This document shows positions 1 to 64,000 of a DNA stretch of 64,000 bases, in pieces. The notes beneath the pieces are model-generated. The model did no database searches. It was given only the letters and a program-made list of their open reading frames with translations, and was not told where the DNA came from. This DNA is from Stomoxys calcitrans. Taxonomy: Eukaryota; Arthropoda; Insecta; Diptera; Muscidae. Both the position numbers and the translations under genes were made by a program. The stretch's first letter is position 1. Every line of letters starts with the position of its first letter. Location: contig NC_081555.1 in the NCBI RefSeq assembly GCF_963082655.1, forward strand, positions 94,442,914 to 94,506,913, given 5' to 3'.

Positions 1-138
1 GAGTGCAGAAGATCTAGGCGCTAGGAACGCTATTCTACGTTCGGCTAGTGGAATATTCTGTCATAGCAAATTAAAATGGAAAAATGGAAAATGTTCTGTC
101 ATAGCCAATTAAAGTTAGTAAAGTAAGTGCCGCAATTG
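1..138 (+). mobile_element. RTE-like LINE 3' end fragment
   Basis: The first ~135 bases repeat the 3' end of the RTE-like LINE at 37090-37165, sharing the stretch that ends in GGAACGCTA...TTCGG...AGTGGAA and the tail TTCTGTCATAGC. The tail motif occurs twice here (58-68 and 99-109), so the end is partly duplicated. Only the last codons and 3' UTR remain. The element may extend left of the window. Confidence 0.65.
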
Positions 139-257
139 GTACTAAAGGGTGATTTTTTTGAGGTTAGGATTTTCATGCATTAGTATTTGACAGATCACGT
201 GGGATTTCAGACATGGTGTCAAAGAGAAAGATGCTCAGTATGCTTTGACATTTCATC

Positions 258-347
258 ATGAATAGGCTTACTAACGAGCAACGCTTGCAAATCATTGAAT
301 TTTATTACCAAAATCAGTGTTCGGTTCGAAATGTGTTCAAATTTTGA
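258..347 (+). pseudogene. Transposase N-terminal fragment, left arm
   Basis: Starts MNRLTNEQRLQIIEFYYQNQ, the helix-turn-helix N-terminus of Tc1/mariner-type transposases that binds the terminal repeats. It runs about 27 codons and then leaves the family sequence at the arm boundary (stop at 345-347). The same peptide is encoded on the opposite strand at 557-638 in the right arm. Truncated and non-functional. Confidence 0.8.
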
Positions 348-353
348 CAAATT

Positions 354-556
354 TTGTTCAGCGATGAGGCTCATTTCTGGTTGAATGGCTACGTAAATAA
401 GCAAAATTGCCGCATTTGGAGTGAAGAGCAACCAGAAGCCGTTCAAGAACTGCCCATGCATCCCGAAAAATGCACTGTTTGGTGTGGTTTGTACGCTGGT
501 GGAATCATTGGACCATATTTTTTCAAAGATGCTGTTGGACGCAACGTTACGGTGAA
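354..556 (+). pseudogene. Transposase catalytic-domain fragment (DDE superfamily)
   Basis: About 67 codons starting FSDEAHFWLNGYVNKQNC, followed by a WC-containing stretch and GGIIGPYFFKDA. This is the block around the first catalytic Asp of the DDE domain (the D of FSDE) as known in Tc1/mariner-like transposases. The second Asp and the final Asp/Glu are missing. The frame continues into the reversed right arm, so the apparent 107-codon ORF is a chimera. Confidence 0.8.
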
Positions 557-638
557 TGAACACATTTCGAACCGAACACTGATTTTGGTAATAAAATTCA
601 ATGATTTGCAAGCGTTGCTCGTTAGTAAGTCTATTCAT
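557..638 (-). pseudogene. Transposase N-terminal fragment, right arm (inverted copy)
   Basis: On the minus strand the ATG at 636-638 opens the same MNRLTNEQRLQ peptide as the left arm, with near-identical codons. It reads into the central region and is lost. It shows that the terminal repeats include coding sequence from one end of the parent transposon. Confidence 0.75.
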
Positions 639-831
639 GATGAAATGTCAAAGCATACTGAGCATCTTTCTCTTTGACACCATGTCTGAAATCCCACGTG
701 ATCTGTCAAATACTAATGCATGAGAATCCTAACCTCAAAAAAATCACCCTTTATTTGGCGGATTGAACTATATTTCTGAATTTCTACACGGATTGAGCTA
801 GAGCTCTGAAATTTGGCATGTAGGCGAGATA

Positions 832-965
832 AGGTTTAAGTGGCAGTCTGCCATCCGACTCACACGTTTTCTTCCATTGTGATGCCATGGAAACAGGAGA
901 AGGAAGATGCATTTCATTTTAGTTCCCACCGTTGAACCATTCAGATCGCTGTAAAAAGCCCAACA
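832..965 (-). mobile_element. LINE 3' UTR scrap
   Basis: The stretch GGTTTAAGTGGCAGTCTGCC followed by a CAGACTCACxxxACGTTTT-like segment, then GTTGAACCATTCAGATCGCT, repeats the 3' UTR seen on the minus strand of the LINE at 7383-7510 and again at 33491-33556. No coding sequence is left. Strand is inferred from the coding copy. Confidence 0.6.
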
Positions 966-1559
966 ACTTGCGAATGCGAATAGAGTGATACGAATTTTCT
1001 ACAGTTTTTAAATCATTTGTATCAAATGAAAGGCCATTAAGTATATCATGCTGCGCTTTCGTTTACATTAATCAATAATTTTCTTCCAATTAAATACCTT
1101 TTAACAGTAAACATGATATATGATATAAATACCGCAACTGTAATGTGATGTTAAACTATTTGTGTCTCCTCTTATCATTCCATTCACTTTGGCCTCATGA
1201 TATTAAATAACTTCATTATGTATATTATATGAGCCATTTGGAAGTCATCAATTTCAATAGCCAGTCTCAATCTCCTCTGTCCAATCAGCATAAACAAAGC
1301 ATTAGTGGTAGTAGTGCTCTAGATGTGGTATACTTAATTCATAGCTCATACGCTCATATGGTACTGGTATTAATATCAATAATACGCACTGATGGCTCAA
1401 TGTGTAGAATAATACTATGATGGCTATAAACTCGCTAGATGGGTGCATTAGTTTGGAGGCCATAAAAGGAACCTTTAATGTTCCTTTGCCATTTGCAATA
1501 CATAGAAATATCCATATCCGGCCCCCACATACATGTATTTGATGCTCAATACCAAGAGG
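966..1559. other. Gene-free AT-rich sequence
   Basis: No recognisable gene, RNA or repeat in this stretch. The 63-codon ORF at 1229-1420 has no family features. Confidence 0.5.
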
Positions 1560-1924
1560 GCTTAACGATGCTTACGTGTCTGTCTGACTGTGTCGCTTGA
1601 GCCCATATTTATTACCTGATTTCGGTAAAATTTAGGTCAGTGAGTTGTATAACGCCTCCCCATATTCGAAGTGAATATGGATCAGAAGGGACCATTTTTG
1701 GATATGGCTGCCATATACACCGATCTGCCGGGAGAGGGGAAAGCGATCACCATTTTAGATTCTGGAGCCCATAAAAGCCGCATCTAATATCCGGTTTCGC
1801 TAAAGTTTGAAACCGAAAGTTGTATTATCAACATTCGAACTGAATATGGTCCAGATTGCACCATATTTGGAAAGAGATGTCATATTGTCCGATTTGCTGC
1901 GGAATCGGTAAAACCGATTCCAAC
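1560..1924. repeat. Diverged fragment of the DINE-like central repeat
   Basis: Contains the family phrases GATATGGCTGCCATATA, ACCGATCTGCCG, GCCCATAAAAGCCGCAT and TCAGTGAGTTGT, which match the unit type at 57240-58400. The copy is strongly diverged and lacks both element ends. Confidence 0.55.
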
Positions 1925-2807
1925 TAACTGAATTGGGTTTTCTATAGGAAAACTTCAATTCAGCCTAGCTGAATTGGGTTTTCTATAGGAAAACTTCAAT
2001 TCAGCCTAGCTGATTTGTGTTTTCTATAGGAAAACTTCAATTCAGCCTAGCTGAATTGGTTTTTTCTATAGGAAAACTTCAATTCAGCCTAGCTGAATTG
2101 GGTTTTTCTATAGGAAAACTTCAATTCAGCCTAGCTGAATTGGGTTTTCTATGAAAACTTCAATTCAGCCTAGCTGAATTGGGGTTTTCTATAGGAAAAC
2201 TTCAATTCAGTCTAGCTGAATTGGGGTTTCTATCGGAAAACTTCAATTCAGCCTAGCTGAATTGGGTTTTCTATAGGAAAACTTCAATTCAGCCTAGCTG
2301 AATTGGGTTTTCTAGAAGAAAACTTCAATTCAGCCTAGCTGAATTGGGTTTTTCGATAGGAAAACTTCTATTCAGCCTAGCTGAATTGGGTTTTCTATAG
2401 GAAAACTTCAATTCAGCCTAGCTAAATTGGGTTTTCTATAGGAAAACTTCAATTCAGCCTAGCTGAATTGGGTTTTTCTATAGGAAAACTTCAATTCAGC
2501 CTAGCTGAATTGGGTTTTTCTATAGGAAAACTTCAATGCAGCCTAGCTGAATTGGGTTTTTCTATAGGAAAACTTCAGTTCAGCCTAGCTGAATTGGGTT
2601 TTTCTATAGGAAAACTTCAGTTCAGCCTAGCTGAATTGGGTTTTTCGATAGGAAAACTTCAATTCAGCCTAGCTGAATTGGGTTTTTCGGTAGGAAAACT
2701 TCAATTCAGCCTAGCTGAATTGGGTTTTTCGATAGGAAAACTTCAATTCAGCCTAGCTGAATTAGGTTTTTCGATAGGAAAACTTCAATTCAGCCTAGCT
2801 GAATTGA
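1925..2807. repeat. Tandem array of a 41/42-bp palindromic unit, about 21 copies
   Basis: GGAAAACTTC recurs 21 times between 1947 and 2777 at spacings of mostly 41-43 bp. Each unit is an imperfect palindrome: AGCTGAATTG ... CAATTCAGC flanks TTTTCTATAGGAAAA, so it can fold into a hairpin on either strand. Units in the second half are mostly 42 bp, which opens a reading frame of eight 14-residue repeats (2468-2824). This is a consequence of unit length, not evidence for a gene. Differences are scattered substitutions and T-run length changes. Confidence 0.93.
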
Positions 2808-2810
2808 CAA

Positions 2811-3860
2811 CAGTCACATCGTGATTTAGTGCCGTACCCATGCCGTGGGTGAATCACGTCAACGAGATGCACGCCGCCAGCACCTCGCCTTGGTTCTTCA
2901 GACATAAAAAATCCTGAGTCCGCGAACACACACTCGTGCTAACTGTCTACAATAGCCACATCGTGATTTAGCGTCGTACCCACGCCGTGGGGGCATCACG
3001 TCTCCGAGATTCGCGTAACCAGCACCTTGCATTTGTCCTCCAGATACATGAGCCGCTGAGCCCGCGAACTCACACGCATGCCATTTGTCTACGATCGCTA
3101 CATCGTGGTTTAGTGTGGTAACAACGCCGTAAGTGAATCATATCACCGAGATACACGTAGCCAGCACCTCACCTTTGTTCCGCAGACATAAGATCCGCTG
3201 ATTTCGCAAAAACGCACTCTTGATGTCTCTCTACAAAAGTCACATCGTGATTTAGTGCCTTACCCACGCCGTGAGTGAATCACGTTAACAAGATACACGC
3301 AGCCAGCACTCCGCATTTATTCTGCAGACATATGATCCGCTGAGTCCGCGAAAACACACTCTTGATGTCTCTACAAGTTGATGTCGTACCCGCGCCGTGG
3401 GTGAATCATGTCACCGAGATGCACGCAGCCAGCACCTCGCCTTTGTTCTTCATTCATAAGAGACACTGAGCCTGCGAGCACACAAACGTGCTATCTGTCT
3501 ACCACCGTCACCCTGTTATTTGATGTCGTACCCGCGCCGCGAGTGAATCACGTCACCGAGATGCATGCAGCCAGCACCTCGCTTTCATTCTTCAGACATA
3601 AGATCCGTTGAGTCCGCGAAAACACACTCTCTCTACAAGAGCCACATCGTGATTGTGTGCCGTATCCATGCCGTCAGTGAATCACGTCACCAAGATACAC
3701 GTAGCCATCACCTCGCCTTTGTCCTTCAGACATGGGAGCCGCTGAGGACGCCAAGACTTACGCGTGCCATCTGTCTACGACCTTCCCGCCGTGATTATAT
3801 GCCATATCCACCCACACCGTGAGCAGTCACGTCATAGAGATTAACATAGCCAGCCCTCAG
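2811..3860. repeat. Tandem array of a ~138-bp satellite-like unit, about 8 copies
   Basis: The phrase CACATCGTGATTTAGTG plus GCCGTGGGTGAATCACG starts units near 2813, 2950, 3090, 3233, 3373, 3503, 3635 and 3777 (period about 130-143 bp). Each also contains CCAGCACCTCGCCTTTGTTC and CAGACATAAGA. The units are more GC-rich than their surroundings and diverged from one another, and the array directly abuts the 41/42-bp array. Short ORFs inside it are by-products. Confidence 0.88.
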
Positions 3861-4175
3861 ATCTCTGGCTAAAACTTAAGTTTGACCCTAAAACGCCTTG
3901 TTTATGTACTACTAACTAAATAAAGGCTATGAAAACGAATATAACTCACCTTTTGTCTCTCTGTCACGGACACAAGTAAATTTCCCTGACTGACTCTGCC
4001 TCCGGTGAGCTGCACCCCAGCAACCAGAGGTTAACTTGTCGTTAAAAGCCATAGGCAAGTTGGGTTCGCAGATGGGCTATGTCAGACTATATCTTGATAT
4101 AGCACCCTATATAGACTGATCTACCGATTGAAGGTTTTATGCTCATAAAAAGCGCATTTATCATCCGGTTTCTTT
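3861..4175. other. Mixed sequence with a DINE-like scrap
   Basis: No gene seen. About 4070-4175 contains TATATCTTGATATAG, GACTGATCTACCGATT and CATAAAAAGCGCATTTAT, related to the central repeats at 57240-58400. Confidence 0.45.
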
Positions 4176-5943
4176 ATTTCCATATTTAATTTTTAAATTT
4201 CATTCATTTCTCAATTTTAATACACCTACAGTTATGTTATGGTGTTAAAGCTCATATTTCTAAATGAAACATTTGAATTCATGCTGAGGTTTTCCTCATA
4301 ACAATGGCAACCGCAACAACAATAAAATTGCCAACAAAACCTATTTAAAAGCCTATTTAACCTTAAAACACACATTTTCTGCTGCAGGTCATGTGGTTGG
4401 ATTTATTGTTAATAAAGACAGAGTGGGTGGCTCACTCATACCCACACACACACACAAACAAAACAATAACGAAAAAGAAAACTCATAGCAGGCTAAAAGA
4501 GAAAAATGTGACATTAGGCACAACAAAAAGCTTAGATATTAAAAAAAACGGCTTCTTTGAGTATAAAAGTGAGGGCGAGATAGGTTTAAATGTAAGTTTG
4601 TGTGAATAAATTGATCAAATGGTCATGCAATGTTTGTTGGCAGTGGGACTATGTCAAAAACTTTAAAATCTTCATGAAAGGAACACAAAATCAAAAAGAG
4701 ACTACCTTCACTCATAAATCATGTGCTAGTCAACTCGTTTATGTAGATATGATGTCAAAACTAAGTCCTTGTATGCATTTGCAGATGAAATAATGACCCC
4801 AAACACATCTCATGTCACAATAGAGGCTGTATGGCTTTCTTTGTCTCCTGTATCGATGTAAACATCATTAATCATGCAGGTCATACACTCTCAGACATTT
4901 CGCTCACACCTTGTATGCCATAATCTGCCTTATCATTCACCACTGATGATATGTAGATGTCACTTCTGCTTAGTGTGTGTACGCGTTGGTCGAAAGTGTA
5001 TGTGTGTGTGTGTGTGTGTGTGTGGTAAGCCATCGCCTTGTCTCATATATCGCACAAGCGCTCATATTCTAAAGCCCACATTTATATTCTCGGTCGTTCG
5101 TTGGTCGCTTTGGCAACACACGAACACATACTCACACACACACACACGTGTGTTTGAAATTATTGTAGGCTTTCTTTAGGAAATTGTTTTGTTTGCCTAT
5201 GGGCATGAGTGTCAGAATAATCCTAACGGTACAGATCAAAAATCAAAAGCTGGCTGGAAAGGTTAAAAGATGGGAAGAGCGATTAGTACTCGCACATGTA
5301 AATCAGGTAGAACTTTTACGTGTTTTATAGTCGATTTTTTAGTTTAAATATTAAAAAAAAAATAATAACAACAAACTTTGTAGAAACAAAGTTTTATACA
5401 TTTTCAAAACTTTTAAAAGTTCTAGTCTTTTGGTTGCCTGCTGTAGGAAGGAAATGCTAATCTGATATTATCAAATGTATCATTAAAACCTGGACACTTC
5501 ACTTTACAGCATGGCAAACATAGGTAACGGTTAACAATAACAAAGACTTAATCCTGCTTTTCATAACATTTTATTTACGTGCCTACATCAACCCAAATGA
5601 GGCAGTCATTTTAAATGCCTTTATCCGTTTGTTTTTCGTTTTGTTTTTGTCTGGATGCCATAAAAGCCTTTACACATAAATAAAATTTAATTCTATTTTA
5701 GGTTACAAAAATTGAAGCAAATAACAAATTTTGAATTCAAAGGAAAATTCAGATTTTTTTCAATAAAAAAAGTTTTTTCTTTAGTTTCGTACTAAAAAAT
5801 TAAATTTTTGATTTTTCATTAGAAAATTTTGAAAAATTATAAACTTTTATAGAAAATTTTGTAAAAATTTTATTTTTAAAGAAAATTTTGTCTATATTTT
5901 ATTTTTATAGAACAATTTCTCAAAATGTTTCTTTCTTTTGAAA
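4176..5943. other. Gene-free AT-rich stretch with simple repeats
   Basis: No coding signal beyond short ORFs without family features. It holds a (TG)n tract at 5001-5024, an (AC)n tract near 5134-5148, and from about 5830 to 5935 degenerate copies of the AGAAAATTTTGTC motif found across the window. Confidence 0.5.
5001..5024. repeat. (TG)n microsatellite
   Basis: Twelve uninterrupted TG dinucleotides. Confidence 0.95.
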
Positions 5944-5984
5944 ACTAGCCGTACCGGGGCCGCTCCGCTGCGCCTTCTTTAACT
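5944..5984 (+). repeat. Short ACTAGC...CTCCGCTGCGC terminus-like repeat
   Basis: ACTAGCCGTACCGGGGCCG followed by CTCCGCTGCGCCTTCTTT matches 25115-25155 and both outer arms of the fold-back at 50205-50884 (ACTAGCTGACCCGGGC ... CTCCGCTGCGC). It appears to be an end segment of one dispersed element. The element class is not certain. Confidence 0.55.
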
Positions 5985-6044
5985 CTTTAATGCCTTTATG
6001 GCATGGGCACACTTTACACTGAATGTGGAAATCGAATTCTTGCT

Positions 6045-6332
6045 ACTGTAGCCTATGTCCACCTATGACGATGAACGCCTGCGTTCGAATCCTGGCAAGA
6101 ACATCGGATACAATTTACAGCTAATGGTTATCCCCTCTTAATGCTGGCGACATTTGCGAGGAACCATGTCATGGTTATGTAAAAAATACTCCCCAAAGAG
6201 GTGTTGCACTGCGGTATGTCGTTCGGACTCGGCTATAAAAAAGGTCCCTTATGATTGCACTCATTGATCTGTGAGAAGTTTGCCCCTTCTCGGTTTCCGG
6301 ACAAATTTTTACTCTGCTCCCCAAAAAAAAGC
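6045..6332 (+). mobile_element. tRNA-derived SINE, diverged copy
   Basis: Carries a pol III B-box (GTTCGAATCC in CGCCTGCGTTCGAATCCTGG), then the body motifs CCCTCTTAATGCTGGC, CCAAAGAGGTGTTGCACTGC and GTTCGGACTCGGCTATAAAA. The A-box end is eroded. It lies tail-to-tail with the opposite-strand copy at 6333-6640. Confidence 0.75.
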
Positions 6333-6640
6333 AAATTTTGACCATGAACATTTCACTAAGGAACAGGGGCTAACTTCTTACATGTCAATGAGTGCAGTCC
6401 GATTCAAGTTTAAGCTCAATGATAAGGGGCCTCCTTTTTATAGCCGAGTCCGAACGGCGTGCCGCAGTGCGACACCTCTTTGGAGAGAAGTTTTCCATAG
6501 CATGGTAACTCACAAATGTTGCCAGCATTATTGGGGGAAAACCACCGCTGAACATTTTTTTCTAATAGTCCCGCCAGGATTCGAACCCGGGCGTTCAGCG
6601 TCATAGACATACATGCTAGCCTCAGCGCTACATTGGCCTT
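6333..6640 (-). mobile_element. tRNA-derived SINE
   Basis: Reads on the minus strand from GGCCAATGTAGCGCTGAGG (A-box region) through a B-box, GGGTTCGAATCCTGGCGGGA, to the conserved tail with GAATCGGACTGCACTCATTG and GTTCATGGTC. Together with 6045-6332 it forms an inverted pair with adjoining 3' ends. Confidence 0.8.
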
Positions 6641-7375
6641 TACTCCCTAATATCTTTATTTTGAGTCCTATACCTCCGTATTGGTAAATATTTCAGATTT
6701 ATGGGGTATGGGGTCACCCAGACACTTGGCCCCTAAAGTAAATATCAGCTTCGTGCTCTACTTTCAAATAATTCACTCTCAAAGTTCTGTTTGAGAGTGG
6801 TATGGACCCCAGGGTCTTTGTCCCGAAAATGAGAATCCATTTCGTACTCTATTCCCAAATAGCTTTTATATCACAAATTGCCATGGTCGGCAAATACATC
6901 CGACAAGGGAGGTGTTTTGTTGTGGGCCGGCTCCCCAAACACATGGCTATCCAATTGGATATCAAATTCGATTTTTGTCTCTCAGGCACCTTTCGTTTCA
7001 GCTTTATATTGTCGTGGTTGGTCTACAGGGTGGCTGATGAATATTGCTACAATGATGAATATTGCTACATTTTTTTTTCGGTGTATGGAATACATTTTTC
7101 TTTTATTCATGTTAAATTAAATTATTAAATTAATTATTAAATTATTATTAATTAAATTAATTAATTAATTAATTAAATTAATTATTAAATTATTATTATT
7201 AAATAGAAAAAAAGTTATTACATTTTTTTTTGGTAGCGGCTTTCATCAGCCACCCTGTATATATGCATTTAATGGGTTTTGGGCGGCCCCCGAGGCACCC
7301 GACCCCAACATTAGAAACCATATTTTGTTTTTCGGTGACTGCAAGAGTGCAAAAAAATTTCGAACGAATCGCATT
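6641..7375. repeat. Dispersed 'CCCATATTG' tandem family, broken by a MITE
   Basis: Contains CCATGGTCGGCAAATAC, CCTCCGTATTGGTAAATATT and GGGGTCACCCAGACACTTGG, the unit vocabulary shared with 8786-9769, 10635-11757, 19316-23438, 25500-26780, 43236-44800 and 48451-50160. The MITE at 7026-7257 is inserted into it. No coding capacity. Confidence 0.6.
7026..7257. mobile_element. 232-bp AT-rich MITE, copy 1
   Basis: Termini CAGGGTGGCTGATGAA...TTCATCAGCCACCCTG form inverted repeats flanked by TA on both sides (7024-7025 and 7258-7259). The interior is an AATTA-rich run. As read by eye it is base-for-base the same as 21595-21826. No transposase is present. Confidence 0.88.
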
Positions 7376-8785
7376 AGGTTAGATTAGGTTAGGTTTAAGT
7401 GGCAGTCTGCCATCAGACTCACTTAGACGTTTTCGTCCATTATGATACCACAGGAACAGAAGAAGGAAGATGCCTTCTAGTTGCCGTTGAACCATCCAGA
7501 TCGCTTGCGAAAGTTCACACCCACTAAATCAGACAGGTTCACAAAGAAATGAGAACCTAAGTTGAACTCCTTCTGACTGCTAGTGCGGGAGACACATACA
7601 GAAGGTGTTCTATAGTCTCTTCTTCTTCTTCGATGTCCCTACAGCCTCTGCAAAAGTCGTTGCTGGCAACCTTCAGTCTGTCAGCATGTTTTCCGATTAG
7701 ACAGTGACCTGTCATGACGGACACAATGACTGAGACGTCTGTTCTAGCCAATGACAGCAAAGCGGTCCGTCCGTCCTACCGACCGTTTCCCTGTTCCCCA
7801 GGTTCCATGCGCATTCGTCGCCCACGTCCTTAACTCGGATTGCGTCGACGCGAAATGCTTCGGGTTAACCAAGTTTACTGAAGTCAGTCCTCTGGCCTTC
7901 ACCGCCAAATCGTCTGCCCTTTCATTTTCCCTTACTCCGTTATGACCCAGCACCCAAACGATGCGGATTGTGCCATCATCAGAAAAGCCGTTAACTTCCT
8001 TCTTACACTGCAAGACTGTTTGTGACCTTACGTTCCTGGTTGTTATTTCCCTTATGGCCATTTTGCTGTCCGTAAAGATGTTCACATTCGACGTCCTCGT
8101 GTTAGTACCTCACCACCTCATTCATCCCGTGATAGCCCGAATCTCATCCCGTGATAGCCCGAATCTCCGTATTATGGTCAGGCAGGACCGTATTATGGTC
8201 AGGCAGTCTAAAACATATCTCAGTCCATGGGTTCTCAATGTAGTTCCCCAAGGCCCACTCTGTCCTCTAACTTTGATCCATCCATGTAACATGATCTTCC
8301 AGATGGCAATACCAGGATTCCGACAATCCAAGACTGTGCCGCTGGCGGCAGTGCTTCGCACTCGACCTCAAGTGTCGTCTCAGGGATCCTATTGGAAACC
8401 TCTTCCATTCCTTCCAGGTTTCCTATCGTCGTCTCGATTATACCGTTATGATATGACCTGCTCCTATCCTCCATCCATTCTTCCATCGCCATAGCCGCAA
8501 TGGCTGCCTAGCACTTTACCTGTATGTTTATGGGTCGGATACATACAATGGTCTCCATTGCCCTAATAGCAATGGTCCTCATCGCTCCGCCTATGCCTAG
8601 ACAACATGTTCTCTGAACCTGTTGTATAATCCTAACGTTGCACTTTTTCTCCATCGCAGTCCACCAAACTACTGAGGCGTAAGCAAGTATTGGCTCACGC
8701 TCCTTTAGAACCAGTGGACTATCCTTGGATTCAGGCCCCATTTCGAGCCTACGGCCCGTGTACATAGGGCCCATAAGGTTCGCTG
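7376..8785 (-). mobile_element. 5'-truncated LINE with C-terminal RNase H (I/LOA-like)
   Basis: Minus-strand non-LTR retrotransposon remnant: post-RT region, RNase H domain, C-terminal zinc-binding tail and 3' UTR, ending in CCTAACCTAATCTAACCTAA at 7376-7400. The coding part is broken by frameshifts. EN and RT core are absent, so it is a typical 5'-truncated dead insertion. RNase H points to I/LOA-type clades rather than Jockey or R1, but the clade is an inference. Confidence 0.8.
7557..8774 (-). pseudogene. LINE ORF2 C-terminal half: thumb, RNase H, zinc tail
   Basis: Reading 8774 to 7557 on the minus strand, three shifted frames give successive domains. First comes a post-RT segment with PILAYASVVWW and a QVQRTCCLGI...AMRT motif. 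Next is the start of RNase H with CYMDGSKLEDRVG (first acidic residue). Then come IFTDSKMAI and WVLGHNGVRENERADDLA (further catalytic Asp and the His/Asp loop). Last is MTGHCLIGKHADRL followed by a CRGCRD...EETIEHLL zinc-knuckle-like tail. Frameshifts lie near 8490-8235 and 8085, and 7760/7744 overlap in different frames. A small tandem duplication is visible at about 8133-8205. Not functional. Confidence 0.8.
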
Positions 8786-9769
8786 GGTACTAAGACTCAA
8801 TTTTTAATACCATATTCGTATTCTCTTCTCCAATAATTTTCCATTTAATACCCATATTGTGCCTATCGATCGACTTTTAGTTTTGAGCAATGTTTTCAGG
8901 TTAGAGGGAGTGTGCGTCCCCTTCCGATATCTAAAAATTATAAAGCCTATGTTTCCTTCCAGACCAACCTATTAAATCAGTGAAGATTTCGAGAAAGTCG
9001 GTTCTGCCGTTCTCGAGTCTATACGGAACAAACAAACAAACCGAGTCCCATATAGTCGTTATTGGCTAATATGCACAGTTAGGGTGTTTTTTGGGGGTAG
9101 GGTGATCCCCTAACCTGATTTCTAATGCCAGATTCGTAATCTACTACCATTTGAACTCCATATTAATAGGAACGTTAAATTTGTCTGCTTGGAGGAATTT
9201 TGGAGTTAGCTCTACTTTCTGGGAACTTGTAACCAATTCTTAATGCCATATTTGTATTCTTCTCTTCAATTCCTTTCATTTGATACCCATATTGTCCTTA
9301 TCGGTCCACTTTTGATTTTGGATGGTCTTTTTGGGGTAAAGGGGGAGGGTCCAACCCCCTTTCTATATCAACAAATTATAAAGCCTATTCATCTTTGCTA
9401 ACCATATTCGTAATCTACTCACGAATGCCTTTCATTTGAGCCCCATATTGTCATGATCGTCCAATAAACCTATTTTAGGGGGTTTGGGGGTGGAGGCGGC
9501 CCCCCAGTTACTTGGAATCAATTTTTAATATGAATTTCGTACTCTACTCCTGAATACCTTCCATTTGAGTCCCATATTGTCGCGATCGATACATTTTTAA
9601 TTTTGGGTAATGCTTTTAGTTTAAGTGGGAAGGTCCGCCCCCCTTGAGATATCAACAAATTATATATTCTATGTTTCCTTCCAGACCAACCTACACAATC
9701 TATGAAAATTTCAAGACAATCAGCCGTTTTTGAGTCTATACGGAACAAACAAACAAACACAAATTCATT
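8786..9769. repeat. Dispersed 'CCCATATTG' tandem family
   Basis: Repeating phrases CATTTGATACCCATATTG, GATCGGTCCACTTTT and TTTCCTTCCAGACCAACCTA, plus GAGTCTATACGGAACAAAC, recur with a unit of roughly 130 bp or multiples of it. The AACAAACAAACACAAATTCA tail at 9750-9770 appears to be one end of the family. No gene. Confidence 0.65.
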
Positions 9770-10634
9770 TTTATACCCACCACCATAGGATAGGGATATT
9801 CTAATCTAGTCATTCCATTTGTAACACCTCGAAATATTCGTCTAAAAATCCATAAAGTATATATATTTTTGATCCTCATGACATTTTAAGTCGATCTAGC
9901 CATGTCCGCCCGTCTGACGAAATCACAATAGTGGTCGAATGCGTAAAGCTGGCCGCTTGAAATTTTGCACAGATACTTAATATTAATGTAGGTAATGTAG
10001 GTTGGGGATTGCAAAGGGGCCATATCGATTCAGATTTAGATATAACTCCCATATAAACCGATCTCCCAATTTGACTTCTTGAGCCCCTGGAATCCGCAAT
10101 TTTTGTCCCACTTGGCTGAAATTTTGCGTGTACTGTGCTGTTGTGACTCATAACAACTGTGCCAAGTACGGTCCAAATCGGTCTATAACCTAATATAGCT
10201 CACATATAAACCGATCCCCCGATTTGACTTCTTGAGCCCTTACAAGCCGTAATTTTTGTCGGATTTGACTGACATTTTGCTTGTAGTGTTCTGTTAAGAC
10301 TTCCAACAACTATGCTAAGTACGGCTTGAATCGGTTTATAACCTGATATAGCTCCCATATAAACCGATCTCCCGATTTGATGTCTTCAGCCCTTACAAGC
10401 CTAGATCACATATAAACCGATCCCCCGATTTGACTTATTGAGCCCTTACAAGCTGCATTTTTCGTCGGATTTGGCTGAAATTTTGCACATTGTGTTCTTT
10501 TATGGCTTTCAACGACTGTGCTAAGTACGGTCCAAATCGGTTTATAACCTGATATAGCTCCCATATTTTAGCAGAATTCATGGTGGTGGGTTCCAAAGAT
10601 TCGACCCGGCCGATCTTAGCATGCTTTTACTAGT
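9770..10634 (+). mobile_element. INE-1/DINE-like element (short copy)
   Basis: Begins TTTATACCCACCACCATAGG, followed by GTAACACCTCGAAATATTCG, CATAAAGTATATATAT and AAGTCGATCTAGCCATGTCC. This layout resembles Drosophila INE-1/DINE-1. About three central units follow (CCCATATAAACCGATCTCCC ...). It ends with the diverged hairpin TTCGACCCGGCCGAT and GCATGCTTTTACTAGTT. Inserted into the CCCATATTG family. Non-coding, non-autonomous. Confidence 0.7.
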
Positions 10635-11757
10635 TTTTTTTTTGACATCTACTCCCGAATAGCTTTCATAGAGTACCATATTGCCATGTACGTCCAATAT
10701 GTCTGTTTGGGAGAGTATTCTACTCTCCAATACCTTTTCGCTGATACCCATATTGTTCCGATCGGTCCACTTTTCATTTAGGGTGGTGTTTTTGGTGTAA
10801 GGGGGATGGTGCGCCCTCTTCCGATATCGAAAAATTATAAAGTCTATGTTTCTTTCTAGACCAACCTACAAAATCTATGAAAATTTGGAGAGAATCGGTT
10901 CTGCCGCTTTTGAGTCTATACGGAACAAACAAACAAGCTGAGTCTCATATAGTCGTGATTGGCAAATATGTACGTTTTGGGGTGTTTTTGGGGGTGGGGG
11001 GACCCCCTATACTACAACCTGATTTTGTATGGCAGATTCGTAATCTACTCCCGAACACCTTTCATTTGAGCCCCATATTGATAGAAACGTTCAATTTGTC
11101 TGCTTGGAGGAATTTCGGGGTTAGGGCGACTTCATGGGTACTTGGTCATGGGTACTTGGTCATGGGTAATTTTTAATACCATATTCGTATTCTACTCTTC
11201 AATACCTTTCATTTGATACCCATATTTGTTTTCATTGATTGTGGTGTGTGGTCCGGAAAGAGCAATAGGCTATATAATTTTTTGATATATACAAGGGGGG
11301 CGGACCCTCCCCTTTACCCCAAAAGTACCTCCCAAAAATAAAGGTGAACTGATCGTAACAATATGGGACTTAAATGACAGGTATTCTGGAGTAGAGTGCG
11401 AATTTCATATTAAAAATTGGGTCCAAGTAATTGGGTGGCCGCCCCGACCCCAAAACCCTTCAAAATAGGTTTCTTGGAAGATAATGACAATATGGGGCTC
11501 GAATGAAAGGTATTCGGGAGTTGATAACGAATATGGTCAGGAAGGGGGCGGGCCCTCCTCCCGTTACCCCAAAAATGCCGGGGCGGGCCCTCCCCCCGTT
11601 ACCCCAAAAATGCCACTTAAAATCAAAACTGGACCGATACCTACAATATGGGTATCAAATGTAGAATTTCAAAGAAATCGATTTAGCCGTTTTTGAGTCT
11701 ATATCGAACAAACAAATTTACAAATCCACAAACATACAAACACAAGTTAATTTTTAT
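10635..11757. repeat. Dispersed 'CCCATATTG' family, two opposed segments
   Basis: 10635-11265 runs in the CCCATATTG orientation. From about 11270 the sequence runs in reverse (CAATATGGGACTTAAATGA, GGGGCGGGCCCTCC). A 50-bp block, GGGGCGGGCCCTCC...AAAAATGCC, is duplicated in tandem at 11530-11610. No gene. Confidence 0.6.
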
Positions 11758-11758
11758 A

Positions 11759-11994
11759 TTGGGTTCCCCAAAAAGTAATTGCGGATTTTTTAAAAGAAAG
11801 TAAATGCATTTTTAATAAAACTTAGAATGAACTTTAATCAAATATTCTTTTTTACACTTTTTTTCTAAAGCAAGCTAAAAGTAACAGCTGATAACTGACA
11901 GAAGAAAGAATGCAATTACAGAGTCACAAGCTGTGAAAAAATTTGTCAACGCCGACTATATGAAAAATCCGCAATTACTTTTTGGGCAACCCAA
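11759..11994 (+). mobile_element. mariner-type MITE, copy a
   Basis: Ends TTGGGTTCCCCAAAAAG and CTTTTTGGGCAACCCAA, flanked by TA at 11757-11758 and 11995-11996. Both ends carry the inverted repeat containing AGTAATTGCGGATTTTT. 236 bp, no coding sequence. Five further copies are in the window. Plus strand is set arbitrarily to this orientation. Confidence 0.9.
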
Positions 11995-11996
11995 TA

Positions 11997-13153
11997 CAAA
12001 TAGATTTCTGCAGTTCTATTTATGACCCATTGTTCTGACAAAAAAAAAAGGAATTGCTCTTTGTAAATGAAACCAAATATCATGTTTAAATTTCTTTTGT
12101 GATGAATGCATGCATTCTTTTTTTCCCACATTAAAGGCAATTGGTTTTATTAGTCTATTCCATTAATAACTTTTTTTATGGTTATATAATTATAACTAAA
12201 TGTTAATCAACGCCTTATAATTAGGGGCAGACAAAAAATGCATTTTTTCCCATTGTTGATAAGTGCAGAAGTCAACCACCGATAATTAAATCTGCCTATT
12301 ACCTTTGTATCGCTTTTTTGTTACCAAAAAAAAAAACTTAAAATCAACCTATCAACCAACTTTGGTTTTATGACCACACCACCCATCGAAAAGAAACCTG
12401 CCGTGAGGTAATGTAAAAAAATGTTCTGAGTTTTTGGGGTAGGTAAAAAAAAAAACACAAAATTTCGTGTTAGAAAATAGTTTTTATATATTTTTAATCA
12501 AAATTTGATTTTCATAAAAAAATCATCGAAATTTGATTTTTATTGAAAACTTTTTCAAAAATTCGATTTTGATAGAAAATTTATCAAAATTTGATTTTGG
12601 TAGGAAATAAGGCAATTTTATTTCTGACAGGTGAAATATTGGAAATTGTAAATAACTGCTGCCACCTGCTACCACCTGCTGATATTAAATTTCTAAGCTT
12701 TTGACGCTCGAAAGAAGTAAGTTGCCAAAAACGACAACTTCTTAACAGCACTAAGAAAAATAATTGTTTCACTCCTAAGCCACTTAGCCTAAGCAAGTCT
12801 ATTTGCCATGAACATTTAAACAAGTGACAGATGTTTCTTACCCCCTACCACTTTGACTCAATAGACATGTCTCTAGCAGCCAAGCCTGGACACATTCTCC
12901 TATTTTAAAATGTAGTCTTTTTTCAACACCGTAGAGTTTTCAGTGTTTTTTTGTTTCTTTAATTAATTTTCTGCTTCATTTATCGCTGAAATTAATTGAA
13001 AACTTAATTTTCCTGTACAGTCTTTCTTAGTCAGCATTTTTTTTTTATTTTCCTTTACTTTTTCCTATCTGTGCATAATAAAAGGAAATTTAAGAAATGA
13101 GCAGCTTTAGTTTTTCTCATTTACTTTTAAATTCTTTAGACGTTTATTGAAGT
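11997..13153. other. AT-rich sequence without genes
   Basis: No coding family features. About 12475-12605 has four degenerate copies of a ~40-bp motif built on AAAATTTGATTTTNATNGAAAA, a relative of the AGAAAATTTTGTC motifs elsewhere. Confidence 0.5.
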
Positions 13154-14773
13154 AAAAACAAGTAAAAGCGCGCTAAGTTCGGCCGGGCCGAATCTTGGGA
13201 ACCCACCACCATGGATAGCATTTGTCGAGTTCTTTGCGCGGTATCTCTTTTTTTTGGCAAACAGAGAATAATGAATACGAACTGTTATTCTATTGGAGCT
13301 ATATCAAGTTTTAGTCCGATTCGGACCATAAATGAATTGTAGAAGTCATTGTGTAATATTTCAGTCCATTCGGCAAAGAATTGCACCTTGTAGGGACTCA
13401 AAAAGAAAAATCGGAAGATCGGTTTATTGGGAGCGGTATCAAGCTATAGATAGTTTCAGACCATGTTTCACATGTATGTTAAAGGTCAGGACAGAAAACG
13501 TTGTATAAAATTTCAGCCAAATGGGATAATAACTGCGCCCTCTATAGGCTCAAGAAGTCAAGACCCAAGATCGGTTTATATGGCAGCTATATCAAAACAT
13601 GGACCGATTTAAATCATACTAAACACAGATGTTGGAAGTGATACCAAAACACCTCATGCAAAATTTCAGTCAAATCGGACAAGAATTGCGCCCTCTAGCG
13701 GCTCAAGAAGTCAAGATCCAAGATCTGTTTATATGGCAGCTATATCAGGTTATGAATCGATTTAAACCATACTAAACACAGATGTTGGAAGTGATACCAG
13801 AACACCTCGTGCAAAATTTTAGTCAAATCGGACAAGAATTGCGCCCTCCATAGGCTCAAGAAGTCAAGACCCAAGATCGGTTTATATGGCAGCTTTATCA
13901 GATTATGAACCGATTTAAATCATACTAAACACAGATGTTGGAAGTGATACCAAAGCACCTCAAGCAAAATTTTAGTCAAATCGGACAAGAATTGCGCGGC
14001 TCTAGAGGCTAGCCAAGACCCAAGATCGGTTTATATGGCAGCTATACCAGGTTATTAACCGATTTAAACCGTACTTGACACAGATGTTGGAAGTGATACC
14101 ATAGCACCTCATGCAAATTTCAGTCAAATCGGACAAGAATTGCGCCCTCTAGAGGCTAGTCAAGAAGTCAAGACCCAAGATCGGCTTATATGGCAGCTAT
14201 ATCAGGTTATGAACCGATTTAAACCATACTAAACACAGATGTTGGAAGTGATACCAAAACACCGCGTGCAAAATTTCAGTCAAATCGGACAAGAATTGCG
14301 CCCTCTATAGGCTCATGAAGTCAAGACCCAAGATCGGTTTATATGGCAGCTATATTAGGTTATGAACCGATTTAAACCATACTAAACACAGATGTTGGAA
14401 GTGATACCAAAGCACCTCATGCAAAATTTTAGTCAAATCGGACAAGAATTGCGCCCTCTAGAGGCTAGGCAAGAAGTCAAGACCCAAGATCGGTTTATAT
14501 GGCAGCTATATCGGGTTATGAACCGATTTAAACCATACTAAACACAGATTTTGGAAGTGATACCAGAACACCGCGTGCAAAATTTTAGTCAAATCGGACA
14601 AGAATTGCGCCCTCTATAGGCTAGTCAAGTCAAGACCCAAGATCGGTTTATATGGCAGCTATATCAAAACAAGGACCCATTTGGTACATTTACAATTCCT
14701 ACCGACCTACATTAATACAAAGTTGTAGTGCAAGATTTCAAGCGCCTAGCTTTACTCCTTCGAAAGTTAGCAA

Positions 14774-14866
14774 GCTTTCGACAGACAGACGGATGGACAG
14801 ACGGACGGACAGACAGACGGACGGACGGACAGACGGACGGACGGACAGACGGACGGACAGACATGG
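14774..14866. repeat. GACAGACGG tetranucleotide-type expansion
   Basis: Runs of GACG/GACA/GATG tetramers. This is the segment that in other copies is a single short GACAGACGGACGGACATGG before the conserved GGCTAGATCGACTTA. Here it is expanded to about 90 bp. Confidence 0.85.
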
Positions 14867-15655
14867 CTAGATCGACTTAAAATGTGCCAAATTGAAGAGG
14901 AATGTCGAAGCACCTGACACAACTCACTGTTCCAAATTTCGGCGATATCGGATAATAAATGGTCCTTTTCTGGACCCAAAACCTTAAATCGAGAGATCGG
15001 TCTATATGGCATCTATATCCAAATCTGGACCGATCTGGGCCAAATTAAAAATAGATATCGAAGGGCCTAACACTATTCACTGTCCCAAATTTCAACAAAA
15101 TCGGATAATAAATGTAGCTTTTATGGCCCTAATACCCTAAATCGGCGGATCGGTCTATATGGCAGCTATATCCAAATCTGGACCGATCTGTGTCAAATTG
15201 CAGAAGTATGTCGAGGGGCTTAACCTAACTCACCGTCCCAAATTTCGGCGATATCGGACAATAAATGCACTTTTTATGGCACCGAAACCTTAAATCGAGA
15301 GATCGGTCTATATGGCAGCTTTATCCAAATCTGAACCGATCTGGGCCAATTTGAAGATAGATATCGAAGAGCCTAAAACTATTCACTGTCCCAAATTTCA
15401 ACAAAATCGGATAATAAATGTGTCTTTTATGGGCCTAAGACCCTAAATCGGCAGATAGGTCTATATGAGGGCTATATCAAGATATAGTCCGATATAGTTC
15501 ATCTATGAACTTAACCTGCTTATGGACAAAAAAAGCATCTGTGCAAAATTTCAGCTCAATATCTCTATTTTTAAAGACTGCGGCGTGATTTCAACAGACA
15601 GACGGACGGACATGGCTAGTACGTCTTAGATTTTTACGCTGATCAAAAATATATA

Positions 15656-15892
15656 TTGGGTTGCCCAAAAAGTAATTGCGGATTTTTCATATAGTCGGCA
15701 TTGACAAATTTTTTCACAGCTTGTGACTCTGTAATTGCATTCTTTCTTCTGTCAGTTATCAGTTGTTACTTTTAGCTTGCTTTAGAAAAAAAGTGTACAA
15801 AAAGTATATTTGATTAAAGTTCATTCTAAGTTTTATTAAAAATGCATTTACTTTCTTTTAAAAAAACCGCAATTACTTTTTGGGCTACCCAA
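15656..15892 (-). mobile_element. mariner-type MITE, copy b (nested)
   Basis: Flanked by TA (15654-15655, 15893-15894), with the inverted ends TTGGGTTGCCCAAAAAG and TTTTTGGGCTACCCAA. 237 bp, inverse orientation to copy a. Inserted inside the conserved block of a DINE-like element. Confidence 0.9.
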
Positions 15893-15988
15893 TACTTTAT
15901 AGGGTCGGAAATGGATATTGCGATGTGTTGCAAATGGAATGACAAAATAAATATACCCCCATCCTTCGGTGATGGGTATAAAAAGGGT

Positions 15989-16588
15989 AATCGTTGGTGT
16001 AAACTATACACAGCGCACATGAGTCATAAGCATCAAGCAGGTGTGCAGCATTACTGCGGCACTTCCCTGTTTAAAATAACTTTGAAATGTTGTTGTTCTT
16101 CTATGCTACACACTTGAGGTTTTCTAGCAGAAGCGGATAGTAAGAAGGGACAGAGCGATTTGCGGTTGCTGGGTGGGACTATCCTCAGATACCAGGTCTC
16201 AAATATTGACATTCTGGTTCTTCATTATTTGATAATCTTTTTGAGAGAAATTCATCGAAATTTTATGTTTCATGGCAAATATTTGGTGAAATTTTTATTT
16301 GTCAAACAATGTCGTCCATCCATAGTAAAGTGGTGTGAAACAAGGGACGTTTTTCTTTTTAGCCTACATCTATAGAACTCTTAAACCTTGAACACATTCG
16401 TGTGACCAATGACCTGTTATAACCCCTTCAAAAATCGATAGCAATCATCCGTCTAATGATTATAATAATTATTGACTTCGATATCTCAAAAAAAAAGGGA
16501 AATAAAAACACAATGTGTAATAAATTCAAATGATGATATTGTGAATTGTGGGAGCGCTCAAACAACAGCTCTTTATCTGGCAGACCTC
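15989..16588. other. Upstream region of the first protease homologue
   Basis: No repeat family recognised except the tail of the preceding element. Short ORFs here lack features. The last part is promoter sequence for the gene at 16629. Confidence 0.5.
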
Positions 16589-16625
16589 TATATATAAAGA
16601 AGCTTTTTTTGACACAACTCAATCA
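16589..16625 (+). promoter_or_regulatory. TATA box and initiator of serine protease homologue 1
   Basis: TATATATAAAG at 16589-16599 lies about 30 bp before an arthropod-like initiator, CTCAATC (start near A16621). This leaves a leader of only about 8 nt before the ATG at 16629. The longer ORF beginning at 16548 would place codons upstream of the TATA box, so that start is unlikely. Confidence 0.7.
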
Positions 16626-16628
16626 AAA

Positions 16629-17453
16629 ATGTTAGGTTTCGGTAGTGTGTTGGTCATTTGCCTGCTGCTGGTTAAGGGATCTTCGGCTGGAGAGGCCCCT
16701 TCCACGCATAAACGTTCTGATCCGAGGCGCATTGGTATTGGTGAATACACCAAAATCGAATGCGCTCCCTTTATTGTGTCCATCCAACGAGACGGTTATC
16801 ACTTCTGCAGTGGTTCCCTAATCGCCCCAAACTATGTGGTCACCGCTGGCGTTTGTGTATTTGGTCAAAACACCAAGAACCTTATGATACGAGCCGGTTC
16901 TTCTTGCACCAAAAACGGTGGACAATTGGTGCCGGTTAAGGACTACCTAATCAATCACAACTTTAATCCTATAACTAAACGAGGTGACATTGCCGTCATA
17001 TTGCTGAAACACGCTGTGGTCATAAACGGTGTTACCACACGGACCATCGGCAGACCACAGAGACTTCAATTGCCCACAAGTTGTGGCGGCGGCTATATAT
17101 ATGGCTGGGAACAAATGCGAACGGCAGGATTTCTGCCCAATACTCGACTGAAGAGGGCGCCGGTTTTGATTGGTCGTCAACTGCCATGTGGTACGGCATA
17201 CCGCCACAATGAGTGCTCAATACATGCTGGAAATCTGTGTGCCGTAACCCACAATTTTAATTCTTGCGTTGGTGATATTGGCAGTCCAGTGGTAAGGAAA
17301 AATCTGATTGTTGCCGTTGTTTCCTGGTGCAGAGGCTGTGCTCAGATTCCACTGCCATGCGTGCTTTCATCAATGTCCTATTTCGATGCATTTATCACCA
17401 ACGCAACAAGAATCTTAAACGACGAATTGAACAGAGTTTGTCCGAAACCCTAA
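16629..17453 (+). CDS. Secreted serine protease homologue (inactive, trypsin fold)
   Basis: 274 aa, single exon. Residues 1-20 are a signal peptide (MLGFGSVLVICLLLVKGSSA). A chymotrypsin-family S1 domain follows from about residue 35 (IGIGEY in place of IVGG). The Asp of the triad is kept (D120, GDIAVILL). The His site VVTAxxC reads AGVC (V75), and the Ser site GDSGGP reads GDIGSP (I217, and S for the second G). The S1-pocket Asp before SC is Asn211. The C60-C76 disulfide pair is retained. It should not cleave peptides; such homologues act as binding or regulatory proteins in insects, often in gut, saliva, reproduction or immunity, but the role here is unknown. The nearest relative in the window is 23881-24705. 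AATAAA follows at 17628. Confidence 0.9.
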   Translation: MLGFGSVLVICLLLVKGSSAGEAPSTHKRSDPRRIGIGEYTKIECAPFIVSIQRDGYHFCSGSLIAPNYVVTAGVCVFGQNTKNLMIRAGSSCTKNGGQLVPVKDYLINHNFNPITKRGDIAVILLKHAVVINGVTTRTIGRPQRLQLPTSCGGGYIYGWEQMRTAGFLPNTRLKRAPVLIGRQLPCGTAYRHNECSIHAGNLCAVTHNFNSCVGDIGSPVVRKNLIVAVVSWCRGCAQIPLPCVLSSMSYFDAFITNATRILNDELNRVCPKP

Positions 17454-17627
17454 AAAATAGCCTTTATTTTTTCCATAGAGAAAGAGAAAAGGAAAACCAA
17501 ATTAAGGAACTTTTATTTAGAAAAAAAAATATAAAACAAAGCACAAAAAACTGTATTTTTCTTGGGAAAATGTTTAAGGATTTCTATAGGCAAAATTGAC
17601 AGAATTTTGTAAAAAAAAAAATTTTTT

Positions 17628-17633
17628 AATAAA
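17628..17633 (+). terminator. Candidate polyadenylation signal, protease homologue 1
   Basis: AATAAA about 175 bp after the stop codon at 17451-17453, ahead of the flanking DINE-like element. Confidence 0.5.
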
Positions 17634-17643
17634 ATTTTCTTTA

Positions 17644-19062
17644 TATACCCTCCACTGTGGATAACATTTGTCAAGATCTTTGCCCGATATCTCTTAATAG
17701 GCAAACAAAAGGTAAGAAATGCTAAGCGATTGCTATAATGGATAAGAATTGCTATACCAGGTTTTAGACCTATTCGGACCATACTAGGTTACGATATTGA
17801 AGATCATAGTAGAGGTCATTGTGTAAAATATCAGCCAAATCGGAAAAGAATTGCGCCCTATAGGGGCCCAAGAAGTAAAATCAGGAGACTGGTGTATATG
17901 GGAGCTATATCAGCTTATGGACTGAATTGGGCCATACTTGGTTTGGATGTTGAAGACCATAGTAAAAGTCATTGTGAAAAATCGGAAAAGAATTGCACCC
18001 TCTAGGGACTCAAGAAATACAATCAGAAGATCGGTTTGTATGGGAGCTATATCAGCTTGTGGATCGATTCGGACCATATTTGGGCCAAATATGTTGTAGG
18101 AGAAGACGTTGTACAAAATTTTAGCCTAATCAGACAAGAACTCTAGGGACTCAAGAAGTACAATCGGAAGATCGGTTTATATGGGAACTATATCAGGTTC
18201 TTGAACGATTTAGACCATACTTAGCACATGTGTTGGGGGTCATAGGAGAAGTCATTGCACAAAATTTCAAATTGCATAAAATGTTCACCCCTCCGGGGGT
18301 TAAAGATATATAATCGTGAGGTCGGTTTATATGGGAGCTATATTAGATCATATTTGACACGTACGTTAAAAGTCATGGGAGAAACCGTTGTACAAAATTT
18401 TAGCCAAATCGGATAAGAACTGCGCCCTCTCGAGGCTTGAGAAGTATAATCGGGAGATCGGTTTATCTGGGAGTTATATCAAGTTATGAACCGATTAAGA
18501 CCATTCATGGCATAGTTATTGCGAGACAAAACAAAACGCTTTACGCAAAATTTCAGCATAATCGAATAAGAATTGCGCCCTCTAGAGGCTTAAGAAGTAT
18601 AATCGGGAGATCGGTTTATATGGGAGTTATATCAGGTTATGATTGAGATCATATTTGGCATAGTTATTGCAAGACAATACAAAATATGGATGGAATAAGA
18701 ATTGCGCCCTCTAGAGGCTGAAGAAGAGATCAAAGATTGATTTATATGGGAGCTATTTTATCAAGACATGGACCGATATGGACCATTAACAATCCCAAAC
18801 GGTCTACACTAATGGAAAGTATTTGTGCAAAATTTAAGGTGCAATTCGAACGCACGCTAAATTCCAAGCGAATAAATCTTCCTTCGAAATTTAGAGTGCT
18901 TTCGACACACGGAAAGACGGACGGACATGACTAAATCGACGCAGAATGTCAAGACGACCAACGAGTATATAAATACTTTGTTATGTATCAGATCCATATT
19001 TCGATGTGTTACAAGCGGAATGACGAAATTTGTATACCCCCAATCTATGGTGGAGGGTATAT
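17644..19062 (-). mobile_element. INE-1/DINE-like element lacking its 3' hairpin
   Basis: Starts TATACCCTCCACTGTGGAT without the TTCGGCCCGGCCGAA hairpin. It then has about seven central units (ATCGGTTTATATGGGAGC, AATTGCGCCCTCTAGAGG) and ends with the typical 5' terminus in reverse (GTATACCCCCAATC TATGGTGGAGGGTATA). Minus orientation. Non-coding; ORFs inside it read along the repeat units. Confidence 0.7.
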
Positions 19063-19114
19063 AAATGTTGACCACATTTTTAATGGAGTAATTTTTTAAA
19101 AACAAATTTGTATA

Positions 19115-19315
19115 TTGGGTTGCCCAAAAAGTAATTGCGGATTTTTCATATAGTCGGCGTTGACAAATTTTTTCAACGGCTTGTGACTCTGTAATCGCGT
19201 TCTTTCTTCTTTCAGTTATCAGCTGTTATTTTTAGCTTGCTTTAGAAAAAAAGTTTTATTAAAAATGCATTTACTTTCTTTTAAAAAATCCGCAATTACT
19301 TTTCGGGCAACCCTT
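19115..19315 (-). mobile_element. mariner-type MITE, copy c (internally deleted)
   Basis: Left end TTGGGTTGCCCAAAAAG after TATA. The right end is degraded to TTTTCGGGCAACCC TT before TA. About 200 bp, because the segment after TTTAGAAAAAAAGT is missing relative to other copies. An empty site is visible in the sister repeat at about 20010-20036. Confidence 0.85.
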
Positions 19316-21594
19316 TATTTTTGATACCGCAAGGGAAGCGGACCCTCCCCTTACCACAAAAGTACCATCCAAAAATTAAAGTGAACCGATCGGAACAATA
19401 TGGGACTTAAATGAAAGGTGTGCAAGAGTAGAGTACGAATTTCATATTAAAAATTGGATCCAAGTAATTGGGGGGCCGCCCGGACCCCAAAAACCCCCCA
19501 AAAATAGATTTATTTGACGATAATGACAATATGGGGCTCGGATGAAATGTATTCGGGAGTAGATTACGAATATGGTCAGGAAGGAGGTATAGGAAATTTG
19601 TATACTTCCAATCCAGGGTAGAACAATTTTCACCACATTTTCAATGGGGTAAATTTTTAAAAACAAATTTGTATATTTTTTCATACCGCAAGGGGAGCGG
19701 ACCCTCCCCTTACCACAAAAGTACCATCCAAAAATTGAAGTGGACCGATCGGTACAATATGAGACTTAAATGAAAGGTATGCAAGAGTAGAGTACGAATT
19801 TCATATTAAAAATTGGGTCCAAGTAATTGGGGGGCCGCCCTGACCCCAAAACCCCCCAAATATAGGTTTGATAATGACAATATGGGGCTCGAATGAAATG
19901 TATTCGGGAGTAGGTCAGGAAGCAGGTACAGGAAATTTGTATACTTCCAATCCATGGTGGAGGGTAAACAAATTTTGACCACATTTTCAATGTAGTAAAT
20001 TTTTAAAAACAAATTTGTATATTTTTTGATACCGCAAGGGGAGCGGACCCTCCCCTTACCACAAAAGTATCACCCGAAAATTAAATTGAACCGATCGGAA
20101 CAATATGGGACTTAAATGAAAGGTATGCGAGAGTAGCGTACGAATTTCATATTAAAAATTGGTTTCAAGTAATTGGGGGGCCGCCCTGACCCCGAAAACC
20201 CCCGAAAAATAGGGTTAGTTGACGATAATGACAATATAGGCCTCGGATGAAATGTATTCGCGAGTTGATTACGAATATGGTCAGGAAAGAGGTATAGGCT
20301 ATATAATTTTTTGATATTGCAAGGGGGCGGACCCTCCCACGTTACCTTCAAAACTCCACCCAAAATCAAAAGTAGACCCATAAAGACAATATGGGTATGT
20401 AATGAAAGATATTGGAGAGTAGAATACGAATATGGTATACAAAATTTGGATTCAAGCATCCAAGGGTCGCCCAAACCCAAAAACTGTTCCAAACTGGCAT
20501 ATTTGACGTACATATCAATATGGGACTCAAATAAAAGGTATTCCGGAGTAGACAACGACATTATGACATAAAAATTGAGGTCCAAGTAATTGATATATAA
20601 GACCCCCAAATGGGAATCATAGCTTAATGAAACTCAAATTAAAGGCATTTGAGAGCAGTTTACGAACATGACATTAAACTTTGTGTCCAAGAATTTAGGT
20701 GGTACTTTACCTCCTAAAATCGCCTCCAATAGGTAATTTGACCTATTAAAACCATGGGGAATCGAGTAATAGAGATGGATGAGTAGAGTGCATCATTCAA
20801 ATTTGTACTCAAGTGGCAGATGGGGCATGCGAAATTTTGTTTGCACATTTACATTTGCCTAAAATTAAAAATTTGGTATCAGAATCTGAGGTGGGGTGCC
20901 TAGGAGGACCGCCCACCTCCAAAAACCGCCAAACGGATTTATAGAACAATCACTACAATATGGGTATGAAATTAAAGGTTATTGGGAGTAGAAAACGAAT
21001 CTGACAACCAATTGTGGGACTAAGTGTTTCGTGGGTCACCCCACCCCCAAAAAACCCCTAAAATCGGTCATATTTTCCGATCATGGTAGTATGGATCTTA
21101 AATGAAAGATCTTTGGAAGTAGAGCACGAAATTGACTTTCATACACAGGAAAATTGGAATAAATTTTCAACTGAAATTAGTCAGAAACTTAGAGAACTCC
21201 TCTCCAACATAGCATGTCGGGCGCAGAATAGCGGGCCGGGCCCATCTAGTCTTATATATTCAAATGAATTTGTGTTTGTTTGTATGTATGTTCTGTATAG
21301 ACTCAAAAACGGTTGAACCGATTTACTTAAAAGATGGTGTATTATGGACCCATGGTGAAAATAGGGTACGCCATTTTTTGATATCTGAAGGGGGGGATGG
21401 GGGGGGGGGGCGGACCCTCCCCTTACCTTAATTTTCAGAAACGCCAAATCTCGCTGATGGGTGGTGCGATTTAAGCGAAATGTTGTGTGCTCTCTTATAG
21501 TACCCTAAAAATAAAAATTTGGTATCAAAATTTCGGATGGGGTACCTAGGGGGCCCGCCCCACCACTGAAACCTACAGCATATATATATATATA
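19316..21594. repeat. Dispersed tandem family including a three-fold higher-order repeat
   Basis: Reverse orientation of the CCCATATTG family (CAATATGGGACTTAAATGAA). At 19318, 19677, 20021 and (diverged) 20308 a block begins TTGATACCGCAAGGGGAGC and continues through GGGGGGCCGCCCGGACCCC. It is joined by a piece of DINE-like terminus (ACTTCCAATCCATGGTGGAG, GACCACATTTTCAATG). The chimeric block of ~345-360 bp was therefore duplicated as one unit. No gene. Confidence 0.75.
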
Positions 21595-21823
21595 CAGGGT
21601 GGCTGATGAATATTGCTACAATGATGAATATTGCTACATTTTTTTTTCGGTGTATGGAATACATTTTTCTTTTATTCATGTTAAATTAAATTATTAAATT
21701 AATTATTAAATTATTATTAATTAAATTAATTAATTAATTAATTAAATTAATTATTAAATTATTATTATTAAATAGAAAAAAAGTTATTACATTTTTTTTT
21801 GGTAGCGGCTTTCATCAGCCACC

Positions 21824-21826
<3 letters not shown>
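21595..21826. mobile_element. 232-bp AT-rich MITE, copy 2
   Basis: CAGGGTGGCTGATGAA...CATCAGCCACCCTG with TA on both sides (21593-21594, 21827-21828). Same length and apparently the same sequence as 7026-7257, so insertion or gene conversion is recent. It sits in a (TA)n tract. Confidence 0.88.

Positions 21827-21874
<48 letters not shown>
21827..21874. repeat. (TA)n microsatellite
   Basis: About 24 TA dinucleotides directly after the MITE. A shorter TA run (21580-21594) lies on its other side, so the MITE landed inside or seeded this tract. Confidence 0.95.
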
Positions 21875-21877
<3 letters not shown>

Positions 21878-23438
21878 CAATTACTACAAAATGGGAAAAA
21901 AAACGTATATGACATGCAATTGTCGGACGAAGTGTTTGGGGAACCACCCCAACCCCCAAAACACCCATAAACCTGACATATTTACCGATGGCATGGCAAT
22001 ATGGAACTCAAATGAAAGGTATTTGCAAGTAGAATATGTGGGACCAAGTTTCTGGGGGTCCACCCCTTCCCCAAAACACCCCCCAAACAGGACTTATGTA
22101 CTGACAAAATGGGGCTAAAATAAAAGGTGTTTGCGTGTAGAATACGAATGCGATATCTAAATGTGGGACCTAGTGTTTGGGGGTCTGCCCGTCTCCCCCC
22201 AAAGAGGAAAAATTTACGACCATAACAATATGGGGCTTAAATAAAAGGTCTTTGGGAGTAAATCACGAATCTGATATCAATATTCGGAAAAGGTGTCTAT
22301 GGCGCCACCCCACCCCAATAACAACTCTCAAATAGGAAGTATTTGCTGACCATTGCAATATGGGGCTTAAATGAGAGATATTTTAGAGTAGAATACGAAT
22401 CTGATATATATTTTCAAGGCCAAGTCACTGAGTAGCCGCCTCATCCTGCAAACCACCCCCCCCCAAACCGGTCAAGTTTGCCGACTATGAAAATATGGGG
22501 CTTAAATGAAGGGTATTTGGGAGTAGACCATGAATCTGACATCAACATTCGGGACCAACTGTCTAGAGAACGTTCCACCACTATAACAACCCCTCATTGG
22601 ACGTATTTGCTCATCAAGACAATTTGGGTCTTAAAGAGAGTGGAACTGAATATTTATAATTTTTAGGGCCCATACCCCAAACCGCATATATTTGATGCCT
22701 TTTTCAATAAGGGGTTTAAGTGAATGGTATTTGAGATTAGAAAACGAATTTGATATTCAATTTTGAGGCCAATGGCAATATGGGGTTCAAATATATGAGA
22801 GTAGAGCACGTTGCTGATATATTTTCAGGGCTTGGTGATTGGGGGACCACCTCACTCCCCAAAACACCCCTAAATCGGGCATATTTACCGACCATGTCAA
22901 TGTGGGGCTTAAATAAAAGATATTGGGGGGTAGAGCAAGAATTGATACCCACTTTCGGGACCAATTTTCTGGAGTCTACACCTTTACCAAGATACTCAAC
23001 AAACAGCAATTTCACTGACCAATGCAATATGAGGCTCAAATAATGGTATTTGGGAGTTGAATACGAATTTGATATACAAATGTATATCAAATTCGTATTC
23101 CATGTTCGTATTCCAAATTCGTATGACCATGTATTTGGGGTACCACCTCTTCCCCAAAACACCCACTAAAGGGTACAAATTTGACGACCATGCCAATATG
23201 TGGCTCAAATGAAAGGTATTTGAGATTAGACAACGAGAATTTGATAACCAATCTTGGGGCCATGTTTTTGGGGGACACCTCATCCTGTGAACTCCCCTCA
23301 AAACCAATTGCAATGAGGGGCTTAAAAAAACGGTATTTGAGAGAAGAGCACGATGCTGATATTTTTGCAGGGCCAAGTGTCTGGGGGGACCACCTCACAC
23401 CCGATTTTGTATGATCTGTTTTTTCCTTAATAATTTAA
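21875..23438. repeat. Dispersed 'CAATATGGGGCTCAAATG' tandem family
   Basis: About a dozen units of ~125-135 bp, built on ATATGGGGCTTAAATGA, AGGTATTTGGGAGTAGA, AATCTGATATC and CACCCCxxCCCCAAAACACC. Diverged; all ORFs run through several units. Homologous to 48451-50160, including a shared left flank near 21430 and 48455 (TTTTCAGAAAC, CATCTCxxxGATGGGTGGTG). Confidence 0.75.
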
Positions 23439-23440
23439 TA

Positions 23441-23678
23441 TAGGGTTGCCCAAAAAGTAATTGCGGATTTTTCATATAGTCGGTGTTGACAAATTTTTTC
23501 ACAGCTTGTGACTCTGTTATTGCATTCTTTCTTCTGTCAGTTATCGGCTGTTACTTTTAGCTTGCTTTAGAAAAAAAGTGTAAAAAAAATTATATTTGAT
23601 TAAAGTTCATTCTAAGTTTTATTAAAAATGCATTTACTTTCTTTTAAAAAATCCGCAATTACTTTTTGGGCAACCCAA
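23441..23678 (-). mobile_element. mariner-type MITE, copy d
   Basis: TAGGGTTGCCCAAAAAG...TTTTTGGGCAACCCAA between TA dinucleotides (23439-23440 and 23679-23680). 238 bp, no coding capacity. Confidence 0.9.
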
Positions 23679-23775
23679 TATATTTTGTTTTTTAAATAAA
23701 TTTTTTCTTAGACAAAATTTTCTTAAATTTGGAACAAAGAAAATATTGTGCTCAATTATTTGTTGATGTCTCGTT

Positions 23776-23781
23776 TTTATT
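23776..23781 (-). terminator. Candidate polyadenylation signal, protease homologue 2
   Basis: AATAAA on the minus strand, about 100 bp beyond the stop codon at 23881-23883. Confidence 0.55.
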
Positions 23782-23880
23782 AATAAAGGATTTATATTCA
23801 ATTCTTATACAATACGGTTGTCTTTTGGTTTCACTGAATTTTCGCTTAAGGTTTAGTTTAGTTTTGTTTTTCGTCTAGGC

Positions 23881-24705
23881 TTACTTTGGCGTTGTTAACA
23901 GATTATGTGAAGCACATATAATATATTTATGATATTCTATCACACTCGTGTATATTCCTGGATATATTTCCTCAGCACAGCCACGAGCCCAAGAAAAGAG
24001 ACCAACCAAGCTGCCCTGAAACATTGCCGGACTTCCCCTATCCATTTGACATGAGTCCTGGTTGCGAGCTCTACCACAGAATACACCAATTTTCAGTCCA
24101 TCGTTGGTGTAACCATAAAAGCTGCTTGTGCACGCTTTAAGATTGAGATACCTAATGGTCGCCTGTCTCAAGTCAGTGTTGTAGAGTGCTAGGCCATCCA
24201 TTGAGGAGCCGTATCCCACCACCCTTCCAGTTTCATTATTGCTTGGCTCAAATTTGCCTATATGGGCTCGGCTGACTCTGTGGCCATCGAGAACCAGCGG
24301 TGATTTGAGCTTTAACAGGGCAATATCATGGCGCAGAGTTACTGCATCGAAGCAATCGTGAATTTTTATCACAGCCACTTTTATCAGCTGACCTCCGGTC
24401 TTGTGGCAAGTTGAGCCGGCACGTATTTGAAGATTTGAAGCTGCTCTGCCCACGACCACACTGGCCGCAGTCAAAATTACATATTTGTTGTAAATGACGC
24501 CGGAGCCAATGTGGGTTCCCCTATTGGTTGCTGCCAAATCAATCAACTGTATGGAAACCTCAAAGGGAAAGTCCTCTATGGCAGCATAACGGCCTCCATT
24601 TAGACATTTTGGTACAAAAGGCACTGAACCATCCGGAATGCCTGTTGATGTTGCACCCACAGACAGACAAATGCTGCCGATTAGTAACACAAAAGCTTTT
24701 AGCAT
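23881..24705 (-). CDS. Secreted serine protease homologue (inactive, trypsin fold)
   Basis: 274 aa, single exon, minus strand. Signal peptide MLKAFVLLIGSICLSVGA. The S1-like domain begins about residue 38. The His site reads VILTAASVVVG (S82 for His, V83 for the usual Cys), and the partner Cys is also gone (I66), so the Cys42-Cys58 disulfide was lost as a pair. D127 (RHDIALLKL) is kept. The Ser site reads CQMDRGSP (R223 for Ser, M221 and S225 for the Gly positions). The pocket Asp before SC remains (D217). It shares AGSxCxKxGGQL and GSP with the homologue at 16629, so the two are paralogues. It cannot be a working protease by the family's known mechanism; any function would be as a binding or decoy protein. 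Confidence 0.9.
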   Translation of the reverse strand: MLKAFVLLIGSICLSVGATSTGIPDGSVPFVPKCLNGGRYAAIEDFPFEVSIQLIDLAATNRGTHIGSGVIYNKYVILTAASVVVGRAASNLQIRAGSTCHKTGGQLIKVAVIKIHDCFDAVTLRHDIALLKLKSPLVLDGHRVSRAHIGKFEPSNNETGRVVGYGSSMDGLALYNTDLRQATIRYLNLKACTSSFYGYTNDGLKIGVFCGRARNQDSCQMDRGSPAMFQGSLVGLFSWARGCAEEIYPGIYTSVIEYHKYIICASHNLLTTPK

Positions 24706-24763
24706 TTTTGCTCAAAACACAACAGCAAGAAATTTGGTACAATGTGAAGCCCAGTGCTTCGTG

Positions 24764-24798
24764 ACTGAAACTTTGCATAAAAATGTCTCCTTTTATAT
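24764..24798 (-). promoter_or_regulatory. TATA box and TCAGT initiator of protease homologue 2
   Basis: On the minus strand TATAAAAGG (its first T at 24797) is followed 31 bp later by the arthropod initiator TCAGT, whose A (24766) is the expected start site. This gives a 60-nt leader before the ATG at 24703-24705. The spacing is what a strong TATA/Inr insect promoter shows. Confidence 0.8.
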
Positions 24799-25109
24799 TG
24801 GAGCACTTTATAGGTCTCTTATCGGGTAGGTGGGCTATCGATAAACGAAGGCATTATCGTTATTTACACAAATACATTGTGCTGGACGCTGTACTTAGTA
24901 TTTGGTAATAATTTGATTGTAATCAGCCCATATTTTAAGGTTTAGATAATTTAATTATTCCAAATGACATAGAGAATCGATTCGCACAAAGGTTTTCCAA
25001 TAGATAGGGTAAAAAATTAATAAAAAACGAATTATGTGGGCTTTATAAGTTTATGACCCACTCGGTGCTTAAGAGAATAATTGAGCCTTTTGTCAAATCT
25101 GCTATTTGT

Positions 25110-25261
25110 AGAAAACTAGCTGATCCGGGCTGGCTCCGCTGCGCCTTCTTTCACTATATATGAAACAAACTTATCGTTTGAATAATAATTTTCGACAGTT
25201 TCGTATTCTACTCCCAAATACCTTTCATTTGGGCCCCATATTGCCATGATCAGCCAATATA
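25110..25261 (+). repeat. ACTAGCTGATCCGGG terminus-like repeat plus CCCATATTG scrap
   Basis: AAAACTAGCTGATCCGGGCTG and GGCTCCGCTGCGCCTTCTTT match the outer arms of the 50.2-50.9 kb fold-back. Downstream is a piece of the dispersed family (ACCTTTCATTTGGGCCCCAT). Confidence 0.55.
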
Positions 25262-25499
25262 TTGGGTTGCCCAAAAAGTAATTGCGGATTTTTCATATAG
25301 TCGACGTTGACAAATTTTTTCACAGCTTGTGACTCTGTAATTGCATTCTTTCTTCTGTCAGTTATCAGCTGTTACTTTTAGCTTGCTTTAGAAAAAAAGT
25401 GTAAAAAAAGTATATTTGATTAAAGTTCATTCTAAGTTTTATTAAAAATGCATTTACTTTCTTTTAAAAAAATCCGCAATTACTTTTTGGGCAACCCAA
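25262..25499 (-). mobile_element. mariner-type MITE, copy e
   Basis: TTGGGTTGCCCAAAAAG...CTTTTTGGGCAACCCAA, 238 bp, flanked by TA (25260-25261, 25500-25501). It splits a CCCATATTG-family unit: CAGCCAATAT on the left and ATATGTCCGGTTTAGGGG on the right. Confidence 0.9.
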
Positions 25500-25579
25500 T
25501 ATATGTCCGGTTTAGGGGTATTTTCGGGGATGAGGTGGTCCCCCAGACCCCCGGCCCTGAAAAAATATCAGCATCATGC

Positions 25580-25891
25580 AAATGCAAATTTTGCCCATGA
25601 ACATTCATCTTAGGAACCTTTGCAAACTTCTCACATATCAATGAGTGCAGTCCGATTCAAGTTTAAGCTCAATGATAAGTGTCCTCCTTTTTAAAGCCGA
25701 GTCCAAACGGCGTACCGCAGTGCGACACCTCTGTGGAGAGAAGTTTTACATGGCATAATACCTCACAAATGTTGTCAGCATTAGGAGGGGAAAACCACCG
25801 CTGAAATTTTTTTTCTGATGGTCTCGCCTGGTTTCGAACCCAGGAGTTCAACGTCATAGGCGGACATGCTAACCTCTGCGCCACGGTGGCC
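25580..25891 (-). mobile_element. tRNA-derived SINE with target-site duplication
   Basis: Minus strand: GGCCACCGTGGCGCAGAGG (A-box), GGGTTCGAAACCAGG (B-box with one change), then the conserved body. It interrupts a CCCATATTG unit and is flanked by TCAGCATCATGC (25568-25579) and TCAGCTTCATGC (25892-25903), a 12-bp duplication with one mismatch, as expected for LINE-driven insertion. 312 bp. Confidence 0.88.
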
Positions 25892-26780
25892 TCAGCTTCA
25901 TGCTCTACTCTCAAATACCATTTATTTAAACCCCATATTGTCATGGGTTTAATGGTTTTGAGGTCAAAACACTTGGCCTCAAAACCGGTTATCGAATTCG
26001 TCTTCTAATCTCAAATACCTTAAACTTGAGCCACATATTGCCATGGTCGGTTAATTTTTACTCTTTGGTGGTTGTTTTGGGAAAGAGGTAGACCCCCAGA
26101 AAATTGGTTCCGAAAGTGGGTATCAATTTCATGCTCTACTCCCCAATGCCGGTTATGGTCGGCAAATTTGTCCGATTTAGAGGTGTTTTCGGACAACCAC
26201 TTCCCAAAACACCTCTAAATCGTCCTCCAAACACTTAGCCCTTAAAATATATCAGAATCGTTCTCTACTCTCATATATCGTTTATTTGAACCCCATATTG
26301 CCATTGGCCTCAAAATTACATCTTATTTGGGGGTTGTTGTGGGGGCGGGATGTCCCGCAGACAATTGGTAGCGAATGTTGATATCACATTCGTGGCATAC
26401 TCCCAATTACCTTTCATTTGAGCCCCATATTTTCGTAGTTGGCAAACATGTCCTTTTTGGGGGATGGGCCGGCCACTTAGTGACTTAGCCCGGAAAATAT
26501 ATATCAGATTCGTATTTTGTGCTAAAATAAATCTTATTTGAGCCCTTATTGCAATGGTCAGCAAATACTTCCTATTTGGGTGGTGTTATAGGTATGAGGT
26601 GAGGTGGAGGCCCCATAGACGCTTTTTCCCCGAAATTGATATCAGATTCGTATGGTACTGTCAAAGATTTTTGAATTGAGCCCCATATTGCTATGGTCGC
26701 AAATTTGTCCTCTTTGGAGGTGTTTTTGGGGAGGGGCGGCCCCTCAAAGACTTGGTCCACAATTGGATATCAGATACATT
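25892..26780. repeat. Dispersed 'CCCATATTG' tandem family
   Basis: Forward-orientation units with TTTGAGCCACATATTGCC, CTATGGTCGCAAATTTG and GTCCGATTTAGAGGTGTTTT. Diverged; no coding features. Confidence 0.65.
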
Positions 26781-28840
26781 TTTATACCCTCCACCATAGG
26801 ATGGGGGTATACTAATTTCGTCATTCTGTTTGTAACTCCTCGAAATATTTCGCTGAGACCTCATATATTCTTGATCGTCATGACATTTTAAGTCGATCTA
26901 ACCATGTCCGTTCGTCTGTCCGTCCGTCTGCCTGTCGAAAGCACGCTCACTTTCGAAGGAGTTAAGCTAGCCGCTTGAAATTTTGCATGAATACTTCTTA
27001 TTAATGTAGGTCGGTTGGTATTGTAAATGGGCCATATCGGTCCATGTTTTGATATAGCTGCCATATAAACCGATCTTGGATCTTGACTTCTTGAGCCTCT
27101 AGAGTGCGCAAATCTTATCAGATTGGAATGAAATTTTGCAAGACGTATTTCGTTATGATATCCAACAACTGTGCTAAGTATGGTTCGAATCGGTCCATTA
27201 CCTGATATAGCTGCCATATAAACTGATCTGGGGTCTTGACTTCTTGAGCCTCTTGAGGCCGCAATTCTTATCCGATTCGAATGAAGTTTAGCACGACGTG
27301 TTTTGTTATGATATCCAACAACTGTGCTAAGTATGGTTCAAATCGGTTCATAACCTGATATAGCTGTCATATAAACCGATCTTGGGTCTTGACTTCTTGA
27401 GCCTCTAGAGGGCGCATTTCTTATCCGATCTGAATGAATTTTTGCACGAAGTATTTTGTTACGATATCCAACAACTGTGCTAAGTATGGTTCAAATCGGT
27501 TCACAACCTGATATAGCTGTCATATAAACTGATCTGGGGTTTTGACTTCTTGAGCCTCTAGAGGGCCCAATTCTTATCCGATTTGGCTGAAATTTTGCAT
27601 AGCGTATTTGATTCGTACTTTCAATAAATGTGTCAAATAAGGTGCAAATCGGTTCATAACCTGATATAGCTGTCATATAAACCGATCTTGGGTCTTGACT
27701 TCTTGAGCCTCTAGAGTGCGCAATTCTTATCCGATTCGAATGAATTTTAGCACGACGTGTTTTGTTATGATATCCAACAACTGTGCCAAATAAGGTTCAA
27801 ATCGGTTCATAACCTGATATAGCTGTCATATAAACCGATCTTGGGTCTTGACTTCTTGAGCCTCTAGAGGGCGCAATTCTTATCCGATCTGAATGAATTT
27901 TTGCACGAAGTATTTTGTTACGATATCCAACAACTATGCCAAGTATGGTTCAATTCGGTTCATAACCTGATATAGCTGTCATATAAACCGATCTGGGGTC
28001 TTGACTTCTTGAGCCACTAAAGAGCGCAATTCTTATCAGATTTAGTTATGACTTCCAACAGTTGTGCTAAATACGGTTTTAATTGGTTCATAACCTGATA
28101 TAGCTGTCATATAAACCGATCATGGGTTTTGACTTCTTGAGCCTCTAGAGGGCGCAATTCTTAACCGATTCGAATGAATTTTTGCACGACGTGTTTTGTT
28201 ATGATATCCAACAACTGTGCCAAGTATGGTTCAAATCGGTTCATAACCTGATATAGCTGTCATATAAACCGATCATGGGTTTTGACTTCTTGAGCCTCTA
28301 GAGGGCGCAATTCCTATCCGATTTGGCTGAATTTTTGCATGGGGTATTTGATTCGTATTTTCAACAACTGTGTCAAATAAGGTGCAAATCGGTTCATAAC
28401 CTGATATAGCTGCCATATAAACCGATCTGGGATGTTGACTTCTTGAACCTCTAGAGGTCGCTATTATTATCCGATTTGCCTGAAATTTTGTACGACGAAT
28501 CTTCTCATGACCATCAACACGCGTGTTTGTTATGATCTGAATCGGTCTGTAGCACGATATAGCTCCTATAGAAATCGATCTCTCTATTGAATTTCTTGAG
28601 GCCCCAAAGGTCGCAATTCTTATTCGAATTGGCTGACATTTTACACAGGTCTTCAACATATAGTTTAATTGTGGTCCAAACTGGACCATATATTGATATC
28701 GCTCTAATAGCAGAGCAAATCTTTTCTTATATCCTTTTTTGCCTAAGAAGAGATGCCGGGAAAAGAACTCGACAAATGCGATCCATGGTGGGGGGTATAT
28801 AGGATTCGGCCCGGCCGAAGATAGCACGCTTTTACTTGTT
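26781..28840 (+). mobile_element. INE-1/DINE-like element, full length
   Basis: Begins TTTATACCCTCCACCATAGG, then ATGGGGGTATA, which forms the inverted repeat TATACCC...GGGTATA. Next come TCGAAATATTT, GATCGTCATGACATTTTAAG and the TCTGTCCGTCCGTCTG block. About nine units of ~150 bp follow (CTGATATAGCTGTCATATAA, CTTGACTTCTTGAGCCTC). It ends with the hairpin TTCGGCCCGGCCGAA (28805-28819) and GCACGCTTTTACTTGTT. Non-autonomous. Confidence 0.78.
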
Positions 28841-28998
28841 ATAACTAGTTTATATATATAAAGAATAGATTTTTCATTTGCTGTAAAAGGTCAAATTTAT
28901 AAAATTTGATACACAAATCATCTCTGTCCTCTCAAGGATTTACATCCTTTAAATTTCTTCTTGGACGTAAACAAAACAAGTGTTGCCAGAACATTATA

Positions 28999-29222
28999 TT
29001 GAGTTGCCCAAAAAGTAATTGCGGATTTTTTAAAAGAAAGTAAATGCATTTTTAATAAAACTTAGAATGAACTTTAATCAAATATACTTTTTTTACAAAT
29101 TTTTTTTTTCTAAAACAAGCTAAAAGTAATAGCTGATAACTGACAGAAGAAAGAATGCAATTACGGAGTCACAAGCTGTGAAAAAATATGAAAAATCCGC
29201 AATTACTTTTTGGGCAACCCAA
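28999..29222 (+). mobile_element. mariner-type MITE, copy f
   Basis: TTGAGTTGCCCAAAAAG...TTTTTGGGCAACCCAA with flanking TA (28997-28998, 29223-29224). 224 bp; it lacks the TTGTCAACGCCGACT stretch seen in copy a. Confidence 0.88.
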
Positions 29223-29987
29223 TATTTCCCATAAAACGCATTCCGGGGCATGTTAAGATACTTCAGCATTGTTGTGGCTCTTTGTTATTCATGAACTTGG
29301 TGTTGTCCGTGAGACAAGTCAAGTGCTTACAAATGAAGTACCAAATAATTTTATGGTCTTCACCGAATTCGTGTTTTTATTAAATGCTCCCACCCTCAGA
29401 CGCTAAACATTTTGTCAAGTTTTTTGTTTTTGGGTGGATACCACCACAAAATGTCGCAAGATTTTGCCGCAACATGGTTTGACGCTTTTGTGGCTGAAGT
29501 TATAAATATCAAAAAAAAAAAAAAAATACTCAAAAAAAAAAACGGGGAAAATGTCCTAAAAGAAAACAAAAACACATGATTGAGACATAAAATGTTTGTG
29601 GGGGTCGATTAAATTTTTTATGCGAATATTTTTGTTCCCTCAGGACTTAGTGCGCCCGTAAAAGCTACATAGACATAAACGTAGCATAAAACCAAAGGAA
29701 TGCAAAGGGACAAAGAGAGGGAGATAGCAAGCCCTTTTCGATGATGTTTTGTTTTATAGCAAAATTGTGATTTTGTGATACGATATACCTTAACGTATGA
29801 AAGCAACAATTATCTGCATTTATAGATAGGGATTTTTGTTTCTAAGAACCTAAAATATGCCAAGGAATGATGCTTATGCGATCTGAAATGGCAACCTGTC
29901 GACAACTTATTGGCAGCAACTGTTTTGTCGTCGTCGTTATTTGACACACTATCGACAAACTGTAATCCATTCCCATGCCTTTATGGA
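29223..29987. other. Gene-free sequence
   Basis: No supported gene or repeat, apart from an A-rich run at 29509-29525. From about 29877 the phrase TGCGATCTGAAATGGCAACC is shared with 31942-31961, marking a scrap of the minisatellite family there. Confidence 0.5.
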
Positions 29988-29997
29988 TCTTTATGGA

Positions 29998-30314
29998 GGC
30001 CACCATAGCGCAGAGGTTAGCTTGTTCGCCTATGACGCTGAACGCCTGGGTTCGAATCCAGGCGAGACCATCAGAAAAAATTTTCAGCGCTGATTTTCCC
30101 CTCCTAATGCTGGCAACATTTGTGAGGTACTATGCCATGAAAAACTTTTCTCCAAAGATGTGTTGCACTGCGGCACGCCGTTCGGACTCGGTTATAAAAA
30201 AAAGGAGGCCCCTTATCATTGAGCTCAAACTTGAATCGAACTGCACTAATTGATATGTAAGAAGTTTGTCCCTGTTCCTCAGTGGAATGTTCATGGGAAA
30301 AATTTGCATATTTG
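29998..30314 (+). mobile_element. tRNA-derived SINE, full length, with 10-bp target-site duplication
   Basis: Starts GGCCACCATAGCGCAGAGG (A-box) with B-box GGGTTCGAATCC at about 30048. The body carries CCCCTCCTAATGCTGGC, GTTCGGACTCGGTTATAAAA and a tail with GGAATGTTCATGGG. TCTTTATGGA occurs at 29988-29997 and again at 30315-30324, a perfect duplication. This is the best reference copy in the window (317 bp). Confidence 0.92.
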
Positions 30315-30359
30315 TCTTTATGGACATGACACAGGAAGCAAGAAATTGGCTTCGATATA

Positions 30360-31925
30360 TAAATGGTCATTTGTTAACTGATTCACTCAAAATATGGCAA
30401 AAAGGATTTTCTTATGACTCTCGATATTACTGGTGAATTTCATAGAAATCGGTTCAGATTTATATATAGCTGTCATATATGTATATCGCCCGATTTTCAC
30501 CCCAAGAGTCACCGCAAGAGCATTTATTGACCAATCGTGCCAAAACTTCGCAAAACGCTTTCCTCGACAACTACCACAACATCTCAGAAGTTTGCTCGAA
30601 ATCGGTTCAGATTTAGATATAGCTTCCATATATATGTTCGTCCGATTTTGAGAAAGATTGCAATAAAGTGCTCACTTGTTAACTGATTCGCTCGAAATTT
30701 GGCAGGAGGGACTTTCTTATAACTCTCGCCATTACTGGTGAATTGCATAGAAATCGGTTCAGATTTAGATATAGCTGTCATATAAATATATTACCCGATT
30801 TTTAGTCCAAGAGCTACTGCAAGAGCATTTATTAACCAATCTTGCCAAAATTTTATACAACGCTTTCCTCGACGACTACCACAACATATCAGAAGTTTGC
30901 TCGAAATCGGTTCAGATTTAGATATAGCTCCCATATATATGTTCGTCAGATTTGCAGTAATAATGCAATAAAATAGTCATTTGGTAACTGATTCGCTCGA
31001 AATTTGGCAGGAGGGACTTTCTTATAACTTTCGCCATTACTGGTGAATTACATAGACATCGGTTCAGATTTAGATATAGCTGTCATATAAATATATTGCC
31101 CGATTTTCAGTCCAAGAGCTACTGCAAGAGCATTTATTGACCAATCTTGCCAAAATTTTATACAACGATTTCCTCGATGATTACCACAATATCTGAGAAG
31201 TTTGCTTGAAATCGGTTCAGATTTAGATATAGCTCCCATATATATGTTCGTCAGATTTGCAGTAATAATGCAATAAAGTGCTCATTTGTTAACTGATTCG
31301 CTCGAAATTTGGCAGGAGGGACTTTCTTATAACTTTCGCCATTACTGGTGAATTGCATAGAAATCGGTTCAGATTTAGATATAGCTGTCATATATATATA
31401 TATCGCCCGATTTTCATTTCTAGAGGCATTGCAAGCGCATTCATTAACCAATCTTGCCAAAATTTTATACAACGCTTTCCTCAATGACTACCACAATATC
31501 TGAGAAGTTTGCTCGAAATCGGTTCAGATTTAGATATAGCTCCCATATATATGTTCGTCCGATTTGCAGTAATAATGCAATAAAATCGTCATTTGTTAAC
31601 TGATTCGCTCGAAATTTGGCAAAAAGGATTTTCGTATGACTCTCGACATTACTGGTGAATTTCATAGAAATCGGTTCAGATTTATATATAGCTGTCATAT
31701 ATGTATATCGCCCGATTTTCACTCCAAGAGCCGCAAGAGCATTTATTGACCAATCGTGTCAACATTTTGCACAATGCTTTCCTCGATGACTACCACAATA
31801 TCTGAGAAGTTTGCTCGAAATCGGTTCAGAATTGGATATAGCTACCACATTGTATTTATAGGGTAGGTGTAGGGTATTATACAGTCGGCACCGCTCGACT
31901 TTTGCCCTTCCTTACTGGTTTAGAA
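30360..31925. repeat. Tandem array of a ~305-bp unit, about 5 copies, with a DINE-like end
   Basis: GATTCGCTCGAAATTTGGC recurs at 30684, 30989, 31294 and 31602 (and GATTCACTCAAAATATGGC at about 30380), spacing 304-308 bp. Each unit holds two half-repeats with GAAATCGGTTCAGATTTAG. The right end, GGGTATTATACAGTCGGC ... CCGCTCGACTTTTG, looks like a terminus of a second DINE-type subfamily. Non-coding. Confidence 0.85.
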
Positions 31926-33490
31926 CCGACAATATGCATATGCGATCTGAAATGGCAACCTTTCGATTAATGCTGCTTAGCTGTCATTCGCCAGCTTATT
32001 GGCTCCTGTTTTGTTCATAGTTCTTCGGCAAACTATCGGCTTCTGTTGCTTTTATCTTAGAAAATCTATTAGCCCGTAATCGGCTTGTTGTGCGCTGTAA
32101 ATACTAAAAGTAACCTCGAAAAATAAGTCAGGAATTCCATGCTACTTACGGCTTCTGTTATCTTCTTGTTCTTCGGCAAACTATCGGCTCTTGTTGTTTT
32201 ACTTTTCTTCGAATTCCTATTGGTTCCTGCTGGTTTGTTGACATTTGGCAACCTATCGGTTCCTTTTGATTTGATGTTTCTTGAAACTCTTTCTGCTGCC
32301 GCTGCTTTGGCAACCTATCGGCTCGTTATGCTTTATTGTTCTTCGATATCTATCGGCTCCTCGTGCATGTTTTTCGCAACTGTTGCCTTGTAAGTTTTCT
32401 GCAACTTATTCGCCTATTTTGCTATGTTGTTCTTCGGGAAAAAAATGTGCAAAAGCTTTGCTGTTTTGTGACTTATCCATAGGATATCTGAAGTATCTCA
32501 AATGAAAACCCGTCGTCTCCTGGTGCTTTGTTGTTTTTTTTTTTGGCAACCTAACGATTTCTGCCACTTTGCTGTTTTTTTAACTACCTAACGGTGCCTT
32601 ATTGTTATCCGAAAACCTATTGGCTTCTCCTGCATTATTGTTTTTCGGCAATCTATCAGCCACTGTTGCCTTGTAAGTTTTCGGCAACTTATCGGCTCCC
32701 GTTGCTATGTTGCTTTGCTGTTCTATGGCTTATCCATGCGATAACTGAAATATCTCAGCTGACAACCTGTCGTCTCCTGCTGCTTTGTTGATTTTTTGGC
32801 AACCTAACGATTTCTGCTACTTTGCTGTTCTTCGGCCACCTATCGGTGCTTTATTGTTATCCGAAAACCTATCGTTTCCTGGTGCATTATTGTTTTTTGA
32901 AAACCTATCATCAACTGTTGCCTTGTAAGTTTTTGACAACTCATCTGCTCCCGTTGCTATGTTGTTATTCGCCAAAATATTGGCTGCAATTGCTTTGCCG
33001 TTCTTTTTTCCATATGATATCTCAAAAATATCTCAGCTGACAACCTGTCGTCTCCTGCTGCTTTGTTGTTTTTTGGCAACTTATCGATTTTTGCTACTTT
33101 GCTGTTCTTCAGCAACCTAACGGTTCCTGTTGCTATGTTGTTCTTCGGCAAAATATCGGCTGCAATTGCAATTGCTTTGCCGTTCTTTGGCTTATCCATA
33201 TGATATCTCAAAAATATCTCAGCTGACAACCAGTCGTCTCCTGGTGCTTTGTTGTTTTTTTGGCAACCTATCGATTGTTGCTACTCTGCTGTTCTTCGGT
33301 CACCTATCGGTTACTGTTGCTGCATTGTTATCCTACAACTTATAGGCGGTGCTGAGTTTTTGATCCTCAGCAAATTATGAGCTGCTGTTGCTATGTGGTT
33401 CTACGGTTTATCCCTACGTCATCTGAAATATCTCTCCTGACAACCAATCGGCTCCTGCTTCTTTGTTGTTCTTTGGCATATTACCCGCTT
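31926..33490. repeat. Degenerate minisatellite with higher-order organisation
   Basis: Short units such as GGCAACCTATCGGCTCCTG and TTGTTCTTCGGCAA alternate through the whole stretch. A larger unit begins ACAACCTGTCGTCTCCTG near 32503, 32761, 33040, 33225 and 33439 (spacing 185-279 bp), each followed by the GCTTATCCATANGATATCTC block. No real coding region; the ORFs follow the repeats. Confidence 0.8.
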
Positions 33491-33556
33491 CTGTTGGGTT
33501 TAAGTGACAGTCTGCCATCAGACTCACTTAGACGTTTTCGTCCATTGTGATACACC
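33491..33556 (-). mobile_element. LINE 3' UTR scrap
   Basis: GTTTAAGTGACAGTCTGCC, then CAGACTCACTTAGACGTTTT and CGTCCATTGTGATA, matching 7395-7450. No coding part. Confidence 0.65.
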
Positions 33557-34318
33557 AGATCCTGCCATCTATCGATCTCTGCTGGGTTTTTGCAACCCAC
33601 CGTCTGCCTTTTAATTTTTTAATTTCTTTTTTTCTAACCACAAACCAACTGAAAATTATGCGTATCAGCATTAATGTGACAAACGACAAAGTCAAGCATA
33701 TTGGCCTCAGATTATTGGACATTTGGCCCTTCATGCCAGCCAGCATGAAATATAGCCAAGAAATAAAACGAATTGTTGACATAATCATAAACTAAAACAA
33801 AATGCCTACTGACTGACAAATCATGATGGAATACCATCATCGCTTTTATCAGCCTACTCATAACCATCATCGCCAACGTCGTCAACGGCAGCATCATCTG
33901 TATTGTCAGTGGCATTATGGTCGTAGTCGACATTATCCATCTATGATGGACTGCCATGTTGTAACTACTGGTAAATGTATGTAGAAAGAAATTTTATAGA
34001 GGACTATTGCTTGCCTCCCTAAGCATCGAAGCGTTTATTTTGAGTTATTGTATAGGCATCTACACTTAGGCCCCTTCAAAAGCTTGGCAATATGTGGTAC
34101 ACTTATAAAAAATTTCATTGAAATTTTCGTCTTAGAAAAAGTGTAATTTTTTTTTTTAGAAAAAATTTTATTCTTTTAGAAAAAAATTTCTTTAAAAATG
34201 TTTGTCTTAAAAAAAATTGGCAATGTCTCTTAAAAAAAAAATATATAAAATATAAAAATATATATATATATGAAAACCACCTTTCTTCATAATCTGGTGA
34301 AAAACTCATTATTTATGC
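33557..34318. other. Gene-free sequence
   Basis: No recognised gene. ORFs of 81-86 codons on both strands lack features and overlap one another. A/T homopolymer runs and (TA)n occur at 34140-34270. Confidence 0.5.
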
Positions 34319-34880
34319 ACCCATAGCAGCTATATCCAAATATTTTCCGGTTTGGACTAAATTCGGAACGGACATTGAGTGGTCTAAAAAATACAAATAA
34401 CTTTTTCAATATTCGTCTCTTTCGCAGCTAAATCCAAATAAAGACCGATTTGAACCATATAAGACAGGGATGTCTAAAAGCCTAACATACTTTACTTTGT
34501 CGAATTTCAGTGAAGTCGGATAATAAATGCGCCTTTTATTGGTCCAAGAACTTAAATCGAGAGATCGGTCTATATGGCAACTATATCCAAATCTGGACCG
34601 ATCTGGCCCATCTTCAAGAACGATACCGAGGGGCCTAATACAACTCACTATCCTAAATTTCATCGAAATCGGACAAAAAAAATGCGCCAAATGCGCGGCA
34701 GTTATATCTAAATCTGGACCCATCAAGTCCAAATTGAAAAAAGATGTCGAAGGGCCCAACACAACTCACTGTCCTAAATTGCAGCGAATTCGGACAAAAA
34801 ATGTGCCTTTTATGAGCCCAAGACCTTAAATCGAGTGATCGGTCTATATGACAGCTATATCCAAATCTGAACCGGAAAAA
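34319..34880. repeat. DINE-like central repeats, no ends
   Basis: Units with GATCGGTCTATATGGCA, CTATATCCAAATCTGGACCG and CAACTCACTGTCCTAAATT match the second unit type of the element at 13154-15988. Both termini are missing. Confidence 0.65.
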
Positions 34881-35219
34881 TTTGTAGAAAATTTTTTCTT
34901 TCGTAAAATTTCGGCCGGCCGACACGGGGTAACTTTGAGCTCCGACTTGTGTGGTGTCCATCATTACAACTGGAAGCATAGCTGAAAGCTACCGGGCGCA
35001 TCCACAGGTTGCGGAGGGTTGAAAGCTCCACTTTTATTGAAATTTATGCGTAGTAGCTGCAAATGCGGCCGCGGTCAGTCAGCGATTTTCGAGAGGAGAG
35101 TCTCAGTGAGGAGTCAGTTGCAGCACTGAATCTTAATTAAATACTGAGTGCCAATAATACTCGAGATGACAGGGCAAGTTATTGGCGCCTTCAAATAACC
35201 AAAGGCCAACATCAGTGTC

Positions 35220-37143
35220 TGTTCCCAGGTTAGGGGCGGCTGGAGGCAAGCGTCGGGTCTTGGAACAAGCGGCTCGCCTCAACGATACATACATGTGTAA
35301 TCCCACGAAACTTATGCGTTTGGGGCGCTGGGCCAGTAACTCGCCCCCGGAAAACGAATAGAACTACTATGAGAAACAAAGGAAACCCATGTTGCAACCA
35401 AGAGTGTCGAGATGCTACTGAAGCCAAGAATGCGGTATAAAGAGCAACCCTGCAATGAAGGAGTGGTATCGGGAGAAAAGGAGAGAGGAGAAACGTCTAT
35501 TCAGCAGAAAGAAAAAGGAAATGGAAAAACGTGAGTGTGAGCGAATTGAGATGTACCGAAGTCCGAATGATGTCCGGAAATTCTACCAAAGAATTACAAA
35601 TCGAACCAGTGGCTTTGGTGCAGGCACATCCTCCTGCAGAGACAAAGGAAATCTGGTAAATGACACAGCATGCTGAGGATACAATTTTACCCAGCTGCTA
35701 GTGTCCGACGTTGGCGGCAAAGAGGATACCGCAGAATCAATCAATGATGATGGTATAGAATGTTTACCTCCTAGTCAGAATGTGGTCCAAGTAGTAGTGA
35801 CCCGACTGAAGAACAACAAGGCAGCAGGAGCCGACGGGTTACCCGCTGAACTATTGAGGACCGGAGGCGACATGCTGATAAGGCTTATGCATCAGCTAAT
35901 CTGCGCAATCTCGCTAGGAGAACGCATACCCGATGATTGAGATTTCGGCATACATGTCCCATACACAAGAAAGTAGACAAGAAGGAATATGCCAACTACA
36001 GAGGAATAAGTCTCCTTCCCATAGCATACAAGATACTTTCGAGCTTACCGTGTGAAAGATAATACCTAAAGTCAATGAGATAGGGCCCTATCAATGAGGC
36101 TTTAGACCAGGTAAATCCACCCTGGACCAGATATTCACACTGCGCCAAATGCTGGAAAAAACCCAATGCCCCTTTACTTTCAAAGGTATTTCAAGCTATG
36201 TCTGAGTTTGATATCCCTGCAAAATTGGAACCAGTTTATATCAAACAAGGTTTCAGACAAGGAGACAGCATGCCGCGTGATCTCTTTAATATCCTGCTGA
36301 AGAAGATTATACGCGATGCAGATGTGAATAGATATGGCACACTAATCACAAGAGAACACATGCTGCTCGCCTTTGCCGACGATATCGACATCATAGGTCG
36401 GTCACCGGAAGTAGTAACTGTAGCCTTTGAAAGAATCGAAAGAGAGTCAGTAAAAATGGGGCTGGCAGTAAATGGAGATAAGACGAAATGGATGGTTTCA
36501 ACTCCCAAAAAGCCTTGCACAACCGAGCTGATAAAGAAAATGGGGAAAGTTGGGAACCACATCTTTTAGATTGGCAGCGACTTTATCTACCTCGGCACCG
36601 CCGTAACCGAAACGAATGACAAGAGTTTTGAGATAAAGCGAAGAATAATACTGGCAAACAGATGCTACTTTGGACTAAGTAAGCAGTTTAGAAACAAATC
36701 CACCTTTCGACTGACGAAGATTACTCTTTACAAGACACTTATACTACACGGGGGGCCACCATAGCGCAGAGGTTAGCATGTCCGTCTACGATGCTGAACG
36801 CCTGGGTTCGAATCCTAGCAGGAACATCAGAAAAATTTTCAGCGGTGGTTTTCCCCTCCTGATGCTGGCAACATTGATGAGGTAAACTGCCATGTAAAAC
36901 TTCTCTCCAAAGAGGTGTCGCTCTGCGGCACGCCGTTCGGACTTGACTACAAAATCATTGAGCTTTAACTTGAATCGGAGTGCACTCATTTTGAAGGCAA
37001 ACACGGTGGTACACCCAAATCGGCAAGACCAAAAGCCCGATGGAAAGATCAAGTGGTGGGGGATACTTCGAGACTTGGTGTCAGAGATTTTAGAATCAGC
37101 GCTAAAGATCGAGGTGCTTGGAACGCTACGTTCGGTTAGTGGA
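35220..37143 (+). pseudogene. RTE-like reverse transcriptase ORF remnant
   Basis: Recognisable blocks in order: a basic linker (REKRREEKRLFSRKKKEM, 35464 on); RLKNNKAAGADGLPAELL at about 35808-35860 (RT motif 1); NYRGISL...IAYKIL near 35995-36035 with frameshift; GFRPGKSTLDQIF at about 36099-36135; GFRQGDSMPRDLFNILL (motif B, 36249 on); LLAFADDIDIIGRS with the catalytic FADD (motif C, 36364-36405); and VNGDKTKWM. The Asp-containing motif A is deleted between about 36150 and 36200. After the SINE, RPKARWKDQV and DRGAWNATFG close the protein. ADDIDIIGRS is typical of RTE/BovB-type enzymes. Confidence 0.8.
36754..36990 (+). mobile_element. tRNA-derived SINE inserted in the RTE-like LINE
   Basis: GGCCACCATAGCGCAGAGG, B-box GGGTTCGAATCC at 36807, CCCCTCCTGATGCTGGC and GCCGTTCGGACTTGACTAC. 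Cut short after GAGTGCACTCATT, so the last ~70 bp of the full-length copy are absent. The LINE resumes near 36990, with some LINE sequence lost at the junction. Confidence 0.82.
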
Positions 37144-37165
37144 ACAAATGTTCTGTCATAGCCAA

Positions 37166-40111
37166 ATTAAGTAAGCAAATAAAATTTCTTAGAATTTTTC
37201 TCTTGGGCATAATTTTTGGGGAGTTTTCTTGTTAGAAAACATTTCAAAGATTTGTTTTTCAACGAGTGCCGTTGCCGTTGTCTTAGCGTTAGAGGCCATC
37301 AATACAACTTCCAATAGATGCACAAATTCATGTGTAGTACGGAAGAAGTGTAATTTGTCGCAGAAAGAATGTCTGTCATTACATGCATTGGGAAAAGTAT
37401 AGCTTAGAGCCAGGGTTGTCTGGCGTGGTAAATCTGGGAAATTTTCCATTTAGAAAAAGTTTCTTGGAGAATATCCATAAAGGAAAAATGTCTTCGAAGT
37501 TTTCTCTTTGGTAAGAATTTCACTTAAATTTTCTTTGAAACCAAGCTTTGAAAATTTCTTTTACTAAATTTTCTTTTGAGTGTACAGCTGCGTATCTAAA
37601 ACAAATCAAATTTGCTATGGGAATTCGATCAGACCACATGATGATTGGTGGTTTTGTGATATGGTTAGTTAAGTATAGAGTGATAGTTGTATTGATTGGT
37701 CACATACAAAGTCCATTGATTAAATGGTCTGAATACAGCTAACTGAAGATGACATTCCATACTCAATGTTGGCTTTGAATGAATGGATGTTGAAATTCAT
37801 TGAAAGTATTTTTAGGCCATGTAATGAATTGCCACTCATTTTTGTTTGTTTGGCAAGGCTAGGATTTTCCGGATATTGAATCCATTAGAAAGGAGACGCA
37901 TACTCTAATACTCTGGCACATATGATTAAAAGAGCCTATGGGGCGATTGACCTTTGCGAAAAAATTTTAACCAAAATCTTGGAGGCAAAGCTTGAATGGA
38001 AGCTAAACAAATTACTTTCTTTAAAGGAGAATTTAATTTGTTGCTGGCATGACAGATTGTGTAAAACATAATTGAAATGGCCCACTTAATGAGGCATTGA
38101 GGTTAATGAACTGTATCTTATTTTGTTTTTTTGCCTAGCTTTCTAAGGACATGTACAAAAATGTGTAAGGACACAAAGTTCTATGTGAGGCTTGGGCTTT
38201 GGGGTCAATGAACTGTTGAGTGATCAAAGAGAAAAGGTTTTGAATTTCATTCGATTATGAAAGAGAAATTTTAACACAAATGTAGTGAAACTTTTCTATG
38301 AAAAACAAAAATCTGATTTCGTCAAAATTGCCTATGAAATTAAAATTAGTGCTTTTCATTCCATTTCATCCATTTCACCTCCTGCGTAACTTTCGAAATT
38401 TTGTTCACTCCAAAAAAAAGTTGACTTTTATGCTTCGATAACTCATTCGCCCAAACAACATGCTGGCTATGTGTGTGGAGCTAATGTTTGTATCCTTCCG
38501 TGGCAGACACTTTGTTAAAATATGGTAAATAACACGGGCGCACAGCGGAAATCTAAATGGGAGAGATTACCTAATCATCATAATCATCTCATTATCGTTT
38601 GTCATTACCATCATTGCATGCCATTAAGGCAACATGAAAACTTATAAACCCATCAATGATGCAAATATCCTTACGATAAGCTAGCTAAGGGGATTTGTGA
38701 TGTGTTATTTTTATAGCTGGGGTACATGTGGGTGAATGAAAATGTGGAGCTGTGCTACAACCTTTAAACGTGAACTGAAATGTAGGTCCAACTCAAGGCC
38801 AAAATCGTTTTGCTATGTTTCACAGATAGTGAATCTACTTAAATGTCAGCGCATGATAGCTCATTAAAGAAAGAAGACTGACGTTTTCGCTACTAATAGC
38901 TGCTTTACGATTTTTGCTGCTTCAGAAAATTGTTTTAAAAATTTTAAGAAAATTATCTGATGGGAAAGACCCTTTTGATAAACCTCCCAAAGCATATCAT
39001 GTGACTTCGGTGTGTGTGAGCTGACAAATAAGACATACGATTGACTCATTTATTTCTTTTTAAGTTAAATTGACTTTGACATCGATTTTGTTGCTCCTCA
39101 AAAGCAATACCATGTCATATAGGGCATTGCTAGCATGTGGAGGGGAAAAAAAGACCAGCAATAAGTGTTTCTTTCTCTCTTAAACTCGTTAAGTTAGGTT
39201 AGCGAGTGTTTGATGGGAAAACCAGCAAACTTTTTACTCTACTGAGAATCTTTAAAAAGAAAATCGCATAGATAAATCCATGGCTTACAGCATCACGAAT
39301 GGTTTTTTCTCTCAAGGTAAGAGGTGAAATAATACTCCTTAATATCTGCACGTGCTACCAATTCCTAGATTCAGGTGTCTTATCTGAGGTGAAGCTAGCA
39401 AAATATTGGGTATGGTCTTTTTTTGGCAATAAGTGAGCAAAGACAAATCCATACCTCTATTTAATAATAGGAGCTACGTGATTTTTATTTTTTATCCATT
39501 TTCTTGTTTCTTTCTCTTAAACCCCCGTCTAAATGGTAATGGTATTGGTTAGCGTATACATAACAAATTAATCATACGTATAGTGGTCCTATATTAATAA
39601 CACTTATACGCACCAGCTTACGAATGAATTTTGCATTACTTATTGATCTGGCTGAAAATAGTTTGAAATTTATTTAATGCAAAAAAGAATCGGAATTTCT
39701 TTTTTGAATAATAAAAAATACCTGGCATTTTCCTAATATGCAAAAAAATTTTATAAGTCATTTCTTACAAATAGCCCTAAGGTTTGAAAATATTTCAATG
39801 TCACACATTATTGTTGACATTTATTGGACTATGGTTAATAATAAATTCGTTTTTTTTTATCGCAAGGCAAACAAATGTAAACAAATAAGATTAATAACTT
39901 GATTTAATGGCAGTAAATATTTACAAATAGCAATTTTATAATTATGATTAAATTCTTACACTTGGATTTAAAGCCCGTGTTTTGCATGCTAACTTTTTTT
40001 ATAAGCACGCATGCATTTTTCATAGGTAATCTGGGCATTAAATTTCCAGCTATATTCGTCACAGCAATGGGTGAGTCATTTTTTGAAACAAGTACGGACA
40101 TGTGCGTAGAA
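37166..40111. other. Longest repeat-poor stretch; no gene recognised
   Basis: About 2.9 kb with no repeat family, no ORF with family features and no clear splice-bounded exon. It may be intronic or intergenic. The ORF at 39944-40420 starts here but runs into the adjoining repeat element. Confidence 0.55.
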
Positions 40112-41886
40112 GAAACAAGTAAAAGTGTGCTACTTCGGTCGGGCCCCCTCATGGATTCTGCAAAAATTTATACAAAATTTTTTTATTGTATATCCCAAAC
40201 TTCTGTCAAACCAGCAATAATTAAAGCTTCTTCGAACCGAACAAGGATGATCGAGAGACCGCTTTACATGGGAGCTATATCAGGTCATAGACCGATTTGG
40301 ACCGTATATGGCACGGATGTTGTAAAGGAACACCACCTGCAAGTTGTTGAAAGTCATAGCAGAACACTACGTGCAAAATTTCGGCCAAATCGGTCAAAAA
40401 ATCCGGCTTCCAGGTGCTGAAGAAGTCAAATTGCGGCATGTAAGGGCTCAAGAAGTCAAATCGGGAGATCGGTTCATCTGGGAGCTATATCAAGTTATAG
40501 ACCGATATGGATCGTACTTGACATAGTTGTTGAAAGTCATAGCGGAACACTACGTGCAAAATTTCAGTCAAATCGAACAAAAATTGCGGCTTGTAAAGGC
40601 TCAAGAAGTCAAATCGGGAGATCGGTTCATCTGGGAGCTATATCAAGTTATAGACCGATATGGACCGTGCTTGCCATAGTTGTTGAAATTCAAAGCGGAA
40701 CACTACGTGCAAAATTTCAGCCAAATCGGTCAAAAAATCCGGCTTCCAGGGGCTGAAGAAGTCGAATTACGGCTTGTAAGGGCTCGAGAAGTCAAATCGG
40801 GAGATCGGTTCATCTGGGAGCTATATCAAGTTAGAGACCGATACCCTACTTGCCACCGTTGTTGAAAGTCATAGCAGAACACATAGCAGAAATCGGTAAA
40901 AAAATCCGGCTTCCAGGTGCTGAAGAAGTCAAGTTGCGCCATGTAAGGGCTCAAGAAGTCAAATCGGGAGATCGGTTCATCTGGGAGCTATATCAAGTTA
41001 TAGACCGATATGGATCGTACTAGACATAGTTGTTGAAAGTCATAGCGGAACACTATGTGCAAAATTTCAGTCAAATCGGACAAAAATTGCGGCTTGTAAG
41101 GGCTCAAGAAGTCAAATTGGGAGATCGGTTCATCTGGGAGCTATATCAAGTCCGATATGGACCGTACTTGTCATAGTTGTTGAAAGTCAAAGCGGAACAC
41201 TACGTGCAAAATTTCGGCCAAATCGGTCAAAAAAACCGGCTTCCAGGTGCTGAAGAAGTCAAGTTGTGGCATGTAAGGGCTCAAGAAGTCAAATCGGGAG
41301 ATCGGTTCATCTGGGAGCTATATCAAGTTATAGACCGATATGGATCGTACTTGACATAGTTGTTGAAAGTCAAAGCGGAACACTACGTGCAAAATTTCAG
41401 CCAAATGGGTCAAAAAATCCGGCTTCCAGGGGCTGAAGAAGTCAAATTACGGCTTGTAAGGGCTCGAGAAGTCAAATCGGGAGATCGGTTCATCTGGGAG
41501 CTATATCAAGTTATTGACCGATATGGACCGTATTTGGCACAGTTGTTGAAAGTCATAGCGGAACACTACGTGCAAAATTTCAGCCAAATCGGACAAAAAT
41601 TGCGACTTCCAGGGGCTGAAGAAGTCAAATCAGGAGATCGGTTTATACGGTAGCTATATCTAAATCTGAACCGATAAGGCCCATTTGCAATCCCCAATGA
41701 CCTACAACAACATAAATATCTATGCAAAATTTCAAGCGACGTCTATCGTGATTTCGACAGACGGACGGACGGACACGGCTAGATCGACTTAGATCGTCGA
41801 GACGATCAAGAATATACTTTATGGGGCCTGAGATGAGTATTTCCAGGTGTTACAAACGGAATGACTCTAGATTCGTATACCCCCAT
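40112..41886 (-). mobile_element. INE-1/DINE-like element, minus orientation
   Basis: Left end AACAAGTAAAAGTGTGCTAC with a decayed hairpin (TTCGGTCGGGCC). Next come eight or nine units alternating ~152 and ~182 bp (GGGAGATCGGTTCATCTGG, GCGGAACACTACGTGCAAAA). The right end has AGACGGACGGACGGACACGG, CTTTATGGGGCCTGAGATG and GTATACCCCCAT at 41876. It meets an opposed element exactly there. Confidence 0.72.
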
Positions 41887-43165
41887 CCGTCCGTCCGTCT
41901 ATCGAAATCACGATAGAGGTCGAAAACGGAAAGCTAGAAGCTTGAAATTTTGCACAGATAATTAATATCAATGTAGGTCGTGGGGGATTGCAAATGGGCA
42001 ATATCGGTACAGATTTCGATATAGCTCCCATATGAAACGATCTCCCGATTTTACTTCTTGAGCCCCTGGAAGACGCAATTTTTTACCTGATTTGGGTTAA
42101 ATTTTGCTTATAGTGTTCTGTTATGACTTGTAACAACTGTGCCGAGTGCGATGCAAATCGGTCACGAACCTGATATAGCGCCCACATAAACCGATCTCCC
42201 GATTTGACTTCTTGAGCCCTTACAAGCCGCAATTTTTGTCCCATTTGGCAAAATCGAGCATGTAGTATTCTGTTATGACTTCCAACAACTGTGTCAAGTA
42301 CCGTTCAAATCGATCTATAACCTGATACAGCTCCCACTTAAAACGATCTGGAATTCTGCCATCTTGAGCCTCTAGATGGCGCAATCCTAATCCGATTTGA
42401 CTAAAATTTTATACGGGGTGGTTTGTTATGGCTTCCAAAAAATGTGGAACTTGATATAGATGCCATATAAACCGATCTCACATCTTGACTCCTTGAGCCT
42501 CTAGTGGGCGCAATTCTAACCCGAGTTGGCAGAAATTTTGCATCAAGTGTTTCGTTATGGCTTGCAACAACTGTACTGAGTATGGTCACCATCGGTTAAT
42601 AACCTGATTTAGCTGTCATGTAAACCGATCTGGAAACTCGATTTCTTCAGCCTCTAGACGGCGCAATTCTTATCCAATTTGGCTAAAATTTTGTTCGAGG
42701 GGTTTTGTTATGACTTTCAACAACTGTACTAAGCATGGTCCAAATCGGTTCATAACCTAATATTGCTGCCATATAAACCGATCTGGGATCTTGACTTCTT
42801 GAGCCTCTATAGGGCGCAATTCTAACCCGAGTTGGCAGAAATTTTGCATCAAGTGTTTTGTTATGATTTCCAACAACTGTGTTAAGTATGGTCACCATCG
42901 GTTAATAACCTCATTTAGCTGCCATGTAAACCGATCTGGGATTTTGACATTTTGCGCCTGTGGACGTCGTAATTATTATCCGATTTTATGACGTGTTTTG
43001 TTATGACTTTCAAGAACTGTGCTAAGTATGGTTCAAATCGGTTCATAACCTGATAAAGCTTTCATATAAACCCATCTCCTGTTTTACTTATAGAGCCCAT
43101 TTAGGACGCAATTCTTATCATTATCCTCTGTTTGTCTATAAATAAATGTCGGGCAAAGAATTAGT
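41887..43165 (+). mobile_element. INE-1/DINE-like element lacking its first ~110 bp
   Basis: Starts abruptly in the CCGTCCGTCCGTCTATCG block right after the end of the opposed element. Units then run in plus orientation (CTCCCATATGAAACGATC, CTTGACTTCTTGAGCC) and it fades after TATAAATAAATGTCGGGC without the terminal hairpin. Confidence 0.62.
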
Positions 43166-43235
43166 TTTACCTATAATGAATCTATAGAAAATTTTGTCAA
43201 AATTTTATTTCTATAAAAAATTTTGTCAAAATGGT

Positions 43236-44800
43236 CCACATGGCCAATTGCGGCGTTTATGGGAGTGGGGTGACCCCTTTTACTTCGATCTAGTTTTGTA
43301 GGCCAAATTCGTAATCTAGTCTCGAATACCTTTTATTTGAGCCTCATATTGACATGAACCTCCAATAAGTCTGTTTTGTTTGGTAATTGTATTTGTTATT
43401 TACTCAACTAGATACTAATGAAGGGTATTTAGTGATGGGTCCCTAGACTGTTTGTTCTAAGATTGTATACCAGATTCATAGTCAACTCCCTAAGACCTTT
43501 TATGTGATGCAGCTTTTGTGATTTTGGACATACATGCCCATTTTGGTGGGTTTTGGTCCCAATCTTATACCAGATTCGTTCGTCCACTTCCAATTACCTT
43601 TCATTTGATGCCCATATTGCCCCAATTGGTAAATATGCCATTTTTTGGATGTTTATTTTGGGGACGGGGCGACCCACAGCGCTGGGTGTCAAATTTTTAT
43701 ATAGAGTTGTACTCTACTTTTAAATACCTTTTATTTGATACCCATATTGTCCCAATCGGCAACATGTCCGTTTGGATGGGTTTTTGGGTGGGGCGTTCCC
43801 CCAGGTTATTTGATCCCAAAGTTGTATACCAATTTTGTGTTTCTGTGTTACCATAAGGAGGCATACAAAATCTTGCTGAAATCGGTGCAACTGTCTCCGT
43901 GGTCATGGGTTTTTGAAAATTGAGGAAAAGGGTAGGGTCCAGGGATCAGATTCGTTTTCTACTACCGTAGACCTTCCCTTTAAGTCCCATATTGACCCAA
44001 TCGACCTATATATAGTATTGAAGGTTATTTAGTGGGTGAGCGGTCTCCAGACTCTTTGTTCTAAGATTGTATACTAGATTCATAGTCTTCTACCTAAGAC
44101 CTTTTAATTGATATCCATTTTGTGATTTTGGCCATACATGCCCGTTTGGGGAGGTCCCCAATCTTACACCACATTCGTACTCTATTCCCAATTACCTATC
44201 ATTTGATTCCCATATTGCCCTAATGGGTAAATATGTTATTTGTGGGATGTTTTTTGTCGGGGGATGGAGCGGCCCACTTCGCTTGGTATCAAATTTTCAT
44301 ATCAATTTCTACTTTACTCGTAAATACCTTTCATTTGACACCCATATTGCCCCAATCGGCAAACATGTCCGTTTGGATGGGTTTTTGGGAGGGGCGTTCC
44401 CCCAGGTTATTTGACCCCAAAGTTGTATACCAATTTAGTGTTTCTGTGTTACCATAAGGCGGCATACAAAATCTTGCTGAAATCGGTGAACCCATCTCCG
44501 AGATCTGGAGTTTCTGAAAATTGAGGAAAGGGGATCAGATTCGTACTCTACAGTCGTAGACCTTCCCTTTTAGTCCCATTTTGTCCCGATCGACTATATA
44601 TATCCCTAGACTCTTTGTTCTAAGATTGTAAACCAGATTCATAGTCTACTCCCTAAGACCTTTTATTTGATACCCATCTTGTGAATTTGGTCATACATGC
44701 CCGTTTAGGGGCTTTTGGGATTGGGGAGGTCCCTCAAACAGTCTGTTGTCTACAGGACAGCGGACAATTAAACAAACAAACAAAGCGCAACAATTTAATT
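43236..44800. repeat. Dispersed 'CCCATATTG' tandem family, forward orientation
   Basis: A larger block of about 600 bp appears at least twice: GCGTTCCCCCAGGTTATTTG at 43792 and 44395, each followed by GTTGTATACCAATTT and AAATCTTGCTGAAATCGGTG. Underlying units are the usual CATTTGATGCCCATATTGCC type. The tail AACAAACAAACAAAGCGCAA is at 44772-44791. Non-coding. Confidence 0.68.
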
Positions 44801-44880
44801 TTTATATAATAGATAAGATTTTGTCAAAAATTTATTGCTATAGAAAATTTTTCAACATTGTGACAGACTGTGATACCATC

Positions 44881-46548
44881 TTTTTATACCCTCCACCATA
44901 GGATGGGGAGTGTACTAATTTCGTCTATGCGTCTGTAACACCTCGAAATATGCACCTAAGAACCCATAAAGTCGATCTAGCCATGTCCGTCCGTCTGTCG
45001 AAAGCACGCAAACTTTCGAAGGAGTAAAGCTAGCCGCTTGAAATTTTGTACAAATACTTCTTATTAGTGTAGGTCGGTTGGTATTGTAAATGGGCCATAT
45101 CGGTCCATGTTTTAATATAGCTGCCATATAAACCGATCTTGGGTCTTGACTTCTCGAGCCTCTAGAGTGCGCAATTCTTTTCCGATTGGGATGAAATTTT
45201 GCATGACGTGTTTTGTTATGATAGCCAACAACTGTGCCAAGTATGGTTCAAATCGGTTTATAAACTGATATAGCTGCCATATAAACCGATCTTGGGTCTT
45301 GACTTCTTGAGCCTCTAGAGGGCGCAATTTTTATCCGATTTGGCTGAGATTTTGCACGTGGTGTTTTTGCTAAGTATGGTTCAAATCGGTTCATAACCTG
45401 ATAAAGCTGCCATATAAACCGCGACTAGAGGGCGCAGTTCTAATCCGATTCAGCTGAACTTTTGCATGAGGTGTTTTGTTTTGACCTCCAACAACTGTGC
45501 TTGAAATCGGTCTATAACCTGATATAGCTGCCATATTATCGATCATGGTTCTTGACTTCTTGAGCCAATAGAGGGCGCAGTTCTCATCCGATTTGGCTGA
45601 ACTTTTGCATGAGGTGTTTTGTTTTGACTTCCAACAACTGTACTTGAAATCGGTCTATAACTTGATATAACTGCCATATATACCGATCTTGGTTCTTGAC
45701 TTCTTGAGCCGATAGAGCGCGCAGTTCTCATCCGATTTGGCTGAAATTTTGCACGAAGTTATTTGTTTTGACTTCCAACAACTGTGCCAAATATGGATCA
45801 AATCGGTCTATAACCTGATACAGCTGCCATATAAACCGATTTTGGATCTTGACTTCTTGAGCCTCTAGAGGGCGCAATTCTTATTCGATTTGGCTGAATT
45901 TTTGCATAAAGTTGTTTGTTATGACTTCCAACAACTGTGCCAAATATGGTTTAAATCGGTTCATAATCTGGTATAACTGTCATATAGACCGATCTTGGAT
46001 CTTGACTTCTTGAGCCTCTAGAGGGCGCAATTCTTATCCGATTTGGCTGAATTTTTGCATAAAGTTGTTTGTTATGACTTCCAACAACTGTGCCAAATAT
46101 GGCTTAAATCGGTTCATAATCTGTTATAACTGTCATATAGACCGATCTTGGATCTTGACTTCTTGAGCCTCTAGAGCCTCTGGAGGGCGCAATTCTTATC
46201 CGATTTGGTTGAAATTTTGTACAACGGCCTTCAACATACGTGTTGAGTATGGTCTTTACCGATCTATAGCCTGATGCAACTCCCATATAAACCGATCTCC
46301 TGAATATGCTTCTTGAGCCCCTACAAGGCGCAATTCTTATTCGAATGGACTGAAATATTACCCAATGGCTACTACATTCAATTTTTTTATGGTCCGAATG
46401 GACTATAACTCCAATAGCATGACAATTCTTTTCCATTATTCTTTGTTTGCCTAAAAAGAGATACCGCGCAAGGAACTCCACACATGCGATCCATGGCGGA
46501 GGGTGTATAAGATTCGGCCCGGCCGAACTTAACACGCTCTTACTTGTT
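44881..46548 (+). mobile_element. INE-1/DINE-like element, full length
   Basis: TTTTTATACCCTCCACCATA start, GAACCCATAAAGTCGATCTA (shortened common block), about eight units (CTGATATAGCTGCCATATAA, CTAGAGGGCGCAATTCTTAT), then the hairpin TTCGGCCCGGCCGAA at 46513-46527 and AACACGCTCTTACTTGTT end. The same 3' end is at 28805-28840 and 58615-58650. Confidence 0.77.
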
Positions 46549-48118
46549 AATAGATGCCTTGTTTTCAAATAACCATTTACGAATGATTGCGATGCGCCAC
46601 ATTTACCATAATTATTCGACTCATACGCGAATAGTCATATTTCAATCAGTTTATATCAATCACAAATACCATGAACATGACATAACAATGCTTTCAAACT
46701 CAACATGACTTCAGCACAAAACAAAAAAAAAAAAAAAGAAACGAACATCCTTTCATAACGAAAATAACGGAAATAAGCAGAGTATAAACCAAGTCATATT
46801 CATAACAATCATGCGTTATGATGGCCAAATGGATTCATATCAATCATACGTCGCCACGAAAAACACAAGGTAATAAAGCCATTTTAAAGGATTTTTTTTT
46901 TTTTTTTAAATGGGCTTTCCACTGCGGCCATATTACCTAAATTGGCCATTTGTGAGTCCCGCATGTTTGCCAATACAACATAATGACGGACGAAACAATT
47001 GCCATCAATCATACGTTACCATGAGCTTTCGTTTTCGAAAGCAATTCCTCACCCTGCTACGGTAATCTGGCAAAAGCGCAAAAAACATTTCTAGAACACA
47101 AAAAGCAAACTTGACTTGACTGAGAAGTGCCAGCAGGAACAGCGAATACAATATCCATAATGTAGCCCATAAAGAGTTGAAATTTTTTGTGTTTTTGTTA
47201 CCTGCATTTGGGAGTCGAGAAGGAAAAATTTAAATTTTAAATATTGTCCTTATGAAATGCTTTCAAAATGTAGTCTCATAAAATAAAAGTTCACTTTTTG
47301 CGGTGTTTTTTTCTTTCTTGTGCAATGGCATCGTTTTCGCATAAACAAGAAACATTTGAGACTTTTCTGCTGAAATCATTTGCATTTCTTATTTGAATGG
47401 GCTTATGCTAATGGAGCGTAAAAACAAAAGTAAGGGAAGCGAAACTGAGCAAAGCCAAGATTTGGCGGTGGTGATGGTGGTGGTGGTGGTTGGTGTTGGA
47501 GCAAAGGTGAAAGTTGAAATATCGAGCATTTGAATTTTTCTGTAACATTCTGCTCGATTGGCTATAAGGTTGTAGACTTGTGTATTTACCACCAAGCAAT
47601 GTAATGAAATTTTCTTAAAAGCCATAAATTGAAAGTGCTTATTTCACGTGTTTGTAAGTTGCCAGCCATTAAATTTAATGATTTTTCTTCTCTTCTAAAT
47701 GTATGGCAAAAAGCATTTGTTTTCCTTTTATAACAAACAACTAAGTTTTCAAATCCTTTTGCTCTCCCAATTGGCCAGTTTTAAGTCCTTAGGTTTATGC
47801 TTTGGTGTTCGTTTGGTGCATTTCTCAAAGAGTATAAATCTCTAATCCAGTGCTAAATAGACTTCTTACATGCCAATTAAAGGTTTAGAAAATCTTTTCC
47901 GTTTTTTTTTTGGAAAAGGATTACAATACAGAGGGATTATGCTGGTATAAAAGAAATGGCAACATGGCAAAAATCCGCTTAAACTCAAGTCCTTGCAATG
48001 TCTTTCTTTTTTTGTTTGTCATTACTCATTAATTAAACCTAACATGGCACTTTGAAATAAAATTAATCATATGTTTGATGTAAAGTAAAATGCTAAAATG
48101 AAATTTAATTGAAATCAA
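46549..48118. other. Gene-free AT-rich sequence
   Basis: No gene family recognised. A GGT-rich run at 47465-47495 encodes only low-complexity residues in short ORFs. Confidence 0.5.
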
Positions 48119-48119
48119 G

Positions 48120-48184
48120 GGGCGTGCTGCAATGATCGCGATTTCGGCCTTTGCCAGGGGCCTCGTCAGACTGTTATGCCACCC
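48120..48184 (-). ncRNA. Type I hammerhead ribozyme
   Basis: On the minus strand every element of the hammerhead fold is present. Stem I 5' side: GGGUGGC, internal loop AUAA, CAGU. Core CUGACGA at 48169-48163. Stem II: GGCC with a 9-nt loop, then GGCC. GAAA at 48145-48142. Stem III is the minimal palindrome AUCGCGAU (48142-48135). The AUC cleavage triplet has C17 at 48134. Stem I 3' side: AUUG, CA, GC, bulged A, CGCCC. Pairing CAGU/AUUG (one G-U) and GGGUGGC/GC(A)CGCCC holds without forcing. A tiny stem III, a stem I internal loop and a loop-II partner are the known features of animal-repeat hammerheads. Whether it is transcribed or cleaves is not shown. Confidence 0.8.
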
Positions 48185-48288
48185 AAAAGATTACATGCTT
48201 CCACCTATCCACTAATTAGTGAGCAGTGCAATGGTAGAAGCATGCCATCTGAATGAAATGTTGGGTCTTGTTATTCAACCTTTTCTTA

Positions 48289-48449
48289 TAGCGCAGTAAG
48301 ACTCAGTTAAATTCTAACAGCCAACATCTCTTCAAAGAGACATCGAACATCAACAACACACACAAAGCTAAAGACTTGTGTTGTTGATGTTCGATGTCTC
48401 TTTGAAGAGATGTTGGCTGTTAGAATTTAACTTTGTCTTACTGCGCTAA
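48289..48449. repeat. Perfect fold-back hairpin with ~72-bp arms
   Basis: TAGCGCAGTAAGAC...CATCAACAACACA (48289-48360) is repeated inverted at 48377-48449 around a loop of about 16 bp. Arms are almost identical, with one short mismatch (TCA versus AAA near 48303/48433). It lies 100 bp from the hammerhead and adjoins the repeat block beginning at 48451. Confidence 0.9.
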
Positions 48450-48450
48450 T

Positions 48451-50160
48451 TTTCAGAAACACCACATCTCAGAGATGGGTGGTGTGATTTAAGCGAAATT
48501 GTGTGTGCTCTCATATAAAACCCTTAAAATAAAAATTTGGTATCCAAAATTTCGGATGGGGTACCTAGGGGGGCTGCCCCACCCTAAAACCTGCTAAACA
48601 TATATTTACACCAATCACGACAATATGGAACTCAAATGAAAGGTATTTAAGATAAGAAAACGTATCTGATATCCAATTGTCCGACCAAGTGCTAGGAGGA
48701 CCACCCCAAGCCCTTAAAACACCCTTAAATCGGACATATTTACCGACCATGGCAATATGGGACTCAAATGAAAGGTATTTGCGAGTATAATACGAATCTG
48801 ATATCCAAATGTGGGACCACGTTTCTGGGGGTCCAGCCCTTACCCAAAACACCTCCCAAACTGGACTTCTTTACTGACCATGGGAATATGGGGCTTAAAT
48901 AAAATGTATTTGAATGTAGAATACGAATATGATATCCAAATATGGGACCAAGTGTTTGGGCGGCCACCTCTCACCAAAAACATGCCCCAAAGGGGACAAA
49001 TTTACGACCATAACAATATGGGGCTCAAATGAAAGGTCTTTGGGAGTAAAGCACGACTTTGATATCAATATTCGGGAAAAATTTCTATGGGGCCACCCAA
49101 ATAGTAAGTATTTTCTGACTATTGCAATATGAGGCTCAAATAAGAGGGTTTTTGAGTATAACACGATTCAGATATATATTTTTAATGCCAACTCACTGAG
49201 TGACCGACCCATCCCCCAAAACACGCCCTTAGCCGGTCATGTTTGCCGACTATGGAAATATGGGGCTCAAATTAAAGGTATGTGGGAGTAGACCACATAT
49301 CTGATATCAACATTAGGGGCCAACTGTCTAGCGGACATTTCACCACCATAACTCACCAAAACAATTTGGGTCTTAAAGAGAGTGGAACAAAATATTCATA
49401 GTTTTTAGGGCCAATACCCGAAACCGGACATATTTGCTGACTTTTGCAATAAGGAGTTTAAATGAGATTAGAAAACAAATTTTTTATCCAATTTTGAGGG
49501 CAATGGCAATATGGGGTTCAAATAAATGATATATAGATATATGAGAATAGAGCACGTTGCTGATATATTTTCCGGGCTTAGTGTTTGGGGGACCAGCCCA
49601 ATCCCCAAAACATCCCTTAATCGGGCATATTTACCGACCATGTCAGTGTGGAGCTTAAATGAAAGCAGTTGGGGGGTAGAGCAAGAATTGATACCCATTT
49701 TAGGGACCAATTTTCCGGAGGTCTACCCCCTTTCCCAAAATATCCCAAAAACAGCAATTTTTTACTGACCATCGCACTATGGGACTCAAATAAAGGTATT
49801 TGGGAGTAGAATACGAATTTGATATCTAAATGTAGGACCATGTATTTAGGGCATAACCCCTTCTCCAAAACACCCTGAAAAGGGTAAAAATTTTTCGACC
49901 ATGCCAAATGTGGCTCAAATGAAAGGTATTTGAGATTAGAAAACGAATTTGATAACCTATTTTGGGGCCATGTGTTTGGGGGACGCCGAATCGTGTAAAC
50001 TACCCTAAACCAATGGCAATATGGGGTTTAAATAAATGGCATTTGAGAGAAGAGCACAATGCCGATATTTTTTCAGGGCCAAGTATCTGGGGGACTACCT
50101 CTCCCCAGAAAACACCACTAAATCAGGGCTGAAGTAAAGTATTTTAAGAATGGAGTACAC
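48451..50160. repeat. Dispersed 'CAATATGGGGCTCAAATG' tandem family
   Basis: About thirteen units of ~130 bp with the same vocabulary and order as 21430-23400, including the left flank TTTTCAGAAACACCACATCT and GGATGGGGTACCTAGG. Non-coding. Bounded on both sides by hammerhead-bearing sequences. Confidence 0.75.
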
Positions 50161-50375
50161 CTTAGATCTAAACTTAAATTCGTAGACCAATAAAAATCAT
50201 ATGGGATTCGGGCAATGGCACTTATGTTGTTAAATTGTTAGTCAAGCGATATACTATTTTCGTAGTATGGTATTTCACTAAAAGCTCTTTAATTGCCGAT
50301 AATAAATATTCCAAGGAAACTTTTGTTCCATATAAAGTAAAAGAATGCGCAGCGGAGCGGGCCAGGGTCAGCTGG

Positions 50376-50535
50376 TCTGCTATAAAAATAAAATTAAGTG
50401 GCATAACATCCTGATGAGGCCACAAACGTGGCCGAAATCGCGCTAATTGTATGAGGGCAAGCTACAATTAGCGCGATTTCGGTCACGTTTGTGGCCTCAT
50501 CAGGATGTTATGCCACTTAATTTCATTTTTATAGC
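50376..50535. ncRNA. Hammerhead-core palindrome, copy 1
   Basis: Plus strand: AAGTGGCATAACATC, core CTGATGA at 50411, stem II GGCCAC-AAAC-GTGGCC, then GAAA, then ATCGCGCTAATTGTA. After an 11-nt loop the whole block returns inverted, so a hammerhead core also sits on the minus strand. Flank GTGGCATAACA is shared with the ribozyme at 48120-48184. Short stem I pairing next to the core is poor (AUUG against CAUC), so a simple long hairpin is the likelier fold. Confidence 0.6.
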
Positions 50536-50550
50536 AGACTAGCTGACTCT

Positions 50551-50710
50551 GCTATAAAAATAAAATTAAGTGGCATAACATCCTGATGAGGCCACAAACG
50601 TGGCCGAAATCGCGCTAATTGTATGAGGGCAAGCTACAATTAGCGCGATTTCGGCCACGTTTGTGGCCTCATCAGGATGTTATGCAACTTTATTTTATTT
50701 TTATAGCAGA
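50551..50710. ncRNA. Hammerhead-core palindrome, copy 2
   Basis: Repeats copy 1 at a 172-bp period: CTGATGAG at 50583, GGCCAC-AAAC-GTGGCC stem, GAAA, loop TGAGGGCAAGC, then the inverted half. Differences are few (for example TCACG versus CCACG in the right half). It ends at ACTAGCTGACCCGGGC of the right outer arm. Confidence 0.6.
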
Positions 50711-50884
50711 CTAGCTGACCCGGGCCTGCTCCGCTGCGCATTCTTACTTTATATGTATGGAACAAAAGTTTCCTTGGAATATTTATTTTCGACAATTAAA
50801 GAGCTTTTAGTGAAATACCATGCTACGAAAATAGTATATCGCTTGACTAACAATTTAACAAAATAAGTGCCTTTGTCCGAATTC

Positions 50885-51689
50885 AATGTTTTTTTTTTTT
50901 TTTGTGAGGTTATCAGAAGATTATAAAAGAAGAAAAATTATTGTCCAAGCAAGAATAAACTTGGTATCTTTCGAATCCATCATACGCTATGAAAGTTATA
51001 AATATATGCGAGCATAACTCAGAGGGAAATAATACAGAATTTAAAAGTAATTACTAAGCATGTTATACTTATCCTATTCCATTCGAAATCGAGTTACCGC
51101 CTCGATTTAATATGAATTTTTCTTTTAAGCTACAAATATCTGCGCATATTATAAATGCAATGTTATTGTGTACATACCTGAAAAATAAAAAAAAAAACTA
51201 TAATTAGTTTTAGTCCAAAATTCAAAATATTCTCAAGACAAATTTAAAATGCTCAAACAACATTAAAATAGGAAACACAAAATGAACCAACCATGCATAG
51301 TTTGAAAATCTGTTGAAAAGGTTAAAAAAGTTAGTTAATTTCAATCTGAAAATAAAAAGCAATATTAGTTTTAAAATAAAATATAAATTAATAATTAATT
51401 GATAAAATAAAAATCAAAAGCTGTTTTAACGATTTTCGCGGATTTAAGAGACTGCAATTCAATATTGTCACAATAAAGTACAAAAAAATCAAGCGGATAA
51501 TTTTGATGCAGGCATATCCTACTCCAGAAACAAGCAATGAACTCTGGCAACACACAGTGTGGTTGGCATATGGAAAACAAAACATTTTTCCAGCTAATCG
51601 AATTAAATTGTGGCGCCAAGGAGGTCATTGAAAAACCAATTCCCGATTATGGTATTGGCAATAGACAAACTAGCCATAATGTGACCAAA
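50885..51689. other. Gene-free AT-rich sequence
   Basis: Poly-T and poly-A runs, no coding features. The short ORFs at 51388-51628 are low-complexity. Confidence 0.5.
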
Positions 51690-51840
51690 AGCCACCCGAA
51701 GCAACAAGGCACCAGAAGCAGATAGGTTACCGTGTTACCAATTATATAAGACCTGAGGCGTCAAGACGCTGATAAGACATATGCATGGCGCAGATCTGCA
51801 CAGACTGACTGCAATGCCATAATTCAGCCGAAATGGTATT
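51690..51840 (+). pseudogene. RTE-like reverse transcriptase scrap
   Basis: AAGCAACAAGGCACCAGAAG CAGATAGGTTACC and the following ~100 bp align with 35810-35900 of the RTE-like LINE (NNKAAGADGLPAELL then DMLIRLMHQ): here roughly NKAPEADRLP ... VKTLIRHMHG. Frame broken. No other part of the LINE is adjacent. Confidence 0.6.
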
Positions 51841-51869
51841 TACCCAGATGAATAAATACAAGCTACACG

Positions 51870-52030
51870 CTGATAACATGTATGCATCATCTCGTCTGCT
51901 TAAGCTGGCTGGCCCAAAGAGGTGTCTCACTGCAACACGCCGTTCGGACTCGGCTATACAAAGGAGGCCCTTATCATTGATCTTAAACTGATAACATATA
52001 TGCATCATCTCGTCTGCTTAAGTTGGCTGA
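51870..52030 (+). mobile_element. SINE fragment between 42-bp direct repeats
   Basis: CTGATAACATGTATGCATCA ... TGCTTAAGCTGGCTG (51870-51913) recurs at 51988-52029 with two or three changes. Between them is the SINE middle (AAAGAGGTGTCTCACTGC, CGTTCGGACTCGGCTATA, CATTGATCTTAAACTG), without the tRNA-like head. Confidence 0.65.
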
Positions 52031-52250
52031 TAGTACATATACCCAACTATTAAAGCCTCAGAAAGAAGACAACATAGTATGCACATCACATACGTGGGTT
52101 GCCTTTTATATTTTGGGATTGGACAACCCCTGTGTTGCAATCTGCCAACTGACAGCTTTATCGTAAAGCTTGACATTTTTAAGGTTATACGTACTCAGAA
52201 CGTTTTGACATACGAGCGCTCTTTGTGTTGTTTACAGTAACTTAAAAGGA

Positions 52251-52555
52251 GGCCATCGTAGCGCAGAGATTAGTATGTCCGCCTATGACGCTGAACGCCT
52301 GGGTTCGAATCCTGGCGAGACCATGAGAAAAAATTTCAGCGGTGGTTTCCCCTCCTAATGCTGGTAACATTTAAGAGGTACTATGCCATGTAAAAACTTC
52401 TCCCCAAAGAGGTGTCACACTGTGGCACTCCGTTTGGCTATAAAAAGGAGGCCCCATATCATTGAGCTTACACTTGAATCGGACTGCACTCATTGACATG
52501 TGAGAAGTTTGCCGCCGTTCCTTAGTGGAATGTTCATGGGCAATATTTGTGTTTG
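52251..52555 (+). mobile_element. tRNA-derived SINE, full length
   Basis: GGCCATCGTAGCGCAGAGATT head, B-box GGGTTCGAATCC near 52302, body CCCCTCCTAATGCTGG, CCAAAGAGGTGTCACACTG, and tail GAATGTTCATGGGCAA. Target-site duplication not clear. Confidence 0.85.
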
Positions 52556-53302
52556 TATAGTTGGCATATAGACCGATCTGCTGATTAAGGATCTTAGTTC
52601 CAAGCAAATTCTTATTCTAGAACCAAAGTTGTAGAGTTTGGCCAATGGCTTTTCTATTCCATACGGCGCTCACATTGATGTTTATGCCATCATTCGAACC
52701 CAGCTTTCACTTCCGTGGTATATGAAAATATCAGCACATAACTAACACTCCCCTTGCAAAAGAATACCAATACGAGTTTAAAAAAATTCAAACATGATAC
52801 ATTTTTTAAAACTGACAGTTAATCTGACCATCCCCTGATTTTTCTTTTTTGTGAATTTCTCAAAACTGTTGATGCTGATAAGCGGAAAGTATAAAAAAAA
52901 ATCCATCATACCACATCAAAAACATTTCTATTAATTATGGATGGGAAAAATTAAGAAATTTTAAAACAACCCCGAGCGTCATGAAGAAAGCGCAAAAAAA
53001 GGGCATCAACTTCAAAGCATCAAACGGCAATAACATCCGGCATGTGACACCGTTGACTGAAATAGTCCGCAATATAAAGTAAATAAAGCCCAAGCTACAG
53101 TAAACAAACAACAAAAGCATGAGGCAAAAATAAAAAATAAATAAACAAAAACAACAACAGCAACAATAACAACATCAAAGCCTAAGAAAAGAAATCGTTG
53201 TACCAAACAAAAGGGGAAACGGAATTCAAATAACAACAGCCGGACTAAAATAATGCAAGCACATCTACACACACACACACACAGTAGCAATCGCTCACAT
53301 AC
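52556..53302 (-). other. Intron following the rdgA-like exon (partial)
   Basis: Sequence downstream of the splice donor at 53302 on the minus strand. A (TG)n run (53266-53283) begins about 19 bp into the intron. No further exon of the gene was recognised down to the SINE. Confidence 0.5.
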
Positions 53303-54867
53303 CCATCGCCATAGATGCCCGAGGTGCCGGCCATGGCCAAAGCCTTGTAGCGGGCCTGCTCATCTGTCGGCAGGACAATGTCCACTGAACGCGAACGTGT
53401 TGCATTGATATTGGGCACCGTCAGGAAGCAGCCATCACTCGGCTGCAATTCTTCCGTTTTATTGCCCGAGGAGACTTTGGAAAAGCAGGAATCCACAGAG
53501 GCGGCGCGATCACGTCTTAAATCAGGTACAGCTAAATAAATATCACGCACAACCAAAGCATGCTTGGTTGCCGCTGCGGCAGCCAACAGGGCAGGAGCGG
53601 GTGAGCCACAAGTGGCCATGGTGGAGATCTCATCGACGGAAGAGTTGACCGCATCCGCTGAGGACTTGAGCTGTTCCTCCTGTGAGACATTCTCCAGCGA
53701 GTTACCTGTGGGTTCAACAAATATAGCTTCCTGGCGGGATATGGAACGTCTGCGTGGTCTTTGGCTCGAGGGTGATAATGGTGGTGGTGCCATGGATGTA
53801 GTGTCATCATGCCCTAGCGTCGGCGTCGGTGTCGGCGTCGTCATGGTCGTTGTGGTGTCATCGTTAGTGGCGATAGTAATGGCAGGTGAACAGTCATCCG
53901 TACTAAAGGCTGGTGGTGGTGGCAAAGTTACATCGAATGATGGCGCTTGTGGCAGTAATTCTAGGGGTGATATGGGAGGAGGCGGCGGCAGTTCCATCAC
54001 CGGACTATCGCATACCGACAAAGCAAATGATGGCGAAGCAGGCGGTGAGCCGGGATCAATGGGAAATGAGTAGGTGGGAAAAGGCAGGTAATCTCCATTA
54101 GTGGGGGACAGAGTGAAGGTGATGCCGCAGGGTGTAGTTGGTGGCGGGGGCATTAATGTATTACCGAAATGTGGTGACTCATGCTCGGATTCTTCGAGAC
54201 CCTCATCCTCGGATGTGGTCACTGAACTGCCAATCGTATGACGTCTCATTTGCCGCGGCAAACGAGCTCGTGTCTCATCTATGCTACTCGACATACCACC
54301 CAGACGTATATCCATTTCCAGGGCCGCATCATCGTACACATCCAAAGCCTCGGGGCAGGCATTAACATCCTCATCGGTGGCCTCTCCCTCTTCATCCTCG
54401 TCCTCCTGGCCAGCCTCTTCTTCGTCCTCTTCGACCAGCTCGCTAACATTGTCCACATCATCATCGTCATCATCATCATAATCATCGTCACTCAGCTCGG
54501 AGCTGGTTATGCTGTAGCTCATATTTTTCATCTCATGATGATCCAAGAGGTAACGCTGCTCTGCCCTCATGTGTTTCTCATACTCCTCCAAATACAGGCA
54601 ATGTATACAGGGCGGTGGTGTTTTAGTCGAAGAACTGCGGCGATTTTTACCTCGACGCGGTACTTCGAGAAAAGTCCCCGAATCATCACTGCCCGCCGAA
54701 GCGGCTGCTGAATCGAAAGAATGCGAACGTTGGGCATGCATTGCCTGCGGCACTTGCAGGAAACCCCCCTCGGAGGATTTCTCATCGGACGATGATTGTT
54801 GTTTGAGGAAATGCGTTGAGAGCCGTTGAGACTCCAATTGCATTTCGTCAAAGGAGGCGGAACGTAC
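53303..54867 (-). CDS. rdgA: Internal coding exon of a diacylglycerol kinase (rdgA-like)
   Basis: One 1565-bp exon. The acceptor is a textbook pyrimidine tract ending CCCCAG (AG at 54868-54869). The donor GTATGT starts at 53302 after GGCGATGG. It enters in phase 0 with VRSASFDEMQLESQR, contains RSHSFDSAAASAG, SDDSGTFLEVPRR, TKTPPPCIHCLYLEEYEKHM, a long D/E-rich tract, Pro-rich and Thr-rich stretches and RSRSVDIVLPTDEQARYKA, and exits in phase 2. From memory, these phrases are in the N-terminal region of insect eye-specific diacylglycerol kinase, which phosphorylates diacylglycerol in photoreceptor signalling. C1, catalytic and ankyrin domains would be on other exons, none seen here. The ORF beyond GDG into CVCVCV is intron. 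Serine-rich RxxSxD motifs suggest phosphorylation, by inference. Gene identity moderate, exon structure strong. Confidence 0.75.
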
Positions 54868-54900
54868 CTGGGGAAAGGAAAAGGAAAAGAAAAGAGGAAA
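54868..54900 (-). promoter_or_regulatory. Strong 3' splice site (polypyrimidine tract plus CAG)
   Basis: On the minus strand about 30 nt of almost pure C/T (CTTTTCTTTTCCTTTTCC, then TTTCCCCAG) precede the exon. This decides the exon start at 54867 rather than the first ATG at 54843. Confidence 0.85.
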
Positions 54901-55036
54901 ATTTGTTAATAAATGAGAGAGAATTTTTAAAAATTATTTTCGATTCAGAGAAAAAGTAAAATCGCGAATTTAAAAAAATTTTTAAATTTTTTCTTCAAAA
55001 GAGCTTTTAGTAATTTTGTCTTAAAAACCTTTTATC

Positions 55037-56060
55037 TTTAGAGAAATTTTTATGAAAATTTTGTTTTAGAGAAAATTTCATGGAAATTTTGTCTTTAGAG
55101 AAAATTTCATGGAAATTTTGTCTTTAGAGAAAATTTCATGGAAATTTTGTCTTTAGGGAAAATTTCATGGAAATTTTGTCTTTAGAGAAAATTTCATGGA
55201 AATTTTGTCTTTAGAGAAAATTTCATGGAAATTTTGTCTTTAGAGAAAATTTCATGGAAATTTTGTCTTTAGAGAAAATTTCATGGAAATTTTGTCTTTA
55301 GAGAAAATTTCATGGAAATTTTGTCTTTAGAGAAAATTTCATGGAAATTTTGTCTTTAGAGAAAATTTCATGGAAATTTTGTCTTTAGAGAAAATTTCAT
55401 GGAAATTTTGTCTTTAGAGAAAATTTCATGGAAATTTTGTCTTTAGAGAAAATTTCATGGAAATTTTGTCTTTAGAGAAAATTTCATGGAAATTTTGTCT
55501 TTAGAGAAAATTTCATGGAAATTTTGTCTTTAGAGAAAATTTCATGGAAATTTTGTCTTTAGAGAAAATTTCATGGAAATTTTGTCTTTAGAGAAAATTT
55601 CATGGAAATTTTGTCTTTAGAGAAAATTTCATGGAAATTTTGTCTTTAGAGAAAATTTCATGGAAATTTTGTCTTTAGAGAAAATTTCATGGAAATTTTG
55701 TCTTTAGAGAAAATTTCATGGAAATTTTGTCTTTAGAGAAAATTTCATGGAAATTTTGTCTTTAGGGAAAACTTCATGGAGAAATTCGGAGAAAATTTCA
55801 TGGAAATTTTGTCTTTAGAGAAAATTTCATGGAAATTTTGTCTTTTGAGAAAATTTCATGGAAATTTTGTCTTTAGAGAAAATTTCATGGAAATTTTGTC
55901 TTTAGAGAAAATTTCATGGAAATTTTGTCTTTAGAGAAAATTTCATGGAAATTTTGTCTTTAGAGAAAATTTCATGGAAATTTTGTCTTTAGAGAAAATT
56001 TCATGGAAATTTTGTCTTTAGAGAAAATTTCATGGAAATTTTGTCTTTAAAGAAAATTTC
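55037..56060. repeat. Homogeneous tandem array of a 29-bp palindromic unit, ~34 copies
   Basis: Unit contains AAAATTTCATGGAAATTTT, an imperfect palindrome, plus GTCTTTAGAG. Spacing is 29 bp over nearly 1 kb. Most copies are identical; exceptions are an AGGG variant near 55156, a rearranged unit at 55764-55795, a TTTTGAG variant near 55842 and decayed copies at both ends. It lies in the intron upstream of the rdgA-like exon, about 170 bp from its splice acceptor. Derived from the AGAAAATTTTGTC motif dispersed in the window. Confidence 0.95.
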
Positions 56061-56110
56061 GACACTACAGTCTATGGGGGAGCACGGATACCGACAACAG
56101 GGGTGAGTCG

Positions 56111-56732
56111 CTTTTTATGCCTACCATCATAGGATGGGCGTATACAAATCTTGTCATTCCGTTTGTAACATCTCGAAATATTGATCTAGGACCCCAGAAA
56201 GTATATGTATTCTTGATCGTTTCCACATTCTGAGTCGATGTAGCCATGTCCGTTCGTCCGTCCATCTGATGTATATCGGTGGGGATTAAAAATGGGCCAT
56301 ATCGGTTTCGATTAAGGTATAGCTCCCATATAAACCGATCTCCCGATTTGACTTCTAAAGACTCTGTAAGCCGCAATTTTTGCTCGATTTGGCTAAAATT
56401 TCGCATAGATTGTTCTGTTATGAATCTCAACAACTGTGCCAAGTACGGTCCCAATTGGTCAAGAACCTGATATAGCTCTCATATAACCCGATCTTCCCAT
56501 TTGACTTCTTGAGCCCTTGGAAGCCACAAATTTTGTCCGTTTGGGCGAAAATTTTGCATATAGTGTTCCGTTATGACTTCCAGCAACCTTGCTAAGTAGG
56601 GTCCAAATCGGTCTACAACCTGATATAGCTCCCATAAAAACCGACCTCCCGATTTGACTTCTCGAGCCTCTGGAAGTCTCAGTTTTCATCTGATTTGGCT
56701 GAAATTTTGCATCAAGTGTTCTGCTATGGCAT
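56111..56732 (+). mobile_element. INE-1/DINE-like element, 3' truncated
   Basis: TTTTTATGCCTACCATCATAGG start, AACATCTCGAAATATTGATC, CATGTCCGTTCGTCCGTCC, then three or four units (AAACCGATCTCCCGATTTG). Broken off at a LINE fragment after GTTCTGCTATGGCATGG. Confidence 0.68.
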
Positions 56733-56984
56733 GGTCCTATATTCCAATGGCATGGAGGGAGGTCAGGGTGGAAGTTTTACAGGCCCATTGGTCTGTAATC
56801 GTTTTTGTTCAAAATACTGAAAAGACTGATGGCCATAAAGGTGAGATAGAGAGACTGACGACAGAGAATTTCAGTGGGGCACAACACGCATACCTCATAG
56901 GCAGGACGCTGCAGACGGCGAAGTTCACAAAGTGGTACGAAAAGTCAAGACGTCTCTCTGACAGAAAGTGTACACTATGGCGGC
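56733..56984 (+). pseudogene. LINE reverse transcriptase fragment
   Basis: Translates to YIPMAWREVRVEVL ... EKTDGHKGEIERLT ... QHAYLIGRTLQTAKF, which aligns with YTPKAWQEARVVFILK ... and QHAYVKGRSVDTALHEV of the LINE at 63600-63870. Only these RT finger/palm blocks remain, sandwiched between two DINE-like elements. Confidence 0.7.
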
Positions 56985-58650
56985 CTTTTTATACCAATCA
57001 CCGAAAGATGGGGGTATATTCATTTTGTCATTCCGTTTGCAACACATCGAAATATCCATTCCCGACCATATAAAGTATATATATTCTTGATCAGCGTAAA
57101 AATCTAAGACGATCTAGACATGTCCGTCCGTCGGTCCCTCTGTCTGTTGAAATCACGCTACAGTCTTTACAAATAGAGATATTAAGCTGAAACTTTGCAA
57201 AGATTATTTTTTTTTCATAAGCAGGTTAAGTTCATAGATGGGCTATATCGCACTATATCTTGATATAGCCCCCATATAGACCGATCCGCCGATTTAGGGT
57301 CTTAGGCCATTAAAAGCCACATTTATTATCCGATTTTGCTGAAATTTGGGACAGTGAGTTGTGCTAGGCCCTTCGAGACCCTTCTTCAATTTGGTCCAGT
57401 TCAGTCCAGATTTTGATATAGCTGCCATATAGACCGATCCTCCGATTTAGGGTCTTAGGCCACTAAAAGCCACATTTATTATCCGATTTTGCTGCAATTT
57501 GGGATAGTGAGTTGTGTAAGGTCCTTCGACATCCTTCGTCAATTTGGTCCAGGTTAGTTCAGATTTGGATATAGCTGCCATTTAGACCGATCCTCCGATT
57601 TAGGGTCTAAGGCCCATAAAAGCCACATTTATTATCCGATTTTGCTGAAATTTGGGACAGTGAGTTGTGTTATGTCCTTCGACATCCTTCGTCAATTTGG
57701 CCCAGATCACTCCAGATTCGGATATTGCTGCCATATAGAGCGATCCTCCGATTTAGGGTCTAAGGCCCATAAAAGCCACATTTATTATCCGATTTTGCTG
57801 AAATTTGGGACCGCGAGTTGTTTTAGGCCCTTCGACATCCTTCGTTAATTTGGGCAGGATCGGTCCAGATTTGGTTATAGCTGTCATATAGACCGATCCT
57901 CCGATTTAGGGTCTTGGGCCCATAAAAGCCATAAAAGCTGAAATTTGGGACAGTGAGTTGTCTTAGGCCCTTCGACATCTTTCTTTAATTTGGCCCTGAT
58001 CTCGGTTTTAGGTTTTGGGGCCATAAAAGGCGCATTTATTGTCCGATGTCGCCGATGTTTGGGACAGTGAGTTGCGCTAGGCCCTTCGACGTTCTTCTTC
58101 AATTTGCCTTAGATCGGTCCAGATTTGGATATAGGTGCCATATAGACCGATTTCTCGATTTAATATTTTGGGCCCATAAAAGGCGCATTTATTGTCCGAT
58201 GTTGACGAAATTTGCGACAGAGAGTTAAGTTAAGCCCCTCTACATATTTCTGCAATTTGGTCTAGATCGATCAAAATTTGCATATAGCTGCCATATAGAC
58301 CGATATCTCGATTTAAAGCCTAGGCCCCAAAAAAGGTGCATTTAAAATCCGATTTCACTGAAATTTGACACAGTGATTTATGTTAGGCTTTTCGACATCC
58401 ATGTTGTATTTGTTTCAGATCGGTTCATTTTTAGATATAGCTTCTAAAAACACCAATATTTTGTTATACACAATTGAACAATGACTTGTACTTATAAGTA
58501 TTTGGTCCAAATTGGTACATATTTCATTATAACAGCTATGGGACATAAGGTATGCTATTTTCACCGCATTTTGATGAAAGGTACATATATACCCGAGGTG
58601 GTGAGTATCCAAAGTTCGGCCCGGCCGAACTTAACGTCTTTTTACTTGTT
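56985..58650 (+). mobile_element. INE-1/DINE-like element, full length, second unit type
   Basis: TTTTTATACCAATCACCGAA start, GGGGGTATATTCATTTTGTC, CATATAAAGTATATATATTC, TTGATCAGCGTAAAAATC, CGTCCGTCGGTCC. About eight units follow (CCGATCCTCCGATTTAGGG, GCCACATTTATTATCCGATT, GGGACAGTGAGTTGTG). It ends with hairpin TTCGGCCCGGCCGAA (58615-58629) and TTTTTACTTGTT. Confidence 0.77.
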
Positions 58651-58854
58651 GGATATTGGAGATAGGATGAATAGACGCCGAACTACGATACACCCTATTA
58701 TCTCCCAGTGGACTAATAAAATGCTTTGTGGCAGGCATATTAAGGCGAATCTGGGAGATGGTGTGGTCAGAAGGCGGTTAACAAGAGGAACTCCCTACCC
58801 CGTCAATGCGCCAAACTGGCCACCGAGTGAACTCACAACCTAACCTAACCTTGT
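58651..58854 (+). mobile_element. Possible LINE 3' end
   Basis: About 60 open codons (GDRMNRRRTTIHPIISQW ..., with basic residues) end in a stop just before ACAACCTAACCTAACC, a tail like that of the LINE at 7376-7400. No domain recognised, so the call rests on the tail and position. Confidence 0.35.
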
Positions 58855-59792
58855 CTTTGGAAAAAACTTAACCGAAATTTTGTCTTCAGAGAAAATTGAA
58901 AATTTTGTTCCTAAAGGAAATTTAATATTTTTTTTTTTTTTTAAATTAGTTAAAATTTTTTATATAGATTTAAATATTAGCTTTTAAAATTATTTTGCAT
59001 TTTTATCCTTCAAATTTTCTAATTTACATTCCTTCGTTATGAATTATGCTTTTTACACCATTCTTCTATTTGTAGCACAAGGAGAACATGGTTCCCACTT
59101 TTCGATTACACACAAAAATACCAACTCTTCGTCATCACGAACGGAAATGAGCAAAAACTGAATAAATTTGATTAAAATCAAGGTATGTACCGCACACAAT
59201 GCACTTATTTCCATTCAAGCATGCATACACATATGCACATGTCCTGCTTTGCAAAATCTTAAATTAAATTAAAAGTGCGACACTTGTACATGTGAACAGC
59301 GCATATACAGAGAATGAAAAGGAGGAGTAGCTTTAAGTTTACTGCAAGTTCTCATAAATCCCTCGAGTGTTCGCACGCCGAACTCATAAAAAGGAATATT
59401 TAATAATGGCGTACACAACCACGTACTGGAATATAAAGAAGAAAAAAAAAATCCTTATATTACTCCCATCCTATGGAGAAAAAGGTGTCACGCAAAAAAC
59501 TATAAAGCATTCCTTATATCACACGCTCACACATGACACACCAAAAGAATTATTGCGTGATTTGCGTGTGTGCGATGTCATAGACAACCACAAGAACAAA
59601 GAAAGTCGTCTGATTTCATACACGCGCACACATACACACACGCAGGGTATCATATATACGGTTTAAATTTAAATTAATTTTTAAATCATCTTGTTGTCGT
59701 CGTAGAAGAGAAGTTATATGTAAAAGGGTGAAGCAAAAAAAAAAAAAAAACAATAAAAGGAAAAACACAAGGCAGACATTTTTTGTGATTAG
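58855..59792. other. Gene-free AT-rich sequence
   Basis: No gene recognised; Lys/Asn-rich short ORFs only. A (CA)-rich run lies near 59622-59642. Confidence 0.5.
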
Positions 59793-60018
59793 GATGGAGG
59801 TTTTGGGTGTGACAATATGTTCGAAAAATCTAATCGATGAGTTCCAAGATTGGATGGTCTCCATGGAGCATTCTTTCTCAGACCATCGCTACATTAGGTT
59901 AACTACATTAGCACGGCCAGCACCGAAACCGATAAACTTCAATAATAAGTTGAAAACCAAGTGGCCCAAATTCGGAAGACTACTCAGAAGAAGACTTGGG
60001 CAAGACTTGGGCTGTTGA
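59793..60018 (+). pseudogene. LINE endonuclease C-terminal fragment
   Basis: EVLGVTICSKNLIDEFQDW and MEHSFSDHRYIRL, with the SDH catalytic motif of APE-type endonucleases, repeat the piece at 62545-62660 of the LINE downstream. It stops after RRLGQD. It precedes the ORF1 of the next element, so it is a separate scrap or a duplicated leader. Confidence 0.7.
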
Positions 60019-60134
60019 GTGAAGTGGATGCGTTTTTATTTCGCTTCTCAAAGAAAAATAGTATATATCCGTATCTCGGAATAGGTACTACCCATTATGA
60101 AAAAAATTGTAAAGCCTTTTGGAGTAGGCTAGAA

Positions 60135-62004
60135 ATGGACTCCAAAGACTTAACATCTGCGGTGGTGGCCTCAGACCCTAGCGTGTTGTCCTCCCCTCCT
60201 ATAGGTGTGGGTGCCTTGGCACCTGTAGTCGAGTGTAATGCTTCAAGCGCACAACAAGTCGTCAGACTAATTAGTGAGGATGACACGGATAAACCAGAGG
60301 GATGCAAAGTTCGTCCCCAGCCTTTAAGTAAAGGTGGTGTTTCTGACTCGGATTCAGACAGTGACTGTGTCAATGAAACAGGTCATCGCAGCAGAATCGA
60401 GAGATGAGGGCATCTGGATGACGGCAGAGGTGAGCGATGGCTTTGCTAAGCTCACAAGCAGATCGAGAAAGTGGTCCGGTGCACGACGAAGAAACGAAGA
60501 AGACAGTGGAGTATGTACCGGCAGCGTAATCGGGCGAAAGTGCAGGATTCTGGAAGGGATAGAACAGACATTCCAAGCACTTCTACGGAAGCTGGAAAAA
60601 GAATCATATCTCACGAGCATAACACTGCTAAAATGCTGAAGAAGAAGAAAAAGAGCTCCCGCAATGGAGACTTCAGGCAGTGTCCTGCGGAGTTAAACAA
60701 AGTTGGAACAGGAACGAAGGAAGCGCGCATGGCCCCTGAGTCTTCATGGAGGACTGTGACTTTCAAAAAGGAAGCCACAGCCATCACGGAAGGGGAATAT
60801 GGTCGCGGAGAATGGTAAGGAGCCGCCCTCTTACGCCAGAGTGGCAAGGAAACACAACAGAGATGAGCTGACTTATGCAGTCATTAATATCGGCTGTGCA
60901 TCTGGTAGGATTCCACCAGATCATCGGTCCCAAGTGGAGGATATGGTTAACGATCGGATTTGTGAACATGTGTGGAACTCTGTAGAGGGTCCACCCATAC
61001 GGATTATGAGCTGCGAGTATGGAGGAGAGATCTTTATGCTGCGTTTCGTGTCAGCGGAATGTATTGATATCGTCAAACGGCTCGTCAGAGGTATTCACGC
61101 TTCATGGGAGGGCTCAAAGCTCGACCTGGTGAGAAAGATGGACATTCCCCAGCTCACAAAGGCGATGGTCTTCAGCAACGTATGGGGCAGTAAATTTGCG
61201 ACGGAACGCATGTTGGGATTCTTGGGCAAGCAAAATCAAGGTTTGGTCACAGAGAAGTGGGAGGTCTTCCACAGGGAGGAGAAGGAGGAAGGAACTCTCT
61301 TTGTGGTTGGCATTGATCAAGTCTCCGTGACAAGTTTGGCTAAGACTAATGACATGGCGTACTACGGGAGCAAAACTGACTTTTTCAAGATTGGGAAGAC
61401 TAGGATAGGCAGAAATTTTCATTCTGCGACACCAGGCCAAATGAAAAGAGACAAAGAGACAATCACGGCATCTCTCAATATTGGAAAGACTAGGAGAAGC
61501 AAAGATCCTAATATTAAAATATCAGGCAGTGCAGTGGCGTGAGACCCAACACAGCCTAACAAGCAGGAAACCGACGACGGACCCATCACCAACTTAAAGA
61601 TACGGAATACTGGGATAGGTAAAGAACCTAATGTTGAAAAATTATGCAGCGCAGGGACAAGAGACCTAATGCAACCCAACGAACAGGGAGCCGATGATGG
61701 TACTATCACCTACTCCCAAGAAGCCCATATACTTAAGATTTGGAAGGCTAAGATAGACAAAGATCCTAGTATTGGATCACCAGGCAGTACAGGGAATGGA
61801 AATCCAATACAGCTGAACGAACAGGGACCCTACCATGGAACCATTACCGACTTTATAAAAAGTCGGAAGACTAGACTAGGCAAAGAACCTAAAACGATGA
61901 CATCAGGCAATGCAGTGAGAGGAAAGTCAATGCAGTCTAAAGAACAGGGAGCAGACGATGAGATCATGACCTACTCCCAAGATGGCCATTTACTGGAGGA
62001 CTAA
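60135..62004 (+). pseudogene. LINE ORF1, DUF4780-like RNA-binding protein
   Basis: Begins MDSKDLTSAVVASDPSVL. Early frameshifts join an acidic/Ser stretch, a Lys/Arg-rich stretch (KKRRRQWSMYRQRNR; KKKKKSSR) and the main frame from 60799. That frame has GCASGRIPPDHRSQVEDM, PIRIMSCEYGGEIFMLRF, HASWEGSKLDLVRKM, GLVTEKWEVFHREEKEEG and TLFVVGIDQ. This pattern fits the DUF4780 domain common in insect retroelement-related proteins. One in-frame TGA (61540-61542) interrupts it, after which the same frame stays open to 62004. Four ~39-residue repeats (MQPNEQGADDGTITYSQ type) form the C-terminus. Role: nucleic-acid-binding partner of ORF2 during retrotransposition, by family analogy. Confidence 0.72.
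61489..62001 (+). repeat. Four in-frame ~117-bp coding repeats in ORF1
   Basis: Units carry GACTAGGATAGGCAAAGA, CCTAATxTTG, CAGGCAGTGCAGTG and GAACAGGGAGCCGACGATG. Each encodes about 39 residues; they are diverged but frame-preserving apart from the single TGA. Confidence 0.8.
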
Positions 62005-62006
62005 TG
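62002..62006 (+). promoter_or_regulatory. TAATG stop-start overlap of ORF1 and ORF2
   Basis: The TAA ending ORF1 (62002-62004) shares its last A with the ATG opening ORF2 (62004-62006), a -1 shift. The UAAUG arrangement is known to drive translation by termination-reinitiation in some insect LINEs (for example SART1). Confidence 0.8.
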
Positions 62007-63195
62007 ATTGAGGTTATCCAGATAAACCTCCACCGGAGCGAGACTGCTACACACGCTCTGATGGAGAAAATCAGCAAGGGCAAGATTCATATTGCCCTAA
62101 TTCAGGAGCCATGGACGACCCGGAACAAAGTTTCTGGACTCAACCATATCAACTACCAATTATTCTATGCTAACACTGGTACTCGGCCAAGGACCTGCGT
62201 TATTTGTCATAAAAATTTGAATTATGTGTTTTCCCCAGAGTTGTCAACGTCGGATGCAACAGTGGTGAGACAGGGAGACGGTGGAGTAGACCTGGCATCA
62301 CTTTATCTGCCTTCCGACTCTCCGACACCGCCACCCACGTCGGAGCTGCAACGGCTGGTGAGAAAAGCAAAACAGACAGGAAACGAGGCACTAATAGGGT
62401 GCCATGCGAACTCTCACCACATTTCGTGGGGTAGTCTAACACTAATAAGCGGGGCCAAGCCCTGGCAGAGTTCTTGAATACTAACGACCTAATAACACTT
62501 AGTATTGGTAACACCGCTACCATTGTTAATAGGATTAGGGAGGAGGTATTAGATGTGACGATATGTTCCGATCCGAAATCTGATCGATGAGGTTCAGGAT
62601 TGGAGGGTCTCCATGGAGCATTCTTTCTCTGACCATCGCTACATTAGGTTTAGAATAGCACGGCCAGGAATCCGATAAGCTTCCGCAGTAAGTTGAAAAC
62701 CAACTGTCCCAAATTCGGAAGACTACTCAAGAGAAGACTTGGTCAAAATAATTTAGATTGTCCAAGCATAGAAGAGATTGACGAGAATGTCAACAGGATT
62801 ACGACTGCACTGGTGGGGTCCTTCGAAGGTAGTTGTCCTCTTTGAGAAAGGAAATCAGCCCAAGAAAATCCCTGGATGAGCAGGGAGATTTGCAACATTG
62901 AGAAAGGGGTCCGCAGAATTTATAACAGAGCACGGCGTAAAAAAGCGGTAGTAAATTGGGATGTGTATTACACTCGGCTCAAGGAATACAATAAGATTAT
63001 CAGAGCGGTAAAACGTGTCTTCTGTTAGCTTTTCTGCGACCAGGTCGATAGCGTAAATGACGCCGCCAAGATGAAAAAGTTTCTCTCAAAAACCCATATT
63101 CAAACTGATACGTTAAGAGACGGCAATGGAGTGAGAACAGAGACAACGGAGGTCATATTGAGGCTTTAGATGAAAACGCATTTTCCGCAGGGTAC
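62004..63195 (+). pseudogene. LINE ORF2 N-terminal part: APE-type endonuclease and linker
   Basis: MIEVIQINLHRSETATHALM (catalytic Asn), IALIQEPW (catalytic Glu) and GCHANSHHISWGS, where the family normally has GCDANAHH, so the catalytic Asp is His here. A frameshift near 62475 follows, then FLNTNDLITLSIGNTATIV, LDVTICS and MEHSFSDHRYIRF (SDH motif) in further frames. The linker to about 63190 has many stops. Inactive. Confidence 0.78.
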
Positions 63196-63237
63196 TATCT
63201 GGTGTCCATCTGGCCAGATCAGATGGACACCAGATAG
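63195..63237. repeat. Perfect 18-bp hairpin at an inversion junction
   Basis: CTATCTGGTGTCCATCTG (63195-63212), a 7-nt loop, and its exact reverse complement (63220-63237). It marks where the LINE sequence switches strand. Confidence 0.9.
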
Positions 63238-63556
63238 TCGGCCTGCTTTTGAAGTAACGCCGGAAATATTCTATTAGGTCTGGAAGACTTAAATGGTTTG
63301 AAGCTTCTCAAGGCTTTCTTGGCCATAAATTCCGTTTTGATAAGCCTTCGATCAACCTCATTATTCCGGCATCTCCGTGAGTCCTGTCGTATCCTGCGGA
63401 AAATGCGTTTTCATCAAAAGCCTCAATATGACCTCCGTCGTCTCTGTTCTCATTCCCTTGCCGTCTCTTGACGTTTCAGTTTGGACATGGGTTTTTGAGA
63501 GAAACTTTTTTATCGTGGCGGCGTCATTTACGCTATCGACTTGGTCGCAGAAAAGC
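63238..63556 (-). pseudogene. Inverted segment of the LINE linker/RT start
   Basis: Read on the minus strand, 63556-63390 repeats 63028-63195 at roughly 93% identity (TTTTCTGCGACCAxGTCGAT ... CGCATTTTCCGCAGG). It continues into sequence normally following it (AACCATTTAAGTCTTCCAGA CCTAATAG, cf. a FKxSxGPDGIFPALLQK-like RT start). The ORF at 63377-63562 is antisense to this and not a gene. Confidence 0.8.
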
Positions 63557-64000
63557 TTCTAGGAGATACGTCTGATCTGGCCAAAATTTTCACAGCGTGC
63601 CTAGGACTTGCATATACTCCAAAAGCCTGGCAGGAGGCAAGGGTGGTGTTTATACTCAAGCCCGGCAAGGGAAGCTATGGGACACCAAAGGCCCACAGAC
63701 CCATAAGCCTTACGTCTTTCTATTCAAAACCATGGAAGGCATTGTGGATACCATGATAAAGAGTATGACATCCAGCGAACTGCTCAAATACAAACAGCAT
63801 GCCTATGTCAAGGGAAGGTCGGTGGACACTGCCTTGCACGAGGTTGTGCATAAAATAGAAAAATTCTTCGATGCCAAAACGTAAACTCTGGTGGTATGCA
63901 TTGACATCAAGGGGGCTTTTAACAAAGTGCGGATCGACATATTGATCCAATCCTTAGACCAGTACCGGCTGGAACGGGTCTTAAGACATTGGAAAAACCC
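63557..64000 (+). pseudogene. LINE reverse transcriptase domain, 5' part
   Basis: Blocks: LLGDTSDLAKIFTACLGLAY, TPKAWQEARVVFILKPGKG, AHRPISLTSFLFKTMEGIVD, LLKYKQHAYVKGRSVDTAL, then CIDIKGAFNKV (motif A with catalytic Asp). Stop at 63882 and a frameshift near 63720. The YADD/FADD motif lies outside the window. Confidence 0.82.

Follow-up and report, generated by a model that had tools for sequence, protein, structure and literature searches.

The 64,000-nt stretch of Stomoxys calcitrans DNA analysed here (the window) carries on its minus strand a minimal type I hammerhead ribozyme motif within a truncated, folded-back copy of a dispersed repeat, and a second array with diverged hammerhead-like cores farther along (Table 1). 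Two trypsin-family serine protease genes are also present in the window, at 16545-17453 on the plus strand and at 23881-24711 on the minus strand, the product of the latter matching a stable-fly protein at 99% identity with 84% covered. The stretch 48595-49982, beside the element copy, is a tandem array in which diverged repeats recur about every 131 nt.

Table 1. Features of the hammerhead-bearing repeat copy and of the second array, in window coordinates.
Feature	Position	Strand	Basis
Minimal type I hammerhead ribozyme motif, from one strand of outer stem I to the other	48121..48183	-	sequence
Catalytic core CUGACGA (C3-A9)	48163..48169	-	sequence; near-invariant in copies except N7
GAAA (G12-A15.1)	48142..48145	-	sequence; conserved in copies
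Stem II GGCC/GGCC, 48162-48159 with 48149-48146; 9-nt loop CCUGGCAAA	48146..48162	-	sequence
Stem III palindrome AUCGCGAU, 8 bp possible between two copies	48135..48142	-	sequence
Predicted cleavage site, C17/A1.1, between C48134 and A48133	48133..48134	-	hammerhead rule
Inner stem I	48173-48170 with 48133-48130	-	sequence
Outer stem I	48183-48178 with 48127-48126 and 48124-48121	-	sequence
Stem I internal loop AUAA/CA and single-A bulge at 48125, before outer stem I		-	sequence
Element copy with the motif, truncated on its 5' side, which is folded back, and cut off on its 3' side after CTTGAT	48114..48448	-	similarity to other copies
Fold-back at 5' end of copy: arms 48289-48360 and 48377-48448, 72 nt, 97% complementary	48289..48448
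Hairpin CATGCTTCTACC...GGTGGAAGCATG directly upstream of the ribozyme, in many copies	48194..48244	-	sequences; predicted fold of the L041 counterpart
Palindromic units of 172 nt, two in number, holding four diverged cores of hammerhead-like sequence	50376..50719	both	family model
Diverged cores	50411-50437, 50583-50609	+	family model, 26-36 bits
Diverged cores	50477-50503, 50649-50675	-	family model, 26-36 bits

All the parts named in a sequence-only reading of the window, namely CUGACGA, GAAA, a 4-bp stem II, a palindromic stem III, AUC and a looped and bulged stem I, lie on the minus strand, and the genome is that of an insect, as had been supposed. The core has the form CUGANGA...GAAA with AUC as the NUH cleavage triplet, and pairing by sequence gives three helices with the ends open in stem I, stem III only as a palindrome or in a dimer, which bears out both the type I topology and the minimal, palindromic nature of stem III. 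The cleavage position is a prediction from the general hammerhead rule. A descriptor comprising the core, the 4-bp stem II, GAAA, a self-pairing stem III, UH and a 4-bp stem I had a single match in the window, at the motif itself, and 20 matches in 5518 order-1 simulated windows, in agreement with the view that such an arrangement is unlikely by chance; a family model (R1) built from the copies, the window motif included, gave 96.5 bits on it. Judged by its sequence, the hammerhead motif in the window is real and of the known minimal type I.

Regarding stem III, the reading of the ribozyme as complete stands for the palindrome but not for an intramolecular helix beyond about 2 bp, to which self-closure of a loopless 8-nt palindrome within one molecule is limited. 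The predicted folds of the monomer are -7.4 kcal/mol for the hammerhead with a 2-bp stem III and -10.7 without stem III, with a minimum of -19.1 that is not the hammerhead. Misfolding of the monomer could be expected of a stem III palindrome that has no loop and would form its pairs between two ribozymes. The ribozyme probably acts as a dimer.

At curated gathering thresholds no Rfam family was found, either in the window or in the 20 copy-bearing loci searched, and the hammerhead covariance search that had been proposed as a check ended far below threshold, the best score on the motif being 13.4 bits, to RF00008 (type III model), against a cut-off of 48.5. Permissive Rfam searches gave microRNA-family matches on fold-backs, in the window copy at 48291-48446, because of the fold-back arms listed in Table 1, and a pattern scan of viral contigs gave no match. 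The minimal type I motif escapes the Rfam hammerhead models applied here, and annotation relying on those models would overlook it.

The sequence-only reading described one motif and overlooked the four related cores 2.2 kb away. These lie in a long inverted repeat (50189-50899, with arms 50189-50332 and 50756-50899 that are 92% complementary), and their relatives elsewhere in the genome, in a search that skips very common words, are limited to locus L085, which is 71-73% identical to the repeat unit described below on both sides of its ribozyme. In the aligned rows of the array and L085 the catalytic core is intact and stems I and III are partly broken. The possibility that the second array represents a high-copy ribozyme family was rejected, only local copies and L085 having been found and two of the stems being partly broken; from their sequences, the four cores look like old relatives caught in a palindrome.

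Copies of the motif and conservation of the catalytic core

Genome searches with the ribozyme stretch and with a neighbouring stretch each listed at least 42 matches (620 and 577 first-look candidates, respectively, 40 scored in each case), so that the proposed search for genome-wide copies revealed a dispersed repeat, the true copy number of which may be in the hundreds. A first sample comprised 45 full ribozyme-region copies from 36 fetched loci, with 5 shorter matches left out. Direct dimers were present in two loci, L027 and L041, with a unit of exactly 511 nt, a GC content of 0.386 and 0.384, and stops in all three forward frames. Same-strand full copies occurred in 2/36 loci and full copies on both strands in 7/36, and the palindrome AUCGCGAU was exact in 38/45 and 33/45 copies of two overlapping samples.

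Conservation was counted over 11 catalytic positions (C3, U4, G5, A6, G8, A9, G12, A13, A14, A15.1 and U16.1). With all rows of the first sample kept (45 copies and the window), 2/506 core cells were changed against 109/2575 in the other columns (column permutation, p 1.4e-4); on 44 rows (alignment A1), which leave out the minus-strand copy of L024, which is identical to its partner, and the plus-strand copy of L044, in which A13 is changed, the counts were 1/484 and 99/2464 (p 6e-5). The core changes affected A13 in one of 45 copies (L044, plus strand) and A14 in one of 45 (L039). Since the copies of the first sample had been found by ribozyme similarity, a further sample was drawn using a query outside the ribozyme, giving 45 distinct rows in 33 loci (L046-L080); four of the 42 listed matches are missing from it, C3:95862014 and C1:35183965 belonging to the first sample and C3:81800894 and C2:223019914 lying outside both samples. 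Three of these 45 rows were without the ribozyme, nine had it in part and 33 in full or nearly so. All 42 ribozyme-bearing rows together had 1/432 core cells changed (and one deleted) against 98/2111 in the rest (and nine deleted), while the 33 nearly full rows had 1/363 against 78/1384 (permutation p 1.4e-4) and the 18 of these that are absent from the first sample 1/198 against 53/754 (permutation p 0.0017). The free core position N7 varied in 7/46 rows of the first sample and 9/33 of the second. This conservation of the catalytic core fits the pattern expected from selection on a hammerhead, and falls short of proof of cleavage.

Regarding the helices, 95.5% of stem cells were paired in 42 distinct copies against 22-52% when the pairing was slid, a comparison that is favourable as the structure was derived from these same sequences. 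Stem II was paired in 92.9% of cells, its pair 10.2-11.2 being broken in 8/42 distinct rows. Compensatory changes, which had been proposed as a check on the ribozyme, did not exceed chance: there were 0 pairs in the 42 distinct close copies, and a set of 9 rows that took in diverged relatives gave two double changes, both in L085, a number reached by 153/500 shuffles.

Ends of the copies and Penelope-like elements in the same genome

The ends of copies were surveyed in both samples pooled, with repeats removed, which left 77 rows, 74 with a 3' end and three without. Measured downstream of the cleavage site, 33/74 of the 3' ends fell at 129-147 nt and 23/74 at 171-178 nt, the remainder being at 95-105 nt (6/74), elsewhere below 300 nt (seven) or above 300 nt (five, dimers among these). 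This clustering was already present in the first sample, and the second is hardly able to reveal 3' ends at less than about 130 nt because its query stops there; 5' starts were spread over the unit in the 77 non-redundant rows. The 20-nt 3' flanks at the two main end regions were 80.3% A+T compared with 63.4% in random 20-mers of the loci, a figure based on 54 distinct flanks that possibly include part of the element where the local alignment stopped early. Short repeats at both flanks were slightly in excess (8/67 against 3.1% in the control), and target-site duplications are thus weakly seen. The combination of grouped 3' ends, uneven 5' ends and targets rich in A+T is in keeping with target-primed reverse transcription. 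The first 3' end site (129-147) contains an AC-rich stretch, AACCAACAACAAAA, which recalls the AC-rich initiation stem loop of a lizard Penelope-like element (PLE), whose enzyme, in the accessible part of the report, starts copying internally in that stem loop and uses A+T-rich targets (PMC11167929).

A search for an excess of 5' ends at the cleavage site gave none, 1/45 flank-selected copies (L077) starting there. As copies mostly cross the ribozyme junction, the RNA that was copied was uncut or circular, not cut and linear; cleaved linear RNA as template has left almost no trace, and uncut and circular RNA are indistinguishable in these data.

A protein search for the Penelope-type reverse transcriptase (RT) gave at least 107 scored matches among 836 candidates, many with open frames of 856-858 aa. 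The label Penelope-type rests on the probe, taken to be of that type, on Pfam domains recorded for the proteins it matched and on a weak GIY-YIG match. The places include C3:106391450-106398426, C4:72392720-72402019 and about 100 others, L086 and L087 being PLE stretches, with tandem spacings of 2845 or 2929-2930 nt and opposite-strand pairs too. The Pfam GIY-YIG model matched one place only in the genome, resembling a host gene that we presume to be SLX1, and scored 20.5 bits on the PLE frame of L086, below the cut-off of 22.6; the absence of PLEs that the GIY-YIG search would suggest was discarded as misleading in view of the scored RT matches.

Merging neighbouring matches of both repeat searches gave 66 ribozyme places, and none of these is found within 90 kb of any of the 107 RT matches that were scored among the 836 candidates; linked RT and GIY-YIG open reading frames were not found, the 511-nt unit having no open frame and no scored PLE RT within 90 kb. 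The co-resident PLE is therefore a candidate mover in trans and probably not the carrier. For the earlier suggestion of a retroelement RNA, many copies, two 511-nt dimers and retrotransposon-like ends speak in favour; the distances lend no support to a carrier that is itself Penelope-like.

By eye, the inter-ORF stretch of a 2929-nt PLE at L087:141-187 (plus strand) has the sequence CTGATGA-A-GTTGG...CCAAC-GAAA-CGTC. It resembles a minimal hammerhead in which the palindrome ACGU would form stem III and stem II is preceded by an additional A. The family model of the 511-nt element scored 3.9 bits on L086 and 2.6 bits on L087, in places other than this motif. The G form of the 16-mer ATTTCATTCGGAGGGC is common to the 2929-nt PLE and 3/45 copies of the repeat, with the A form in 16/45 and neither in 26/45, and the best local score between this PLE and the 511-nt unit was equalled or exceeded by 2/300 shuffles. 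The 2845-nt PLE family has a diverged look-alike only. At L086:637-672 (plus strand), in the 2845-nt PLE, there is a similar hairpin, CTTGAAAAT-GGTAGAC-GGA-GTCTACC-GAAATATTGG, in which C3 and G8 would read U and A, possibly as a paired exchange.

Relation to known hammerhead repeats

A short, non-coding, low-GC tandem repeat with a type I hammerhead, the description of a retrozyme, is present at L027 and L041. Like the metazoan non-LTR retrozymes as characterized in the available text of Cervera and de la Pena (2020; PMC7229834), which mentions in general terms that such repeats occur in insects, the stable-fly element is a non-coding, low-GC (38%) type I hammerhead repeat with many copies, direct dimers and presumed mobilisation in trans. 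It differs from them in its unit of 511 nt, where the RNAs of animal retrozymes have units of about 170-400 nt (PMC7229834), a usual size that is not strictly defining, and in the restriction of same-strand full copies to 2/36 loci, the other copies being single or inverted and mostly 5'-truncated. Abundant circular RNA belongs to the description of non-LTR retrozymes.

The minimal hammerheads of PLEs and Terminons have a very short or missing stem III and are presumed to work in dimeric form (Cervera and de la Pena, 2014; Lunse et al., 2017; both as cited in PMC7761336), and the stable-fly motif shares this stem III and the dimer expectation. The likeness extends to the motif read by eye in the stable-fly PLE, whereas the stable-fly carrier has neither an RT nor a GIY-YIG open reading frame, its stem I has an internal loop and a bulge, and its family model misses the PLE motif. 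Among Diptera, the Aedes aegypti repeat hammerheads resemble the present one by description, as an interspersed repeat with a palindromic stem III proposed to pair in dimers (Perreault et al., 2011; PMC3088659), while those of Musca domestica and other Diptera, although likewise genomic, are assigned to type III in the accessible part of PMC7936874, in contrast to type I here. In the literature searched there was no paper linking a hammerhead ribozyme with Stomoxys; a search on dipteran hammerheads and retrotransposons gave none on this element, by titles and the starts of abstracts, and one on self-cleaving ribozymes of Musca domestica gave PMC7936874 only. The stable-fly element, not found in the literature searched, belongs to a known kind and is non-LTR retrozyme-like.

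Proposed mode of propagation and alternative explanations

Taken together, the window motif is likely to be a minimal type I hammerhead in a truncated copy of a non-autonomous, non-coding, non-LTR retrozyme-like retrotransposon with a 511-nt unit. In the mechanism proposed for it, tandem transcripts would self-cleave at the predicted site between C48134 and A48133, two ribozymes being paired via their AUCGCGAU palindromes, and a host ligase would close the released 511-nt RNA into a circle, unless the transcript served directly without being cut. A+T-rich DNA would be nicked by a reverse transcriptase/endonuclease encoded by a PLE, and copying would begin inside the RNA in two preferred regions, at 129-147 nt and at 171-178 nt past the cleavage site; the enzyme would then copy across the ribozyme junction until fall-off or fold-back, which would yield truncated and inverted copies such as that in the window.

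Three readings compete with that of a retrozyme-like element. A non-catalytic, hammerhead-shaped relic, the core of which is kept for binding or priming of the reverse transcriptase, would agree with the predicted misfolding of the monomer, with compensatory changes no more frequent than by chance and with the near absence of 5' ends at the cleavage site, and the lizard PLE hammerhead, in the available text of PMC11167929, needed protein in order to cleave, and insertion in vitro could proceed without the hammerhead; the catalytic positions, however, are conserved where the free position N7 is not, and the palindrome that dimers need is exact in most copies of both samples, so that we regard a relic as unlikely. 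It is quite improbable that the repeat is a decayed piece of a PLE pseudo-LTR (pLTR) and no independent non-autonomous element. PLEs do carry such minimal hammerheads in their pLTRs (PMC7761336, as far as accessible), and the 2929-nt PLE has its own hammerhead-like motif, by eye, the 16-mer ATTTCATTCGGAGGGC in common with a few copies and a local score seldom matched by shuffles, but the tandem units of the repeat are 511 nt without an open frame against PLE spacings of 2845 and 2929-2930 nt, no ribozyme place lies within 90 kb of any of the 107 PLE matches (among 836 candidates), and the family model found nothing significant in L086 and L087, one stretch for each of two PLE families.

The folded-back window copy, the loci with full copies on both strands and the palindromic second array at 50.4-50.7 kb are features that a fold-back or MITE-type DNA transposon, with a hammerhead-like sequence by chance, would also have, yet the pattern of ends, clustered at 3' and scattered at 5', the direct dimers and the A+T-richness of the 3' flanks agree with reverse transcription, and both the chance rate given by the descriptor and the core kept intact even in diverged relatives weigh against coincidence; a DNA transposon is scarcely credible here.

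Regarding the enzyme that moves the retrozyme-like element, it is a tentative proposal, and on balance a doubtful one, that the 511-nt element parasitises the 2.93-kb PLE of S. calcitrans, whose template would be mimicked by a dimer-cleaved, closed RNA through its hammerhead, its AC-rich region and ATTTCATTCGGAGGGC, the circle being copied by the PLE enzyme. In the accessible part of PMC7761336, PLEs are proposed as likely movers of retrozymes, the mover enzyme of animal retrozymes and the role of their hammerheads are given as an open question, and no conserved motif is held to help in deducing the autonomous partner. If true, the parasite proposal would name such an autonomous partner of an animal retrozyme. 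The interest of the stable-fly element lies in its combination with PLEs in one genome: with long-ORF PLEs present and preferred starts of reverse transcription, direct tests become possible both of the partner hypothesis and of what self-cleavage is for.

Seven copies of the first sample end at position 100, and six of these, at L020, L023, L025, L034, L037 and L041, are joined at this unit position to one common other repeat (CAAGTAAAAGCG... or near). The six may descend from few events, and the shared junction suggests a composite repeat that spread as one.
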